Shown here piece after piece: positions 1 to 64,000 of a DNA stretch of 64,000 bases. This DNA is from Kangiella marina. GTDB lineage: Bacteria; Pseudomonadota; Gammaproteobacteria; Enterobacterales; Kangiellaceae. The notes under the pieces were generated by a model that did not search any database, had not been told where the DNA came from, and saw nothing but the letters and a program-made list of their open reading frames with translations. A program made the translations under genes and the position numbers. How positions within the stretch are numbered: the stretch's first letter is position 1; every line of letters starts with the position of its first letter. The stretch is from contig NZ_BAABFV010000002.1 of assembly GCF_039541235.1 (NCBI RefSeq), positions 434,001-498,000 of the forward strand. Reading direction: 5' to 3'.

Positions 1-297
1 AATTTTCCAAGCACTCATCCCTACCGTCTGGCCGTAGCGGACGTGCGAGCCGACAAAGTATAGTAGCAATAGTAGCGTCGGGAACAATGAATAGATTTGG
101 TAGGTTAGAGAGTCCTGCCAACCCGTTTCAATATTCATATCTTCAACGCCTAGCATCCAGTGAATCAGTGGGAACGTGAATAACCCCCACAAGAACCATA
201 TTGCGATGCTGATTAAAATATCATACAACCAAGCGCCCAGTTTTTTGGTAATCGGTGCTGGTGTGGTTATAAGTGATTGTGCTGTATTTTTTGTCAT
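1..297 (-). CDS. RDD family membrane protein (3' part outside window)
   Basis: The first 99 codons are visible, running off the left edge. ATG lies at 297 on the minus strand. The reading frame shows a KLGAWLYDILI segment near residue 19, which fits the start of an RDD domain (the Arg is replaced by Gly-Ala here). Two hydrophobic membrane stretches follow at about residues 24-45 and 68-82, then the GQTVGMSAWKI motif that is typical of the family after its second helix. RDD proteins are small integral membrane proteins of poorly defined, probably transport-related function. The end of the protein lies outside the window. The family assignment rests on the motif pair, and the function is unknown. 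Confidence 0.75.
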   Translation of the reverse strand, partial: MTKNTAQSLITTPAPITKKLGAWLYDILISIAIWFLWGLFTFPLIHWMLGVEDMNIETGWQDSLTYQIYSLFPTLLLLLYFVGSHVRYGQTVGMSAWKI

Positions 298-316
298 GGC
301 TAAAGGCAGTTATGTC

Positions 317-396
317 GTCATTCCCGCGAAGGCGGGAATCTTATAATAAATAAAGTGGATCTGTAGTCGTTAGATTCCCACCTTTGCGGGAATGAC
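317..396. repeat. REP-like inverted pair, copy 1
   Basis: Two 25-base arms (317-341 and 372-396) face each other. They are imperfect inverted copies of the unit GTCATTCCCGCG..CGGGAATCT, and each arm is itself palindromic. A perfect version of the same pair follows eno (43494-43566) and a single unit lies at 33181-33205. The element sits in the divergent intergenic space between the RDD gene and the DUF885 gene. It resembles REP/BIME-type extragenic palindromes; the role is not known. Confidence 0.8.
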
Positions 397-536
397 AGAA
401 TAAGGGCGCTAGTCTAGCAAAACAGGGCTCTGTAGACTAGCTGAAACACTCTTTTACAGCATTTCAATCGCACCGCTTTCATCAATAAGTTATTCCTGAT
501 ATAAAAGGTGCATTGTTTGCTGAGTAGGTTTGAATA

Positions 537-2318
537 ATGACATTAACAAAAACATTAATGGTTTCCGGCGCTTTATTGGCCAGTAGTATCACCGCGGTAG
601 CCGGTGAGGATCATAGCCAATGGCTAGATGATTTCTTTCAAGAGGTGCAGGAGTATCGTCAGTCGCAAAACCCTGTATGGGCAGCTCGTGAGGGTGATGA
701 GAGTGCGAAAGGAAAATTACGCGACGTCAGTCCTGAGGCATATGCTGATCGTAAAGTGAAGTTATTAGAACTTATCAAGGAACTAGAGAGTATCAAGCGT
801 GACAATCTGCTCCAAGACGAGCAGATTAGTTACGACATGATGATGACCCAGTTGAAACAAGACGTGGCTGAGGTAGATTTTAAAGCGTACCAAATGCCGC
901 TAACGTCAGAGTATGGCTTCCATGCACAGACAACTAATCTAGCCAATGCTTTCCGCTTTAGAACCGCGGACGATTATCAGGATTACATCGCCTTGTTGGA
1001 AGCGATACCGACGTTTTTCCAGCAAAATGTGTCCAACATGCGCAATGGAATAAAGCGTGGTTTTACAGTACCAAGAGCAGTACTAGATGGTTACAGCGAT
1101 AGTATTAGCGTGTATATCAAAGATGATCCTAAAGAAACGGTTTGGTACCGACCTTTTAATAATATGCCGGATACCTTAAGTACGGAAGATCAGGCTGTTT
1201 TGCAGAAAAAAGCAGCTAAGGTGATTTCTAATAAGGTTTTACCACAATACCAAGCGTATCTGACATTCTTTGAAGATGAATACCTTCCTGCGGCGAAAAA
1301 GAGTATTGCCGCATATGACTTCCCAGATGGAAAGGCTTACTACCAAAATCAGATTAAACATTACACAACCTTGGATTTATCGCCAGATGAGATTCATGAG
1401 ATTGGTCTAAAAGAAGTTGCCAGAATCCGCAAAGAAATGGAGGAGGTCATTGAGACCACGGGCTTTGAGGGTTCTTTCGAGGAGTTTTTGCACTTCTTAC
1501 GAACTGATGAGCAGTTTTATGCAAAAACACCTGAGGAGCTGTTAAAAGAAGCAGCTTACATGTCAAAAAAGATGGATCATCAGCTTCCTAAGTTTTTCGG
1601 CAAATTACCGCGCCAACCCTACGGCGTTGTGCCTGTACCAGAGGAGATTGCACCGAAGTACACGACTGGTCGTTACTCAGGGGCTCCTATCGATAGTGAT
1701 CGTGCAGGAGAGTACTGGGTGAATACCTATGCCTTAGAGAAGCGTCCATTGTACAATTTAGAAGCCCTCACCTTACACGAGGCGGTTCCGGGTCACCATT
1801 TACAGACCGCTTTGGCCCAAGAGCTAACGCACTTACCCAAGTTCCGTCAAAACACTTATATTTCAGCATTTGGTGAAGGGTGGGGGTTATACAGCGAGAA
1901 GCTGGGGCTAGAAGCCGGCTTTTATGAGGATCCCTACAGTAATTTCGGCCGATTAACTTATGAAATGTGGCGCGCTATGCGACTGGTTGTGGATACAGGC
2001 ATGCACGCGAAAGGCTGGAGTCGTGAGAAAGCGATCAGCATGATGGAGAGCAATACTGCTTTGTCGACGCACAATGTTCGTACTGAAATTGATCGTTACA
2101 TTAGCTGGCCAGCGCAAGCGCTTTCTTACAAGCTGGGCGAGCTGAAGATACTAGAGTTGCGTGAAAAAGCGGAGAAAGCGTTAGGTGAAAAGTTTGATAT
2201 TCGCAAGTTCCATGACGCTGTTTTGGCCAATGGCTCGATTCCTCTTAGCGTACTCGAAGAGCAGATTGAGCAGTTTATTGAGTTAGAAAATCAGGAAGAG
2301 AAAGAGAGCCAATCATAG
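537..2318 (+). CDS. DUF885 family secreted zinc-peptidase-like protein
   Basis: The 593-residue protein has an N-terminal signal peptide (hydrophobic residues 8-20, predicted cleavage near AVAG-ED). It contains the HEAVPGHH motif with His414-Glu415 and His419/His420, the gluzincin-like signature of DUF885 proteins. Family members are about 550-620 residues and are usually annotated as periplasmic or lipoprotein metallopeptidases of unknown substrate. It is monocistronic and ends at a clear intrinsic terminator. Export and a zinc-dependent hydrolase fold are supported by the sequence; peptidase activity is inferred from the motif. Confidence 0.85.
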   Translation: MTLTKTLMVSGALLASSITAVAGEDHSQWLDDFFQEVQEYRQSQNPVWAAREGDESAKGKLRDVSPEAYADRKVKLLELIKELESIKRDNLLQDEQISYDMMMTQLKQDVAEVDFKAYQMPLTSEYGFHAQTTNLANAFRFRTADDYQDYIALLEAIPTFFQQNVSNMRNGIKRGFTVPRAVLDGYSDSISVYIKDDPKETVWYRPFNNMPDTLSTEDQAVLQKKAAKVISNKVLPQYQAYLTFFEDEYLPAAKKSIAAYDFPDGKAYYQNQIKHYTTLDLSPDEIHEIGLKEVARIRKEMEEVIETTGFEGSFEEFLHFLRTDEQFYAKTPEELLKEAAYMSKKMDHQLPKFFGKLPRQPYGVVPVPEEIAPKYTTGRYSGAPIDSDRAGEYWVNTYALEKRPLYNLEALTLHEAVPGHHLQTALAQELTHLPKFRQNTYISAFGEGWGLYSEKLGLEAGFYEDPYSNFGRLTYEMWRAMRLVVDTGMHAKGWSREKAISMMESNTALSTHNVRTEIDRYISWPAQALSYKLGELKILELREKAEKALGEKFDIRKFHDAVLANGSIPLSVLEEQIEQFIELENQEEKESQS

Positions 2319-2353
2319 CTCAATCACTGAAAAAATAGACACGGTAACAGCAC

Positions 2354-2388
2354 AAAGCCCAGCCATCGAGCTGGGCTTTTGTTTTTTG
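2354..2388 (+). terminator. Intrinsic terminator after the DUF885 gene
   Basis: A perfect 10-bp stem AAAGCCCAGC / GCTGGGCTTT (2354-2363 with 2370-2379) has a six-base loop and is followed by a T-rich run to about 2388. Confidence 0.9.
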
Positions 2389-2413
2389 GCGTTCTCGTAA
2401 AAGATAAAAACAC

Positions 2414-2441
2414 TTGACTTGGTATGAAAAATTACCATAAT
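2414..2441 (+). promoter_or_regulatory. Sigma70-type promoter for the membrane protein/XRE pair
   Basis: TTGACT (2414-2419), a 16-bp spacer and CATAAT (2436-2441) lie about 80 bp upstream of the ATG at 2524. A GGTA..TACC dyad spans the spacer (2421-2436) and could be a site for the XRE protein encoded in the operon; that part is a guess. Confidence 0.55.
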
Positions 2442-2523
2442 GACACCTAAAGGTTTCAATAAGGGTTGCTAAGCTATCTTTGTGATACTCTTGTTGTGTT
2501 TTAATAATTGGTAATGAGGTAAA

Positions 2524-2997
2524 ATGATGAGTCAAAAGAATTGTGCAGAGACAGTGGATAGAGTTCAGACAGGCGTTGCTCGAGGGATGCTGGTATGTGG
2601 TGTCACTTATTTGATTTTGTTGTGGGAAACACTGACCGAGAAGGGGCGCTTAAATGAAATTTTAGATTTTGCGTCTATCCTAGGTTCTGGTTTAACGATC
2701 ATAGTGACGTTTGTCTCTTTGTGGCCAGTGATTAAGCAAAAGTTGACTGGAAAGATGCTTGTCAAAAACGAAACCGAAAGTTTCGTTTCAGGCGCCATGC
2801 TGGCAAGTTTTAAAAATGGATGGATTGCTTTAACCTTAACGTTGGTCGTTTTATTAGGCACTTCGAAGTTTTTAGACAGCTTAGCGTTACCACTACGATT
2901 TTACTTCGTGTTATTGTTCGCTGTTGCCGTACTTTCAGCCAGCATAAGCTTTTTCTGGCTCACGCGAGAGGATGATCTGGAAGAGCTAGAGGAGTAG
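2524..2997 (+). CDS. Small four-helix membrane protein of unknown function
   Basis: The 157-residue protein has hydrophobic stretches at about residues 20-38, 53-75, 98-115 and 125-145 and an acidic tail. I recognise no catalytic motif. The start has tandem ATGs (2524, 2527) with a GAGGT ribosome-binding site. The next gene, a 71-residue XRE regulator, begins 4 bp after the stop. This layout (membrane protein plus very small YozG-type HTH protein) recurs in many bacteria, often with DUF2178/DUF2975-like membrane proteins. Which of those families applies here I cannot say. Confidence 0.7.
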   Translation: MMSQKNCAETVDRVQTGVARGMLVCGVTYLILLWETLTEKGRLNEILDFASILGSGLTIIVTFVSLWPVIKQKLTGKMLVKNETESFVSGAMLASFKNGWIALTLTLVVLLGTSKFLDSLALPLRFYFVLLFAVAVLSASISFFWLTREDDLEELEE

Positions 2998-3001
2998 TGC
3001 T

Positions 3002-3217
3002 ATGCACCCCGAACTTGATAATCGCATTCGAGTTTTTCGAGCTGAGCATCGCATGAGCCAAAGTGACTTGGCGGAAGCTATTGGTGTATCGAGAAAAACC
3101 ATCAGTACGATTGAGGTGGGAAAGTTTGTTCCTTCAACGATCATTGCACTGAAAATAGCCGAGTATTTTAATGCTCCTGTGGAAGAGGTTTTCAGTCTGA
3201 TTAAGACTGAGGAGTAA
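3002..3217 (+). CDS. Small XRE-family (YozG/Cro-like) transcriptional regulator
   Basis: The 71-residue protein is essentially one HTH_3 domain. Helix-turn-helix residues about 18-40 carry the pattern SQSDLAEAIGVSRKTISTIE, and the FVPS and EYFNAPVEEVF segments are typical of the YozG-like Cro/CI group. There is no extra sensing domain. It is co-transcribed with the preceding membrane protein (4-bp gap), so it probably represses its own operon, possibly with the membrane protein modulating it. The family is certain; the target is inferred. Confidence 0.88.
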   Translation: MHPELDNRIRVFRAEHRMSQSDLAEAIGVSRKTISTIEVGKFVPSTIIALKIAEYFNAPVEEVFSLIKTEE

Positions 3218-3243
3218 ATGGCCGAAAAAGCTCTTTAACAGTA

Positions 3244-3271
3244 TTGCAATAACAGCTTATTGGTTTATAAT
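3244..3271 (+). promoter_or_regulatory. tRNA-Leu promoter with GC-rich discriminator
   Basis: TTGCAA (3244-3249), a 16-bp spacer and a perfect TATAAT (3266-3271) lie about 50 bp before the tRNA. The GCCCCGC stretch just after the -10 is the GC-rich discriminator usual for stringently controlled stable RNA promoters. Confidence 0.8.
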
Positions 3272-3275
3272 GCCC

Positions 3276-3311
3276 CGCACTTTTAAGGAGTTATCGCCTC
3301 TTAAAAGTGCG
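3276..3311 (+). other. 12-bp perfect hairpin in the tRNA-Leu 5' leader
   Basis: CGCACTTTTAAG (3276-3287) pairs exactly with CTTAAAAGTGCG (3300-3311) across a 12-base loop, between the predicted transcription start and the mature tRNA. It could be an RNase processing structure or a remnant of an earlier gene boundary. Confidence 0.6.
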
Positions 3312-3320
3312 AAAAAAAGT

Positions 3321-3407
3321 GCCGGAGTGATGGAATTGGTAGACATGACGGATTCAAAATCCGTTGCTCTTGCGAGCGTGGCGGTTCAAGTCCGCCCTCC
3401 GGTACCA
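3321..3407 (+). tRNA. tRNA-Leu (anticodon CAA)
   Basis: The 87-nt gene includes an encoded CCA end (3405-3407). The acceptor GCCGGAG pairs with CTCCGGT (a terminal G-T wobble, as in other bacterial leucine tRNAs). The anticodon arm ACGGA-TTCAAAA-TCCGT gives anticodon CAA. A long variable arm (CTCTTGCGAG region) and the T arm GCGG-TTCAAGT-CCGC complete the cloverleaf. The long variable arm and A73 discriminator are leucine-type features. Confidence 0.97.
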
Positions 3408-3887
3408 TCTTTCTTAGAATCCTTTTTTCATATCAAATCTTCCTGCAAGCGCTTTAGTTATAAATCTAAGTTTATTCATTGATTCTCTTCAGTCATTGCT
3501 CCTCCGAAAAAAATTATTTATGTTAACTGGATCACAGTTGTGATCTAAAGCTGGTTGTACCAGAGGTCTAGACAGCCAAATGTAACCATAAAATCCTTTA
3601 TGGCAAGTCAAATTCAACTTGTTTTTGTTGGTGTGCGTTTTAATGCTTGGTGACTATAAGCTACTGTTGTTTTATTATTGGCGCATAATTCTTATATTTC
3701 AATTAGATATATGATGCTACCTGTTTGACATGTGTTCGTATTTCCAGCTTTTAAGTTTAAAACGAGTGTTTTTTACAGTAAGAAATATTGATGCTATAAA
3801 TCTTCTCAGCTTAGTTATTCTAATGAATTGCTGAGCTTATTAAGAAAAAACAAACAAAACACACAGTAACACCGATGGGGGTAGTCG
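3408..3887. other. Intergenic stretch between tRNA-Leu and the lipase gene
   Basis: This 480-bp AT-rich stretch has no convincing open frame. A TTGACA at 3725-3730 could be the -35 of a lipase promoter, but no good -10 follows at standard spacing. GGGGG near 3876 lies before the ATG at 3888. I see no hairpin with a U-tract after the tRNA. Confidence 0.5.
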
Positions 3888-4742
3888 ATGTTTAGAAAAC
3901 TCATGCTGTTAATCGCAGCACTCACCTTTACTGGGCTTAGTCATGCAAATACAGGCGTGGCTTTTGTTCATGGCACAGGCAGTCAAAGTGATGCCTATAA
4001 TGATTACTGGACGGGCAGCTTTGTTCAGTCAGTGATTCAGGGCCTTCCTAACTCAAGTAATTACACCGTCATTAATTGTGACTTTACTCAATACATGTGG
4101 ACATCTGGCGCTGCGGGTTGCTTAGCTGGACAGTTGACCACCTTCATTAACCAAAAGGGGATAACCAGTCTAACTTTAATCACGCACTCAAACGGCGGGA
4201 ATGTTGCACGTTGGATTATGTCGAATCCTACTTGGGATAGCCGTTATCCGAACATTATCAATCGAATCGATGAAGTTATCGCTTTGGCGCCATCAAGTGG
4301 CGGTACGCCTTTAGCCGATGCTGTGATTGATGGTAATGTTTTTGAGTCAGCCTTGGGCTGGTTGTTGGGTTATAAGAATGATGCTGTTCGCATGCAGCAA
4401 GAAGCATGGATGGCGAGTTATAACGCCAACTGGCTATACGGTACAGGTGGTAGACCGGGTTTACCTAAGCCGTTTCGAAGTGTCGTTGGTACGGATGTAG
4501 AGTCCGCTATCTGGGATAGTGATAGTTACTGTGGTGGCTATGCTCAAAACGTTGGTTTGGAGTTTACTCAGAACTGGTTGGATAGTTGTTCTGATGGGTT
4601 CTTAAATTGTAGCTCGCAAAATGCAGCTGGATCAGTATGGTTTTATGACACCAGCAAGACTTACGGTGATGAGCCGTTGAGTCATGCCCAAAGCAGACGC
4701 AAGTGCTTTGGTTTAGATGCATTTCTACGTAACCGAATTTAA
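3888..4742 (+). CDS. Secreted alpha/beta-hydrolase, lipase-like
   Basis: The 284-residue protein has a signal peptide (residues 1-20, cleavage after SHA). FVHGTG near residue 26 is the oxyanion-side HG motif. THSNGGNVAR near residue 104 is a nucleophile elbow in which the usual GxSxG reads H-S-N-G-G. A plausible catalytic His lies near the C terminus (EPLSHAQSR), and four or more cysteines suggest disulfides. This pattern fits secreted lipases/esterases. The next gene starts 9 bp downstream with an AAGGAG ribosome site, so the two are an operon. Substrate is unknown. Confidence 0.75.
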   Translation: MFRKLMLLIAALTFTGLSHANTGVAFVHGTGSQSDAYNDYWTGSFVQSVIQGLPNSSNYTVINCDFTQYMWTSGAAGCLAGQLTTFINQKGITSLTLITHSNGGNVARWIMSNPTWDSRYPNIINRIDEVIALAPSSGGTPLADAVIDGNVFESALGWLLGYKNDAVRMQQEAWMASYNANWLYGTGGRPGLPKPFRSVVGTDVESAIWDSDSYCGGYAQNVGLEFTQNWLDSCSDGFLNCSSQNAAGSVWFYDTSKTYGDEPLSHAQSRRKCFGLDAFLRNRI

Positions 4743-4751
4743 GGAGTTATC

Positions 4752-5948
4752 ATGAGAACTTTATTATTAACGTCAATGATCATTTCTTTGAGTGGTGTTG
4801 CCGTAGCCGATTCTACTAGCTCAAAGTCACAGCGTGACCACTTATACACTGGGCAGCCGGGCAATACCGCTCCTGCCCAACCAGATAGCCAGCGTGAAAT
4901 GAAAAACGTGAGCTACAGCTTTCCAATTAACAATATCCAGCAAATAGACTTTTCGCAAAAGCAGTCTCATGTGCAAAGTCGTCAATATATGAAGGATGTA
5001 ACGGGAGCACAATTAAAGTCTGGTATTGTTCTGACCACTTCTGCTAAAGGTGCGTTAGTGCGAATCTCTGCTTTTGACGGACAAAGTGCTGTAGAGCCAG
5101 AGCAGTTAACGGTTCGAAGCCCAAAAGGGCAGGTTTATCAGCAGGGGAAAGCTTTTGATACTCTGGTCAGTAGTCATGCGATGCAAAAAAATGGCATGGG
5201 CTTTCAACAAGGCACGACGGGGTTCAAAATGGATGATAGCTTGGGTGCTGGGCGTTTTTCACTGAAAGCGGAGAAAGGTGTATCTAGTCATGGCAAGTAC
5301 CGCATCAATGTCTTTGAAAAAAACAGCGACACAGAAATGCACTTAACGGCTAATAAAAGTAATTATCTTAATGAGGATGTATTGAGTGTTAATGCTTCGG
5401 TATTTGCACAGGGTAAAACTCAAGATATTGTCAGCATTAAAGGGCAGATAGTATCGCCAACAGGTAAAACTTTTAAGGTTGACTTTACGCCAAGCAAAGA
5501 CGGCTACTCGTTGAGCAAACCTTTGGATATGTCTGCTGACACAGTCCCGGGAGCCCTTTGGGAGCTACATACTGAAACTCAAGTGAAACGCAATGGAGAA
5601 GTCATTCAGCGTAATGCGCAATTACCTTTTGCTTTTGCCGAAAAGACAGCAAAGTTGTCTGCTGAGCCTGTAATGTCAGGTCAAAAGCAAAGTCCAGTCG
5701 CGACTATTCCGGTTAACGCAAGTGTTGATGGTCGTTATGAAGTCCGCGCTGTACTTTATGGCACAGATGCTCACGGCAATTTGAAACCTGTGATGATGAC
5801 GCATAGCGCAGCTAACCTTGCTGCTGGTGAAGGTGCTATTCACATGAAGTTTGATTCTCAGCTATTAAAGCAAGCAGGCGTCACAGCCCCTTACGAAGTC
5901 AAGCAGCTAGAGCTTCGTGATCAAGGTCAGATGGCACTGATGCAATAA
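4752..5948 (+). CDS. DUF4785-like secreted protein, partner of the lipase
   Basis: The 398-residue protein has an N-terminal signal peptide (about 19 residues, cleavage after AVA). The rest is soluble and beta-rich, with repeated Ig-like stretches near residues 180-300 and a C-terminal segment that reads like another beta-sandwich. I believe it belongs to the DUF4785 family of secreted proteins from Legionella and marine gammaproteobacteria; that is from memory of the family, not a search. Its tight linkage to the lipase-like gene suggests a chaperone, anchor or accessory role in secretion. Confidence 0.65.
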   Translation: MRTLLLTSMIISLSGVAVADSTSSKSQRDHLYTGQPGNTAPAQPDSQREMKNVSYSFPINNIQQIDFSQKQSHVQSRQYMKDVTGAQLKSGIVLTTSAKGALVRISAFDGQSAVEPEQLTVRSPKGQVYQQGKAFDTLVSSHAMQKNGMGFQQGTTGFKMDDSLGAGRFSLKAEKGVSSHGKYRINVFEKNSDTEMHLTANKSNYLNEDVLSVNASVFAQGKTQDIVSIKGQIVSPTGKTFKVDFTPSKDGYSLSKPLDMSADTVPGALWELHTETQVKRNGEVIQRNAQLPFAFAEKTAKLSAEPVMSGQKQSPVATIPVNASVDGRYEVRAVLYGTDAHGNLKPVMMTHSAANLAAGEGAIHMKFDSQLLKQAGVTAPYEVKQLELRDQGQMALMQ

Positions 5949-5964
5949 ACGCCAAGTGGAGTAG

Positions 5965-5994
5965 AAAAAAGCCGCGGTTATCGCGGCTTTTTTT
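5965..5994. terminator. Bidirectional terminator between DUF4785 and the RND exporter
   Basis: The stem GCCGCG (5971-5976) / CGCGGC (5982-5987) is flanked by an A-run on the left and a T-run on the right, so it can end both the plus-strand operon and the minus-strand RND gene. Confidence 0.9.
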
Positions 5995-6015
5995 GTTTGG
6001 TAATACTCGTATTCT

Positions 6016-8505
6016 TTAACTATTAGAGCTTTTTAAGGGCTTCATAGTAATGAGTAATAGCGGCAGTAACGTTAGGTTTAAGAATAATGCCACAGCCATG
6101 GCTAAGCCCGTTAATAGGCCGAAATAAATTGATGGAATAAATTCTGATAGCGCTAAGATAGCAAAGCCGAAGATGACGGTAACACCGGTATAATAAATCG
6201 CCTTACCGATACTGCCGTGACAGCGTTTCATGGTTTCAAGATAATCATTATCTTTTACGAACTCTGCTTTGAAGCGGTGGACATAATGGATCGAATTATC
6301 AACGGCAATACCAATGACAATTGCGGCGATAGTAATGGTCATCATGTCCATCGGAACACCCATCCATCCCATGATCCCAAGAACCAATGCAGCTGAGAGT
6401 GCGTTTGGAATCGTTGCTAAAATGGCTAAAACTACGGAGCGGAATAGGATGACAAACATCAACAAGATGGCCAAGTAAACTGCACCGATAGTCTTAATTT
6501 GCGAGTCAAACAAACTCTCAAGCATGTTGTTGTAGAGCACAAGCATACCCGTGAAATGGACTCTGTCTTCAGCAATGCTTTCCTCATTAACGATATAGTC
6601 GTTTATCGTATTAATAAGCTCTGCACGCTTTAGATCATGGTTCGTTTCTTGAACGCGAATATTGATTCGAATTTGATCACCAGCTTCTGAAAGGTAAGGT
6701 TTCATTAATACCGAGCGGACTTCGGCCGGTGTTTTCTGGTGGACAAGGCTCAAAGTCAATTCATCGGGATATTCGCCGTCATTCATCGTCTCCAAAACTT
6801 TGGAGTAAGTGGCGATGGATTGCACCTTGCCTGTGACACCTAGGCTATCGATAAAATCATGGATACGTTCAACTTGCTTAAGCTTGGCCCCTGTAAACCA
6901 GTAGCCAGGATCGTAGATACCACTATCAAACTCATCGCCAAACTCATCAGCGAATTCGTCATCAGCAACGAGCGCAGACTCTTCACCTTTATCAATCACA
7001 ATATCCAACGGAGTGGTTCCGCCAAGTTTTTGATCGATGACCGTCATGCCTTGGTAGATTTCTGTGCTTGGCTTGAAGTAATCGATAAAACGGTTTTCAA
7101 CTTTAAGCTGGGTAATACCGTAAGCGCTAAAGGCTATGATAGCAGTGGTTAAAACGAATATCGTGACCTTATAGTTAACGGTAAAGCTGTAAATCCAGTT
7201 GGTGATTTTGTAAGTAATACTGGTGCCACTGGTGTGAGCGTCTTTCTTTTGAAGTTGGATAAAACTTGGAAAGATAATGAATGTGACAACGAAGCCAAGC
7301 ACGATGCCGATGGTCATAATCCAGCCAAAATCAATAACGGGACGAATACCACTAATGAGGAGTGAGATAAAAGCTACGATAGTGGTCAGTGCGGTATAAA
7401 AGCATGGCCAGAACATGGTTTTTAGAGTTTGTGAGACTCTTAACTCTTGGCTTGAGTCTGGGTTTGCCGAAATGAAATCTCGGTAATAGACCGCTAAGTG
7501 AACATTCAGCGCCAATATCACGATGAGCAATATTGACGGGAAGTTTGAGGATATAACGGTAATTCGCCAATCCAGAAAGCTGAGTAACCCCGCCAGCATA
7601 ATGACGCTAACTAAGCAGGAAAATAAAGGTAGGACAACCCAACGAAGCTTACCGAAAAAGACAAACAACGCCAGCATGATAAACAGCAGTATGCCAATAC
7701 CAAACACAGTGATGTCATGCTGAATGAAGGTTAGCATGTCATTGGTAATCATCGAGATGCCACCGAGGTGCATGGAGGCAATATCTCGGTAATCTTCCAT
7801 GATGGTTCTGACTTCTGAAATGATAGCGCTTGTACGCTCAGAGACTTTCTTGCTGTAAGCATCGAACTCAGATTCTACTTGAGTTAATTTCTGTTGCTCT
7901 TCTGCGGATAGCTGCTGTTGTGAGCTTTTAGCTCTAAGTTCATCGCGGGCGTTTAACAATGAAAAATACTGTTCATCACGTTTGAAATTTATTTGTACCG
8001 CGCTCGTTTGTCCGTCTTCACCGACTAAAAGATTTTTGTAAATGGGACTTGAGGTGAATTCTTCTAGGGCTTCCTCTCTATCGATTGAAGCGCTTTGTAA
8101 GGTTGGGATTTCTTCGCCCAAAGCATCAGTATCTAACGTTAATCCTTGCAGCAGGGGTACATTAAGAATGCTGTTAATGGTTGAGACCGTTTGGACATCT
8201 TTCAACTCACTGGTCAGTGACTTTAATCCGTTAATAGATTCGTCACTCATCAATCCTTTTTCAGGCTGCCAGGTAATAATTAGAAAGTCATCTGAGCCAT
8301 ACTGCTCATTCACCTGGCGGTAGTACTCCAAAGATTGATCGTTTTCGAGAACTAGGGATTCGCCCGAGGCATCGAGTCTGAACTTATGCAATTGACTCGC
8401 GGCTAACACCGTTAAGGCAATAACAAGAAGCAGGCTTACCAGTGGGTGGTCAAGGACAGTTCTTTTATAAAGAGTAAAGAAAAAGCTTTCTTTGTGTTGG
8501 GTCAT
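6016..8505 (-). CDS. RND/MMPL-family exporter
   Basis: The 829-residue protein has the two-fold RND architecture: a TM helix near residue 20, a large periplasmic loop (about 45-255), five TM helices (about 260-440), then the repeat of one helix, periplasmic loop (about 475-650) and five helices to the end. The second half contains the conserved AVDNSIHYVHR segment of the sterol-sensing-like domain. It belongs to the 'predicted exporter, RND superfamily' group (MMPL), whose substrates are often lipids or hydrophobic molecules. The second periplasmic loop carries an odd acidic insertion, with several Asp/Glu-Phe repeats. There is no membrane-fusion partner next to it. The CorC-like gene ends 8 bp upstream, so they may share a transcript. 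Confidence 0.85.
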   Translation of the reverse strand: MTQHKESFFFTLYKRTVLDHPLVSLLLVIALTVLAASQLHKFRLDASGESLVLENDQSLEYYRQVNEQYGSDDFLIITWQPEKGLMSDESINGLKSLTSELKDVQTVSTINSILNVPLLQGLTLDTDALGEEIPTLQSASIDREEALEEFTSSPIYKNLLVGEDGQTSAVQINFKRDEQYFSLLNARDELRAKSSQQQLSAEEQQKLTQVESEFDAYSKKVSERTSAIISEVRTIMEDYRDIASMHLGGISMITNDMLTFIQHDITVFGIGILLFIMLALFVFFGKLRWVVLPLFSCLVSVIMLAGLLSFLDWRITVISSNFPSILLIVILALNVHLAVYYRDFISANPDSSQELRVSQTLKTMFWPCFYTALTTIVAFISLLISGIRPVIDFGWIMTIGIVLGFVVTFIIFPSFIQLQKKDAHTSGTSITYKITNWIYSFTVNYKVTIFVLTTAIIAFSAYGITQLKVENRFIDYFKPSTEIYQGMTVIDQKLGGTTPLDIVIDKGEESALVADDEFADEFGDEFDSGIYDPGYWFTGAKLKQVERIHDFIDSLGVTGKVQSIATYSKVLETMNDGEYPDELTLSLVHQKTPAEVRSVLMKPYLSEAGDQIRINIRVQETNHDLKRAELINTINDYIVNEESIAEDRVHFTGMLVLYNNMLESLFDSQIKTIGAVYLAILLMFVILFRSVVLAILATIPNALSAALVLGIMGWMGVPMDMMTITIAAIVIGIAVDNSIHYVHRFKAEFVKDNDYLETMKRCHGSIGKAIYYTGVTVIFGFAILALSEFIPSIYFGLLTGLAMAVALFLNLTLLPLLLITMKPLKSSNS

Positions 8506-8513
8506 TATGAGTC

Positions 8514-9797
8514 CTAGTTCGTTTCATCGCTCGGTGGTGCGTAAAGCTTTGGCATGGCTCGCACGCTTTTAACGATGTTATCTTTGATTTGCAAAATTTC
8601 CATGGGGTAACCATACAGTCGCAAGCAGGTACCTGACTGTGGAATGGTTTCTAAATACTCAGTGATCAGTCCATTCAACGTTTTAGGACCTTCTGTTGGC
8701 AGCTCCCACTCTAAAGTCTTATTAAGATCCCGAATAGTCACGGTAGCATCAATCAAGTAAGCCTCATCGCCGTCTTTTTGGATATCGCTATTGATATTAG
8801 ACATTTCGGTAGTGAAGTCGCCAACGATTTCTTCCAAAATATCATCAAGAGTCACTAATCCTTCAATATCGCCATACTCATCCACCACTAAGCCGATACG
8901 ATCACGCTTACGTTGGAATTTCATTAATTGGGTATGGAGTGGAGTGCCTTCTGGCACATAATAAATGGGGTCTAAGTGGTCGAGTAATCCTTCTGATGAG
9001 TTGGATTCCATTTCAAGCACGCGGCCAAAGTTGCGTGCATGTAATAAGCCTTCTACGTTATCAATCTCGCCACGGAAGACCAGTAGACGAGTGTGGATGC
9101 TGTTACGGATCTGCTCCAAAATGTAGTCCATATCATCATTGAGGTCGATGCCGATAATTTCATTACGAGGCACCATAATGTCATCAACAGTGACGGTTTC
9201 TAAGTCAAGAATACTCAGCAGCATCTTCTGGTGCCGGCGCGGGATCATGGCTCCAGCCTCATTTACCACGGTTCTTAATTCTTCTTGGCTTAGGTTGTCC
9301 CCTTGATCTGAGCTGGCGTTAACGCCAAACAAGCGTAATAAACCATTAGCGAGCATGCTAATAAGTTTGATCGCGGGGTGGAACAGAGTTGACAGAATTT
9401 TGAGTGTTGGGGCTGCGAAAAAAGAAATCTTCTCAGGGTTCAATGCGGCCAAGGTTTTCGGTGTGACCTCTGCGAAAATCAATATGACTACCGTTAACAT
9501 CAGTGTCGCAGCGAAAATACCCCCTTCGCCCCAGAAGCGAATAGCGATAACGGTCGCAATTGCTGACGCAAGAATATTAACGATATTGTTGCCAAGCAAA
9601 ATCAAGCCGAGTAATTTATCCGGGCGTTTCAGCATCTCGTACACTCGTTTGGCACTTTTATCTCCGCTACGTGCGCGATGTTTTAAGCGGTATCGATTGA
9701 GCGACATCATGCCTGTTTCTGAGCTTGAGAAGAATGCCGATAAGAGTATCAGCAAACCCAGTATTAAGAATAAGGTTCCCGTTGACAGTGATTCCAA
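8514..9797 (-). CDS. yfjD: CNNM/CorC-HlyC family protein (YfjD-like)
   Basis: The 427-residue protein has an N-terminal DUF21/CNNM membrane domain (three to four helices within residues 1-150, with the SSSETG motif near residue 25). It also has a CBS pair (about 200-325, containing DIMVPRNEI and GDIEGLVTLDDILEEIVGD) and a C-terminal CorC_HlyC domain. Such proteins act in magnesium/cobalt efflux or homeostasis. In E. coli yfjD sits beside ypjD near ffh, and the same arrangement is seen here, which supports the symbol. The start at 9797 lies 21 bp after the ypjD stop. Confidence 0.88.
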   Translation of the reverse strand: MESLSTGTLFLILGLLILLSAFFSSSETGMMSLNRYRLKHRARSGDKSAKRVYEMLKRPDKLLGLILLGNNIVNILASAIATVIAIRFWGEGGIFAATLMLTVVILIFAEVTPKTLAALNPEKISFFAAPTLKILSTLFHPAIKLISMLANGLLRLFGVNASSDQGDNLSQEELRTVVNEAGAMIPRRHQKMLLSILDLETVTVDDIMVPRNEIIGIDLNDDMDYILEQIRNSIHTRLLVFRGEIDNVEGLLHARNFGRVLEMESNSSEGLLDHLDPIYYVPEGTPLHTQLMKFQRKRDRIGLVVDEYGDIEGLVTLDDILEEIVGDFTTEMSNINSDIQKDGDEAYLIDATVTIRDLNKTLEWELPTEGPKTLNGLITEYLETIPQSGTCLRLYGYPMEILQIKDNIVKSVRAMPKLYAPPSDETN

Positions 9798-9818
9798 AAA
9801 TGAACTCCGTTATTGTTG

Positions 9819-10613
9819 TTATAAAATGTATTGGATAACCAATTTAGTGCCAATGAACCCTATGCTCAGAATAACAAAAGCGATGATGCAAAATCTCGCA
9901 AAGCGAATACCGCTAAGTTTTGAGCTCTTATACCCTATGTAAAATGTACAGAAGCTGAACCAAGCAAGTAAGGACAGAATAATTTTGTGAAGCGGTTGGT
10001 CATTAATCACCGACTTGGGCAGACCAAAACCCAGCGCAAAGGCAACGCCTAGGCTGATAATGCCTGATAGGACCAAGATCGATAAGAAGCGCTCCATCTC
10101 CAATAGCGGCGGCAATAACGGGTGAATGCTTGAAGGCTTGTGCCTGAGCTTGTTATGCAGGATAAGCACCAAGATGCTTTGTAAGGTCGCAGCTAATAGC
10201 AGGCTGAAGCCAATGATGGATAACCAGACGTGGAGCACGCCGAGCCCATTGTTACTAAAGTTAACCATATTGGGCTCTTCAGGAATAATGGTTAACCAGT
10301 TGATCACGCCAGCAATGATTGCGGTATACAGCATCAAGTGAGGTGTTTGCTTACTGAAACGATAGATGGCTACCAATAACACTAAAATAAAAGTGATCAG
10401 CGATACTAGATTCAGTAACGACAGGTTTTGGCCAGGTTCACCACTTCTATCGATCAGTAAGTAGACCGTAAACAGATGTAATACTGCTGGAATGAGTGGC
10501 AGCCATTTTCCCCAATCTGGCACTTGCTGCTCGGGATGCTTAATACGCTGCATCAAAAACAGTGCAAGGCCTAGGTAGGCAAGTCCGGTTATCACTTGAA
10601 AAATTAGAGTCAC
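9819..10613 (-). CDS. ypjD: YpjD inner membrane protein (CcsA-like fold)
   Basis: The 264-residue protein has about eight hydrophobic helices. The LHVWLSIIGFS segment in the middle and a later buried His pattern resemble the cytochrome c assembly (CcsA/ResC) family. E. coli YpjD (CorE) has the same length and the same position between a CorC-like gene and ffh, on the opposite strand to ffh. A role in cation resistance has been suggested for the E. coli protein; nothing in this sequence tests that. Confidence 0.88.
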   Translation of the reverse strand: MTLIFQVITGLAYLGLALFLMQRIKHPEQQVPDWGKWLPLIPAVLHLFTVYLLIDRSGEPGQNLSLLNLVSLITFILVLLVAIYRFSKQTPHLMLYTAIIAGVINWLTIIPEEPNMVNFSNNGLGVLHVWLSIIGFSLLLAATLQSILVLILHNKLRHKPSSIHPLLPPLLEMERFLSILVLSGIISLGVAFALGFGLPKSVINDQPLHKIILSLLAWFSFCTFYIGYKSSKLSGIRFARFCIIAFVILSIGFIGTKLVIQYIL

Positions 10614-10647
10614 TTTATTGTAAATAGTTATCAGTCAATTCTATTGG

Positions 10648-10698
10648 CTATTTTAGAGGAAAACCGCGCGTTAACAAGCGGTTCTATTCATAAAATAG
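10648..10698. repeat. Nested inverted repeat upstream of ypjD and ffh
   Basis: CTATTTT (10648-10654) pairs with AAAATAG (10692-10698), and inside it AACCGC (10662-10667) pairs with GCGGTT (10678-10683). The nested dyad lies in the divergent space, just before the ffh -10. It may be a cruciform or regulator site. Confidence 0.5.
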
Positions 10699-10699
10699 T

Positions 10700-10729
10700 G
10701 CCACACAGCTCTTGTTTATTCGTTATAAT
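10700..10729 (+). promoter_or_regulatory. Probable ffh promoter
   Basis: There is a perfect -10 TATAAT at 10724-10729. The -35 (GCCACA at 10700-10705, 18-bp spacer) is weak. It lies about 120 bp before the ffh ATG. Confidence 0.4.
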
Positions 10730-10851
10730 GCCTCATAATTTTTATATAGACCCATTTTCGAGACTGTTTGAGCAATTTCAAGGGATGCCTAAGTTAGCAT
10801 TGTCGCTACAACAGCCGATAGTCCAAAAATTCAGAGAGTGAGTAATACAGC

Positions 10852-12243
10852 ATGTTTGATAACCTAAGTGATCGCCTTTCCGGGGCTCTCAAAAACCTCA
10901 CCGGTAAAGGCAAAATTAATGAAGACAACATTAAGGAAACCTTGCGCGAAGTACGCATGGCGTTGCTTGAAGCTGATGTTGCATTACCTGTCGTCAAAGA
11001 ATTTATTGCGGCTGTCAAAGAGCGAGCCGTCGGCGCGGAAGTGGGTAAGGCGTTAGACCCAGGGCAAGCTTTCATCAAAATCGTTAATGATGAAATGATT
11101 AAGGCTATGGGTGCTGAGAACGATGCACTTGACCTGAATGCCAAGCCACCAGTGGTAATTTTATTGGCCGGTTTACAAGGCGCGGGTAAAACGACCAGTG
11201 CCGGTAAACTCTCTCACTTGCTGATTAACCGCGAGAAAAAATCGGTCATGGTGGCTAGCGCTGACGTTTACCGTCCGGCTGCGATTAAGCAGTTAGAAAC
11301 CGTGGCTGGTGAAGTGGGCGCGACTTTCTTCCCAAGTACAACTGAGCAAAAGCCTGTTGATATCGCAAAGAACGCGATCGAAGAAGCGCGTAAGCAGTTC
11401 GCTGATGTGGTCATTATTGATACTGCAGGTCGTTTGGCGGTCGATGAAGCTATGATGAGCGAGATCAGTGAGTTGCAGCAGGCCATCAACCCGACGGAAA
11501 CCTTGTTTGTGGTTGACTCCATGACCGGTCAGGATGCAGCTAACACGGCGAAAGCCTTTAATGATGCTTTGGATTTAAGCGGTGTCATCTTAACCAAGGC
11601 TGATGGTGACGCCCGAGGTGGTGCTGCGCTGTCTATCCGCCAAATTACCGGTAAGCCAATCAAGTTTATTGGTATGGGCGAAAAGCTGGATCAGTTAGAG
11701 CCTTTCCACCCAGAGCGTGTTGCGTCACGTATTTTGGGCATGGGCGATGTGCTGAGCTTGATTGAAGAAGTCGAGCGTAAAGTCGATAAGAAGAAAGCTG
11801 AGAAAGTCGCCAAGAAAATCATGAAGGGGAAAGGATTTGACCTTCAGGATTTCCGTGAGCAATTGATGCAAATGTCGAATATGGGCGGTATGGCTGGTTT
11901 GATGGATAAGCTACCGGGTATGGGACAAATCCCAGAAGCGGCAAAGCAAAAAGTCATGAATGATAAGTCGACTGGTCGAATGATTGCCATGATAAATTCC
12001 ATGACGCCCAAAGAGCGCGCCCGTCCAGAGCTGATCAAAGGGTCACGTAAAAAGCGTATTGCCAACGGTTCAGGCACGCAAATTCAAGACGTTAATCGCC
12101 TTCTAAAACAGTTTAATCAAATGCAGAAGATGATGAAGAAAATGAAGGGTAAAGGCGGCATGATGAAGATGATGCGCGGGATGCAGGGGATGAACCCTCC
12201 TGGCGGTGGAATGGGAGGTATGCCTCCTTTTGGTCGAAAATAG
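10852..12243 (+). CDS. ffh: Signal recognition particle protein Ffh (SRP54)
   Basis: This is the GTPase of the bacterial SRP, which binds 4.5S RNA and signal peptides and delivers ribosomes to FtsY. The 463-residue protein shows the N domain (1-85), the G domain with the P-loop GLQGAGKTT near residue 105, DTAGR near 190 and TKADGDARGG near 245, and the Met-rich M domain (about 325-463) with long runs of Met and Lys near the end. Length matches the family (about 450). It is divergent from ypjD and upstream of the rpsP operon, as in E. coli. Confidence 0.98.
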   Translation: MFDNLSDRLSGALKNLTGKGKINEDNIKETLREVRMALLEADVALPVVKEFIAAVKERAVGAEVGKALDPGQAFIKIVNDEMIKAMGAENDALDLNAKPPVVILLAGLQGAGKTTSAGKLSHLLINREKKSVMVASADVYRPAAIKQLETVAGEVGATFFPSTTEQKPVDIAKNAIEEARKQFADVVIIDTAGRLAVDEAMMSEISELQQAINPTETLFVVDSMTGQDAANTAKAFNDALDLSGVILTKADGDARGGAALSIRQITGKPIKFIGMGEKLDQLEPFHPERVASRILGMGDVLSLIEEVERKVDKKKAEKVAKKIMKGKGFDLQDFREQLMQMSNMGGMAGLMDKLPGMGQIPEAAKQKVMNDKSTGRMIAMINSMTPKERARPELIKGSRKKRIANGSGTQIQDVNRLLKQFNQMQKMMKKMKGKGGMMKMMRGMQGMNPPGGGMGGMPPFGRK

Positions 12244-12306
12244 GTTGTACTCATATTCTATTTCGTTAGAATCAAGCGACTTAAACTTATAATTCTGGAG
12301 AATTCT

Positions 12307-12702
12307 ATGAAATTACTTGGATTACTTGCAGGTAGTGCATTATTAGCAATGTCTGTGTCAGCAACTGCTGAAGAAAAAGCTGCTAAAGGCGCGAAAGCAC
12401 AGGCCGCTGGTATGGAAGTGATGATGATGCAAATGATGAAGCAACAGATGGCTCAGACCTGTAAAGACCAAGAAATGCTGTCTTGCATGGAAATTACCGA
12501 AGCTAAATGTAATGAAATGATGGACGGTGTGTTACAAAAGTGTATTTCACCAAACTTTGGTCAGCTTATGGCGGCTCAAGGCATGAGTGAAGAAGAGCGT
12601 GATGCTTTAAATACTCAAATGGAATCGTGTGCAGAAGGCGTATCCGCTGAACATGGTATCGATAAAGAAAAAGCGAAAAGCTGCTCTCCAAGCAAGAAGT
12701 AA
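12307..12702 (+). CDS. Small exported Met- and Cys-containing protein, unknown
   Basis: The 131-residue protein has a clear signal peptide (residues 1-21, AMSVSATAEE). The mature part is helical and polar, with a Met cluster (VMMMQMMKQQM, residues 39-49) and six cysteines between about residues 55 and 127, which may form disulfides. A GGAG ribosome site precedes the ATG. It lies between ffh and rpsP and has its own terminator, so it is probably a single-gene unit. I do not recognise the family; periplasmic metal or redox roles are conceivable but unproven. Confidence 0.7.
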   Translation: MKLLGLLAGSALLAMSVSATAEEKAAKGAKAQAAGMEVMMMQMMKQQMAQTCKDQEMLSCMEITEAKCNEMMDGVLQKCISPNFGQLMAAQGMSEEERDALNTQMESCAEGVSAEHGIDKEKAKSCSPSKK

Positions 12703-12720
12703 GTTTAAGCTTTTGATTTT

Positions 12721-12754
12721 AAAGCGGTTAAGGCTAACCTTAGCCGCTTTTTTT
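12721..12754 (+). terminator. Terminator after the small exported protein gene
   Basis: The stem AAAGCGGTTAAGG / CCTTAGCCGCTTT has a short CTAA loop and is followed by seven or more T. Confidence 0.9.
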
Positions 12755-12823
12755 GTACTCACTGAAACCAAGCTAAAAATTAGCAGTCAACAATCTTCTG
12801 GCAAGAATAACAGAAGTATTTTT

Positions 12824-12831
12824 GCTATAAT
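12824..12831 (+). promoter_or_regulatory. Extended -10 upstream of the rpsP operon
   Basis: TGC-TATAAT (12824-12831) is an ideal extended -10 with a weak -35. A second candidate -10 is TAAAAT at 12953-12958, followed by GCGC, nearer rpsP. Either could drive rpsP-rimM-trmD-rplS. The rest of the 12755-13046 gap shows no gene. Confidence 0.4.
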
Positions 12832-13046
12832 TTTGTTCGGTTTTTATTTTTAGAGCATAAAGTAGGCTGAAATGCCCTAGAAACTCTGCTCAATTGCCCG
12901 AAATATTTGGATTTAAAGCTAAAAACGGTTTCCAAATGGGTGTGATTTCATGTAAAATTCGCGCTCTTAAAAATTTGTAATCCTCGGAAGCGCCTACAAA
13001 GGGGGCTTTGGGGTGTTTTGTATTTAATATTAGAGGATATAAACGT

Positions 13047-13295
13047 ATGGTTAGCATCCGTTTAGCACGTGGTGGTTCAAAAAAGCGTCCTTTCTACCAC
13101 TTAGTAGTTGCTGATATTCGCGCTCGTCGCGATGGTCGTTTCATTGAGCGCGTTGGTTTCTTTAACCCAGTTGCTCGTGGTAACGAAGAGCGTCTAAGAG
13201 TAGAAAATGATCGCATCCAACACTGGATCGGTGAAGGTGCAAAACCAACTCCACGCGCTGCAGCATTGATTAAAGAAGCTGCAAAAGCAGAGTAA
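13047..13295 (+). CDS. rpsP: 30S ribosomal protein S16
   Basis: From the ATG at 13047 the protein is 82 residues, exactly the usual S16 length, beginning [17 protein letters not shown] and containing [15 protein letters not shown]. An in-frame ATG at 13008 would add 13 unlike residues and is rejected; AGAGGA sits just before 13047. It is the first gene of the rpsP-rimM-trmD-rplS operon, which couples ribosomal proteins with 16S maturation and tRNA methylation. Confidence 0.98.
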
Positions 13296-13322
13296 GTGAT
13301 TGTTTAGTTAAGAATAATAGTA

Positions 13323-13838
13323 ATGTCTGAAGCTTTTGAGCCACTTATTGTTGGCAAGCTTAATGGAGCTTACGGCATCAAAGGCTGGGTGAAGGTTTAT
13401 TCACACACCTCGCCGAAAGAGAATATTCTTAATTACAAACCGTGGTATTTGAAGCTTAACGGCCGATGGCAAGAAGTTGCTATTTTAAATGGTCGTGAAC
13501 AGGGTAAAACCTTGGTCGCACAGCTTGAGGGTTGTGATGATCGAAGCCAAGCTGAGAGTTATCACGGCATTGAAATTGCGATTGAGAAGTCGCAGCTGCC
13601 TGAATTGAATGATGGCGAGTTTTACTGGCGAGATCTGATTGGATTGAGCGTGGTAAATCAGGCCGGAGAGCAACTAGGGCAGGTCAAAAAGTTGATGGAA
13701 ACTGGTGCCAATGATGTGTTGGTGGTGAAATCATCTAAGGGTGACGAGCTATTAATTCCGTATGTACCAGATTACAGCGTTATTGACGTGGACTTGAAGA
13801 CGGCACAAATTACTGTCGATTGGGAGTCTGACTATTAG
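13323..13838 (+). CDS. rimM: Ribosome maturation factor RimM
   Basis: The 171-residue protein has the N-terminal RimM beta-barrel ([16 protein letters not shown], residues 10-25) and the C-terminal PRC-barrel ([16 protein letters not shown] region to [11 protein letters not shown]). RimM binds S19 and assists 30S head assembly. It sits 27 bp after rpsP and 19 bp before trmD, the standard order. Confidence 0.97.
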
Positions 13839-13857
13839 CACTGACGATAAAGCGTCG

Positions 13858-14628
13858 ATGAATCTTCATATCATCAGTCTTTTTCCGCAAATGTTTGAAA
13901 CGATTTGCGAGCAAGGTGTTGTAGGGCGTGCGATTAAACAGGGTAAGGTTAATGTTGCGGTAACCAATCCGCGTGATTTTACTCAAGATAAGCATCGCAC
14001 CGTTGATGATAGGCCGTATGGCGGTGGACCAGGCATGTTGATGATGACTGCGCCACTAACAGAAGCCATTCGCTACGCTGAAAGTACCATGGCTATTGAT
14101 GGTTCCTCTAATGAAGAGAGTCATCCTGTTTTTAAGGTGTATTTATCGCCTCAAGGACAAAAGCTTGACCATCAACTGGTAAAAACTTTAGCACAGAAGC
14201 AAAATTTGCTTCTTGTTGCGGGCCGCTATGAAGGCATCGATGAACGAGTCATAGAGTCTGAAATCGATATGGAAATTTCCTTGGGAGATTTCGTTCTAAG
14301 CGGAGGGGAAGTCGCAGCGCTGGCTGTGATGGACTCAGTTGTTCGAACCTTGCCGGGGGTTTTGGGGCACCAAGACTCTGCACAGCAAGATTCGTTTGCG
14401 GAAGGTTTATTGGATCATCCGCATTACACACGACCTGAAGTTTACGAAGGTCAGCAGGTCCCGCCCATATTGCTAACTGGCGACCACGAAAAAATTCGTC
14501 GCTGGAGGCTGAAGCAATCTCTGGGGAGAACCTGGGTAAGACGCAAGGATTTGTTGGAGCAAGTCGAACTTAACGATGAGCAACGGCAACTCTTGCAAGA
14601 ATTTATTGAAGAGTTTGAACAAAACTAA
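13858..14628 (+). CDS. trmD: tRNA (guanine-N1)-methyltransferase TrmD
   Basis: The enzyme makes m1G37 in tRNAs using S-adenosylmethionine and prevents +1 frameshifting. The 256-residue protein shows the SPOUT trefoil-knot signatures: [12 protein letters not shown] near residue 50, [10 protein letters not shown] near 122 and [10 protein letters not shown] near 142, plus the C-terminal [14 protein letters not shown] segment. Length matches the family (about 250). Confidence 0.98.
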
Positions 14629-14683
14629 CTCTTTGCAACGATTAATTTTGATAGAGCAAACGCTCAAATGAGGAGCAACAGCC

Positions 14684-15040
14684 ATGAGTAACATCATCCA
14701 ACAGCTAGAAGCTGAACAAATGAATAAAGAAGTACCAACGTTTGGTGCTGGTGACACAGTTATTGTCCAAGTAAAAGTAAAAGAAGGCGATCGTGAGCGT
14801 CTACAGGCGTTTGAAGGCGTTGTTATCGCAAAGCGTAACCGCGGCTTAAACTCTGCTTTTACTGTTCGTAAAATCTCTTCTGGTGTTGGCGTTGAGCGTA
14901 CGTTCCAAACATACAGCCCGCTAGTTGATAGCATTAGCATTAAGCGTCGTGGTGACGTTCGTAAAGCTAAAATCTACTACTTGCGTGAGCGTAGCGGTAA
15001 ATCTGCACGTATTAAAGAAAGACTTGACGTTAAGAAGTAA
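14684..15040 (+). CDS. rplS: 50S ribosomal protein L19
   Basis: The 118-residue protein contains the L19 hallmarks [20 protein letters not shown] and [16 protein letters not shown]-like segments (here [16 protein letters not shown]), then KVRRAKLYYLRE-like ([17 protein letters not shown]). A GAGGAG ribosome site precedes the ATG. It is the last gene of the operon and is followed by a strong terminator. Confidence 0.98.
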
Positions 15041-15060
15041 GTTTTTTCTTCAAACGCTTA

Positions 15061-15088
15061 AAAAGCAGCCCTTTGGCTGCTTTTTTTG
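15061..15088 (+). terminator. Terminator of the rpsP-rplS operon
   Basis: The stem AAAAGCAGCC / GGCTGCTTTT has a four-base loop and a run of seven or more T. Confidence 0.93.
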
Positions 15089-15178
15089 TGCCCATAGGTT
15101 TTATAGTAGATCATTGATTCTTTAGTTCGCTAACGACTTGGGGTAATCTAATAATAACTTTGTTTAAGGCATTATTCT

Positions 15179-16105
15179 TTGGTGGATAGGCGCAGAAAAA
15201 TCAGTAACGCATCGGAGCAGGACCTGAGTGAAATCGAGCTGTTTTGTGACCATGTATGGATGGAGCAGGGGCTTGCTGATGCAACTCTGTCGAGCTACCG
15301 AACGGATCTTAAGCTCTTTGCGGCCTGGCTTAACGAGCAATCGGGTGAACTCTTGAGGGCTAATCAATCAAGCATCCAAGCTTATTTGGCACATCGTTTT
15401 CAGCAACAGTATAGCGGCCGCTCAACTGCCCGATTACTGTCTTCGCTGCGTAAATTTTATGGGTATTTGTGTCAGCAGCATCGTTTGAAGGTTGATCCCA
15501 CACAGCAAATTGAAAACCCCAAAATCCAACCACCCGTCCCAAAGTCATTAAGCGAGAAGGACGTTGAGCGACTTATTGAACAGCCTGATCTCGATACTGC
15601 ATTGGGTTTGCGTGACAGGGCGATGTTAGAGTTGTTATACAGCAGTGGACTGCGAATCACTGAACTGATTAGTATTGAAGTCAATCAAATTGGTTTCGTG
15701 CAAGGCGTGATGCGGGTGATCGGTAAAGGTAATAAGGAAAGGTTGGTTCCGATTGGTGAAGAAGCGCTATCGTCAATACAGCAATATTTGAAGTATGGGC
15801 GACCGGAACTCGCGAGCCAAGACACTAATGACTACTTATTTTTAAGTACGCGCGGCTCCAAAATGACTCGACAAACCTTTTGGTATCGCATTAAGCATTA
15901 CGCTAAAACGGCGGGTATCAAGACTCACTTATCACCGCACACCCTACGGCATGCTTTTGCCACCCATTTATTGAACCATGGTGCCGATTTGAGGACTTTG
16001 CAGATGCTACTGGGGCATAGTGACCTGTCCACAACCCAGATATATACCTATGTTGCAAAAGAGCGTTTAAAGCAACTGCATTCGAAACATCATCCTCGGG
16101 GCTAG
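15179..16105 (+). CDS. xerD: Site-specific tyrosine recombinase XerD
   Basis: With XerC this enzyme resolves chromosome dimers at dif. Counting from the TTG at 15179 (308 residues), the tyrosine-recombinase catalytic set is complete: Arg159 (SSGLRITEL), Lys183, His254 and Arg257 (LSPHTLRHAFATHLL), His280 (LLGHSDLSTTQIYTYV) and Tyr289. The N-terminal SAM-like domain covers about 15-105. The start is uncertain: TTG 15179 or GTG 15182 are the only plausible codons before the conserved domain and neither has a strong ribosome site. The xerD-dsbC-recJ order is a familiar gammaproteobacterial neighbourhood and favours XerD over XerC. Confidence 0.93.
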   Translation: MVDRRRKISNASEQDLSEIELFCDHVWMEQGLADATLSSYRTDLKLFAAWLNEQSGELLRANQSSIQAYLAHRFQQQYSGRSTARLLSSLRKFYGYLCQQHRLKVDPTQQIENPKIQPPVPKSLSEKDVERLIEQPDLDTALGLRDRAMLELLYSSGLRITELISIEVNQIGFVQGVMRVIGKGNKERLVPIGEEALSSIQQYLKYGRPELASQDTNDYLFLSTRGSKMTRQTFWYRIKHYAKTAGIKTHLSPHTLRHAFATHLLNHGADLRTLQMLLGHSDLSTTQIYTYVAKERLKQLHSKHHPRG

Positions 16106-16252
16106 TTAAAAGGCATGTAAATCTTTGTAAATCAACTTACTTTCTCGGTATTGGCATGGCTAAAATACGATGTGGGATAGAAGTGATTGATTAGAGGTTT
16201 TAGGGATCACATGCTATGGTAATTAACCTTTCAAAGAAGAAACTCCAAGCTT

Positions 16253-17086
16253 ATGCATAATTACAGCAAATTACTGTTTATTGGTTTACTGAGCTCGTTA
16301 CTTATTGCTTTCGGTGCGAAAGCGGCAGTAAAAGAAGTTAAGCCAACACCAAATGTTGAAAAGCTGACTCAAGCGTCGAACTTAGATGCTGATCAAATTC
16401 GACAGTTGTTGCAGTCAAAATTTCCATCAGCCAGCATCCAGCATATAGCCCCATCTGAAATTGAAGGCTTGTACTCCTTCGTGCTTCAGGGCGATTTGTA
16501 TTACATTTCAAACAACGGTAAGTACCTCATTAAAGGTCAAATGCTTGATATTTCGACGCCAAAAGTGCGTAACGTATCTTCTGAGCGTATGGCTGAGATT
16601 CAAAAGCAAGAGTCGCCAATGCGCATGTCTGAAATTAATAAGCTTGATGAGAAAGACATGGTGGTTTACAAGGCGCCAAGCGAGAAGCATGTCATTACGA
16701 TCTTCACGGATGTCGATTGTGGGTTCTGTCAGAAACTGCATCGCGAACGTCAAGATTATTTAGATTTAGGGATCACTATTCGTTATTTGGCATTTCCTCG
16801 CGCTGGCCTTGATTCAAAGTCAGCGGATAAGTTGCGTGGCATCTGGTGTTCGAGTGATCAACAGCTAGCCATGACAGAAGCTAAAATTCAAAATAAGTAT
16901 CGAACAGGAAACTGTCAAACACCATTCCAAGAGCATATGGCTTTGGTTCGTAAGTTTGGCCTGAATGGAACTCCAGGCATCATTTTGGAGAATGGAGACT
17001 TAATTGGTGGCTATTTACCCGCTCAAGTTCTAAGCCGTCGCTTAAATGAGCTTACCAACGAGTCGGGCAAGGTTGCGAATAAATAA
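16253..17086 (+). CDS. dsbC: Thiol:disulfide interchange protein DsbC
   Basis: This is a periplasmic disulfide isomerase kept reduced by DsbD. The 277-residue protein has a signal peptide (residues 1-25, ending GAKAA), an N-terminal dimerisation domain (about 35-100) and a thioredoxin-like domain with the active site CGFC (Cys156, Cys159) and the cis-proline segment GTPGI near residue 240. A second cysteine pair (CSSDQQ... NCQ) matches the structural disulfide of DsbC. It follows xerD and precedes recJ, as in E. coli and relatives. Confidence 0.96.
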   Translation: MHNYSKLLFIGLLSSLLIAFGAKAAVKEVKPTPNVEKLTQASNLDADQIRQLLQSKFPSASIQHIAPSEIEGLYSFVLQGDLYYISNNGKYLIKGQMLDISTPKVRNVSSERMAEIQKQESPMRMSEINKLDEKDMVVYKAPSEKHVITIFTDVDCGFCQKLHRERQDYLDLGITIRYLAFPRAGLDSKSADKLRGIWCSSDQQLAMTEAKIQNKYRTGNCQTPFQEHMALVRKFGLNGTPGIILENGDLIGGYLPAQVLSRRLNELTNESGKVANK

Positions 17087-17122
17087 ATTCAGCTACAGCC
17101 ATAGCCAACATTCAATACTCTG

Positions 17123-17491
17123 TTACGGGTATAAAATGGCTAAGACGTGTCGGCCTTCGCTAGCAAGAACGGTGAAGGTTCGACAGGCAGCTCCCGTAGA
17201 CATGACTTCCAAAGGCGCTCCCATCATTTGAGCCGCTTCAATAACGTCCCAGCTCGGTTGAGTTAGGTTAGGCCCCGTTCCTAACAGAACGGCCTCATAA
17301 CTATCTACATTTAACTGTTTCAACGTTTCTGCATTGATATCCGTAGCTTGACGCGGCAGTGTGTCCTGAGTGATCTCATCTAAGCTAACCGTCAGGGGAT
17401 TTGTATACTCTTTATCGTTAATACAAATCCTGTGGTTGTCATAGGATTTAATGTGATAATGACCAGAACTTTTATCGAGCGAAATATCCAT
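17123..17491 (-). CDS. Mth938-like domain (DUF498) protein
   Basis: The 122-residue protein matches the Mth938/Xcc1710/NDUFAF3 fold: the YEAVLLGTGPNLTQPS segment near residue 65 and the GAPLEVMSTGAACRTFTVLASEGR segment at the end are diagnostic. Bacterial members have no settled function, while the eukaryotic relative NDUFAF3 assists complex I assembly. It lies on the opposite strand between dsbC and recJ with its own start at 17491. Confidence 0.88.
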   Translation of the reverse strand: MDISLDKSSGHYHIKSYDNHRICINDKEYTNPLTVSLDEITQDTLPRQATDINAETLKQLNVDSYEAVLLGTGPNLTQPSWDVIEAAQMMGAPLEVMSTGAACRTFTVLASEGRHVLAILYP

Positions 17492-17594
17492 AAGTTTATA
17501 CAGTTTTAAGGTTGATGATAGGCGCGGCGGCTTTGCACCTTGCGGCTATTTCCAGTATAACGTTGAGCAGCTTACAGTGTAACAGAATATTATT

Positions 17595-19307
17595 ATGTCG
17601 CTAAAAATTCGTCGTCGTGAAACAGCCGTCGTCAAAGACTTTACACAATCGAATTTATTGAATCGAATCTATTCCAATCGAGGGGTTACCGACTCTGATG
17701 AGCTTAATTATAAACTCTCCGAGCTCGAACCGTTCCATAGCTTAAAGGGCATTGATGAGGCTGTGGCGCTATTAGTAGATAGCCTTAACAACCATAAAAA
17801 AGTTCTAATAGTCGGTGATTTTGATGCAGACGGCGCAACCAGTAGCGCATTAACAAAACTGGTTCTTACACGGTTAGGTATGGATGCTGATTACTTGGTG
17901 CCAAACCGGTTTGACTATGGTTATGGCTTGTCACCAGAGTTGGTTGAAGTGGCGAAAACGATGAACCCCGATCTGATTATTACGGTCGATAACGGTATTT
18001 CTAGCATTGCGGGTGTCGAGGCGGCTCAAGAGGCAGGAATAAAAGTCTTGATAACGGATCATCATCTTGCTGGCGATGCGTTACCTAAAGCGGATGCTAT
18101 CGTTAATCCTAACCAACCAGAAGACCCGTTCCCGAGTAAAAATTTAGCCGGCGTCGGTGTGGTTTTTTATGTGCTACTAGCGCTTAGAGCCCACTTGCGT
18201 GAACAGGGCTGGTTTGAAGCTTCAGGTGTGGAGGATGTGAATTTAGCCCACTATCTTGATTTGGTCGCTTTAGGAACGGTTGCTGATGTGGTTCCTCTGG
18301 ATAAAAATAACCGTATATTAGTTCATCATGGACTGAAGTTAATTAAAGCGAGCAAGTGCCGCCCGGGAATTATTGAATTACTTCGAGTGGCTAAACGTGA
18401 GCCTAAAAAAATTAAATCTAGCGACTTAGGCTTTGCCGTCGGGCCACGACTGAATGCCGCTGGTCGTCTTGATGATATGGGGTTGGGGATTGAGTGCTTG
18501 TTAACCGAATCATCTGCAAAAGCCCAAGAACTGGCTCAATTGCTTCATGGTTTAAACGCTGATCGCCAGCAGGTTGAGCAAGAGATGCAGGATGAGGCTT
18601 TGGCCCAGATTGAAAAAATGCCTTTAGATAATACCGAGTCCGTGGTGAGCTTATGCCTTTACGAGCCGCACTGGCATCAAGGCGTTGTCGGGCTGGTTGC
18701 CTCTCGTTTAAAGGAAAAAACCTATCGACCATGTATCGTATTCGCCGATGCGGACGATGACACAGTGAAAGGCTCGGGTCGCTCTGTAAAAGAAGTGCAT
18801 ATCCGTGATGCGCTAGCGTTAGTTGATGCTCAGAACCCGAACCTCATTGATAAGTTTGGTGGTCATGCCATGGCGGCAGGGCTGTCGTTGAATAAAAGTA
18901 ACGTTGAGGCCTTTAAGTTGGCGTTCGAAGCAGCCGTGAAACAGTTACTAAACGGTAAGGTGATGGAGGATGTGGTTGAAACTGACGGCTGTTTAATGGC
19001 CGATGAGTATCATTTAGAAAGCGCTAAGCTGTTAGCCAACGCTGGCCCTTTTGGCCAGGGCTTTTCTGAGCCTGCATTTGATGATGAGTTTGCTGTTGTG
19101 AATCAAAGGATTGTTGGTCAGAACCATCTAAAGCTGACGCTACAAAAAGAAGGTTGCTCAAGTACAATCTCAGCAATAGCCTTTAGAGTAGACCCTCAAA
19201 AGTGGTCTCAGCCGGTATCCCATATTCGGGCAGTTTTCCGGCCTGACATCAATGACTATTACCAAGAAGAGCTACAACTTATCATCAGTCACCTAGAAGC
19301 GCTCTAG
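17595..19307 (+). CDS. recJ: Single-stranded-DNA-specific exonuclease RecJ
   Basis: This is a 5'-3' ssDNA exonuclease of recombination and mismatch repair. The 570-residue protein shows the DHH-family motifs: GDFDADGATSSAL near residue 75, TVDNGIS near 130, DHHLAG near 155, and the DHHA1 region SGRSVKEVHIRDAL...FGGHAMAAGLS near 395-435. The C-terminal OB-like domain is present and length is normal (about 575). The ATG at 17595 has no obvious Shine-Dalgarno site. Confidence 0.97.
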   Translation: MSLKIRRRETAVVKDFTQSNLLNRIYSNRGVTDSDELNYKLSELEPFHSLKGIDEAVALLVDSLNNHKKVLIVGDFDADGATSSALTKLVLTRLGMDADYLVPNRFDYGYGLSPELVEVAKTMNPDLIITVDNGISSIAGVEAAQEAGIKVLITDHHLAGDALPKADAIVNPNQPEDPFPSKNLAGVGVVFYVLLALRAHLREQGWFEASGVEDVNLAHYLDLVALGTVADVVPLDKNNRILVHHGLKLIKASKCRPGIIELLRVAKREPKKIKSSDLGFAVGPRLNAAGRLDDMGLGIECLLTESSAKAQELAQLLHGLNADRQQVEQEMQDEALAQIEKMPLDNTESVVSLCLYEPHWHQGVVGLVASRLKEKTYRPCIVFADADDDTVKGSGRSVKEVHIRDALALVDAQNPNLIDKFGGHAMAAGLSLNKSNVEAFKLAFEAAVKQLLNGKVMEDVVETDGCLMADEYHLESAKLLANAGPFGQGFSEPAFDDEFAVVNQRIVGQNHLKLTLQKEGCSSTISAIAFRVDPQKWSQPVSHIRAVFRPDINDYYQEELQLIISHLEAL

Positions 19308-19313
19308 GTCTTA

Positions 19314-19724
19314 CTATGCTTCAGTGCGCTCAGGTATTGCAGAATCACAAGCGTCGGGGTCCCCGCTCCAGTTGGCGTGGGTGACGATGCCTTGGTCGTT
19401 ATAACCGACTTGCACGGTACAGTATAAATCTTTTTTACCACCAAATAGGGTGGTTCCAATACTCCCAAAGAAGTTGCCGCCAAAGCCGCCAACCCCGACG
19501 TTAAAAGAAGGTCGGTTTTTAATTTCTCGTGTATTCCATTCGGCATATTTTTGATTGTTAATTTCACGGTCAGCCGTAGGAACGCCCCAAGTCTGGATAA
19601 CGGTATTTATATTGCTTCCTTGCCATGCGTTGAGTTTGGAGTCGATTTCTGCGGGCTTGATACTGGCACAACCGGCAGTTATCGCTGTTACTGTGGTGAT
19701 GGTGAGCAGTTGAAATAGTCTCAT
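19314..19724 (-). CDS. Small putative lipoprotein, unknown function
   Basis: The 136-residue protein has a type II signal peptide with lipobox ITAGC (Cys19). The middle includes WGVPTADREINNQKYAEWN, resembling the short repeat of SmpA/OmlA-like outer-membrane lipoproteins that ends in a tryptophan-rich strand, followed by a Gly/Phe-rich stretch (VGVGGFGGNFFG). The convergent recJ gene ends 6 bp away. No specific function can be assigned. Confidence 0.7.
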   Translation of the reverse strand: MRLFQLLTITTVTAITAGCASIKPAEIDSKLNAWQGSNINTVIQTWGVPTADREINNQKYAEWNTREIKNRPSFNVGVGGFGGNFFGSIGTTLFGGKKDLYCTVQVGYNDQGIVTHANWSGDPDACDSAIPERTEA

Positions 19725-19907
19725 GAAGACTCCTTGAAAACTTAATTGGCCGAAATTTAGACAGTTTAACTATCAAATTAACAGATTCGAAATAACTTGT
19801 CGTTAAAATTTGTAAAAGTAACTCCTTGATTTTAATAATACGCTTGTTACTCTGAGAAGCAGTTAATAGAATGTCTGCATTCATCATTTTTCACTACGGG
19901 GAACGAT

Positions 19908-20798
19908 ATGTCTACGAACAATGCCACTGAAGCGGCAAAAGAATCAGCTTCACAAGCAGCAGAGAGCTTAGGGATCAGTACTGAACAACTCTCTGGTTGG
20001 GCTGAAGTCGCTATGGAATACGCGGAAATTTATTTACCAAAATTAGCCGTTGCCTTAGTTATCCTAATCATCGGTTTGATCTTAATTAAGATCTTACTGG
20101 GTGGTATGAAAAAACTCTTCAAAGTCAAAGGCTTTGATAAAACGTTAGAAAACTTCCTGCTGAGTTTCACTGGAATATTGCTAAAAATTATTCTGGGTAT
20201 TACCGTCATCAGTACTATGGGCGTTCAAATGACGACCTTCGTGGCGCTGTTAGGTGCTGCGGGTTTAGCGATTGGTATGGCGCTGTCGGGAACCTTACAA
20301 AACTTCGCTGGTGGTGTGATGCTACTCATTTTCCGTCACTACAAAGTGGGTGACTGGGTAGAGATGCAAGGGTATTCAGGCACGGTCAAAGAAATTCAAA
20401 TTTTTAATACGATTCTGAAAACACCGGATAACAAAACCATCATTATTCCTAACTCGCCGATTTCGACGGACTCGCTGGTTAATTACAGCACTGAGCCTAA
20501 GCGACGCGTTGATTTTACTTTGGGGATTGGTTACGAAGATGATATTGACCAAGCGAAAAAAGTGATATTAGACGTTATTTCGGCAGACGAGCGTGTCCAT
20601 AAAGATCCTGCACCGTTTATTGCCGTTGCAGAATTGGCGGATAGCTCAGTCAACTTCACCCTACGAGTTTGGGTTGATAGTGGCGACTACTGGGGCGTTT
20701 ATTGGGATAACCTGGAGGCCTTCAAGAAAGCTCTTGATGCCAATGGTATCTCGATTCCATTCCCACAAAGAGATGTTCACTTGCATCAAGTTGAGTAA
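19908..20798 (+). CDS. mscS: Small-conductance mechanosensitive channel MscS
   Basis: The 296-residue inner-membrane protein has a polar N terminus, TM1 (about 44-66), TM2 (about 83-105), and the pore helix TM3 (about 107-140) with the Gly/Ala-rich pattern ALLGAAGLAIGMALSGTLQNFAGGV. The cytoplasmic beta domain (VGDWVEMQGYSGTVKEI, IPNSPIS) and alpha-beta domain follow. Length agrees with E. coli MscS (286). It is a single gene with a strong terminator, releasing solutes on hypo-osmotic shock. Confidence 0.95.
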   Translation: MSTNNATEAAKESASQAAESLGISTEQLSGWAEVAMEYAEIYLPKLAVALVILIIGLILIKILLGGMKKLFKVKGFDKTLENFLLSFTGILLKIILGITVISTMGVQMTTFVALLGAAGLAIGMALSGTLQNFAGGVMLLIFRHYKVGDWVEMQGYSGTVKEIQIFNTILKTPDNKTIIIPNSPISTDSLVNYSTEPKRRVDFTLGIGYEDDIDQAKKVILDVISADERVHKDPAPFIAVAELADSSVNFTLRVWVDSGDYWGVYWDNLEAFKKALDANGISIPFPQRDVHLHQVE

Positions 20799-20820
20799 TT
20801 TTCTTAAGCATTTGATGTCC

Positions 20821-20850
20821 AAAAAAAAGGCGCTGTTAGCGCCTTTTTTT
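20821..20850 (+). terminator. Terminator after mscS
   Basis: An A-run, GGCGCT / AGCGCC with a three-base loop (20829-20834 with 20838-20843), and then seven T. Confidence 0.93.
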
Positions 20851-20989
20851 GTGCCTTGAATGTGAGTTTTTAAGCTAAAATAGGTGATTATAATGGCTAT
20901 AATCTGTACAATTAGCGCCCGTTTTACCGTGACGGACGTTGCGGCTAAAAAGCCTTTTTAAGACTGCGATACGCTAGAGAAAGAGATTT

Positions 20990-22339
20990 ATGCAAGTACA
21001 TTTAAGCGCCTTAGGTTGTCGACTCAATGAAGCTGAATTACAAAATTGGGCAACTTCATTTCAAAAAGTGGGTTACTCTTTGGCTGCCACACCTGAAGTG
21101 GCTGACTTAATCGTGTTAAATACTTGCGCAGTTACTGCGGAAGCTGCTCGAAAATCTCGTCAGACAGTGCGCCGCTTTCATCGCTCCAATCCAGAAGCTC
21201 GCATGGTGGTCACGGGCTGTTATGCTTCCTTGGAGCCGCAAAAGCTAGAACAAATTATGGGCGTTGACTTAGTGGTCGACAACTCGGATAAGGATGTTTT
21301 AGTAGATAAGGTGAAAGAGGTGCTGGATATTCCGGTCATGCCTGAGTTTGCGACTGAGCCGGGTGAAAGTGCTTTATTTGCCCGTAATCGCGAGCGTGCT
21401 TTCATCAAGATTCAGGATGGTTGTCGCTATCGTTGTACCTATTGCATCGTGACGGTGGCTCGTGGTGAAGAGAAGAGCCGCACAATCGATGATCTGATTG
21501 ACGAAATTAACAAACTATATGCTGAGGGTGTTCAGGAAATTGTGCTAGCAGGGGTTCATGTCGGGGGCTATGGCTCTGATATTGACTCCAGCCTGTATGA
21601 GCTGGTGGAAAATGTCCTCGAGCGCACTGAGATGCCTCGTATTCGGTTTGCTTCAGTCGAGCCATGGGATTTAGGTGACAACTTCTTTAAGTTATTTGCT
21701 AATCAGCGTTTGATGGCACATATGCATTTGCCCATCCAAAGTGGTGCCGATAGTGTATTACGCCGTATGTCACGTCGTTGTCGTACCGAAGACTTTGAGC
21801 AGTTGGTGAAGGAGGCTCGCACCCAAGTTCCTGGTTTTAACGTAACGACGGATGTAATCGTTGGCTTTCCAGGCGAGACGGATGAAGAGTTTGAGCAAAC
21901 CATGGAATATATTGAGAAGGTTGGCTTTGGGCATATTCATATCTTTACGTATTCTGATCGAGAGGGCACAAAAGCCGCTCGATTACCGAATAAAATCAGT
22001 AAAGACGTCAAGAAAGAGCGAAGCCGACGCTTGCACGAACTCGCTGCGAGACTAAAAGCTGAGGAGCTTGAGGCTCAGATCGATCAAACGGTACCGATTC
22101 TTTGGGAAAGTTCCAATCAAATTAACGATGATGGTAGCCAGCGATATCACGGTTATACACCGAATTATCACAAAGTGGCTGTGGATGTAGCTAAAGGGAA
22201 AAGTCCTGAACGATTGATTCTAAACACCAAGCTAATAGCAGTGGATGACGAGCAAGGGTGCTTAATGGGCGAAATTGTAGACGAAATACCGGATGCAGAA
22301 GCTGAGTTGAGTAATCACATTCAAATCACTCAACTTTAA
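20990..22339 (+). CDS. mtaB: tRNA t6A37 methylthiotransferase MtaB
   Basis: This radical-SAM enzyme converts t6A37 to ms2t6A37. The 449-residue protein has the N-terminal methylthiotransferase domain with three cysteines (LGCRLNEAE, NTCAVT, TGCYAS), the radical-SAM triad CRYRCTYC near residue 143 and a C-terminal TRAM-like segment. The LGCRLNEAE start and the CTYCIVTVARG form fit MtaB (YqeV type) rather than MiaB or RimO. Its stop overlaps the stop of the convergent barA gene by sharing a TTAA. Confidence 0.93.
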   Translation: MQVHLSALGCRLNEAELQNWATSFQKVGYSLAATPEVADLIVLNTCAVTAEAARKSRQTVRRFHRSNPEARMVVTGCYASLEPQKLEQIMGVDLVVDNSDKDVLVDKVKEVLDIPVMPEFATEPGESALFARNRERAFIKIQDGCRYRCTYCIVTVARGEEKSRTIDDLIDEINKLYAEGVQEIVLAGVHVGGYGSDIDSSLYELVENVLERTEMPRIRFASVEPWDLGDNFFKLFANQRLMAHMHLPIQSGADSVLRRMSRRCRTEDFEQLVKEARTQVPGFNVTTDVIVGFPGETDEEFEQTMEYIEKVGFGHIHIFTYSDREGTKAARLPNKISKDVKKERSRRLHELAARLKAEELEAQIDQTVPILWESSNQINDDGSQRYHGYTPNYHKVAVDVAKGKSPERLILNTKLIAVDDEQGCLMGEIVDEIPDAEAELSNHIQITQL

Positions 22340-25185
22340 GACTCGGTGGTTAGGTCGTCCGCAATGTAAGGCTGCGCCAGATCATTGATCACTTTAAGTT
22401 CAGCAACTAATTCATTATGAAGATCTTCTAACAAGTTATATTGTTGTTTTTTTAGCTTGGTTTCATATTGACTGCTGAGGCTTTTCAAGCGTGGAGTGCC
22501 GACGTAACAGCTAGCGCCATGGAGCTTATGAATGTGCTGTAAGAGCTCATCAAAATCTTGAGCTTGATAGGCGGCATGGATAATACGTCCAGTCTCATGG
22601 TTCGATTCGACCATCATTTTCAGCATATCTTGAGCCAAGTCCGGCTTTCCATTTGCCAGCTTCAAACTTAGCTCCCAGTCGAGGGTTTTTTCTTTATCAG
22701 TACTTGTTGTCTCTGATGACTGAGTAGCATTATTTAGAGCGCTGTCAGCCTGGGTCCACTTTAATAAAATATTAATCAAATCCTGCTCTGAAACAGGCTT
22801 GGTCATGTAGTCATCCATCCCCGAGTCGAGCAGTATTTCTCGTTCATTTGCCATCGCATGCGCGGTTAAGGCAATCACCGGCGTATTCTGATTGGTGGCA
22901 TTAGCGCGAATAGTACGCGTGGCTTCAAGGCCATTCATTTCAGGCATTTGAATATCCATTAAAATGGCGTCATAGACTTTATCTTTGCTTAAAGCGACCG
23001 CCTGCATGCCGCTGTCGGCAGTGTCGACTTTGATATTAAGGTCTTCCAGTAGTGTGGTGACAAGTCGCAGGTTAGCGGGGTTGTCATCAACAGCTAAGAC
23101 ATAACTGCCTTTGAGCTTAGAAGCATCGACTGGAGTAGTAACGGTTTGTTTCTGTCGTTTCGAGCTTGAAGACTTATTAGAGCGAAGCAACTCAATTAAA
23201 GAATTATAAAGCGCTCGATAAGTGATTGGTTTTTCCATGGCTCGGGATACGCCAAGCTCTGACAAACGCTCTAAGAAGTCAACATCGCTGGATGTGCTAA
23301 AGGTAATAACCGGGCAGTTCAGTTGATTATTAACGGTATCGCAAATATGCTCAATGCGCTGCATGTGTCGGCGGAAACGTTGACCGCCTATGATGATGAG
23401 ATCGACGTTTTTACCGCTTTGAGAATAGAGGTCGACTTCGGTCATGAGATCATCCATTTTCTCAAAACTTCGAACCTGCATCTGCCAGTCTTCCAACATT
23501 TGAGTGAGCGACAAGCGTGTTGCTGGGTGCGGGTCAAACACAAGCACAGACTTAGCGGCTAGGAATTCACCGGTTAAACCATCTTCAGGCAAGGATTCTG
23601 CACGCTCACACTGCAACGTAAACCAGAAAGTTGAACCATCACCCTCATTACTTTCGACGCCAATATTACCGCCCATTTTTTCAACCAGCGACTTCGAAAT
23701 AACCAAACCCAAGCCTGTGCCGCCAAATTCACGGGTTGTGCTACTATCCGCTTGGCTGAAGGCCTTAAATAAGTTGTTCTGCTGATCTTTAGTAAGGCCA
23801 ATACCTGAGTCTTTAACCTGAATTTTTAACTTCAAGCCTTGTTTGCCTTCGGACTCAACTTCTGCGTAAAGCTCGACGCTGCCTGACTTGGTAAACTTGA
23901 CGGCGTTGTTTAATAAGTTGGTGATGATCTGTTTAATACGGATAGGATCGCCGAGCAAAGCCTTTGGTACGTCGGAGTAAATGAGGGACACTAATTCGAT
24001 GCCTTTCTGTGAGGCGTTAGGGCCTAGAATTTTGAAGACATCATCGACACACTCTCTTAAATCGAAAGGGTAACGTTCAAACGACATTTTACCGGCTTCA
24101 ATTTTTGAGTAGTCCAAAATATCATCAATAATTGACAATAAACCAGAAGCCGAACGTTTAATATCAAACAAAAAGTCTTTCTGCTTATTGTTCAACTCGG
24201 TTTTCAATAACAGATCGGTAAAGCCAATAACACCGTTCATAGGGGTACGAATTTCATGACTCATATTAGCCAAAAACTCAGTTTTGATACGGCTTGCTTC
24301 GACCGCTTGACGTCGTGCAATATCTAATTCAAGGTTGTTAACTTCCAGCGTTTCCAGCGTTTCTCTCAAATCTTCGGTCGCCTGATCAACAGCCTGCTGC
24401 ATTTCTTCTTGGTTGTGCTCCATGCTTTCCGCCATCAAGTTAATACCATCTTGAAGCGTTTTAAGTTCGGCGCTGGCGTCAGAGCTAATTCTGGTCTCTA
24501 GTTTACCGTCTTTAATCTTATCGACACCTTTTGCCATGCTAACGATGGGCTCGGTGACGCTAGAAGACATTCGGCGTGCTAAGAAACCGCCGATTAATAA
24601 ACCGATAAGACTAATGAAAATAGTCGTAATGATGGTGCTGTAGCGGCTCAGCAGAGAAAAGTCTTGGGACATTAGTACAGCAACGTAGCCTAAAACCTCA
24701 GTATTGCTTTGCACATTCGTCCGCCACGACTCGTGATCGTTAGGGAACTTAGACAAAATAGGTGCATGAAAAACCACGCCGTGGACAATTTTTTCCATAT
24801 GAGCATAACGCATCAAGCTAGTTTGCGCGCCAATCTGGGTTAAGTCGTGTGGGTTTTTGACGCCAATATCTGAAATGTATTCTGCGGCTCCAACAGAAGT
24901 TAAAATGCGGTTGTTTTGATCATAAATGGCAACGGCCAGAAGCTCTTTATCATTATCTCTTGCTGCTTGAGCCATTTCTTGGAGTGTGGAGTTATCTAGG
25001 GTGATAATGCCGTATTCGCTGGCAAGTGCAAGGTGGGTTGCAATGGTTTTACCGCGCGCTATAAGCGACTCTTCGCTATCTTTATTATGATTATTGATGA
25101 AGAAGAAGCCTAAAAGCAGGCAAGCCAGAAACGTTGGCGTCAGCGCCAAAGTTAAAATTCGTCGACTAATACCCCAGTTTTTCAT
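22336..25185 (-). CDS. barA: Hybrid sensor histidine kinase, BarA type
   Basis: The 949-residue inner-membrane kinase has TM1 (about 12-31), a periplasmic sensor loop (32-180), TM2 (about 183-202), HAMP (203-255) and a coiled coil. HisKA has His310 (NMSHEIRTPMNG), followed by the HATPase (GTGLGLVISKSLVEKMGG). A receiver-like domain appears to lack the phospho-Asp, a second receiver has ILMDIQMPEMNG, and a C-terminal HPt domain has HKLHGASCYVG. This is the BarA layout, apart from the extra degenerate receiver, and the rlmD/relA/mazG/pyrG neighbourhood matches E. coli barA. BarA phosphorylates UvrY/GacA to induce Csr-sequestering RNAs. Its ATG overlaps the stop of the upstream binding-protein gene (ATGA). 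Confidence 0.93.
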   Translation of the reverse strand: MKNWGISRRILTLALTPTFLACLLLGFFFINNHNKDSEESLIARGKTIATHLALASEYGIITLDNSTLQEMAQAARDNDKELLAVAIYDQNNRILTSVGAAEYISDIGVKNPHDLTQIGAQTSLMRYAHMEKIVHGVVFHAPILSKFPNDHESWRTNVQSNTEVLGYVAVLMSQDFSLLSRYSTIITTIFISLIGLLIGGFLARRMSSSVTEPIVSMAKGVDKIKDGKLETRISSDASAELKTLQDGINLMAESMEHNQEEMQQAVDQATEDLRETLETLEVNNLELDIARRQAVEASRIKTEFLANMSHEIRTPMNGVIGFTDLLLKTELNNKQKDFLFDIKRSASGLLSIIDDILDYSKIEAGKMSFERYPFDLRECVDDVFKILGPNASQKGIELVSLIYSDVPKALLGDPIRIKQIITNLLNNAVKFTKSGSVELYAEVESEGKQGLKLKIQVKDSGIGLTKDQQNNLFKAFSQADSSTTREFGGTGLGLVISKSLVEKMGGNIGVESNEGDGSTFWFTLQCERAESLPEDGLTGEFLAAKSVLVFDPHPATRLSLTQMLEDWQMQVRSFEKMDDLMTEVDLYSQSGKNVDLIIIGGQRFRRHMQRIEHICDTVNNQLNCPVITFSTSSDVDFLERLSELGVSRAMEKPITYRALYNSLIELLRSNKSSSSKRQKQTVTTPVDASKLKGSYVLAVDDNPANLRLVTTLLEDLNIKVDTADSGMQAVALSKDKVYDAILMDIQMPEMNGLEATRTIRANATNQNTPVIALTAHAMANEREILLDSGMDDYMTKPVSEQDLINILLKWTQADSALNNATQSSETTSTDKEKTLDWELSLKLANGKPDLAQDMLKMMVESNHETGRIIHAAYQAQDFDELLQHIHKLHGASCYVGTPRLKSLSSQYETKLKKQQYNLLEDLHNELVAELKVINDLAQPYIADDLTTES

Positions 25186-26189
25186 GGTTTTTGTGAGTTC
25201 CCATTACCCATTGCGCTTTGTATGAAGTCCAAAGTTTCTATTTTTTGCATCAAGCCGCCAACCGTTAGATCGTTATAACCAAGTAGTCTTGCAATTTTTC
25301 GATTGATACCAATCGCAAACTTTTCGGGGTATTGATAGGGCGTTGCTACAGAGCCCTTCGCTAGCGAATGAAAAAGGTCCGCTGCTTGCTCCCCTATATC
25401 ATGCGGCTGGGTAAACAATGTTAGCATTGCTCCTTCCTTTAGTACACTTTCAGAGTGAGCCACAATAATGATTCTTTCCCGGTAGGCGTTGACCATAATT
25501 GACTTTCTTATCTTGCCAGGCCTAAATACATCGTCACTTTCAAGGATGATTACTGAGCAGCACTGGGTCAATTGCCTTAAAGCATCACGGCCATTGAGCT
25601 TGGGTTCGACTATCACTGGGTTGTAGGATAAGTCGTAAAATTCTGCTAACTTTTCAAAGGTTTGGATGTTGTGCTTTGTCTGAGGAGAGATAAAGCTACC
25701 AATTTGAGCGTGATACACATTGAGGCTTTTGGCTAATTGTACAAAACGCTCTGTCGGCTGAGTATGGGTAATGGCATATACATTGTCTCTGGGCGACTTT
25801 TGGAGTGCGCTCAGCATCGTTTTATCAAGCATGACGGCTAGGACCGGAGTAGCGAGATTCATGGTTTGAATTTTTTGATATGAGCGATTACCGATAACGA
25901 TCAGGACATCGGGTTGGTTTTTTTCGAGGTATTCTTCCCAGTTATTTTGTCTTTCCCAAAAAATGAGTTGCTCAACCACCTTCATATTGTATTTTTCGGC
26001 GAGCTTTTGCCGAAATGAATAGAGCAGTTCGCGCTCTTGTGGCGTCGAGAACGCGCTTAGGACATTGACCTTTATCGTTACGGGATCGTCTTCGTGCTCG
26101 GCTTGGCTGATCATAGGCAGCGTTAATGCTATCAGCAAAAAAAGGCTGAGTACTGCATTCGACAGGCAATGTTTTTGCAGTTGATTCAA
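25182..26189 (-). CDS. Periplasmic substrate-binding-like protein coupled to barA
   Basis: I prefer the TTG at 26189: it follows GGAG at 9-bp spacing and gives a good signal peptide (CLSNAVLSLFLLIALTLP, cleavage after SQA). A longer frame from 26279 would put 30 odd residues in front. The roughly 335-residue protein reads like the uncharacterised ABC substrate-binding (TrpX/DUF534) fold. It has two alternating alpha-beta lobes, with PDVLIVIGNRSYQKI and TPVLAVMLD in the first and CCSVIILESDDVF, RERIIIVAHSESVLKEGAML and DIGEQAADLFHSL in the second. The C-terminal KFAIGINRKIARLLG is also seen in that family. No permease or ATPase is nearby. It shares an ATGA overlap with barA, so the likely job is ligand sensing for the kinase. 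Confidence 0.7.
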   Translation of the reverse strand: MNQLQKHCLSNAVLSLFLLIALTLPMISQAEHEDDPVTIKVNVLSAFSTPQERELLYSFRQKLAEKYNMKVVEQLIFWERQNNWEEYLEKNQPDVLIVIGNRSYQKIQTMNLATPVLAVMLDKTMLSALQKSPRDNVYAITHTQPTERFVQLAKSLNVYHAQIGSFISPQTKHNIQTFEKLAEFYDLSYNPVIVEPKLNGRDALRQLTQCCSVIILESDDVFRPGKIRKSIMVNAYRERIIIVAHSESVLKEGAMLTLFTQPHDIGEQAADLFHSLAKGSVATPYQYPEKFAIGINRKIARLLGYNDLTVGGLMQKIETLDFIQSAMGNGNSQKP

Positions 26190-26366
26190 CAGCGAATTCT
26201 CCAAGCTTTTTGGTAACAAAATCGTTATACTACGGGGTCTTTTGTAGCCTAATCTACCTTGCCTCAGTGGTTGTGGCAAGAGTGAGTTTTATCGGATGGA
26301 TTAAGGCAAAACGAACACTGGGTCTGATTAAGGACATTGACAATAGGGTGGTGAGATAGCGGTTAT

Positions 26367-27140
26367 ATGAATTTATTTGTATTTGATATTGAAACAATTC
26401 CGGATGTCGAAGCAGGGCGCTTACTGAATGATTTTCAAGGACTTAGTGATGAAGACGTTGTTTCAGCCATGGAGCACCTCCGCGTACAGCAATCTGGCAC
26501 CACGTTTCAACCGCTATATTTGCATAAGATTGTGGCTATTTCGGCCGTTTTTCGTCATGGCGATAAAGTTAAAGTATGGTCGCTTGGTGAAGAAGATGCT
26601 GATGAAAAAGAGATAGTCCAACGATTTTTTGATGGCATAGAACGCTTTGCGCCGACGATCGTTTCATGGAATGGTTCTGGTTTTGATTTGCCAGTGCTGC
26701 ATTACCGCGCCATGAAGAATAACGTGGTTGCTCAGAAATACTGGGACACGGGTGAAATCGATAACCAGTTTAAGTGGAACAACTACATCAGCCGTTACCA
26801 TAATCGCCATATCGACTTAATGGATTTACTGGCTTTATATAACCCTCGTGCAAACGCGCCTTTGGATAAAATCGCTTCAATGTTAGGCTACCCCGGTAAA
26901 ATGGGCATGAGCGGTGCTAAAGTCTGGGAAACTTATCATGAGGGTAACCTCAAAGCCATTCGTGATTACTGTGAAACCGACGTGTTGAATACTTACTTAG
27001 TGTATTTACGCTTTGAAGTTATGCGTGGCAATTTAACCGCAGAAGAGCTTGAGGCGGAAGAAACGTTCTTAAAGCAGTACCTGAAAGAAGAAAACCAACC
27101 ACACTTTAACGAATTTTTAGAGGTTTGGGGCGGCCAATAG
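26367..27140 (+). CDS. PolB-like 3'-5' exonuclease (DEDDy family)
   Basis: The 257-residue protein contains the three exonuclease motifs of the 'predicted 3'-5' exonuclease related to PolB' group: FVFDIETIPD (residues 4-13, DxE), SWNGSGFDLPVL (near 100) and YCETDVLNTYLVY (near 205, the Y-x3-D type motif). There is no polymerase domain. Its biological role is not established. It lies 62 bp upstream of rlmD, so it may share its transcript. Confidence 0.88.
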   Translation: MNLFVFDIETIPDVEAGRLLNDFQGLSDEDVVSAMEHLRVQQSGTTFQPLYLHKIVAISAVFRHGDKVKVWSLGEEDADEKEIVQRFFDGIERFAPTIVSWNGSGFDLPVLHYRAMKNNVVAQKYWDTGEIDNQFKWNNYISRYHNRHIDLMDLLALYNPRANAPLDKIASMLGYPGKMGMSGAKVWETYHEGNLKAIRDYCETDVLNTYLVYLRFEVMRGNLTAEELEAEETFLKQYLKEENQPHFNEFLEVWGGQ

Positions 27141-27202
27141 TCGGGCCTTTCCTTTATTAAAGTCATATTTAGCGACAATTTAGCAAACAGAGACCGAATT
27201 TA

Positions 27203-28549
27203 ATGGCGAGAAGAAGACGTAGAAAAGCATTACCCAAAGATCCTGTCAGAGCAGAAGTGCATGCTTTTTCACATGAAGGCCGAGGTATTGCCTCCGTCGA
27301 AGGTAAAACGGTATTTATTGATAACGCACTATTGGGTGAAGATGTATCCTTTATCTACACCGAAAAGCGTGGCAAATTCGACGAAGGTGTCGCCGAAGAG
27401 ATTCATCGCGCCTCTGACGATCGAGTAACGCCTCCTTGTGTTCATGCCGATATTTGTGGTGGTTGTAGCTTGCAGCATATGAGCAATTCTGCGCAAATTA
27501 CGCATAAAGAATCCGTCATGATTGAACAGCTTAAGCATTTTGGCGGTTATGACTTATCCGATAGCGATTACGAGCTGGTTGAGCCGATGCAGGCAGAAGT
27601 ACTCGGTTATCGTCGTAAAGCACGCCTTGGTGTTAAGTTTGTGCCTAAAAAGGGCGGTGCGTTGGTTGGGTTTCGCGAAAAACGCAGCAGCTTTTTAGCG
27701 ACGATCGACTCCTGTGAAGTGTTAGACCCGCGTGTTGGTCAATTGATTACGCCGCTGAAAAATATGATCTCAGAGCTGGATACGAATAACAAAACGGCGC
27801 AATTAGAAGTTGCCATGGGCGATGACCAAGTGGCCTTAGTGGTGCGCCATTTAGAGCCTCTGACTGACAAAGATCACGAGATGTGGGTTGAGTTCGGTAA
27901 AGAGCATGGGCTGTATATTTATCTACAACCGAAAGGCCCAAAAACGGTACACAAAATTTATGGCCCAGACGAGCGTGATTGGCTTAGCTACCAGCTGGAC
28001 GAGTTTGGTGTTGAGCTGTTATTCCATCCGATGGATTTCACCCAAGTCAATGCCAGCATCAATCAGCAAATGGTGAAACGCGCTATCGACTGGTTAGAAC
28101 CGAGCAAAGATGACCGAATTCTTGATCTATTTTGTGGTCTTGGGAACTTCACCATCCCGCTCGCGACACAAGTTCACAACGTCGTTGGCGTCGAAGGTAG
28201 CGAAGACATGGTCGAGCGTGGTGGTATGAACGCCAAACACAACAACCTCGACAACGTAAAATTCTACGCCACCGATTTACAAGCCGACTTCACACAAGAA
28301 GAGTGGGCGCAAGAAGGCTTTAATAAAATCCTCATCGACCCGCCAAGAAGTGGCGCATTAGACGTGGTACAAAACATTGCACGCTTCAATCCTGAACGCA
28401 TCGTCTACGTCTCCTGCAACCCAGCGACACTGGCCAGAGACAGTGGCGAATTAAAGGAAAGAGGGTATAAGTTGGTTAAAGCGGGAGTGATGGATATGTT
28501 TCCGCATACGGCGCACACGGAATCTATCGCTCTTTTCCAGAAAGTCTAA
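27203..28549 (+). CDS. rlmD: 23S rRNA (uracil-1939-C5)-methyltransferase RlmD
   Basis: The 448-residue protein has an N-terminal TRAM domain (about 10-70) and the 4Fe-4S cysteines CVHADICGGCSLQH plus a later Cys. The Rossmann methyltransferase domain includes DLFCGLGNFTIPLA and ends with YVSCNPATLARD (catalytic Cys). These are RumA/RlmD hallmarks and the length is typical (about 433-450). In E. coli rlmD lies between barA and relA; here relA is displaced by about 7 kb of accessory DNA. Confidence 0.96.
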   Translation: MARRRRRKALPKDPVRAEVHAFSHEGRGIASVEGKTVFIDNALLGEDVSFIYTEKRGKFDEGVAEEIHRASDDRVTPPCVHADICGGCSLQHMSNSAQITHKESVMIEQLKHFGGYDLSDSDYELVEPMQAEVLGYRRKARLGVKFVPKKGGALVGFREKRSSFLATIDSCEVLDPRVGQLITPLKNMISELDTNNKTAQLEVAMGDDQVALVVRHLEPLTDKDHEMWVEFGKEHGLYIYLQPKGPKTVHKIYGPDERDWLSYQLDEFGVELLFHPMDFTQVNASINQQMVKRAIDWLEPSKDDRILDLFCGLGNFTIPLATQVHNVVGVEGSEDMVERGGMNAKHNNLDNVKFYATDLQADFTQEEWAQEGFNKILIDPPRSGALDVVQNIARFNPERIVYVSCNPATLARDSGELKERGYKLVKAGVMDMFPHTAHTESIALFQKV

Positions 28550-28660
28550 AATACTTAATTTCTTTGTTAAAGAGTCGCTTAAAATGCTCAATGACCTTTT
28601 AGGTCACCTCCGCTTTTGCGCGACTCTTTGCCTCGAAATTAAGCATTTTATTTCTTTCTG
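28538..28660. repeat. Long imperfect inverted repeat at the rlmD 3' end
   Basis: The left arm begins CAGAAAG inside the last codons of rlmD (28538) and runs through TAAAATACTTAATTTC to AGAGTCGC. The right arm, ending TTTCTTTCTG at 28660, is its inverted counterpart (GCGACTCTTT, GAAATTAAGCATTTTA). Arms are about 40 bases with few mismatches. In the middle sits a second hairpin, TGACCT / AGGTCA (28592-28597 with 28601-28606). It could act as a strong terminator or be a miniature inverted-repeat element at the edge of the accessory segment. Confidence 0.75.
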
Positions 28661-28906
28661 GGTTTTGAAAGCTTCTAAAATCACTTTATGCCTTGTCTTG
28701 AATGAAAAATCCTGCTTTAAAACCATGTCGGGGAGATAAAAAGTAGTCTCAAAGCAATTTTATATCCCTTTCTGATAACCTACTGTCATCCCGCGGCGAT
28801 GACTGCGGATTAAAATCGCGGGGAGCGATTTTGAACAGCTAAGCTGACCTTTGGTTAAATACGAAGATGTATTTCATAATCCAGTGTCTTTCTAAAGGGA
28901 AAACAT
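28661..28906. other. Gene-free spacer with a small hairpin
   Basis: No gene is visible. AAAATCGC (28812-28819) pairs with GCGATTTT (28825-28832). Just before it, a TCATCCCGCGGCGATGA dyad resembles a degenerate REP unit. GATGTATTTCATAATCCAGTG (from 28867) recurs at about 29895 before the next hairpin repeat. Confidence 0.55.
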
Positions 28907-28944
28907 AACCTCGGAGACGTTTCACTTCTTCGAGGCTAAGCTTG
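28907..28944 (-). repeat. Terminator-like hairpin repeat, copy a
   Basis: On the minus strand it reads CCTCGAAG - about 11 bases - CTCCGAGG - TT-rich. It lies directly after the stop of the AcfC-like gene, so it may terminate it. Other copies are at 29942-29980, 30910-30947 and 32772-32810, all in the same orientation. Confidence 0.7.
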
Positions 28945-28946
28945 TT

Positions 28947-29741
28947 CTATCTTTGCCAACCTTCAGTTGCCATGATTTTTTGCGCTCTTTCTGTAATTAG
29001 GAAATCAAGAAACTTTTGTGCCTCTGGGTCCGCTCCTGGTGATATGACTACATTGACATCACGCCAGATTGTACGCTCTGCTCCTAACGGGACGAGTTCC
29101 AGTTCATCGGGGTGTGAAATGGGCCAATTTGGCCAAGTGATCCAAGCATCAGCTTCTAACTCCTTAAATGCTTTAAAACTAGCTCCAGATCCTAGAGAGT
29201 AGGATATTATGTTTTTTCGAAATAAAGCAATGTCAGTTAGTGAGCCAGCGCGTCCAGCAACATCCTCCCAAGTTCCAGTTCCTGATGTATTGTAAACCCC
29301 CTTACCTTCGGTCACGACAATCTTCATACCTTCCACTAGGAGTGCATCGAATCCTTTAATATTTTTTGGATTCCCTTTTTTTACAGCTATGATTGTTGGT
29401 CTGATATAAATTGGGGTAACTTTCTGATGATCAAAAGTCTTATAAGTTTCTAGGAATGCAGTCATTGATTGCTCTGAGGTTCCCCATAATACATCGGCGT
29501 CTGCTTGGGCCTTCGCAGACCATCTACTTTCTGGCCCTGCGATTATTTCCACTTTAGTCCCGGTTTCTTTTTCCCAAACCTCGGCAACTTTTCTAAATGC
29601 AGTATGAGGCCCCCCTGCGCCATAGAGTTTTACCACGTTGTCTTTCGGCTGGTGTTTGATTGAAGGGTCAAAAAGAGTGGTTTGTCCCATTGCTGGTAAA
29701 GCAATAGCGCATAAGATGCCTAAGAAGCTAATGTTTTTCAT
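28947..29741 (-). CDS. AcfC-like periplasmic substrate-binding protein
   Basis: The 264-residue protein has a signal peptide (residues 1-19, ALPAMG). The LYGAGGPHTAFRKVAEVWEK segment near residue 40, the ADVLWGTSEQSM segment near 83 and the GVYNTSGTGTWEDVAGR segment near 150 read like the AcfC group (accessory colonization factor C, an ABC-type binding fold). No ABC permease or ATPase is adjacent, so it is an orphan. In Vibrio cholerae acfC is part of a virulence locus, but homologues are widespread and the ligand is unknown; oxyanion or sulfonate-like ligands are possible. It lies in the accessory segment. Confidence 0.7.
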   Translation of the reverse strand: MKNISFLGILCAIALPAMGQTTLFDPSIKHQPKDNVVKLYGAGGPHTAFRKVAEVWEKETGTKVEIIAGPESRWSAKAQADADVLWGTSEQSMTAFLETYKTFDHQKVTPIYIRPTIIAVKKGNPKNIKGFDALLVEGMKIVVTEGKGVYNTSGTGTWEDVAGRAGSLTDIALFRKNIISYSLGSGASFKAFKELEADAWITWPNWPISHPDELELVPLGAERTIWRDVNVVISPGADPEAQKFLDFLITERAQKIMATEGWQR

Positions 29742-29941
29742 TGCATGTCTCCCAGTTTATTGAGGTTAACGTACGTAGTTTCTAAATTTTAATACTATAT
29801 ACCTGACTATGGTTTACTTGCCACTTTAAATTATACTAGTGAGGCTCAGTTATAACTTAATTGTTAGGTGAATGAAAGGAATCCCCTTTGGGGGATGTAT
29901 TTCATAATCCAGTGTCATTGCTTAGCTCAATGTGAGAGGAA

Positions 29942-29980
29942 AACCTCGAAGGCGTTTTACTTCTTCGAGGCTACGCTTGC
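29942..29980 (-). repeat. Terminator-like hairpin repeat, copy b
   Basis: On the minus strand: GCAAGCGTAG, then CCTCGAAG / CTTCGAGG (8-bp stem) and TTTTCC. It starts at the stop codon of the 29980-30375 lipoprotein gene, a position suited to terminate it. The 22 bases from about 29895 match the sequence before copy a. Confidence 0.75.
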
Positions 29981-30375
29981 TATTGATTATTTCTAGAGCA
30001 AACAAACGAAACCAAGTCATATTTACTTGAGCCATTAACTAAGTTCGCCCACTGAGTTTTCTTGTATATTTTAATATTAGATTGCTTGTTTTCTCCGTAA
30101 CCTAAATCTTGATACCGTTTAGCCTTACAATCAATTCGTGTAATCGAATACCCGTGACTCATAGAGCTTACGCGGCTATGTGTTGAGCGTAAAAATTCAC
30201 CATCTGCTTCTACAGAAATAAGGTAATACTTGGCGCTTTCTTGGCTACTTCTAGGTATTAACTCACCCTCTGGTTTTGTTGTTGAGTTAGTGTTGGGTGA
30301 CTTAGTGCTGCCGTCCGTACAAGATAAGAAAGTTAGTGAAAGAACTGCAAAGAATATTGTGTAAGTTAATTTCAT
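29980..30375 (-). CDS. Small putative lipoprotein, unknown
   Basis: The 131-residue protein has a type II signal peptide (LSLTFLSC, Cys19), then a Ser/Thr/Asn-rich linker (about residues 21-40) and a compact C-terminal part with two cysteines (near residues 83 and 127). I do not recognise the family. It is AT-rich, like the rest of the accessory segment. Confidence 0.6.
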   Translation of the reverse strand: MKLTYTIFFAVLSLTFLSCTDGSTKSPNTNSTTKPEGELIPRSSQESAKYYLISVEADGEFLRSTHSRVSSMSHGYSITRIDCKAKRYQDLGYGENKQSNIKIYKKTQWANLVNGSSKYDLVSFVCSRNNQ

Positions 30376-30500
30376 AAGCTCTCCATTTATTTATAATTAG
30401 ATATATTATCCGATTTAGTATGTAACACTTTAATATTGTGAGACTTTTTATACAAGTTACCCGATAGTTAATAATTAATATGGGCTTACCTTAACTGTTT
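30376..30500. other. Gene-free AT-rich spacer before repeat A
   Basis: Very AT-rich DNA carrying the likely promoter of the minus-strand lipoprotein gene. Nothing else is recognised. Confidence 0.4.
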
Positions 30501-30703
30501 GCTTGCGCCAATTACCCCTTAAAGTTAGCCGAGAGAGACAAAGTTATAGCGTAAATTAGGCAGGACGCCTAATTTAGCTAAGACGAAACATGGAGGTTTC
30601 GTTTAGCGGCGCGTGAGTAACTTTGGTGAGCGAGGGGAGTGCGGAGCACCTAACGTCTGGGGCGAGTTTTTTGGTTCGTTTTTTGCTCGTACAAAAAATG
30701 AAC
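30501..30703. repeat. Structured repeat A (upstream of the mer cassette)
   Basis: 163 bases (30501-30663) align without gaps to repeat B (32867-33029). Inside are three dyads: TAAATTAGGC / GCCTAATTTA, CGAAAC / GTTTCG, and AAAGTTA / TAACTTT further apart. The loop of the first dyad differs between copies (AGGAC versus ATGGA) while the stem is kept, as expected for a structured RNA or DNA element. It ends in an extra hairpin, GTTCGTTTTTTG / CAAAAAATGAAC (30674-30685 with 30692-30703). Confidence 0.85.
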
Positions 30704-31060
30704 GTTAAGAATGGTTTTTTTGCATTAATAATAGGTAGTGTGCTGAAGACACTGGATTCCGTATTACCTGAAGGTATTCCTCATAGTCGCAGTACTGAAT
30801 GACAAGTTGGATATTCAGGTTTGTGCGGTGAGAGGCCATAGTAATTGCCGGTGGCACAAGAGAAGTGATAAAGACGTTTAACCCAGTGACTTTATAAAAG
30901 TTTTAATAAAACCTCGAAGGCGTGTCATTGCTCCGAGGCTACGCTTGTTCACTTAAAGCAGTTTTATGATTCTATCTCTGTATGCCGGTTTTTTGATAGT
31001 TTGCTCTAAAATTAGAAAGCGTTAAACTTCTTTATAGTTGCCATTACTTTAAGGTTTAGT
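30704..31060. other. Gene-free spacer before merR with hairpin repeat copy c
   Basis: It contains an inverted copy of the AATCCAGTGTC motif (30748-30758) and the hairpin repeat copy c. The merR promoter should lie near 30990-31050. TTTATA lies near 31030 but no convincing -35 is seen. AAGG precedes the merR ATG. Confidence 0.4.
30910..30947 (-). repeat. Terminator-like hairpin repeat, copy c
   Basis: Minus strand: CAAGCGTAG, CCTCGGAG / CTTCGAGG stem, then TTTTATT. Same orientation as copies a, b and d. Confidence 0.7.
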
Positions 31061-31444
31061 ATGAGAACCATTGGTTTCGTTGCAAAAGAGTTAGGAATCA
31101 GCGTTGAAACAATTAAGTTCTATGAGCGAAAGGGCTTAATAAAACAACCCGTTAAGCCAGAAAGTGGGTATCGAGTTTATGATCACACTATCACACAAAG
31201 GATAGAGTTTATTTTGAAAGCTAAGACGTTGGGGTTTACATTAAATGAAATCTCATCGCTATTAAGGTTAAGCAATGATTGTAAGGAAGTTGAGCGTATA
31301 GGCTTAAAAAAACTGGCAGTTATACAGGAAAAAATCAATGATTTGAGGAAGTTAGAAACTGTAATTAAGCGCTTGACCGAGAATTGTCAAAATAATCAAG
31401 ACGCTACATCTTGTCCAATCATTGAATCTTTAAGCAACTCTTGA
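31061..31444 (+). CDS. merR: Mercury-responsive transcriptional regulator MerR
   Basis: The 127-residue protein has the MerR winged helix (residues 1-70, IGFVAKELGISVETIKFYERKGL). Cys74, Cys109 and Cys118 have exactly the 35- and 9-residue spacing of the three mercury-binding cysteines of classical MerR (82, 117, 126). MerR dimers bind the operator of the regulated gene and untwist an overlong promoter spacer when Hg(II) binds. Here merR is upstream of merC on the same strand, and the operator-promoter overlaps its stop codon. Closely related sensors of other metals differ in cysteine spacing, so Hg is the best call. Confidence 0.92.
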   Translation: MRTIGFVAKELGISVETIKFYERKGLIKQPVKPESGYRVYDHTITQRIEFILKAKTLGFTLNEISSLLRLSNDCKEVERIGLKKLAVIQEKINDLRKLETVIKRLTENCQNNQDATSCPIIESLSNS

Positions 31445-31472
31445 CTCGGTACCATAGTACTGCCTCTATACT
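31441..31472 (+). promoter_or_regulatory. MerR-controlled promoter/operator of merC
   Basis: TTGACT (31441-31446), a 20-bp spacer and TATACT (31467-31472). The overlong spacer and the GTAC..GTAC dyad inside it (GGTACCATAGTAC) are the hallmarks of MerR-activated promoters. The -35 overlaps the merR stop codon (31442-31444). Confidence 0.88.
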
Positions 31473-31508
31473 GTCGAGTAGTTTAAACTCGATTTGTAAG
31501 GTTCATTT

Positions 31509-31898
31509 ATGATCACAAAAGTTGCAGATAAAGTAGGTTCGGGTGGTGTTTGGTTAGCTGCTCTAAGCTGCACGGCTTGTTTTCCAGCTCTTGGTTCATT
31601 AGCTTCAGCGCTTGGTTTAGGTTTTTTATCCACGTTTGAAGGTATTGCTATTAATATATTGCTACCAATTTTTGCATCAATTGCATTGTTGGCCAATATC
31701 TATAATTGGTATAAATATAAAAATCTTTTTCGAGGGTTTTTCAGTATTTTAGGGCCTTTAGCTGTCTTACTTACTTTGTACCCTTTGTGGGCTTATGGTT
31801 GGAGTAGTTATCTATTTTATTGCGGGATACTGCTAATGGTTATCATGTCGGTTCTTGATATTATTAAACCCGTTAAGGAGCCATCATGCAAAATATAG
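31509..31898 (+). CDS. merC: Mercury transport protein MerC
   Basis: The 129-residue inner-membrane protein has four hydrophobic helices. The pair Cys21/Cys24 in the first helix (LSCTACFPALGS) and a C-terminal Cys (EPSCKI) match MerC; the N-terminal ADKVGSGG and the GLGFLSTFEGI segment are also MerC-like. MerC imports Hg(II) for reduction by MerA, but no merA, merT or merP lies within this window. Its stop overlaps the start of the next gene by 13 bp. Confidence 0.92.
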   Translation: MITKVADKVGSGGVWLAALSCTACFPALGSLASALGLGFLSTFEGIAINILLPIFASIALLANIYNWYKYKNLFRGFFSILGPLAVLLTLYPLWAYGWSSYLFYCGILLMVIMSVLDIIKPVKEPSCKI

Positions 31899-32098
31899 AA
31901 TTAAAGTCGACAATTACATGCCCGAAGTGTGGGCATAACAAAACTGAAGAAATGCCAACGGATGCTTGCCAATGGTTTTATGAGTGTGAATCTTGCAATA
32001 CTCTAATTAAACCGTTGAAAGGTGATTGTTGCGTATATTGTTCTTATGGAACCGTAAAGTGCCCACCGATACAAGAAGGAGGCTCTTGTTGTTCATAG
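31886..32098 (+). CDS. GDCCVxC-domain small protein
   Basis: The 70-residue cysteine-rich protein has CPKC (residues 12-15), an ECESC pair (residues 34-38), GDCCVYCSYG (residues 46-55) and a C-terminal CPP..CC. This is the GDCCVxC family that accompanies mer transport genes; some relatives use selenocysteine, whereas this one has only cysteine. It overlaps merC by 13 bp and is translationally coupled. A mercury carrier or zinc-ribbon-like role is inferred from context. Confidence 0.88.
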   Translation: MQNIELKSTITCPKCGHNKTEEMPTDACQWFYECESCNTLIKPLKGDCCVYCSYGTVKCPPIQEGGSCCS

Positions 32099-32119
32099 GC
32101 ATTCAGTCGGTTTTCTAAA

Positions 32120-32659
32120 TTATTTGATATTTTTAATGATAGCTTTATTGGTATCGTGCATCACCTTTGTCATGGCCGTGATAAGTGTCATCATTTGTTG
32201 TCGTTGTTGATTTGCAGACTGTAAGTTGATTTGCATCATTTCACTATCATTTTCTAGCTCTGATAGTGCCTTTTCGAGGCGTTCTGAATATTTCTCTAAG
32301 TCGGCGGCGGCTTTTAAGAGTTTTGGTCTTTGCGACTTCGATTCACTTTGTAATCTATAAACCTTTTTTATTAAATAATCGCTTCTCTGTATGTCTCTTT
32401 TGATATGAGCATATTTCTTCTTACTAAGCTTATCTTTGTCGACTATCGAGTAAACGTTGTTTAGGTTGGTGTTCCAACGGGTTAGCTTTGTCTTATTTAT
32501 ATAAGTTTTACTTAAAGGCTGGATTTGTTTCTTCTCAATGACTGAGTCCGTTTTAATGTTGAGATTGGTTTTAGTTGGCTGCTGTATAGAGTTAGCCATG
32601 CTTGTGCTTGCGGCATTGAGCAGTACCGCTGACATCATAAAACAGATAAAGGTTTTCAT
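32120..32659 (-). CDS. Exported helical protein, unknown
   Basis: The 179-residue protein has a signal peptide (residues 1-22, ending TSMA). The mature part is Lys/Ser/Gln-rich with long predicted helices (about residues 85-175) of coiled-coil character. It has no cysteine in the mature part, so it is unlikely to bind mercury directly. It is convergent with the mer cassette and lies inside the pair of direct repeats. Family not recognised. Confidence 0.55.
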   Translation of the reverse strand: MKTFICFMMSAVLLNAASTSMANSIQQPTKTNLNIKTDSVIEKKQIQPLSKTYINKTKLTRWNTNLNNVYSIVDKDKLSKKKYAHIKRDIQRSDYLIKKVYRLQSESKSQRPKLLKAAADLEKYSERLEKALSELENDSEMMQINLQSANQQRQQMMTLITAMTKVMHDTNKAIIKNIK

Positions 32660-32866
32660 AGTAATATTTCCCGCTATCTTTTAGCCTTTATGATTATTAA
32701 GGAAATGCAGTTCTTCGTCTAATATACTGGTCACATTACATGAAATAATCGTTAAGTTGTTTATAGGCTCAAACCTCGAAGTCACTTTATTCCTTCGAGG
32801 CTACGCTTGCTTTAAAGCCAGAACTTAACTTTTCTTAGGCTTAGATTGCAATGTGCGGATTTTCAA
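32660..32866. other. Gene-free spacer with hairpin repeat copy d
   Basis: Apart from repeat d (32772-32810) and the upstream region of the minus-strand gene, nothing is seen. Confidence 0.4.
32772..32810 (-). repeat. Terminator-like hairpin repeat, copy d
   Basis: Minus strand: GCAAGCGTAG, CCTCGAAG / CTTCGAGG stem, then TTTGAG. Here it lies upstream of a minus-strand gene, so it is not simply that gene's terminator. Confidence 0.7.
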
Positions 32867-33078
32867 GCTTGCTCCAATTACCCCTCAAAGTTAGCCGAGT
32901 GAGGTAAAGTTATAGCGTAAATTAGGCATGGAGCCTAATTTAGCTAAGATGAAACATGGAGGTTTCGTTTAGCGGCGCGTGAGTAACTTTGGTGAGAGAG
33001 GGGAGTGCGAAGCACCTAACGTCCGGGGTGCCTTTCTTTTGGTTACTTTTCTTGTGTGCCCAAGAAAAGTAACCAAAA
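32867..33078. repeat. Structured repeat B (downstream of the mer cassette)
   Basis: Positions 32867-33029 match repeat A ungapped at an offset of 2366 bp. It ends in a perfect 18-bp hairpin: 33037-33054 (TTTTGGTTAC...) pairs with 33061-33078 across a TGTGCC loop. The hairpin arm GGTTACTTTTCTT is a sequence commonly found at the ends of dispersed repeats in gammaproteobacteria. Confidence 0.88.
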
Positions 33079-33254
33079 TATTTAAGCCACTGCCCCCGGT
33101 AAATGACGATAAGAAGCAGTAAAAGAATTAGGGCTTACCATTAAGTACAATCGAAGTAAGGCATTATACTATTGATGACGAGATTCCCGCTTTCGCGGGA
33201 ATGACATCATATAGTGACCGCGGGATCCAGCAAGTTTGATTAAACGTTATATCA
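33079..33254. repeat. Spacer with a single REP-like unit
   Basis: The unit AGATTCCCGC..GGGAATGAC at 33181-33205 is identical to one arm of the perfect pair after eno. It lies just beyond the katG stop and may affect its mRNA 3' end. No gene is seen. Confidence 0.7.
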
Positions 33255-35554
<2,300 letters not shown>

Positions 35555-35795
35555 GAAGGTAGTTGTTTTTTTAGATTATGGATACCGACTTACTAGAGTC
35601 GGGATGAGCTCTGTGATGAGCCTCAGGTTGTTTCTTAGTCATTGAAATATGACAAATTCTGGTTTGTGGCTTAATTCCCTGAAACGACCTTCCAAATTTT
35701 TTTGATACTGCTAATATGGTCTTTTCATGGATTATAAAGTCAGCTTTAACGAGGCTTTAGATTAATAACGATTAAAAAATTAAAGACCAGCTAGC

Positions 35796-38006
35796 ATGAA
35801 ACGGAAAGAGCACGATATATTTGATATAGTGAAGTCCGGTCACTTTGACTTTGACCAATGGTTAGATCTGAATGAGCTAACTCTGGCGGATAAAGCGAAA
35901 GCGAAAATGGAAAAAGCCGTTAAGCTGGCCGAAAAACATGCCTCTATCACACCCATTATTCGTTTAAATACTTTAGCAGCTGGACTTGAGTTGGCAGAAG
36001 TGTTGACACATTTCAATGCCGATAACGAAACGTTAACCGCAGCTATTTTACTACCGGCAGTGATCAGTCAGTCTATTGATTCAGATTCGTTGAAGAAGCA
36101 CTTCGGAACCAACATTACAGAATTGGTTAATGGTGCAGGCCAGATGGAAGCGATGCGTTCGCTACAGCAGTCATCGGGCGCTGAGAATGATGAGCAGCAG
36201 GTTGAGAGCTTACGCAAGATGTTGTTGGCGATGGTTAATGATGCTCGTGTTGTATTGCTTAAATTGGCTGATCGCGTGGTGACTTTGCGTCACATCAAAG
36301 ATGCTGAGCGTGAGTTACAAATCGTCTTTGCCAAAGAAACCAAGGATATCTTCGCACCATTGGCGAACCGTTTAGGGATTGGTCAGTTAAAGTGGGAGTT
36401 GGAAGATTTAGCTTTTCGGTATTTAGAGCCGAAAGCCTATAAAAATATAGCAAAAAACCTGCGTGAGAAACGGGTGGCCCGCGAGCAGTATATTAGCGAT
36501 GTCCTTGAGTTACTGAATAATAAACTGGCTCAAGAGTCGATCAAAGCTGATGTCACAGGGCGCGTAAAACATATTTACTCCATTTGGAAGAAGATGACTC
36601 GTAAAAAGGTTACTTTCGAAGAGATTTATGACGTTCGCGCGGTGCGAATTTTAGTGGATAAAGTCCAGGATTGTTATGCCACCTTAGGCATTGTGCATGG
36701 CAGTTGGCAGCATATCCCTAAAGAGTTTGATGACTATGTGGCGACACCGAAAGAAAATGGTTATCGCTCGATTCACACTGCGGTGGTGGGGCCTGAAGGC
36801 AAGGTTCTTGAAGTTCAAATACGCACCCATCAGATGCACGAAGAGGCGGAGAAAGGGATTGCGGCTCACTGGGCCTACAAAGAAGGAACAAACCTTCACC
36901 GTGTTGGCGTCGACGATAAGATTGAGTGGATGCGTCAACTTCTTGAGTGGCAGAGTGAGCTGGCGGATACGGCGAGTGATGATTTGTTGCAGGAGTTCCA
37001 AAGTTCGGTATCGGAAGATCGAATTTTCGTGTTCACTCCGCAAGGTAAAGTCATTGACTTGCCCGCGGGTAGTACGCCGATTGATTTTGCTTATCGGATT
37101 CATACCTCTGTCGGTCACCGCTGTATCGGTGCCAAAGTTCGTGGGCGTATTGTGCCTTTGACCCATAAACTGAGTACGGGTGAAGTCGTAGAGATAATGA
37201 CCAAAAGTGAGGAGTTGCCGAGTCGAGACTGGTTGATTCCTTACAACGAGTACATCAGCAGCGCTAGAACGCGCCACAAAATCAGCCAGTTTTTTAATAA
37301 GCTGGATAAAGAAGATAACGCCAATGCGGGCAAAACTTTGCTCGAAAGAGAACTAAGTCGCGCCCACTTATCCGATGTCGAGCACCGTGAGTTAGCCCAG
37401 CGGTTGCACTTGGCGAGTGAGCAGGAACTTTATATTAAGATTGGCTCCGGTGATCTGAGTATCACCCAAGCGCTTAATCGTGCCAAGGAATTCAAAGAAA
37501 CTCAAAAGCCGCGTCGTGATATTAAGCCTACATTGCGACAGAAAACTAAGCGCCAGTCTTACAGTGATATTTCTGTTTCAGGCGTTGGCGATCTGCTGAC
37601 GCAGATTGCGAAATGCTGTAAACCCGTGCCCGGTGAGGAGATTGTCGGCTACATCACTCAAGGCCGCGGTATTGTTATTCATCGACAAAGTTGTACCCAT
37701 GTTAAAAAAGCTCATAAAGATCGTCCAGAAAGGTTAATTCCTGTGAGCTGGGAAGGTGAGGCGACCAATGCTTACGCGGTAGATTTGCATATTGTGGCTA
37801 TGGATCGTAAATCACTACTGAAAGACATTACCACTATCCTAGCTAACGAGCAGGCGAGTATCACCGACTTATCAACGCACAAGCGAAATGAGCAAGTCGA
37901 ACTGCGGATAGAGGTAGAGCTCAGTCAGATTGATGACTTAAATCGTGTCATGACATTAATCAAGCAACTGCCGAATATCTTTTCGGTGGAGCGGAAGACG
38001 AACTAA
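35796..38006 (+). CDS. relA: GTP pyrophosphokinase RelA
   Basis: This is the ribosome-associated (p)ppGpp synthetase. The 736-residue protein has an N-terminal pseudo-hydrolase domain in which the HD motif of SpoT/Rel is lost (ILLPAVIS in place of the HD-containing helix). The synthetase domain contains YDVRAVRILV and GYRSIHTAVVGP..EVQIRTHQMHEEAE. TGS (VFTPQGKVIDLPAGSTPIDFAY), a zinc-finger-like segment (CCKPVPGEEIVGYIT) and a C-terminal ACT domain follow. This is RelA, not SpoT. It overlaps mazG by one base (TAATG), as often seen. Confidence 0.97.
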   Translation: MKRKEHDIFDIVKSGHFDFDQWLDLNELTLADKAKAKMEKAVKLAEKHASITPIIRLNTLAAGLELAEVLTHFNADNETLTAAILLPAVISQSIDSDSLKKHFGTNITELVNGAGQMEAMRSLQQSSGAENDEQQVESLRKMLLAMVNDARVVLLKLADRVVTLRHIKDAERELQIVFAKETKDIFAPLANRLGIGQLKWELEDLAFRYLEPKAYKNIAKNLREKRVAREQYISDVLELLNNKLAQESIKADVTGRVKHIYSIWKKMTRKKVTFEEIYDVRAVRILVDKVQDCYATLGIVHGSWQHIPKEFDDYVATPKENGYRSIHTAVVGPEGKVLEVQIRTHQMHEEAEKGIAAHWAYKEGTNLHRVGVDDKIEWMRQLLEWQSELADTASDDLLQEFQSSVSEDRIFVFTPQGKVIDLPAGSTPIDFAYRIHTSVGHRCIGAKVRGRIVPLTHKLSTGEVVEIMTKSEELPSRDWLIPYNEYISSARTRHKISQFFNKLDKEDNANAGKTLLERELSRAHLSDVEHRELAQRLHLASEQELYIKIGSGDLSITQALNRAKEFKETQKPRRDIKPTLRQKTKRQSYSDISVSGVGDLLTQIAKCCKPVPGEEIVGYITQGRGIVIHRQSCTHVKKAHKDRPERLIPVSWEGEATNAYAVDLHIVAMDRKSLLKDITTILANEQASITDLSTHKRNEQVELRIEVELSQIDDLNRVMTLIKQLPNIFSVERKTN

Positions 38007-38794
38007 TGATGAAGCATACCGAACGTTTATTAGAGATCATGCAGACACTGCGGGATCCTGATCAAGGCTGCCCTTGGGATAAGAAGCAAACCTTTGAAAC
38101 GATCGTCCCTCATACCCTAGAGGAGGCGTATGAAGTCGCTGATGCCATTGAAAACGGCGATATGGCAGAGCTTCAAGGCGAACTTGGAGACCTGTTGTTT
38201 CAGGTAGTGTTTTATGCGCAATTAGGACAAGAGCAGAATTTATTTGATTTTGAGTCGATTGCCGAAGCAATGTGTGACAAGTTGGTGCGACGTCATCCGC
38301 ATGTATTCTCGGATACCTCTTTGGAGTCGGACGAAGCGATTAAGCAAAATTGGGAAAAGCTTAAGCAACAGGAGCGTCAGTCTAAAAACCATGAAAACAC
38401 GAGCCTTTTAGACGATTTGCCCCGTTACTTTCCCGCATTATCGCTGGCACAAAAAATGCAAAAAAGAGTAGGGCGACATGGTTTTGACTGGCCAGAAATT
38501 AATGGGGTGATAGAAAAACTTGAGGAAGAAGTTGCTGAGTTAAAGGAAGCTATAAACAACGACGATAAAGCTCATATTGAAGAAGAGTTGGGCGATCTGC
38601 TATTTAGTTGCGTTAATTTGTCTCGTCACTTAAAACTTGATCCCGAAGCTACGTTAAGAAAAAGTTGTCGTAAATTTGAGCAGCGATTTCGAACTCTAGA
38701 AGCCATTATTAGTAGTGACGGTATGAATGTAGAGACTGCAAGCTTAGAGGAACTTGAAACGGCTTGGCAGAAAGCCAAGCGCTTAAAGTACTAG
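38006..38794 (+). CDS. mazG: Nucleoside triphosphate pyrophosphohydrolase MazG
   Basis: The 262-residue protein has two MazG domains. The first has [29 protein letters not shown] near residue 16 and [12 protein letters not shown] near 55; the second has [13 protein letters not shown] and [14 protein letters not shown] near 170-200. It hydrolyses (d)NTPs and lowers ppGpp in E. coli. The ATGATG start overlaps the relA stop. Its stop TAG overlaps the stop of the convergent next gene in a CTAG. Confidence 0.97.
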
Positions 38795-39243
38795 TTTTTA
38801 GGAGCTTTGGCGATAATTCTATCGAGATGATTCGCAAATTTCATTCGGTCTCCATGGTCTAATGGCTGTGGGCCACCGCTTTGAATGCCGCTGGAGCGCA
38901 AGGTTTCCATAAAGTCACGCATCGTCAGGCGGCCTTTGATATTTTCCTTGGTAAACAGTTCGCCTCGTGGGCTTAGCGCGGTACAACCTTTATCAATGAC
39001 TTCATCAGCCAGAGGAATATCGGCTGTGATAACCAAGTCTCCTGAGTTGGCGCGACGAACAATTTCATTGTCCGCAACGTCAAAGCCTGACTCGACCTGT
39101 ACTGACTTGATAAAAGGTGAGGGGGGTACTTTAATATACTGGTTTGCAAAGAGACAGGTGTGGATCTCAGCTCTTTGCGCTGCTCGAAATAAAATGTCCT
39201 TGATGACCACTGGACATGCGTCTGCATCAACCCAAATTTTCAT
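38791..39243 (-). CDS. yaiI: YaiI/YqxD family protein (DUF188)
   Basis: The 150-residue protein starts [16 protein letters not shown], the DUF188 (UPF0178) signature. [15 protein letters not shown] near residue 68 and the [10 protein letters not shown] and FANHLDRII segments confirm the family. The fold is PIN-like, suggesting a nuclease, but the activity is not known. Convergent with mazG. Confidence 0.92.
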
Positions 39244-41239
<1,996 letters not shown>

Positions 41240-41277
41240 GCTGCGGTGCAACATTGGCATAAGCCAAAGGTAGTTAT

Positions 41278-42138
41278 ATGAAGTTATTAAATTGGGAAGT
41301 AGGTATTGATCAGCCGTTTTTCTTGATCTGTGGTCCGTGCGTTATTGAAAGCGAACAACTTGCTATCGATACCGCAGGATACCTGAAGGAAATGACGGAG
41401 CGTTTAGACATCCCGTTTATTTATAAGTCCTCTTTTGATAAAGCGAATCGTTCATCGAGTAAAAGCTTTAGAGGACCAGGTCTAGAGAAAGGCCTAGAAA
41501 TCTTACAGAAAGTAAAAGATCAGGTTGGTGTGCCTGTGTTGACCGATGTCCACGAAGATACGCCGATTAAAGAAGTTGCTGCTGTGGTTGATGTGATGCA
41601 AACGCCCGCATTTTTATCGCGTCAGACTAACTTTATACGCAAAGTATGTGAACCCGGTATTCCCGTTAATATCAAGAAAGGTCAGTTTTTGTCGCCATGG
41701 GACATGAATAATGTGGTTGAAAAGGCTCGTGAAACGGGCAACAACAACATCATGGTCTGTGAGCGTGGAGCGTCGTTTGGTTATAACAACCTGGTTTCGG
41801 ATATGCGCTCGTTATCCATTATGCGTCAAACCGGGTGCCCAGTTGTTTACGATGCCACTCACTCCGCTCAGTTACCTGGTGGGCAAGGTGAGTCATCCGG
41901 TGGCTTACGCGAAGTGATTCCAGTCTTAGCGCGTGCTGCGATTGCAGCAGGTGTTTCGGGGGTCTTTATGGAAAGTCATCCAGATCCAAGCATAGCCAAG
42001 TGTGATGGACCAAACTCTTTCCCAATGTACCGCATCGAAGAAACCTTAAAGGTCATGAAAGAGCTGGATACCATTGTTAAAAAAGCAGGTTTTGCCGAAG
42101 ACTCTATTACTGACTTTGGCAGCGGTGACTTGCTGTAA
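41278..42138 (+). CDS. kdsA: 3-deoxy-D-manno-octulosonate 8-phosphate synthase
   Basis: It condenses arabinose 5-phosphate and PEP to KDO8P for lipopolysaccharide. The 286-residue protein has [10 protein letters not shown] near residue 16, [19 protein letters not shown] near 50, FLSRQTN near 115, and [16 protein letters not shown] near 165. Asn and Cys at the metal-site positions should decide metal dependence, but I did not align them. It lies 38 bp after pyrG. Confidence 0.97.
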
Positions 42139-42173
42139 CTGTTTTAAGTTATTTGTAGTTTAATTGTATTTGA

Positions 42174-43487
<1,314 letters not shown>

Positions 43488-43493
43488 GAATAT

Positions 43494-43566
43494 GTCATTC
43501 CCGCGAAAGCGGGAATCTACGTTCTATTGACTGGTCTCCAGAGATTCCCGCTTTCGCGGGAATGAC
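43494..43566. repeat. REP-like perfect inverted pair, copy 2
   Basis: A 25-base arm (43494-43518) is repeated exactly in inverse at 43542-43566. Each arm contains the palindrome TCCCGCGAAAGCGGGA. It starts 7 bases after the eno stop and could protect the eno mRNA 3' end. Confidence 0.93.
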
Positions 43567-43610
43567 GCTGAGGCTTTATTAACGGATAAATTTCTGGCAT
43601 TGTTTATTTT

Positions 43611-43886
43611 ATGAAATGGGTGGCTCTAACATTGGTCGTGATTTTAACGACGCTTCAATACCGAATTTGGTTCGGGGAGTCTTCTTTTCGTGAAATAAAG
43701 CTACAGCAGGAGCGAGGTGACAATATCCGACAAGAGAATAAAGAGTTGGAGCTTAGAAACCAGAAAATTGTCGCTGAGATTACCGACTTAAGGGATGGCA
43801 GAGATGCTATTGAGGAACGAGCCCGTTATCAACTTGGAATGATAAAAGAGGGTGAAGTCTTTATTCGAATTTTGGATAGCCATTAG
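43611..43886 (+). CDS. ftsB: Cell division protein FtsB
   Basis: The 91-residue bitopic membrane protein has a TM helix (about residues 4-21), then a leucine-zipper-type coiled coil (about 28-65) and the ERARYQLGMIKEGEVFIRIL tail typical of FtsB. It bridges FtsL and FtsQ in the divisome. It is 8 bp upstream of ispD, the usual pairing. Confidence 0.95.
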   Translation: MKWVALTLVVILTTLQYRIWFGESSFREIKLQQERGDNIRQENKELELRNQKIVAEITDLRDGRDAIEERARYQLGMIKEGEVFIRILDSH

Positions 43887-43893
43887 TTGAGCA

Positions 43894-44601
43894 ATGAACA
43901 TGAGTTCTGAACGTATTTGGGTGGTTATTCCAGCAGCGGGTATCGGCTCTCGTATGAACTCGGGTACCCCAAAGCAATACATTAAGATCGAAGATAAAAC
44001 CATCCTTGAGTACACCATAAACCGCTTTCTTGAACACTCTAAAGTGCATAAAGTGGTGGTGGCACTTAACCCGAACGATAAAAATTGGCAAGACTTGCCT
44101 TATCAAGAGAACTCGCGAGTCATTACCACCAAAGGTGGTGAGAATCGTGTGGACTCTGTTTTGTCGGGGTTGGATCAGATACGTCAGTTTGAGGGTACTG
44201 AGCATGACTGGGTTATGGTTCATGATGCGGCTAGGCCGTGCCTCAATCCGCGCCATATTGATGACTTAGTCGAAAGCAAAGCGACTTCCCCCGATGGTGC
44301 AATACTGGCAATAGGCGCTGTAGATACCGTTAAGATTGCGAATAACCATCAGTCAATTGAGGCCACTATTGATAGGGAAACCGTTTGGTTGGCCCAAACA
44401 CCACAGTTTTTCCCACTCGAGACATTACGTAAAGCTATCCGCGTGGCTCTGGACAGTGAGGCGACAGTGACTGATGAAGCTTCAGCAATGGAGGTGGCAG
44501 GCTATCATCCAGCCCTTGTTATTGGTTCTAGGCAAAATCTTAAGGTGACTGAGCCGGAAGATCTAATGTTAGCCTCTATTTGGCTTAATCGGGGTATATA
44601 A
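43894..44601 (+). CDS. ispD: 2-C-methyl-D-erythritol 4-phosphate cytidylyltransferase
   Basis: This is the third step of the MEP isoprenoid pathway. The 235-residue protein has VVIPAAGIGSRMNSGTPKQYIKI near residue 10, with the CTP-binding Gly-rich loop and Lys, then VHDAARPCL near 111 and VTDEASAMEVAG near 195. ATGs at 43894 and 43900 are both possible. In most gammaproteobacteria ispF follows immediately; here the his operon intervenes and ispF comes 7.4 kb later. Confidence 0.96.
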   Translation: MNMSSERIWVVIPAAGIGSRMNSGTPKQYIKIEDKTILEYTINRFLEHSKVHKVVVALNPNDKNWQDLPYQENSRVITTKGGENRVDSVLSGLDQIRQFEGTEHDWVMVHDAARPCLNPRHIDDLVESKATSPDGAILAIGAVDTVKIANNHQSIEATIDRETVWLAQTPQFFPLETLRKAIRVALDSEATVTDEASAMEVAGYHPALVIGSRQNLKVTEPEDLMLASIWLNRGI

Positions 44602-44622
44602 CCAAATTGTCATAAAGCTCGG

Positions 44623-44651
44623 TTGACAGAGTGTGAGAATCAGGTTTTAAT
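44623..44651 (+). promoter_or_regulatory. his operon promoter
   Basis: TTGACA (44623-44628), a 17-bp spacer and TTTAAT (44646-44651). The expected transcription start is about 44657-44659, essentially at the ATG of the first leader peptide. Confidence 0.75.
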
Positions 44652-44658
44652 ACAGTCT

Positions 44659-44724
44659 ATGAAAACATTATTAAACACATTGCACCATCATCACCATCAC
44701 ACAAACGTGTTGGCGGTGAGCTAG
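44659..44724 (+). CDS. hisL: his leader peptide 1 (six consecutive His)
   Basis: A 21-residue frame reads MKTLLNTL, then six His (codons 9-14, mixed CAC/CAT), then TNVLAVS and TAG. It is too short for routine gene finding. It lies right after the his promoter and is followed by a perfect 8-bp hairpin (44727-44734 with 44747-44754) and a terminator, the classic layout of a histidine attenuator. Ribosome stalling at the His run when charged tRNA-His is scarce would favour readthrough. No Shine-Dalgarno site is visible, and the message may be leaderless. Confidence 0.92.
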   Translation: MKTLLNTLHHHHHHTNVLAVS

Positions 44725-44761
44725 TGTCTTTAATAATGTAGATATCATTAAAGAATTTTGT

Positions 44762-44793
44762 AAAGCCCCGCCATTGAGCGGGGCTTTTTTTTT
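44762..44793 (+). terminator. his attenuator terminator 1
   Basis: A perfect 10-bp GC-rich stem AAAGCCCCGC / GCGGGGCTTT (44762-44771 with 44778-44787), six-base loop, then nine or more T. Confidence 0.93.
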
Positions 44794-44853
44794 GCCTTTT
44801 ACTAATACAGCAAATCAACCATTAAGTGAAAGAGTCGAGATAGAGTAAGAACT

Positions 44854-44934
44854 ATGAATTTAATCAGTCAATTACATCATCACCATCATACACTTCGCGA
44901 GCGACGGTGGGATGAGTTGTACATGGCTAAATAA
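44854..44934 (+). CDS. his leader peptide 2 (five consecutive His)
   Basis: A 26-residue frame starts MNLISQL, then five His (codons 8-12), then T and a basic/acidic tail ending MAK and TAA. The L-x-x-x-L-His-run-Thr pattern resembles leader 1, suggesting duplication. It lies between terminator 1 and a second terminator. The ribosome site (TAAG) is weak. I see no convincing separate promoter, so both leaders are probably on one transcript. Confidence 0.88.
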   Translation: MNLISQLHHHHHTLRERRWDELYMAK

Positions 44935-44952
44935 CTCTCAACAAAGAATTCC

Positions 44953-44986
44953 AAACCCGTTGCTCCGAAAGGACAGCGGGTTTTTT
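44953..44986 (+). terminator. his attenuator terminator 2
   Basis: AAACCCGTTGCTCC pairs with GGACAGCGGGTTT with a GAAA loop, one bulge and a G-T pair, followed by six T. It ends 50 bp before hisG. Confidence 0.88.
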
Positions 44987-45035
44987 CGTTTTTAGGCTTT
45001 AAATTTTTTAAATATTGATACTTAGGAGAAAGACA

Positions 45036-45884
45036 ATGACTTTGAAAATGGTAATTCCAAAGGGCAAGCTTTACGACAAGGTGGCGGAGCTATTATCGGA
45101 AGTGGGTTTAACCCTAATAGGGGATAGCCGAAATTATCGACCGAAACTATACGGCTGTGACATTGAGGTTAAGCTATTGAAAAGCCAGAATATTCCAGAA
45201 ATGGTGGCGTTAGGACAACACGATATTGGTTTTGCGGGTATGGATTGGATTCTTGAGCAGGAAGCGGATGTCGAAGTCTTAGAGGACTTGGGCTTCAACC
45301 CTGTAAAGCTAGTATCCTGTATTCCAGAAGAGTGGGACTGGGAGGACGTTAAACAGCGAAAGATTATCGTTGCGTCAGAATATAAAAAAATTGCGAATGA
45401 TTACTTAACGAAGCTTGGAGTGCCATTTAAGTTATTGCGTGCTTACGGTGCGACAGAAGTCTTTCCGCCTGAAGACGCCGATATGATCATTGATAATACC
45501 AGTACAGGATCGACAATCCGCGCGAACCGTCTGAAGATTGTTGATACAGTGATTGAAAGCTCGACACAGTTTATTGCTAACAAAGAGATATTAAAGGACC
45601 CAGCGAAGAAAGAACAAATTGATAATCTACTACTGTTGATGCGCGGTGTTATGAATGGACGTAAGCGTGTTTTACTTGAAATGAATTGCGGAAAGGACAC
45701 CATTGAGCAAGTGGTCAACTTGTTACCAGCGATGCGAGCACCAACGGTTAGTGAGCTATATAACGCCGACGGTTTTGCCATTAAAGCAGCGATTGAGCGA
45801 AAACTCATCAAAGATTTGTTGCCTAAACTTATCAGCGCTGGCGCGACGGACATTCTTGAAACACCTATTCGGAAAGCACTATGA
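45036..45884 (+). CDS. hisG: ATP phosphoribosyltransferase, long form
   Basis: This is the first and feedback-regulated step of histidine synthesis. The ATG at 45036 follows AGGAG; an upstream frame start at 45015 adds seven residues without support. The 282-residue protein has the catalytic lobes (MVIPKGKLYDKV, GHDIGFAGMDW-like, DNTSTGSTIRANRLK) and a C-terminal ACT-like regulatory domain (about 210-282), so it is the self-sufficient long HisG that needs no HisZ. It overlaps hisC by ATGA. Confidence 0.95.
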   Translation: MTLKMVIPKGKLYDKVAELLSEVGLTLIGDSRNYRPKLYGCDIEVKLLKSQNIPEMVALGQHDIGFAGMDWILEQEADVEVLEDLGFNPVKLVSCIPEEWDWEDVKQRKIIVASEYKKIANDYLTKLGVPFKLLRAYGATEVFPPEDADMIIDNTSTGSTIRANRLKIVDTVIESSTQFIANKEILKDPAKKEQIDNLLLLMRGVMNGRKRVLLEMNCGKDTIEQVVNLLPAMRAPTVSELYNADGFAIKAAIERKLIKDLLPKLISAGATDILETPIRKAL

Positions 45885-47584
45885 AGCCCATGTATCAAAA
45901 TAATCTAGATTTAGACGCTGCGGGCGGAAGCTCGGTTAAGCCATTAAAGCTAGACTTTAATGAGCGTTCAGATAGCCGACCTTTGTGGCTGGCGGAGCTA
46001 GGAATTTCAACCGACTGTTTATGGCAGTATCCGGATAAAAGCGGTTTACAGCAACAGGCAGCAGACTTTTATCAGCTTGATCCTGAGCAGGTTATGTTAA
46101 CCAACGGTGGTGACGAGTCTATCGAATTACTATTCAAGTTAGCATGTTTGCGTCAAAAGAAGTTGATACTGCCGTTACCTGCTTTTAGCCAGTATATAGT
46201 GGGCAAAGATAATTGGGGCAGCGACATCGATTTGATAGAGCCTTTAGAGGATATGCGTATTGACTTGCAATCAGCACTCGCAGCGTTAGCATCCAATTCT
46301 ATCTTGATTTTAACCAGCCCCAATAACCCTACTGGTGAGCTCATACCTTACGATGACTTAGTGAGCGCATGTAAAAAGGCCAACGCAGTAGGCGCGTCTG
46401 TATTTTTGGATGAAGCCTATATTGAATTCGCGGGCGATGATTCTCAAAGCTTAGGGTTAATCAGTCAGTTCGATAATGTGGTGATCCTAAGAACGCTGTC
46501 TAAAGCTTTTGGTTTAGCAGGAATTCGTTGTGGTTATTTATTAGGGCAGCAAGTTATGATTAGGCAGTTTCAACAACTGGCGATGCCTTTTAATCTGCCA
46601 TCGCCAACCATAGAAATTGCAAAGCAAGCCTTTACTGAGAGTGCCAAGCTGGAGGTGTCTAATTACGCGCAGGTCATCGCCCAGAATCGCGAACAGATTT
46701 CAGAACTGTTGATTTCATCAGGGTTAGACTTAGTTGATAGCAGCGCGAACTTTGTTTTTGTTCAAGGAAGTTCGGCTAAACTACGCTTGATAAAAGCAGC
46801 TTGTCAAAAACGCAATATCACCATTAAAACACAGTTATCGGGTCTTTCTGCGGCGCGGGATGATATTGAAGCTATTCGGATAACCATTCCTTTTTATATC
46901 AAATCATTGTTAACAGCCCTGCGTTTGGCATTACAGCCTGAGCTGATTTGTTTTGATATGGACGGTGTCTTGATTGATACCCGTAAAAGCTACGATGCCG
47001 CGATAACATCAACCGTGAGACGTTTTACCGATACAAGCATCGCGCAAACAGATATCGAGCGTTTACGCAGTCAAGGCGGCTTTAATAATGATTGGGTATT
47101 AACGCAGGCATTAATCCGTGAGCTAGGTAAAGATATTGATTTAGAGAGTGTTACGGAAACGTTTCAGGATTTTTACCAAGGCACCGAGGAGAAGAAAGGG
47201 TTTAAAACATTAGAGAAGCCACTCATCAACAATGATCTCCTTAAGACTCTTTTTATTACACGCTCAAGAACGTTAAAGACGGCAATTGTGACTGGAAGAC
47301 CAAAAGATGAGGCGGTTGAAGGTTCACAATTTATTGGTGCGCGAAACACTTTAGTCATTAGTGATAATGACGTTGAGCAGTCAAAGCCAAATCCAGAGGG
47401 AGTACTCAAAGCGAAGCAGTTTTATGGCAAAGAACTCTGCTGGATGTTAGGAGATACGCCTGATGATATGGCTGCGGCCAATGGCGCCGGAGCTATGGCT
47501 ATAGGCATTGGTCACGATAGCTTATACCAGTACGGTGCTGATTTAGTGCTAGAGTCTGTGAATCAATTGGAGGAGTTGCTATGA
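45881..47584 (+). CDS. hisC: HisC - HAD phosphatase fusion
   Basis: The 567-residue protein has two complete parts. Residues 1-350 are histidinol-phosphate aminotransferase: TNGGDESIE at 74, SPNNPTGE at 146, the PLP lysine Lys208 in TLSKAFGLAGIRCGY, and Arg334 in IRITIP. Residues 355-567 are a HAD hydrolase with motif I DMDGV (Asp359, Asp361), motif II Thr471 (IVTGRP), motif III Lys502 and motif IV GDTPDD (Asp525, Asp529/530). HisB here lacks the usual phosphatase half, so the HAD part probably performs the histidinol-phosphate phosphatase step, which directly follows the HisC reaction. Similar subfamily IA HAD proteins associated with histidine genes exist elsewhere; this fusion partner is uncommon as far as I know. 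Confidence 0.92.
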   Translation: MKPMYQNNLDLDAAGGSSVKPLKLDFNERSDSRPLWLAELGISTDCLWQYPDKSGLQQQAADFYQLDPEQVMLTNGGDESIELLFKLACLRQKKLILPLPAFSQYIVGKDNWGSDIDLIEPLEDMRIDLQSALAALASNSILILTSPNNPTGELIPYDDLVSACKKANAVGASVFLDEAYIEFAGDDSQSLGLISQFDNVVILRTLSKAFGLAGIRCGYLLGQQVMIRQFQQLAMPFNLPSPTIEIAKQAFTESAKLEVSNYAQVIAQNREQISELLISSGLDLVDSSANFVFVQGSSAKLRLIKAACQKRNITIKTQLSGLSAARDDIEAIRITIPFYIKSLLTALRLALQPELICFDMDGVLIDTRKSYDAAITSTVRRFTDTSIAQTDIERLRSQGGFNNDWVLTQALIRELGKDIDLESVTETFQDFYQGTEEKKGFKTLEKPLINNDLLKTLFITRSRTLKTAIVTGRPKDEAVEGSQFIGARNTLVISDNDVEQSKPNPEGVLKAKQFYGKELCWMLGDTPDDMAAANGAGAMAIGIGHDSLYQYGADLVLESVNQLEELL

Positions 47585-48159
47585 GTAATACCATCACTTT
47601 AAGTCGTGAAACCAAGGAAACCACGATTGAGCTGGCGCTTAACATTAATGGCCAGCAGCAGGTATCAATAGATACAGGGTTACCCTTTTTTGATCACATG
47701 TTAAATCAATTAGCGACGCACGCTGGCTGGGATTTGAAGTTAAAGTCTAAAGGCGATTTAGAGGTTGATGATCATCACCTAATAGAAGATGTGGCGATTT
47801 GTTTAGGCCAAGCCTTTAATCAAGCGTGGCGACAGCAAGGAAACATCGTGCGCTATGGTCAGCGTTTATTACCAATGGACGCTAGCTTGTTAATGGTTGC
47901 TGTTGATGTGTGTGGTCGTGCTTATGCGATAACTGACTTACCTTTTTCGCGTGAAAGTTTGGGCGGCATTGGAACGGAAATGTGGAAGCACTTTTTCTAC
48001 ACTTTCGCCATCAATAGCGCCATAACGCTGCACATTAAAACCGAGTACTTTGACAATAATCACCACTTAGTGGAGGCGAGTTTTAAAGGCTTGGCGTTTG
48101 CTTTGCGTGAGGCGCTTCAAGTCAGTGAGCGTAATAATAGTACCAAGGGTGTGTTATGA
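47581..48159 (+). CDS. hisB: Imidazoleglycerol-phosphate dehydratase (monofunctional)
   Basis: The 192-residue protein covers only the dehydratase: FFDHMLNQLATHAGWDL near residue 36, the manganese motif DDHHLIEDVAICLG near 61 and the second DNNHHLVEASFKGLAFALREAL near 160. The N-terminal histidinol-phosphatase domain of enterobacterial HisB is absent. It overlaps hisC and hisH by four bases each (ATGA). Confidence 0.97.
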   Translation: MSNTITLSRETKETTIELALNINGQQQVSIDTGLPFFDHMLNQLATHAGWDLKLKSKGDLEVDDHHLIEDVAICLGQAFNQAWRQQGNIVRYGQRLLPMDASLLMVAVDVCGRAYAITDLPFSRESLGGIGTEMWKHFFYTFAINSAITLHIKTEYFDNNHHLVEASFKGLAFALREALQVSERNNSTKGVL

Positions 48160-48755
48160 GTTCAGCGTTGGGCATAAAAAAGGTGGGCGTGGTCAATACC
48201 AAAGCGGGGAACCTTTTTAGTTTATTTGCTTGCTTGCGACGAATAGGTTTTGAGCCAATTACCGTGAACACCACGCAAGACCTCGAGCTTAATGAATTAT
48301 GTGCTCTGGTGATCCCGGGGCAGGGACGTTTTGGTCAGGTGATGAAACAGTTAAAGGCCACCAAGCTGGACCAAGCGATTCAAATGTGGAGCCAGCAGGG
48401 AAAGCCTTTATTGGGAATTTGTGTTGGCTTACAAGTCATGTTTGAGCAATCTGACGAAGACCCTGGTGTTGAAGGGTTAGCTTTGTTTGAAGGAAAAGTG
48501 ACGCGACTGCAAAGTCCTAAGCAGCCGATGGTTGGTTGGTGCCAACTCGATTCACAAGAAGCAAGATTTAAGAATCAGATTGTTTACTTCGTAAATAGTT
48601 ATGGCGTTAAGTCATCCCCTGTAGCTGTGGCTACGGTGACTTATGGGGAAGAGTTTGTTGCCGCCATTAATCAAGGCAATTTATGGGCCTTTCAATTTCA
48701 TCCCGAAAAGTCGGGGCCAATTGGCGAGGAGATGATTAAGCAATGTCTACGTTAA
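48156..48755 (+). CDS. hisH: Imidazole glycerol phosphate synthase, glutaminase subunit
   Basis: The 199-residue class I amidotransferase has the oxyanion strand segment LVIPGQGRFG near residue 50, the nucleophile in LLGICVGLQVMFEQS near 88 and the FQFHPEKSG His/Glu near 180. It delivers ammonia to HisF. It overlaps hisF by 13 bp. Confidence 0.96.
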   Translation: MSSALGIKKVGVVNTKAGNLFSLFACLRRIGFEPITVNTTQDLELNELCALVIPGQGRFGQVMKQLKATKLDQAIQMWSQQGKPLLGICVGLQVMFEQSDEDPGVEGLALFEGKVTRLQSPKQPMVGWCQLDSQEARFKNQIVYFVNSYGVKSSPVAVATVTYGEEFVAAINQGNLWAFQFHPEKSGPIGEEMIKQCLR

Positions 48756-49519
48756 ATCAACAAGTCGGACTGATACCTCGAGTGATTGTATGTCTCGATG
48801 TTGCCAATGGCCGTGTCGTCAAGGGGGTTAACTTTAAAGGGTTGGCTGATATGGGCGATCCTGTAGAGCTGGCTTTACGTTACCAAGAACAGGGCGCTGA
48901 TGAAATCGTCTTTTTAGACATTAAAGCAACTTTGGAAAATCGTGCCAATGCCCTCGAAACCGTCACTCGTGTGGCACAAAATTTATCCATACCTTTTACC
49001 GTAGGTGGCGGGTTGAATAATTATGACGACGTTGCACAGTTTTTAAATGCTGGGGCTGACAAGGTGGCGCTAAATTCTGCCGCTGTGAAAAATCCTTCAC
49101 TGATTAATCAAATAGCCGATGGCTTCGGTTCTCAGTGTGTGGTGGTGGCGATCGATGTGAATAAAGACGAGGTCGATGATTATGCGGTATACGTTAACGG
49201 CGGCCATGTTAAAACAGAAACCAATGCTTTTGACTGGTTTGCCGAGGTTGAGCAGCGAGGCGCTGGAGAAATTTTATTGACGGCAATGCACCGGGATGGC
49301 ACTGGCATCGGCTTTGATAATGAGCTGATGGCTCGTGTGGCAAAAGAGCGCAACATTCAAGTTATCGCCTCGGGTGGTGCATCCAATGCCGAACATTTTG
49401 TCGATACTTATCAGGCGGGCAGTGATGCAGCTTTAGCGGCAGGTATGTTTCATCGTGGTGAGTACTGTGTTGATGACGTAAAGCAAGCGCTCAAGAAACA
49501 GAATATATTAACTCGCTGA
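48743..49519 (+). CDS. hisF: Imidazole glycerol phosphate synthase, cyclase subunit
   Basis: The 258-residue TIM barrel has [20 protein letters not shown] near residue 12 (catalytic Asp of CLDV), FTVGGGL near 83, VVVAIDV near 133 (second Asp), [16 protein letters not shown] near 175 and VIASGGA near 203. The Ala-Met-His variation in place of the usual SMDRDG is noted. It is followed 24 bp later by hisA. Confidence 0.95.
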
Positions 49520-49543
49520 GGCGAGTCTTAGGAGTGAAGTGAG

Positions 49544-50794
49544 ATGTTAATTCCAAGTATTGATTTATTAGACGGTAAAGCTGTGCAGTTGGAGCAGGGC
49601 AATCCTGATAGAAAGATTGTTGAAGAAGCCGATGTTTTTGGCTTACTTGAACGTTTTTCGCTTTTTGGTGAGGTGGCTATCATTGATTTAGATGCCGCAT
49701 TGGGACGAGGCAGCAATAAACAGCTGATCAAGCAACTCATCAAAAAATATCCGTGCCGAGTTGGCGGTGGTATCCGTGATTATGATACCGCACGCGAGTA
49801 TCTGTCGGCTGGCGCAAAGAAAGTGATTTTGGGTACTTCGTGTCGTTCTGACTTTGTGAAAAAGCTTCCAAGTTCGCAGCTGATATTTGCGATTGATGCA
49901 AAAGGTGATGACTGGGTGACGCATGGTTGGCAATCAACAGATACGGTGAAAGTACTCGATCTCATTCAAGAGATTCAAGGCAACTGTTCCGAGTTTTTGT
50001 ACACGCAGGTGCAAAAAGAGGGCATGCTGGGTGGTATTGATGAAAAAAGAATTCAGCAGGTGGTCAAGACTTCCAAAATTCCCGTCACCGTTGCTGGTGG
50101 CATCACCACATTGGACGACATTCAGTTCATCAATAAACTGGGGTCGAATAGCCAAATAGGAATGTCGGTGTATACCGGTCGCTTAAAGTTAGACGATGCG
50201 TTATTAAGCTGTGTTGATTTCGATAAAGCGCCACTAATGCCGACCATTGTGCAGGATGCGGAAACGGATCAAGTGTTGATGCTGGCGTACTCAACCAAAG
50301 AATCTTTACAGCAAGCTATGATCAAAAAAGCAGGGATTTATTATAGTCGCTCACGTCAGGAGTTGTGGCAGAAAGGCTTAACCAGCGGTAACATCCAAGA
50401 GCTCGTCAATATTGATTATGACTGTGACGGTGATACGTTACTGTTTAAGGTGAAGCAGTCTGGAAATGCTTGCCACTTCGAGCGCTATAGTTGTTTTGCG
50501 ACACAAAATCGCGGGTTCGATCTGAACGTTTTAGATCGTGTTTTCGAGCAGCGACTAGAGGATTTATCGAGTGGTGTCAACGGAAAGTCCTTTACTCAAA
50601 AGCTATTCGCGAGCGAAGATTTGCAAATCGAAAAGCTTAATGAAGAGTGCCAAGAATTGATCGAAGCGCGCGATAATGACGAGGTTCGCTGGGAAGCTGC
50701 GGACTTGATTTTCTTTGCGCTAGTTAATGCCAAAGCGAAAGGGGTGTCGGCAAACGAAATTATCAGTGAACTGGGGGCGCGTAATGCAGACTAA
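49544..50794 (+). CDS. hisA: HisA-HisI-HisE trifunctional fusion
   Basis: The 416-residue protein joins HisA and HisIE. Residues 1-225 are the HisA TIM barrel (IPSIDLLDGKAVQLEQG with Asp7, RVGGGIRDY, FAIDAKGDDW with Asp118, VTVAGGI), fairly divergent: the usual RDG after strand 6 reads KEG. Residues 229-330 are PRA-cyclohydrolase (LWQKGLTSGNIQELV, DCDGD at 293-297, Cys310-His311, Cys317). Residues 345-416 are PRA-pyrophosphatase (NEECQELIEA, RWEAADLIFFAL). It would thus do steps 2, 3 and 4. HisIE alone is common, but an upstream HisA fusion is rare to my knowledge. It overlaps hisD by 11 bp. Confidence 0.93.
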   Translation: MLIPSIDLLDGKAVQLEQGNPDRKIVEEADVFGLLERFSLFGEVAIIDLDAALGRGSNKQLIKQLIKKYPCRVGGGIRDYDTAREYLSAGAKKVILGTSCRSDFVKKLPSSQLIFAIDAKGDDWVTHGWQSTDTVKVLDLIQEIQGNCSEFLYTQVQKEGMLGGIDEKRIQQVVKTSKIPVTVAGGITTLDDIQFINKLGSNSQIGMSVYTGRLKLDDALLSCVDFDKAPLMPTIVQDAETDQVLMLAYSTKESLQQAMIKKAGIYYSRSRQELWQKGLTSGNIQELVNIDYDCDGDTLLFKVKQSGNACHFERYSCFATQNRGFDLNVLDRVFEQRLEDLSSGVNGKSFTQKLFASEDLQIEKLNEECQELIEARDNDEVRWEAADLIFFALVNAKAKGVSANEIISELGARNAD

Positions 50795-52010
50795 AAACGA
50801 TTCACAAATTACTCAGTGCTCTCAGTGGCAAAGAGAGTCGAGTAACAGTCAGTCTGATGTTGAGCCTAAGGTACGTCAACTTTTGGCAGAAATCGCACAG
50901 CAGGGCGACGAAAAGATTGAGCAGCTGAGCCAAGAGTTTGATGGTTTTTCGCCGCAATGGATTAAACTGAAACCTTATGATGAATACGGTTTAGAGGCGT
51001 CATTGGTTGATGCGATTACTTCTGCGGGTGAGCGCATTGAAGCATTTTCTCAGTTCCAGAGAGACAAGCTTACCGACAGTACCTATCTTGATGATTGCGG
51101 TGAGTTTGGGTTTCGTTATCAAGCGATTGAGCGGATTGGTGCTTATATTCCAGGCGGACGTTTTCCGTTGATTTCAACGGCACTGATGACCTTGATTCCA
51201 GCAAAGCTTGCAGGGTGCCAGTCGCGTATTGCTTGTTCGCCGTCAGATCATCCCGCGGTCTTAGCCGCAGCGAGTTTTGCAGGAGCAACCGGTTTCCTCA
51301 AAATCGGTGGTGTTCAAGCGATAGCTGCTTTGGCCTATGGCTATAAAGAGCTTGAGCCGGTTCAGATGGTCGTAGGCCCGGGTAACCAGTACGTTAATGC
51401 TGCAAAGCAAGGGCTAAGTCAGCAGGTACAAATTGATGCGGCGGCGGGGCCTAGCGAGTTGTTGATTTTAGCGGATGCCAACATCAATCAAGAGTGGGTT
51501 ATTGCCGATATGGCAGCACAAGCTGAGCATGATCCGCAGGCACAAAGCTTACTGATTAGCGATAGCCTTGAGCTTTTAGAGTCTGTAGAAATGGCCTTAG
51601 CGGCAGATGACGAGCTGGCTAAACTGCTAGAAGATAAACAAATTATCTTGCTGCTAGCAGATTCAACGGCGCAAATGATTGAGTTTAGTAACCGTTATGC
51701 GCCTGAGCACCTGCTATTGGCTGATCAGCGAATCAACCAAGATCTTTTAATCAATTTCGGTTCACTGTTTATTGGTGAAAACAGCGCTGTCGCCTATGGT
51801 GACTATTGCTCAGGTCCTAACCACACGTTACCTACTATGGGCACAGCCAACCGCTCTAGTGGTTTAAGTGTGTTGAGTTTTCTCAAAGTTCAATCGGTGC
51901 AAGCGGTGAGTGAGATAGGTCGGCAGAAGCTTTCAGATATTGGTCAGAAAATTGCCGAAGCGGAGCAATTGGTTTGGCATCAGAAGAGTATGACGGTAAG
52001 ATCCAGTTAA
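50784..52010 (+). CDS. hisD: Histidinol dehydrogenase
   Basis: This is the last step of histidine synthesis. The ATG at 50784 gives 408 residues; the frame opens earlier inside hisA-IE but has no conserved start there. It shows IGAYIPGGRFPLIST near residue 113, VGPGNQYVNAAKQGL near 195, QIDAAAGPSELLILAD near 216, AEHDPQAQSLL near 249 and ANRYAPEHLLL-like (SNRYAPEHLLL) near 305. The family zinc ligands Gln/His/Asp/His are within these segments. It is the last his gene, whereas in E. coli it is second. ispF starts 20 bp later. Confidence 0.95.
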   Translation: MQTKNDSQITQCSQWQRESSNSQSDVEPKVRQLLAEIAQQGDEKIEQLSQEFDGFSPQWIKLKPYDEYGLEASLVDAITSAGERIEAFSQFQRDKLTDSTYLDDCGEFGFRYQAIERIGAYIPGGRFPLISTALMTLIPAKLAGCQSRIACSPSDHPAVLAAASFAGATGFLKIGGVQAIAALAYGYKELEPVQMVVGPGNQYVNAAKQGLSQQVQIDAAAGPSELLILADANINQEWVIADMAAQAEHDPQAQSLLISDSLELLESVEMALAADDELAKLLEDKQIILLLADSTAQMIEFSNRYAPEHLLLADQRINQDLLINFGSLFIGENSAVAYGDYCSGPNHTLPTMGTANRSSGLSVLSFLKVQSVQAVSEIGRQKLSDIGQKIAEAEQLVWHQKSMTVRSS

Positions 52011-52030
52011 TTGAATAACTGGGTTTTGCT

Positions 52031-52510
52031 ATGTTTCGAATTGGTCACGGATACGATGTCCATAAATTTGGTGGTGATAAGCCTTTAATCTTAGGCGGCG
52101 TCTTGTTTGAGGGCGAGCAAGGCTTGCTTGCGCACTCGGATGGCGATGTTGTACTGCACGCCGTCTGTGATGCGCTACTTGGCGCTATTGCTAAAGGCGA
52201 TATTGGTCATCATTTTCCCGATAGCAGCGACGAGTTTGCTGGTGTGGATAGCAAAGAATTATTAAAGACAGTGATGCAACTGGTCAAAAAAGACGGATTC
52301 TCAATCGGAAATCTTGATGTGACCATTGTTGCTCAAGAGCCAAAAATGGCGGATAAGATCGAAGGCATGAAAGGCGTCATTTGTGCTGTGTGTGATGCTG
52401 ATTTTGAGCAGATAAACCTAAAAGCGACCACCACAGAAAAGCTCGGGTTTGTTGGTCGCAAAGAAGGTATTGCGGTTCATGCAGTCTGTTTGTTGCAGAA
52501 AGCCTCATGA
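52031..52510 (+). CDS. ispF: 2-C-methyl-D-erythritol 2,4-cyclodiphosphate synthase
   Basis: This is the MEP pathway cyclase. The 159-residue protein has the zinc site GYDVHKF (Asp, His), [21 protein letters not shown] near residue 37, [10 protein letters not shown] near 59 and [16 protein letters not shown] near 133. It lies 20 bp after hisD without a visible terminator and overlaps truD by ATGA. Confidence 0.97.
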
Positions 52511-53580
52511 GTAACTCAGAGAGTGTCGGGTTAGCGGCAACTCAGTGCTATGAGTGGAAGCGCTTGCATGGTGGGCCACTATCCACCGCCACCTTCAAGT
52601 CGCAAATGAGTGATTTCGTGGTAGAAGAGTCGCTTCGCTTTGAATTATCTGGCGAAGGTGCTCATCATTTTCTATATATCCAAAAGCAAAACGTGAACAC
52701 GGATATCGTGGTTCAAAAACTCAGACGCTTTGCCGATGTGAAGTCCACTGATATTGGGTATGCGGGTAAAAAAGACCGATTTGCTATCGCTCGGCAGTGG
52801 TTTAGTGTGCAGTTACCGTTATTAAGGACTATTGATTGGTCTGAGTTTAACGACGATGAAGTTACTGTGCTAGAGACTAGTCGCCACGATAAAAAGTTAA
52901 GAATTGGTGCTGTTAAATCGAACCACTTTAAGGTTCGATTAAAAGATCTTAATACGAATAAAGACAGCTTTGAGCAAAGACTCGATACGGTTGTAACGTC
53001 AGGTTTCCCGAATTATTTTGGTGAGCAGCGGTTTGGCAATGAGGGAGCGAACCTAACTCGTGGTATTGATTTATTGATCAATAACAAAAAGCTCAAAAAT
53101 CGTAATCTGCAAGGCCTGTTATTCTCAGCCGTGAGATCGTACCTTTTTAACCATGTCGTTTCCTGCCGGATCGAAAAAGGCTTATCATCACAATTGCTTG
53201 AGGGCGATTATATGATGTTAAGTGGTTCTGAGAAAGGATTTGTGGTGGAAGACTTAATCGCTGAACAAGAGCGCTTTGAGCAAAAAGATATCTTGCTGAC
53301 AGCGCCACTGGCAGGCTCAAGGTCTCAGTCGAAACATGAAGCGCAGTCTTTTGAGAGCGAGGTATTGTCTGACTACCAAGTGCTGATAGAAAAGCTTTCA
53401 AATAAACGCTTCAACGAAGAACGGCGAGCTGCAATGTGTTTTCCCCAAAATGTCACTTCAAACTGGCATAATGACACTGAGTTAACCTTATCTTTTGATT
53501 TGCCAAAAGGCGCTTTTGCGACCAGTTTTTTACGTGAGATTGTTTCGTTGGTCGAGAATAAGACGCCTTTCAATACATAA
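52507..53580 (+). CDS. truD: tRNA pseudouridine(13) synthase TruD
   Basis: The 357-residue protein has the TruD catalytic segment [17 protein letters not shown] near residue 83 (catalytic Asp), plus [12 protein letters not shown] near 165 and the TRUD insertion domain. The C-terminal [15 protein letters not shown] also fits the family. The ispF-truD-surE-pcm order is standard. Confidence 0.96.
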
Positions 53581-53588
53581 ATTACTAA

Positions 53589-54350
53589 ATGAGTCGTATG
53601 AAAATATTATTAAGTAACGATGACGGACACTTTGCCCCAGGAATTAGCACGCTATTTGACTACCTATCCAAAATAGCCGAAGTCACTACGGTCGCTCCCG
53701 ATAGAAATCGTAGCGGCGCCAGTAACTCACTTACTCTAGATAGGCCTATCCGCGTTAATGAAACGGAGCGAGGCTTTTACTCCGTAACAGGCACACCGAC
53801 CGATTGTGTCCATCTCGGTACGCACCACTTGATGCCAGAGCCGCCCGATATGGTTGTGGCTGGGATTAATACTGGCGCGAATCTTGGCGATGACACGCTC
53901 TACTCGGGAACGGTTGCTGCAGCGATGGAAGGTCGAGCGCTTGGCTACCCGGCAGTTGCTGTGTCGTTGGTGGGGCATAATTGCGAGCATTATGTGACCG
54001 CAGCTAAAGTGGCGGTTGAGATAATTAAAGGGCTCAAAGACCATCCGATGGAGAAAAACCGGGTGCTGAACATTAATGTGCCTGATCTTCCTTATGACGA
54101 ATTGAAAGGAATTAAATTAACGCGCTTGGGAAATCGCCACCGTGCTGATACTATAATTCCCGATAAAGATCCAAAAGGTCGTCCTGTTTATTGGTTGGGA
54201 CCGCTGCCTGAAGGCCAAGATATAGGGGAAGGCACTGATTTTCATGCGGTTTTAAATGGTTATGTCTCTGTGACCCCGATCAATGTCGATTTAACGGCAT
54301 ACAACAGTTTTGATGAGCTCGAGGGTTTTTTGAAAACTATCGATAACTAA
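53589..54350 (+). CDS. surE: 5'/3'-nucleotidase SurE
   Basis: This is a stationary-phase survival nucleotidase. The 253-residue protein has [14 protein letters not shown] (metal-binding Asp pair), [16 protein letters not shown] near residue 36, [12 protein letters not shown] near 64 and [24 protein letters not shown] near 93. The start may be 53589 or the in-frame ATG at 53598 (MKILLSND), which is closer to the family norm. Confidence 0.97.
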
Positions 54351-54366
54351 TACAGATAATAAATAT

Positions 54367-55035
54367 ATGAATGCAACACACATTTCGGGAATTGGCATGA
54401 CATCTGCGCGAACGCGCACTCGCCTTGTGGAGCGGTTAAGAGCCGAAGGCATCAAGAACGAAGAACTATTAAAAATCATCGCGTTAACGCCTCGCCATTT
54501 GTTCATTGATGAAGGTTTGTCACATCGGGCTTATGAAGACACGGCTTTGCCAATCGGTATGGGGCAAACCATTTCGCAGCCCTATATCGTCGCTCGAATG
54601 ACCGAAATGTTGATGGAAACGGGTAGCATGAATAAGGTGCTGGAAATCGGTACTGGTTGTGGCTATCAAACCTCCATTTTAGCTAAAGTCGCTAAAACCG
54701 TATTTACCGTTGAACGTATTCGCGCGCTTCACATGCAGGCTCGCAAGACTTTGACCGGGATTGGTCAACATAACATCCAGTATTTATTTGCTGATGGCTT
54801 TAATGGCTGGCATCAGTATGCACCGTTTGACGGCATCATCGTCACGGCAGCGCCGCCGAGTATACCAGAGAAGCTGGTGAGCCAGTTGGCAGATGGTGGT
54901 CGCATGATGATACCGGTGGGTTCGACAGAAACATCGCAAGATTTAGTTCTTGTTCAGCGTAAGGGCACTAAGATAGAAGAAACCTTTATTGAGAAAGTGA
55001 AGTTTGTGCCATTAGTGAACGGTGTCGCTCGATGA
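54367..55035 (+). CDS. pcm: Protein-L-isoaspartate O-methyltransferase
   Basis: The 222-residue SAM-dependent repair enzyme has GIGMTSARTRTRLVERL, PRHLFIDEGLSHRAYEDTALPIG, QTISQPYIVARMTEML and the SAM loop VLEIGTGCGYQT. A shorter start at 54397 is possible. It overlaps the next gene by ATGA. Confidence 0.97.
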   Translation: MNATHISGIGMTSARTRTRLVERLRAEGIKNEELLKIIALTPRHLFIDEGLSHRAYEDTALPIGMGQTISQPYIVARMTEMLMETGSMNKVLEIGTGCGYQTSILAKVAKTVFTVERIRALHMQARKTLTGIGQHNIQYLFADGFNGWHQYAPFDGIIVTAAPPSIPEKLVSQLADGGRMMIPVGSTETSQDLVLVQRKGTKIEETFIEKVKFVPLVNGVAR

Positions 55036-55619
55036 AAATCTTTACCAAAATGTATGATGCTTGCCTGCGTTGGGCGCGTCATCAGTATGCCGTTTATATC
55101 TTAGGTTTTATCAGTTTTATTGAGTCGATCTTTTTCCCAATTCCAACTGCCGTGATGTTGGCGCCGATGGCGCTGGCAAAGCCAAATAGAGCTTTGTGGC
55201 TGGCTTTTGTAGCCACAGTGACATCGGTTCTTGGTGGTGTGGTGGCTTATGTTATTGGTGCCGTCGCTTTTGAGTCATGGGTTTTACCCTGGATAGTCGA
55301 GCTGGGTTACGAAGAAACTTACAAGCGAGCGCTAGATTGGTTTGCTGAATATGGTGTCTGGGTCGTTCTGGTCGCCGGTTTTTCGCCAGTGCCTTATAAA
55401 ATGTTTACGTTAACCGCTGGTGCTTTAGGCATGGCATTTGTCCCTTTCTTGATAGCTTCAATCATTGCCCGAAGCGCTCAATTTTTCCTCATCGGTGGAT
55501 TAGTGAAGTGGGGTGGGGAACAAATGGAGCATAAACTGCGTCAATATGTAGAGTGGATTGGCTGGGGCGTGCTTATTTTAGGCGTTTTAGCTTACGTTAT
55601 TTACAATATAGCCAATTGA
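55032..55619 (+). CDS. yqaA: YqaA family VTT-domain membrane protein
   Basis: The 195-residue inner-membrane protein has a DedA/VTT-like core: FISFIESIFFPIPTAVML near residue 25, GGVVAYVIGAVAFE near 70, and WVVLVAGFSPVPYKMFTLTAGALGM near 112. A C-terminal helix follows. COG1238 members lie between pcm and nlpD in several gammaproteobacteria. Function is unknown; VTT proteins in general are implicated in lipid scrambling. Confidence 0.88.
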   Translation: MKIFTKMYDACLRWARHQYAVYILGFISFIESIFFPIPTAVMLAPMALAKPNRALWLAFVATVTSVLGGVVAYVIGAVAFESWVLPWIVELGYEETYKRALDWFAEYGVWVVLVAGFSPVPYKMFTLTAGALGMAFVPFLIASIIARSAQFFLIGGLVKWGGEQMEHKLRQYVEWIGWGVLILGVLAYVIYNIAN

Positions 55620-55684
55620 TGGCTAAATAGTCTTACTTTTCAAAAGGTTGAGTTAAGCTTGTTGCGATAGGGATTAGCCGATTA

Positions 55685-56725
55685 ATGCAAAAAGAAACTA
55701 AAGACATCTTGAAACGCTCCGCGATTCGTTCCTTATGGATCGTTGCGATTGTCTTAGGTCTGTATTTATTGCAAGGCTGTGGTAATCCGCGATTGGCGCC
55801 AGTGGAAGAACGTAAGGCCACAGGTAATGGCGCGAGCTTACACAGTTTTTACCCCCCGACAGAAGTCGATAATAGCCAGCAGTTTTACATCGTTAAACCT
55901 GCCGACACCCTATACTCCATCGCTTTTCGCTATGGTTTTGACTATAAAGTGCTAGCGCAGGCCAATGATATCGATGCTACATTCACCATCTTTCCGGGAC
56001 AAAAGTTAGATTTAGAGAAGACTCGCCAATACGAGCAACGCCATGAAGTAGATACTTCTCGAGTTGCGCAGCGAGAGCCAGAGAATAATCCTATCAGTAG
56101 CCGAAGAGGCGTGCAGGAGGTCAGTCGAACGGCAGTAACCACGGTTGAGCGTCCTACGACTTCTACCCCTGTTGCAAAAGTAGACACTAGCGACAATAGA
56201 AGTCGTCATCAACCAGTGGCTAAGAGCAAACCGACTGAAAGCAAAAAGCCCCAGCCTAAACCTAAAAAGCCTGTTTCTCAGCCCAAAAAGGTTGAGGCCG
56301 TTAAAAAGAAGCCTGTAGCAAAAGCCGCGACAACCGAGAGCTTTACGAGTCGTCCGGTAAAATACTGGATGTGGCCAAATATGGGCAAAATTATCACTCG
56401 CTTCTCAGGCGGCAAAGGATCGCGTGGTATTGATATCGCGGGCAATATGGGTGAGCCAGTTAGAGCCGCAGCTCCGGGCCTCGTGGTTTATTCTGGACGA
56501 GGATTGCGTGGCTACGGCAATTTGATCATCGTAAAGCACAATAACGACTTCATCAGTGCTTACGCTCACAACAAGCGTTTACTGGTAAAAGAAAACGAAA
56601 TCATCAAAGCCGGTCAAAAGATTGCAGAAGTCGGTAGTTCTGACTCTGAAATTCCAAAACTTCACTTCGAAATTCGATTTAAGGGTAAGCCTGTGGATCC
56701 GTTGCGGTATCTGCCGAAACGCTAA
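55685..56725 (+). CDS. nlpD: Lipoprotein NlpD (LysM, degenerate LytM domain)
   Basis: The 346-residue outer-membrane lipoprotein has lipobox LLQGC (Cys32), a LysM domain (FYIVKPADTLYSIAFRYGF onward, residues 60-110) and a Pro/Lys-rich linker (about 130-220). The C-terminal M23/LytM domain reads RGIDIAG and YAHN, with the first zinc-binding His missing, as in E. coli NlpD. Like that protein it should activate AmiC rather than cut peptidoglycan. Usually rpoS follows; it does not here. Confidence 0.95.
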   Translation: MQKETKDILKRSAIRSLWIVAIVLGLYLLQGCGNPRLAPVEERKATGNGASLHSFYPPTEVDNSQQFYIVKPADTLYSIAFRYGFDYKVLAQANDIDATFTIFPGQKLDLEKTRQYEQRHEVDTSRVAQREPENNPISSRRGVQEVSRTAVTTVERPTTSTPVAKVDTSDNRSRHQPVAKSKPTESKKPQPKPKKPVSQPKKVEAVKKKPVAKAATTESFTSRPVKYWMWPNMGKIITRFSGGKGSRGIDIAGNMGEPVRAAAPGLVVYSGRGLRGYGNLIIVKHNNDFISAYAHNKRLLVKENEIIKAGQKIAEVGSSDSEIPKLHFEIRFKGKPVDPLRYLPKR

Positions 56726-56791
56726 TATCAGTTAATGTGAGCAAGGTATCATTATTCGATAAAGCCTTTTGGTTCTGGGTTATATTTAAGA

Positions 56792-56834
56792 TTGATTTAT
56801 AGTATTTTGTCCTTGTATTAAATCTTATAAGGAC
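56792..56834 (+). promoter_or_regulatory. Promoter and possible RBS hairpin of the amidase gene
   Basis: TTGATT (56792-56797), an 18-bp spacer and TATTAA (56816-56821) form a moderate promoter. GTCCTT (56809-56814) is the inverse of AAGGAC (56829-56834), which holds the ribosome site. If transcription starts upstream, the site could be masked. The two readings are alternatives. Confidence 0.4.
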
Positions 56835-56841
56835 ATGTTTA

Positions 56842-57462
56842 ATGGTTGATCAAAACGATGCCAAAATCGAATCAGGAAAATTGCTCCACTCTAAAGTCGA
56901 ACATAAGGTATATAAAGGCCTCCACAAAGGAGATATGAACTCACCAAAAGCAATTGTCGTTCATCAAACCGGCGCCGCTACCGCGCAACACACTTTTAAC
57001 TCATATACATCCTCTCCCCATGGTGCTCATTTCCTCATTAGCAAAACAGGTAAAATTTACCAAACAGCGCTTATCAATAAATACACTTACCATGTAGGAA
57101 AATTGCGTTCGCGCTGCATTGAAACAAATGACTGCTCTAAAGCTGAGCTAGCAAAAGCGAATGCTATTTATTTAAAGAAAGGCGAGTCGTATGGCATAAG
57201 AGTGAAAAAACTTCACAAGCATGAGCTTGGCAAGAATTACCCTGATAGATACCCCTCAAATACAGAGTCTATAGGGATCGAAATTGTAGGTGACCATTCG
57301 ACTAAAAACGGTTATGAAACCGTTAATGCTCTACAAAACACATCCTTGGAGTGGTTAGTGGCTCAGTTAAATAAACTTTTATGCCTCGAGGATAATGATG
57401 TGTATCGCCACCCAGAGGTGTCTTATAAACAATCATCAGAAGCGAGTTCAGCCAAATGGTAA
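56842..57462 (+). CDS. PGRP/AmpD-type N-acetylmuramoyl-L-alanine amidase, likely antibacterial effector
   Basis: The 206-residue protein is a single Amidase_2 domain without a signal peptide. IVVHQTG (His41), GAHFLISKTGKIYQ, TYHVGK (His84), SIGIEIVGDHS near residue 143, and YRHPEVSYKQSSEASSAKW at the end (His190, Glu200) are visible. Against AmpD, His41 and His190 match two zinc ligands; Glu200 sits where the Asp ligand is expected and Ser198 at the catalytic Lys. It overlaps a small lipoprotein gene by 7 bp. A cell-wall amidase lacking a Sec signal with a lipoprotein partner is the pattern of type VI amidase effectors and immunities. Export route is inferred; no secretion genes lie in the window. 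Confidence 0.78.
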   Translation: MVDQNDAKIESGKLLHSKVEHKVYKGLHKGDMNSPKAIVVHQTGAATAQHTFNSYTSSPHGAHFLISKTGKIYQTALINKYTYHVGKLRSRCIETNDCSKAELAKANAIYLKKGESYGIRVKKLHKHELGKNYPDRYPSNTESIGIEIVGDHSTKNGYETVNALQNTSLEWLVAQLNKLLCLEDNDVYRHPEVSYKQSSEASSAKW

Positions 57463-57836
57463 AGAATATGTTTAATAAAATAAGTGGTTTATTAGTCCTT
57501 GGAATGTTTGTTTCAGCTTGTGGAGCTGGCGCAGATTCAAAGTTTGACGCTGTGGTAGTAAAAAGTCATGGCTATGAGGAAGGCAGTGAGTGGTGCAGTG
57601 ACTTCAACTTAACGTCTGAGCAAGCTCATGCGTTCTTCAGTAACGCAGAGGAGCTAAGCGCGAACCAGTATCACAACGAATATGAGCACTTGGATTGTTT
57701 TGTTAAAGGGACTGTCAGCTATAAAGCGTCTTCTTGTGAATTTACGATCTGGGCGGGCTCTACAGCGGGTTTAATCTGCGGCGACAAAGAGTATTTGTTA
57801 GGCTGCCAAGAGTGTGAGTTTGAAGGAGCCCAATAG
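57456..57836 (+). CDS. Cysteine-rich lipoprotein, probable amidase immunity protein
   Basis: The 126-residue protein has a type II signal peptide (LVLGMFVSAC, Cys22) and six further cysteines that may form three disulfides (WCSDF, DCFV, SCEF, LICGD, GCQECEF). Its start overlaps the amidase end, giving coupled translation, and a terminator overlaps its stop. Localisation to the periplasmic face of a membrane is right for neutralising a peptidoglycan amidase. Family not recognised; immunity is inferred from context. Confidence 0.72.
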   Translation: MVKNMFNKISGLLVLGMFVSACGAGADSKFDAVVVKSHGYEEGSEWCSDFNLTSEQAHAFFSNAEELSANQYHNEYEHLDCFVKGTVSYKASSCEFTIWAGSTAGLICGDKEYLLGCQECEFEGAQ

Positions 57837-57849
57837 GTTGGGCTTTTTA
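57827..57849 (+). terminator. Terminator of the amidase-lipoprotein operon
   Basis: AGCCCAA (57827-57833) pairs with TTGGGCT (57838-57844), then TTTT. The loop includes the lipoprotein stop codon. Confidence 0.82.
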
Positions 57850-57938
57850 GAATCGTATTACCACCTAGCTTTCAGCCACTGGAAGAGTGTTGGGGCTAAA
57901 ACAAACCATTGGTAGTATCCAAGAGAGACAAAGGCTAT

Positions 57939-58190
57939 CTAGAAAAAAGGGTATGTAAATTGGTTTTCAGGGATCGATATACCGAATAAAACATCTAATA
58001 AGGAAGTTAGGAAGGTGAGTAAATATCCGATTGGATATGTAAGAATTATCATTGAGAGGAAAAATAACAGCGGTGCTTCATTATTGTTGATATTAAAGTA
58101 AAGGTGAAGTAGCGAATACAGGCATAAAGATAGCCAAGAAACTATCAATAGATACTTGATGTTTTTAAGTTTTATGAACGATCTTTTCAT
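57939..58190 (-). CDS. Small two- or three-helix membrane protein, unknown
   Basis: The 83-residue protein has a basic N terminus and hydrophobic helices at about residues 12-33, 40-56 and 58-70. It is AT-rich and unlike its neighbours in composition. No family recognised; it could be a spurious frame. Confidence 0.4.
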   Translation of the reverse strand: MKRSFIKLKNIKYLLIVSWLSLCLYSLLHLYFNINNNEAPLLFFLSMIILTYPIGYLLTFLTSLLDVLFGISIPENQFTYPFF

Positions 58191-58211
58191 TAGAGTCCTT
58201 TCTTTTGTTTA

Positions 58212-58490
58212 TTATTTTATAACTTTTATCGCTAGCGCATGAATATCCGTTTGCATCATGTCGCCAAGGGCGTCATAGATCATGCGATGTTGTTGGATCA
58301 TACGTTTGCCTTCGAGGGCTTCACTTTTGATTATAACGGTGAAGTGACCTAGGCCGCCTTTGGCACCGGCGTGGCCAATATGTTTATGGCTGTCGTCGAT
58401 GATGTCTAATTGCTCGGGTTGTAGCGCGTCAGAAATCAATTGCTGCATTCTTTCGATTCGCGCTGAGTTGTCAGGTGCTTGTTGTGTCAT
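58212..58490 (-). CDS. bolA: BolA family protein
   Basis: I choose the ATG at 58490 (MTQQAPDNSAR), with GGACAAGAG before it; a TTG four codons earlier is the alternative. The 92-residue protein has the BolA core: DDSHKHIGHAGAKGGLGHFTVII and GKRMIQQHRMIYDALGDMM. BolA proteins bind [2Fe-2S] with monothiol glutaredoxins and affect envelope and stationary-phase genes. The Gly-Ala-Lys-Gly insertion in the loop is common outside enterobacteria. Confidence 0.92.
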   Translation of the reverse strand: MTQQAPDNSARIERMQQLISDALQPEQLDIIDDSHKHIGHAGAKGGLGHFTVIIKSEALEGKRMIQQHRMIYDALGDMMQTDIHALAIKVIK

Positions 58491-58518
58491 TCTCTTGTCC
58501 AATTTCGTTTTGTCCAGC

Positions 58519-58818
58519 TTATGGTAATACTTTTTTGTAGGGCTTTACGGTGACGTTGTGGTAGACGCCAGCTTCAATGTAAGGATCGTCATCAGCCCAC
58601 TGTTTCGCAGCGTCTAACGATTCAAATTCAGCCACAATCAAACTTCCGGTGAAGCCAGCTTCTCCTGGATCATCGGCATCAATTGCGGGAAGAGGACCTG
58701 CCATAATGAGTCGTCCTTCACTCTTAAGCGTTTGTAAGCGTTCGATATGTGCTGGTCGAGCTTTTGCCCTTAATGGAAGCGATTCTTTAACGTCTTCTGA
58801 GTAAATCATGTAAAGCAT
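58519..58818 (-). CDS. yciI: YciI family protein
   Basis: The start at 58818 (MLYMIYSED) follows GGAAAAC; the frame extends upstream without conservation. The 99-residue protein matches Yci[30 protein letters not shown], and [31 protein letters not shown] with the conserved His/Asp pair. Function is uncertain (a ferredoxin-like, possibly catalytic fold). It neighbours yciB as in E. coli. Confidence 0.93.
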
Positions 58819-58849
58819 AAGTTTTCCTAGTTTTCCATACCGGTAAGGG

Positions 58850-59413
58850 TTATGGCTTTGGTTGATCATCCTCTAGATGGATATGCTCTTTAAGCATCAC
58901 AATACTGATGATAAGCAGTCCAAATAGCATGACAAACATACTGATAAGTTTAAAGTAAAACCAAAAGTCGGTGCTAAAGTTAAACGCAATATAGAGGTTG
59001 AGTCCGCCGTAAAGCGCTAGGCTGATGATCCAAAGCCAATTGACTCTGGCCAGTAGTGGCTGAGGCGCTGAGTCTTTTATTAGACCGCTCGACTTGGTTA
59101 AATCTTGAATAACGTATTTCTTAGACGCTAATTGACGAATGAGGATGAATATCGCACCAGCCCATACTGCGATGCTGGTTTTCCATTTGATGAAGTCATC
59201 GTCATCGAAATAATAAGCAAGGGCGACTAGCGCCAAGCCGACGAAAAACAGGGCTACATGGCTTTTCTTGATTTCTTTTTTGGTAAAGTAATGAAGTACC
59301 ATTTGCACCAGCGTTAAGCCACTCCATATCGCTGCGGCCAAAATCAGGTTTTTAGTAATTAAGTAAGCTGCGATAAACCCTACGATAGGGTAGTTTTCTT
59401 TCAAAAATGTCAT
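58850..59413 (-). CDS. yciB: Inner membrane septation protein YciB (IspZ)
   Basis: The 187-residue protein has five or six TM helices. [24 protein letters not shown] and the [20 protein letters not shown] and [25 protein letters not shown] segments are YciB/IspZ features, the latter being the conserved NxxW region. It is linked to cell-envelope synthesis and septation. Confidence 0.92.
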
Positions 59414-59509
59414 AAATATACCTATTTAAGTGCCCGCTAAGTTTACCTTATCGCAAAAGGTAGGCAAACTAGCAGTAATGAATATTTCGATAAAAGATAG
59501 ACTCGTCCA

Positions 59510-60367
59510 ATGTTGAGAGATTTGCACAGCCACACAATCGCCTCAGACGGTGATTTGACCGTATCTGAGCTATTAAAACTGGCTTCAGAGCGTGGCGTTG
59601 ATGAGTTGGCGATTACTGACCATGATTCAATCGATTCTCTTAGAGAAGCCAGCAAAGTCGCTGGAGATTATGGCGTGAAGCTAATCCCTGGCGTTGAAAT
59701 CTCCGCCACCGTTCCGAATAAGAAGCAGGATACGGTGCATATCGTGGGGTTGCAGGTCAACCCTGAGCAGGAAAGCTTACAACGTTTTCTTGGCGTGATT
59801 CAAAGCCGACGTAAAGAGCGCGCGTTAGCGATGGGAGAGCGATTAGAGCAGGCTGGTGTTAAAGGGGCGCAGCCTGATATTGAGTACCTAGTCGACAGTC
59901 AGCCAATGGTTTGCCGTACGCACCTAGCACAGTATCTTTTGGAGCGGGGTGTGGTCAAAAACTTTGGTGATGCCTTTAAAAAATACCTAGCCAAGGGCGG
60001 TAAGGCTTACGTTAAAGACCAGTGGTTTGAGATGGAAGATGCTATAGCGATAATTCGACAAGCCGGTGGTATAGCTGTGTTGGCGCACCCGACCCGTTAC
60101 GGTATGGGGTCTAATAAACTGCAGCAATTGATAGAAGAGTTCAAAGAAGCGGGTGGCTTGAGTCTAGAGGCCAGCTACCCCAATATCCACCCTGGGCAGC
60201 GGAATTTATTATTGGATTGGTGTAACCGCTATGAGCTGTATGCTTCTCAGGGATCGGATTTTCACTCGACAAACAAGCCGTGGGCACTTCTCGGTAAATT
60301 TGCGCCACTACCAGAGCGAGTCACCCCTGTGTGGGAGTCGACTGCTTGGAAGTCGAGTGCAGGTTAA
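59510..60367 (+). CDS. rnm: 5'-3' exoribonuclease Rnm (PHP domain, YciV)
   Basis: The 285-residue PHP protein has metal motifs DLHSHTIASDG (residues 3-13), AITDHDSI (near 39), LIPGVEIS (near 65), CRTHLAQYL (near 143), AVLAHPTRYG (near 189) and GSDFHS (near 250). In E. coli the orthologue (RNase AM) trims the 5' ends of rRNAs. It is followed 27 bp later by yciO, as in E. coli. Confidence 0.93.
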   Translation: MLRDLHSHTIASDGDLTVSELLKLASERGVDELAITDHDSIDSLREASKVAGDYGVKLIPGVEISATVPNKKQDTVHIVGLQVNPEQESLQRFLGVIQSRRKERALAMGERLEQAGVKGAQPDIEYLVDSQPMVCRTHLAQYLLERGVVKNFGDAFKKYLAKGGKAYVKDQWFEMEDAIAIIRQAGGIAVLAHPTRYGMGSNKLQQLIEEFKEAGGLSLEASYPNIHPGQRNLLLDWCNRYELYASQGSDFHSTNKPWALLGKFAPLPERVTPVWESTAWKSSAG

Positions 60368-60394
60368 ATCATGCATAACGGATAAAATAAAAAT

Positions 60395-61018
60395 ATGACA
60401 CAACTGATTGAAATTCATAATGAAACGCCACAACCAAGACTGATTAGTCAGGTAGTAGCAAAGATCCGTCAAGGGGCATTGATTGCTTATCCAACGGACT
60501 CTGGCTATGCGTTGGGCTGCCATATTGGTGACAAAAACGCCCTAGATCGTATTCGACGTATCCGCAACTTAGATAAGTCTCACAACTTTACGTTAGTCTG
60601 CCGTGATCTATCGGAGTTAGCCACCTACGCGCGCGTGGATAACGCGGCATTTCGCTTAATTAAAAACAATACCCCTGGGCCTTATACGTTTATTTTACGT
60701 GCGACTAACGAGGTGCCGAATCGTTTAAAGCATCCTAAAAAGAAAACCATTGGTATCCGGGTCCCCGAAACGCCTATTACACAGGCATTGCTAGAAGACT
60801 TGGGCGAGCCTTTGATGAGTTCGAGTTTGATTTTGCCACAGCAGGAAGATGGTGAGATTCTTGAGCCCTACGAAATACATGAATTACTCAATGGGCGTGT
60901 GGACGTAGTCATTGATGGTGGATATTGCGGCCACGAGCCGACCACCGTAATTGATTTAACTTCAGGATACCCCGAAGTGGTTCGTGATGGTGCTGGAGAC
61001 ACTGAAGTTTTTGAGTAA
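60395..61018 (+). CDS. yciO: Sua5/YciO/YrdC family protein YciO
   Basis: The 207-residue protein has the family signatures GALIAYPTDSGYALGC near residue 30, RRIRNLDKSHNFTLVC near 53, GPYTFILRA near 93 and GIRVPETPITQALLEDLGEPLMSSS near 113. These bind tRNA and nucleotide in L-threonylcarbamoyladenylate synthases. YciO is the paralogue next to rnm; a TsaC/TsaC2 gene may exist elsewhere. Confidence 0.93.
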   Translation: MTQLIEIHNETPQPRLISQVVAKIRQGALIAYPTDSGYALGCHIGDKNALDRIRRIRNLDKSHNFTLVCRDLSELATYARVDNAAFRLIKNNTPGPYTFILRATNEVPNRLKHPKKKTIGIRVPETPITQALLEDLGEPLMSSSLILPQQEDGEILEPYEIHELLNGRVDVVIDGGYCGHEPTTVIDLTSGYPEVVRDGAGDTEVFE

Positions 61019-61026
61019 TACTTGAA

Positions 61027-61065
61027 AAGCCGGATACCGCAGTTAACCCGCGGTATCACTGGCTT
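61027..61065. terminator. Convergent terminator-like hairpin
   Basis: GATACCGC (61033-61040) pairs with GCGGTATC (61050-61057), with outer AAGCC / GGCTT. It lies between the stops of yciO and the minus-strand VOC gene; T-runs are short. Confidence 0.6.
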
Positions 61066-61543
61066 AACATTTCTCGCCGTTGAACTCATTTTTCATGGCT
61101 TTCTTAAGGTTTTCATCGCTCACATTTTTTACGCGGTGTGCGATTGACCAGTTATGACCGAAAGGATCCTCAAAAGCTGCGTAGCGATCACCCCAAAACG
61201 TATCTTGTGGCTCCATTTTAGAGATCGCGCCGGCATCAATCGCTTGCTTAAACGCATCATCACAGTTTTCAACATAACGATGGATGGTCACCGGGCTGCC
61301 GCCTAATGATTTTGGTGAGAGTGATTTTCCGTCAGGGTTAAACTCTGGGAAATCGTCGACTAAGAAGATGTAGCCATCATCAATTTTCAAACAGGCATGC
61401 ATGATTTTTTCGCCATTAGGCCCCGGAACTCTTTGTAACTCTTCAGCTCCGAAAGCTTTTGTATAAAACTCGATAGCTTCTGAACATGGATCGCAAACAA
61501 GGTGCGCGATCGGAGCCTTTAACTCAATTTTTTCATCACTCAT
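61064..61543 (-). CDS. VOC (glyoxalase/PhnB-like) superfamily protein
   Basis: The ATG at 61543 follows AAGGAG; GTG one codon earlier is possible. The 159-residue protein has LVCDPCSEAIEFYTKAFGAEE near residue 16, VTIHRYVENCDDAFKQAIDAGA near 88 and FWGDRYAAFEDPFGHNWSIAHRV near 122, typical of PhnB-like VOC proteins. It is last in the marR-gst-DUF1428 operon. Substrate unknown; glutathione or aldehyde chemistry is plausible from the context. Confidence 0.88.
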   Translation of the reverse strand: MSDEKIELKAPIAHLVCDPCSEAIEFYTKAFGAEELQRVPGPNGEKIMHACLKIDDGYIFLVDDFPEFNPDGKSLSPKSLGGSPVTIHRYVENCDDAFKQAIDAGAISKMEPQDTFWGDRYAAFEDPFGHNWSIAHRVKNVSDENLKKAMKNEFNGEKC

Positions 61544-61553
61544 CACTCACTCC

Positions 61554-61916
61554 TTACATGTCAACGATTGGAGTAAAGCCGCCCCAGAACATACGCATCC
61601 CATCGAACGGCAAATTCTTGGGATCCATCATGTCAGCGAGCCGAGGATCTTTCATGACTTTTTCATTTATTTCATCACGCGCTTCGCGAGATTCATAAAG
61701 AATGTATGAGAAGATGACGATTTCGTTGTCTTTGAGTTGAACGCTTTGACCGAATGATGTGACTTTTCCATCAGGAACATCGTCGGCTTTTGCTTCGACA
61801 ACTTTTAATGCCCCGTATTCTTTCCAGACTTTTCCGGCACGTTGCGCCATTTCGATATACTCGTCGAGCTTATCTTTGGGGACTGGTAAAACATATCCAT
61901 CAATATAAAGTGACAT
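61554..61916 (-). CDS. DUF1428 family protein
   Basis: The ATG at 61916 (MSLYIDGYVLPVPKDKLDEY) follows GGAGTACTACT; the frame extends 25 codons further into the gst end without conservation. The 120-residue protein matches DUF1428 (YbaA-like): the WKEYGALKVVEAKADDVPDGK segment and the MRMFWGGFTPIVDM C terminus. The fold is a dimeric ferredoxin-like barrel. Function unknown. Confidence 0.9.
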   Translation of the reverse strand: MSLYIDGYVLPVPKDKLDEYIEMAQRAGKVWKEYGALKVVEAKADDVPDGKVTSFGQSVQLKDNEIVIFSYILYESREARDEINEKVMKDPRLADMMDPKNLPFDGMRMFWGGFTPIVDM

Positions 61917-61933
61917 AGTAGTACTCCTTTTGT

Positions 61934-62545
61934 TTACGTTTTGGGGAAAGGTTCTTGCCACGCTGGCAGTTGCATCATAGTGTTGTGCCAACGTTGGATC
62001 TCATGGAAATCATCAAGTGGGATTTGTGCTTGGTCAGCGAGGGGAAGTAACGCTGCCACCGAAAAGTCAGCCAATGTTAATGCATTACCGACAAGGTATT
62101 CTTTATCGTGTAAATGGTCATTAAGAATGGTGGCGTAGTATTTAAAATCTTTTCCTGCGTTTTGGATAGCTTGGGCATCGGGCTCTCCGAGACCGTATTT
62201 AGGCTTGATGATATTTTCAAAGTAGTAAACGCCAGTTGCCGGTAAGAAGTGAGCCATATCCCAGCTGAGCCAGCGTAACACTTCGACTTGACGCTCATCA
62301 GTGGGCCACAATTCAGAATTAGCCTGCCGAGCGAAGTAACACATGATGGCTATGGATTCCCAAAGAAAGCCATCATCAGTTTCTAATAGCGGTACTTTAC
62401 CGTTCGGATTCTTACCTAAGAACTCAGGCTTTTTATGCTCTCCTTGACCGAGATCAACTCGGATAAATTCAACGGGCAACTGTAGGTATTTAGCCACGGC
62501 ACAGGTTTTGTAGCAATTTGCGGTTTGTTCGTAATACAGTTTCAT
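61934..62545 (-). CDS. Glutathione S-transferase family protein
   Basis: The ATG at 62545 (MKLYYEQTANCYKTCAVAKYL) follows GGAG and overlaps the marR stop (ATGA). The 203-residue protein has a thioredoxin-like N domain with GKNPNGKVPLLETDDGFLWESIAIMCYFA (the cis-Pro and Glu-Ser glutathione site) and a helical C domain with YLVGNALTLADFSVAALL. The N-terminal Cys or Asn near residue 10-15 may be catalytic. It is the second gene of a MarR-controlled operon. Confidence 0.92.
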   Translation of the reverse strand: MKLYYEQTANCYKTCAVAKYLQLPVEFIRVDLGQGEHKKPEFLGKNPNGKVPLLETDDGFLWESIAIMCYFARQANSELWPTDERQVEVLRWLSWDMAHFLPATGVYYFENIIKPKYGLGEPDAQAIQNAGKDFKYYATILNDHLHDKEYLVGNALTLADFSVAALLPLADQAQIPLDDFHEIQRWHNTMMQLPAWQEPFPKT

Positions 62546-62961
62546 GGTGTCTCCTTGTCTGTTTGCACTGTCCCAGGGTTTTTGAGGGATTGCTGTACCT
62601 CTTTCCAAGAAGGATACGCTTCCTCCAACTTGTTTTTGCCTAACTGCGTAAGCTGCCACGCCCTGACCCTTGCGTCGTCTGTGGCCGCTGGCTCAATCCA
62701 GCCTTTCTTTTCCATAACAGCGGCTCCTCGCGTCATCGTGGTACGCTCCAGAACCAGAAAGTCCGCCAACTCAGTGACTGGTGTTGGACCCTTAAGCTTT
62801 AACGTCGCCAGCACTGAAAACTGTGTTGCTCGAAGACCGTGAGGCCTTAACTTTTCTTCATACAAGCGTGTAATGGCTCTAGCTTGTCGTCGAGCTTCTA
62901 AGCAGTAGCAATCCTTCGTTTCATAAAACTTAGGCATTTCGGGATTAGAGGGACTATTCAT
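62542..62961 (-). CDS. MarR family transcriptional regulator
   Basis: The 139-residue protein has a winged-helix with PTPVTELADFLVLERTTMTRGAAVMEKKGWIEP (about 60-92) and the wing DDARVRAWQLT. Cys18 and Cys20 near the N terminus (DCYCLEARRQARAITRLYEE) could sense electrophiles or oxidants, as in other MarR proteins. It is first in the operon marR-gst-DUF1428-VOC and overlaps gst by 4 bp. A perfect palindrome overlaps its own promoter, so it probably represses the whole unit. Confidence 0.92.
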   Translation of the reverse strand: MNSPSNPEMPKFYETKDCYCLEARRQARAITRLYEEKLRPHGLRATQFSVLATLKLKGPTPVTELADFLVLERTTMTRGAAVMEKKGWIEPAATDDARVRAWQLTQLGKNKLEEAYPSWKEVQQSLKNPGTVQTDKETP

Positions 62962-62968
62962 TTTTTAA

Positions 62969-62997
62969 GTGTATATACACGCATCTGCTTATGTCAA
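62969..62997 (-). promoter_or_regulatory. marR operon promoter with palindromic operator
   Basis: On the minus strand, TTGACA (62992-62997), a 16-bp spacer and TATACA (62970-62975). The perfect palindrome GTGTATATACAC (62969-62980) covers the -10, a typical MarR operator. The start codon is at 62961, only 9 bases after the -10, so the mRNA is probably leaderless or nearly so. Confidence 0.82.
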
Positions 62998-63150
62998 GAA
63001 TTGATTGTTTTATAATCAATATTTGCAATCAGGTTGACGTTTAGTTGAATTTAAACCTGTTGAAATACAGAAATATAGCGTTTTGGAATGTTCTCGTTAT
63101 AATGGACAGTCTTATAAATTTATATAAAAAGTTACTTCAAAGGATATCCA

Positions 63151-64000
63151 TTGAGTTCTATATCTGTTGGCCAAAAGCGCGTTCTATCCGGCATGCGTCC
63201 TACGGGACCATTACATTTAGGGCATTACCATGGGGTTTTAAAGAATTGGGCACAAATGCAGCATGAGTATGAGTGCTTTTTCATGGTTGCTGATTGGCAT
63301 GCCTTGACCACCAATTACGATGATACGTCGAAAATTGAAGGCTATGTCTGGGACACAGTGATTGATTGGCTGGCGGCGGGGATTAATCCGAGTGCATCGA
63401 CTATTTTCGTGCAGTCGAAGGTGCCGGAGCATGCTGAGCTGCATCTGCTCATGTCGATGACGACTCCTTTGGGCTGGTTAGAGCGAGTTCCGACTTACAA
63501 AGAGCAGCAGGAAAAGCTTCAAAATAAAGACTTATCGACTTATGGCTTCCTTGGCTACCCATTATTACAAGCGGCTGATATCTTGGTTTATCGCGCTGGC
63601 AATGTTCCAGTAGGGGCTGATCAAGTGCCGCACGTTGAAATGACGCGTGAAGCAGCTCGCCGGTTTAATCATTTCTTTGGTAAAGAGCCGGGCTTTGAAG
63701 AAAAGGTCATCGAAGCCATCAAGAAAATGGGCAAGAAAAATGCTAAGTTATACAAAAGCTTACGCAAGAAATTCCAAGAGGAAGGCGATCAGTCTTCTTT
63801 AGAAACTGCTCAAGCTTTAGTGGAAAGTCAGGCCAATATTTCGTTGAACGATCGTGAGCGCCTGTATGGCTATTTAGATGGCGCAGGAAAAGTTATATTG
63901 CCTGAGCCGAAAGCTCTGCTAACACCAGTATCGAAAATGCCAGGGCTCGATGGACAGAAAATGTCGAAGTCTTACGGCAACGCTATTTCAATGCGCGAAC
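63151..64000 (+). CDS. trpS: Tryptophan-tRNA ligase (3' part outside window)
   Basis: The first 283 codons are visible from a TTG at 63151, preceded by AGGA at 6-bp spacing; no ATG lies before the conserved start. Class I motifs HLGH (22-25) and KMSKS (270-274) are present, with GYPLLQAADILVYRAGNVPVGADQVPH at 135-161. Between the last and KMSKS there is about 75 residues more than in E. coli TrpRS, with a Lys-rich helix (about 185-210). Such longer TrpRS versions occur in Pseudomonas and relatives. Confidence 0.96.
   Translation, partial: MSSISVGQKRVLSGMRPTGPLHLGHYHGVLKNWAQMQHEYECFFMVADWHALTTNYDDTSKIEGYVWDTVIDWLAAGINPSASTIFVQSKVPEHAELHLLMSMTTPLGWLERVPTYKEQQEKLQNKDLSTYGFLGYPLLQAADILVYRAGNVPVGADQVPHVEMTREAARRFNHFFGKEPGFEEKVIEAIKKMGKKNAKLYKSLRKKFQEEGDQSSLETAQALVESQANISLNDRERLYGYLDGAGKVILPEPKALLTPVSKMPGLDGQKMSKSYGNAISMRE

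Follow-up and report, generated by a model that had tools for sequence, protein, structure and literature searches.

In textbook attenuation, each operon has one attenuator. The leader of the Salmonella mgtCBR operon has two short ORFs, both coupled to attenuation, with ATP and proline as the signals; Lee and Groisman (2012, PMC3641672), who write that leaders use 'normally, a single attenuator', call it 'a singular example'. Tandem T-boxes and riboswitches with identical ligands are units in series from which a pseudo-cooperative, 'digital' response is expected (PMC12452182), and Elf and Ehrenberg attributed the sensitivity of his attenuation to how many His codons a single unit contains and what fraction they make up (PMC1183508). 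Among the matches listed in a search of the open-licence literature (subscription journals being outside its scope), we found neither tandem leader-peptide attenuators reading the same signal nor attenuation in Kangiella. Here, we describe a his leader from Kangiella marina, analysed within a stretch of 64,000 nucleotides (the window), that very probably, judging by its sequence, places two transcription attenuators one after the other on a single transcript, each complete, ribosome-mediated and responsive to the same signal, the charging of tRNA-His.

Two probable attenuator units between ispD and hisG

From ispD, which ends at 44601, to hisG, the forward strand carries, in order, a promoter, leader 1, terminator 1, leader 2 and terminator 2. 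Leader peptide 1 (44659-44724; MKTLLNTLHHHHHHTNVLAVS, 21 residues) has six His codons at 44683-44700, and leader peptide 2 (44854-44934; MNLISQLHHHHHTLRERRWDELYMAK, 26 residues) has five at 44875-44889. Intrinsic terminator 1 follows the first, with its stem at 44762-44787 and a T-run to 44793 (AAAGCCCCGCC..GCGGGGCTTT; -18.1 kcal/mol), and intrinsic terminator 2 follows the second, with its stem at 44953-44983 and a T-run to 44986 (AAACCCGTTGCTCC..CAGCGGGTTT; -18.5 kcal/mol); a generic terminator scan picked up terminator 1 and, of terminator 2, the inner part. An earlier note on this DNA, which had reported two His-run frames (six and five His), each followed by an intrinsic terminator before hisG, is borne out on this point. 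The L-x-x-x-L pattern that it saw in both leaders is absent in relatives (for example, MNTVMTQIHHHHHH and MIILKAQNHHHHH) and is therefore probably due to chance here. Chance was ruled out as the source of the His runs themselves by the excess of CAY runs: chance predicts 0.07 runs of four CAY codons in 64 kb, and seven overlapping matches were found, five of them inside leaders 1 and 2. At gathering level, Rfam returned only a tRNA and no His_leader in the whole window; the His_leader model (RF00514) scored 31 bits at unit 1, below its gathering cut-off of 49.

The first gene of the regulated operon is hisG (45036-45884, forward strand; NCBIfam TIGR00070, above cut-off), and the gene order hisG-hisC/HAD-hisB-hisH-hisF-hisA/IE-hisD runs to 52010, the end of the last gene, hisD (50784-52010, forward strand; NCBIfam). 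Two of the genes are fusions, of HisC with a HAD-type hydrolase domain (45881-47584, TIGR01548 region) and of HisA with HisIE (49544-50794). In Gammaproteobacteria, ispD and ispF are often adjacent. Here, the his operon (window 44601-52031) sits between them (NCBIfam), and ispF and the next gene may be expressed by readthrough from his or from an internal promoter. Further upstream, just 3′ of eno, lies an inverted repeat with complementary 21-nt arms (43498-43562; TTCCCGCGAAAGCGGGAATCT), where a sub-threshold Rfam microRNA match is presumably spurious.

Both units contain a His-run ORF, a terminator, an antiterminator that overlaps the leader ORF and a pause hairpin, the features expected of a his attenuator. 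Antiterminator strand 1, GGCGGTG (44712-44718, forward strand), has complements in both the 5′ arm of terminator 1 and the His-codon region, and its duplex in the window (-15.7 kcal/mol) beats all 200 shuffles; antiterminator strand 2, GAGCGACGG (44899-44907, forward strand; codons Glu-Arg-Arg), is complementary to CCGTTGCTC of terminator 2. Across 29 genomes with tandem leaders (19 Kangiella and 10 others), all of which had a terminator of -11.8 kcal/mol or better in both units, the antiterminator helix outperformed shuffles at p<=0.05 in 26 for unit 1 and 23 for unit 2, leaving three and six, respectively, that did not. The leader strand paired more strongly with the arm of its own terminator than with that of the other unit in 24 of the 29 for unit 1 (with one tie) and in 28 of the 29 for unit 2. 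Among the 19 Kangiella rows, 82.0% of cells were paired for antiterminator 1 and 95.8% for antiterminator 2, against sliding maxima of 67.6% and 57.6%, respectively. Between lineages, the two sides of the helices change in step, both in unit 1 (GGCGG/CCGCC, GCGGGG/CCCCGC, GGGGC/GCCCC and ACGGGG/CCCCGT) and in unit 2 (GCGACGG/CCGTTGC, GCAACGG/CCGTTGC and GCGACGG/CCGTCGC). Within Kangiella, these helices vary too little for covariation to appear: the formal test found no antiterminator pair changed on both sides, and shuffles scored as high. Terminator 2 has a compensatory change at one stem pair, with 97.4% of cells paired and a covariation score reached by none of 500 shuffles.

Folding pointed the same way. 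Relative to dinucleotide shuffles, unit 1 reached z -6.5 and unit 2 z -4.4; the His-codon hairpins alone were weaker than the whole units (z -2.4 and -1.7), and this pause hairpin was less clear in some relatives (for example, unit 2 of Marinicella marina). In the minimum free energy fold of each window unit, computed without a ribosome, the His codons pair with the strand behind them and the terminator is formed, which is the off state. As far as sequence can tell, the anatomy is that of classical ribosome-mediated attenuation, twice.

From this anatomy, we infer where transcription starts, that both leaders are translated, that ribosomes stall and that readthrough multiplies. RNA polymerase would start at the TTGACA/TTTAAT promoter before leader 1. 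With histidine plentiful, the ribosome would pass the six His codons, the leader strand would leave the terminator 5′ arm free and terminator 1 would form; with His-tRNA scarce, the ribosome would stall on the His codons of leader 1, and the stall would free GGCGGTG to pair with CCGCC of terminator 1, so that polymerase would read on. Leader 2 would pose the same test again, with five His codons and GAGCGACGG pairing with CCGTTGCTC, and only transcripts passing both tests would reach hisG. Because readthrough would be the product of two terms, basal leak should be lower and the response steeper, a sound expectation that we modelled with assumed parameters. In an illustrative, unfitted toy race model (60 nt at 50 nt/s, codons read at no more than 15 per s, terminators 90% efficient and 95% readthrough when antiterminated, all assumed), the 6+5 pair gave a basal readthrough of 0.010, an 88-fold range and a maximal log-sensitivity of 4.2; a single 6-codon unit gave 0.101, 9-fold and 2.2, and a single 11-codon run 0.142, 7-fold and 2.8.

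Distribution and ancestry of the doubled leaders

The earlier note had suggested searching upstream of hisG in related genomes, and both frames are indeed present in close relatives: in the aligned upstream regions, none of the 19 Kangiella-genus genomes that matched hisG lacked either leader or either terminator (the sample was 20 genomes, of which one, 55% complete, had no hisG match). In one of them (L018/L092), the His run of leader 1 is degenerate, being missed by the run filter and recognised by eye. The nearest named HisG relatives of the window are Kangiella records (88-97%). Elsewhere in the Kangiellaceae, all 17 genomes with hisG had one leader, 15 of them by the run filter and two (L025 = G035 and L028 = G429) with scattered His codons recognised by eye, and 20 of the 21 genomes sampled from the wider order outside the family had a single leader and one had none (G052, a member of the order with a partial hisG match, was left out of the upstream sample). 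These 21 belong to a set of 60 upstream stretches from the family, order and class, which by the run filter gave 23 with one His leader, 37 with none and none with two; six of these stretches (L099 and L101-L105) repeat loci already sampled. A class-level search matched hisG in 302 of 369 genomes, and no His leader was found upstream of hisG in the 34 examined of the 298 matched class genomes outside the order.

Marinicella marina (L032), a Lysobacterales MAG (L035) and an Alcanivoracaceae MAG (L068) likewise have tandem His leaders, with a terminator for each. Marinicella's order had a hisG match in 98 of 101 genomes; 12 of its genomes had HisG of at least 62% identity, eight of them tandem and four single, and 18 more distant hisG loci of the order had no His leaders. 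One further locus (L034), cut by a contig end and with a terminator tail before its leader, was left out of the 29 genomes tested and counted as tandem in the HisG tree only. In that tree (59 rows, quick method), the tandem loci join Kangiella in one clade (SH-aLRT 99) in which 30 of the 37 rows are tandem and seven single, the label needing five changes; 20 of the 56 inner branches are open, and L018 and L031 were flagged as long branches. One early gain of the tandem arrangement and several later losses of a unit is the simplest reading consistent with these sequences, and a convergent origin in Marinicella-type operons was set aside, since the tree groups them with Kangiella and one origin with losses is simpler. 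The second unit is dispensable, because 7 of the 37 clade rows have a single one. Window HisG shares 62-68% identity with Marinicella-type HisG and 51-53% with that of five Bacillota/Halobacteroidaceae MAGs, and only 25-33% with 18 of the 21 HisG matches from other families of its own order; this closeness to distant groups over its own order suggests horizontal transfer of the his operon.

The impression of duplication in the earlier note applies to the entire unit, with a median z of 5.7 for the similarity of unit 1 to unit 2 even without the first 45 nt, a similarity that shared functional constraint could equally have created. A repeat finder detected just an 18-nt His-run repeat in the window his leader, and a recent simple duplication was accordingly set aside as the full story for his, although the whole-unit similarity is significant.

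The same genome doubles a second leader. Upstream of ilvC (at L196:3826), two ORFs encode the Ile/Leu/Val-rich leader peptides MLNKALNLLAKSLIVINVIVVILLPQRGRA and MNILNSVIIVLIIVVILLPQRGRY, and a terminator stands after each of them (L196:3359-3767; G000 C1). Two ilv leaders and two terminators were found in all nine of the Kangiella genomes with a close ilvC (at least 77% identity, window genome included), which are 9 of the 20 genomes of the genus; the leader filter also flagged a few other short ORFs, none of them followed by a terminator. One member of the family (G024, ilvC 54%) has one ilv leader and one terminator. In the window genome, ilv units A and B are clear copies (repeats of 38 nt and 32 nt at 95% and 97%; similarity z 15.3) whose helices differ on both sides together (CGAGGGC/GCCCTCG in unit A versus CGGGGGC/GCCCCCG in unit B), and across the nine genomes cognate pairing beats the other unit's arm in seven for A and eight for B, with one tie each. 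From the start of the terminator A T-run to leader B is 23-37 nt in three genomes and 108-191 nt in the other six. No promoter stands out before either ilv leader (best scores 6.0-8.0), so that it is the order of the parts that points to series wiring at ilv. An Ile/Leu/Val leader followed by a terminator before ilvC was found at none of eight Marinicella-type loci and none of 15 other Kangiellaceae loci with a distant ilvC, a weak absence because ilvC there is perhaps not the first gene. Rfam gave no gathering match on the ilv leader, and a rough search of the trpE/pabB-like genes of the same genome found no credible leader peptide.

Promoter placement and alternative readings

A predicted sigma-70-type promoter for the whole his leader, TTGACA-17-TTTAAT (44623-44651, forward strand), begins 21 nt after ispD, and its -10 element ends 7 nt before the leader 1 ATG. 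A generic promoter scanner missed it because the scanner requires A at position 2 of the -10 element. The corresponding distance is 6-8 nt in 27 of the 29 tandem genomes by script, and in the other two (L011 and L068) a 6-nt solution is visible by eye. Given this spacing, leader 1 is predicted to be leaderless, with the transcript probably starting at its AUG or within a nucleotide or two; no Shine-Dalgarno sequence was found at leader 1. In several Marinicella-type loci (L164, L165 and L167-L169, and also L160-L162), an extra ATG lies inside the predicted -10 element, 9 nt before that of leader 1. The best -10 element lies at 6-7 nt in 15 of the 27 single-leader relatives versus 1 of the 15 Enterobacterales-order leaders (15-74 nt in the other 14), which makes the short spacing a trait of these lineages and not universal among singles. 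All seven single-leader rows of the tandem clade have a TTGAC-type promoter, with the best-scoring -10 element ending 7-10 nt before the leader start used.

Nothing as consistent was found before leader 2. The earlier note had named a separate strong promoter there as fatal to its reading, and a scan of the 29 tandem genomes found no consistent candidate, with no distance or sequence shared across species; a -10 element lay within 5-9 nt of the leader 2 ATG in one of the 29. The best promoter scores averaged 10.2 for leader 1, 7.8 for leader 2 and 7.9 for 15 Enterobacterales-order his leaders, and because these last promoters are presumably real, a weak promoter before leader 2 would escape the score. 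From the terminator 1 T-run to the leader 2 ATG is 21-66 nt, and 30 nt or less in 13 of the 29, which leaves no room in those 13 for a promoter outside terminator 1. A conserved promoter before leader 1, no consistent one before leader 2 and the short gap that follows terminator 1 support, at the level of sequence comparison, series wiring of the two units.

Three alternatives to two equivalent attenuators in series were weighed. The units might be tuned differently (leaderless versus internally initiated, six versus five His codons) and form a two-input gate instead of a plain amplifier, with His-tRNA charging as one input and the state of translation initiation as the other. Leaderless geometry at leader 1 (27 of 29) and not at leader 2 would fit such a gate, as would the retention of both units across lineages and the Shine-Dalgarno sequence of leader 2, which is weak in Kangiella (mean -2.6 kcal/mol, versus -6.9 for hisG and -1.1 for shuffled sequence) and was found in none of the 10 Marinicella-type tandem genomes, making the efficiency of leader 2 translation uncertain. 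In Sinorhizobium meliloti, however, peptide accumulation from a leaderless trpL construct equalled that from a construct bearing a Shine-Dalgarno sequence (PMC7298713), and the Kangiella ilv leaders have no consistent leaderless geometry, so a leaderless start is not needed for tandem use; we regard the gate as unlikely.

Less probable still is a single working attenuator beside a decaying or structural duplicate, with unit 1, for instance, mainly insulating his from ispD readthrough. The closeness of ispD to the -35 element is in its favour, as is the degenerate leader 1 His run of L018/L092; moreover, leader 1, having no Shine-Dalgarno sequence, would go untranslated on transcripts arriving from ispD, and terminator 1 would then act constitutively on them. 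Yet both units keep their His codons, antiterminator strand and terminator in 19 of 19 Kangiella genomes and in deep branches, and a unit 1 that always terminated would shut the operon, since the promoter precedes it. Insulation as its main role also fits poorly with the Kangiella loci L004 and L018, which keep a TTGACA promoter beside leader 1 and have no ispD match in the 3-kb upstream flank (a search of such flanks found ispD at 11 of 40 loci). Least plausible, and in our view very nearly negligible, are two promoters, one per unit, with the attenuators in parallel or the first bypassed: a 9/12 promoter-like match within leader 1 (44710-44737) could conceivably start transcripts, but it lies before terminator 1, and leader 2 candidates score like other Enterobacterales-order leaders, but they fall well below leader 1, have no common distance or sequence between species and in 13 of the 29 genomes would have no room outside terminator 1.

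Two same-signal attenuators in series therefore remain the preferred reading, backed, through sequence and comparison, by the leaders and terminators, exclusive pairings kept despite sequence divergence, one conserved promoter and genus-wide retention.

Significance and comparison with known systems

More tentatively, we consider it quite possible, if still open to doubt, that stacked leader-peptide attenuators are a lineage-wide rule: in Kangiella, no fewer than two unrelated operons, his and ilv, would have had their attenuators doubled, with both units retained genus-wide, his sensor 1 being leaderless and sensor 2 internally initiated, an arrangement that may replace a repressor and in which unit 1 would also insulate his from ispD readthrough. 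That doubling is seen in two operons suggests that steepness or low leak was selected and that it is no frozen accident, and it should make the his and ilv switches tighter and steeper. A natural, genus-wide pair of units for the same signal would make attenuation sensitivity and low basal readthrough directly testable, and the predicted leaderless start of leader 1 would offer a natural comparison of initiation modes inside one leader RNA. Leader-peptide control would thereby acquire a stacked, digital architecture of the kind described until now for tandem T-boxes and riboswitches.

Each Kangiella unit resembles the his attenuator of E. coli and Salmonella (RF00514) in its His-run leader ORF, its alternative antiterminator and terminator hairpins before hisG and its signal; the classical leader, however, has one unit and an ordinary 5′ UTR, whereas Kangiella has two, the first predicted to be leaderless. 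Single features recur in the leader of rimP, presumably not a leader-peptide amino acid sensor, and in the trp leader of Sinorhizobium meliloti, which we take to be an alphaproteobacterium. The rimP leader likewise has two terminators in series within one leader (PMC2965389), and S. meliloti trpL likewise places a leader ORF at the extreme 5′ end of the transcript but has one trp leader ORF (PMC7298713). The ErmB leader also has two leader peptides, although it works by translational attenuation with an antibiotic as the signal (PMC8274638). Unlike those of the mgtCBR leader (PMC3641672), the two Kangiella units would share one amino acid as their signal, and each has a terminator to itself. 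In having independent units in series for one ligand or signal, the Kangiella leaders are like tandem T-boxes and riboswitches, but those are RNA aptamers most enriched in Bacillota (PMC12452182), whereas the Kangiella units would work by ribosome stalling on leader peptides, in Gammaproteobacteria.
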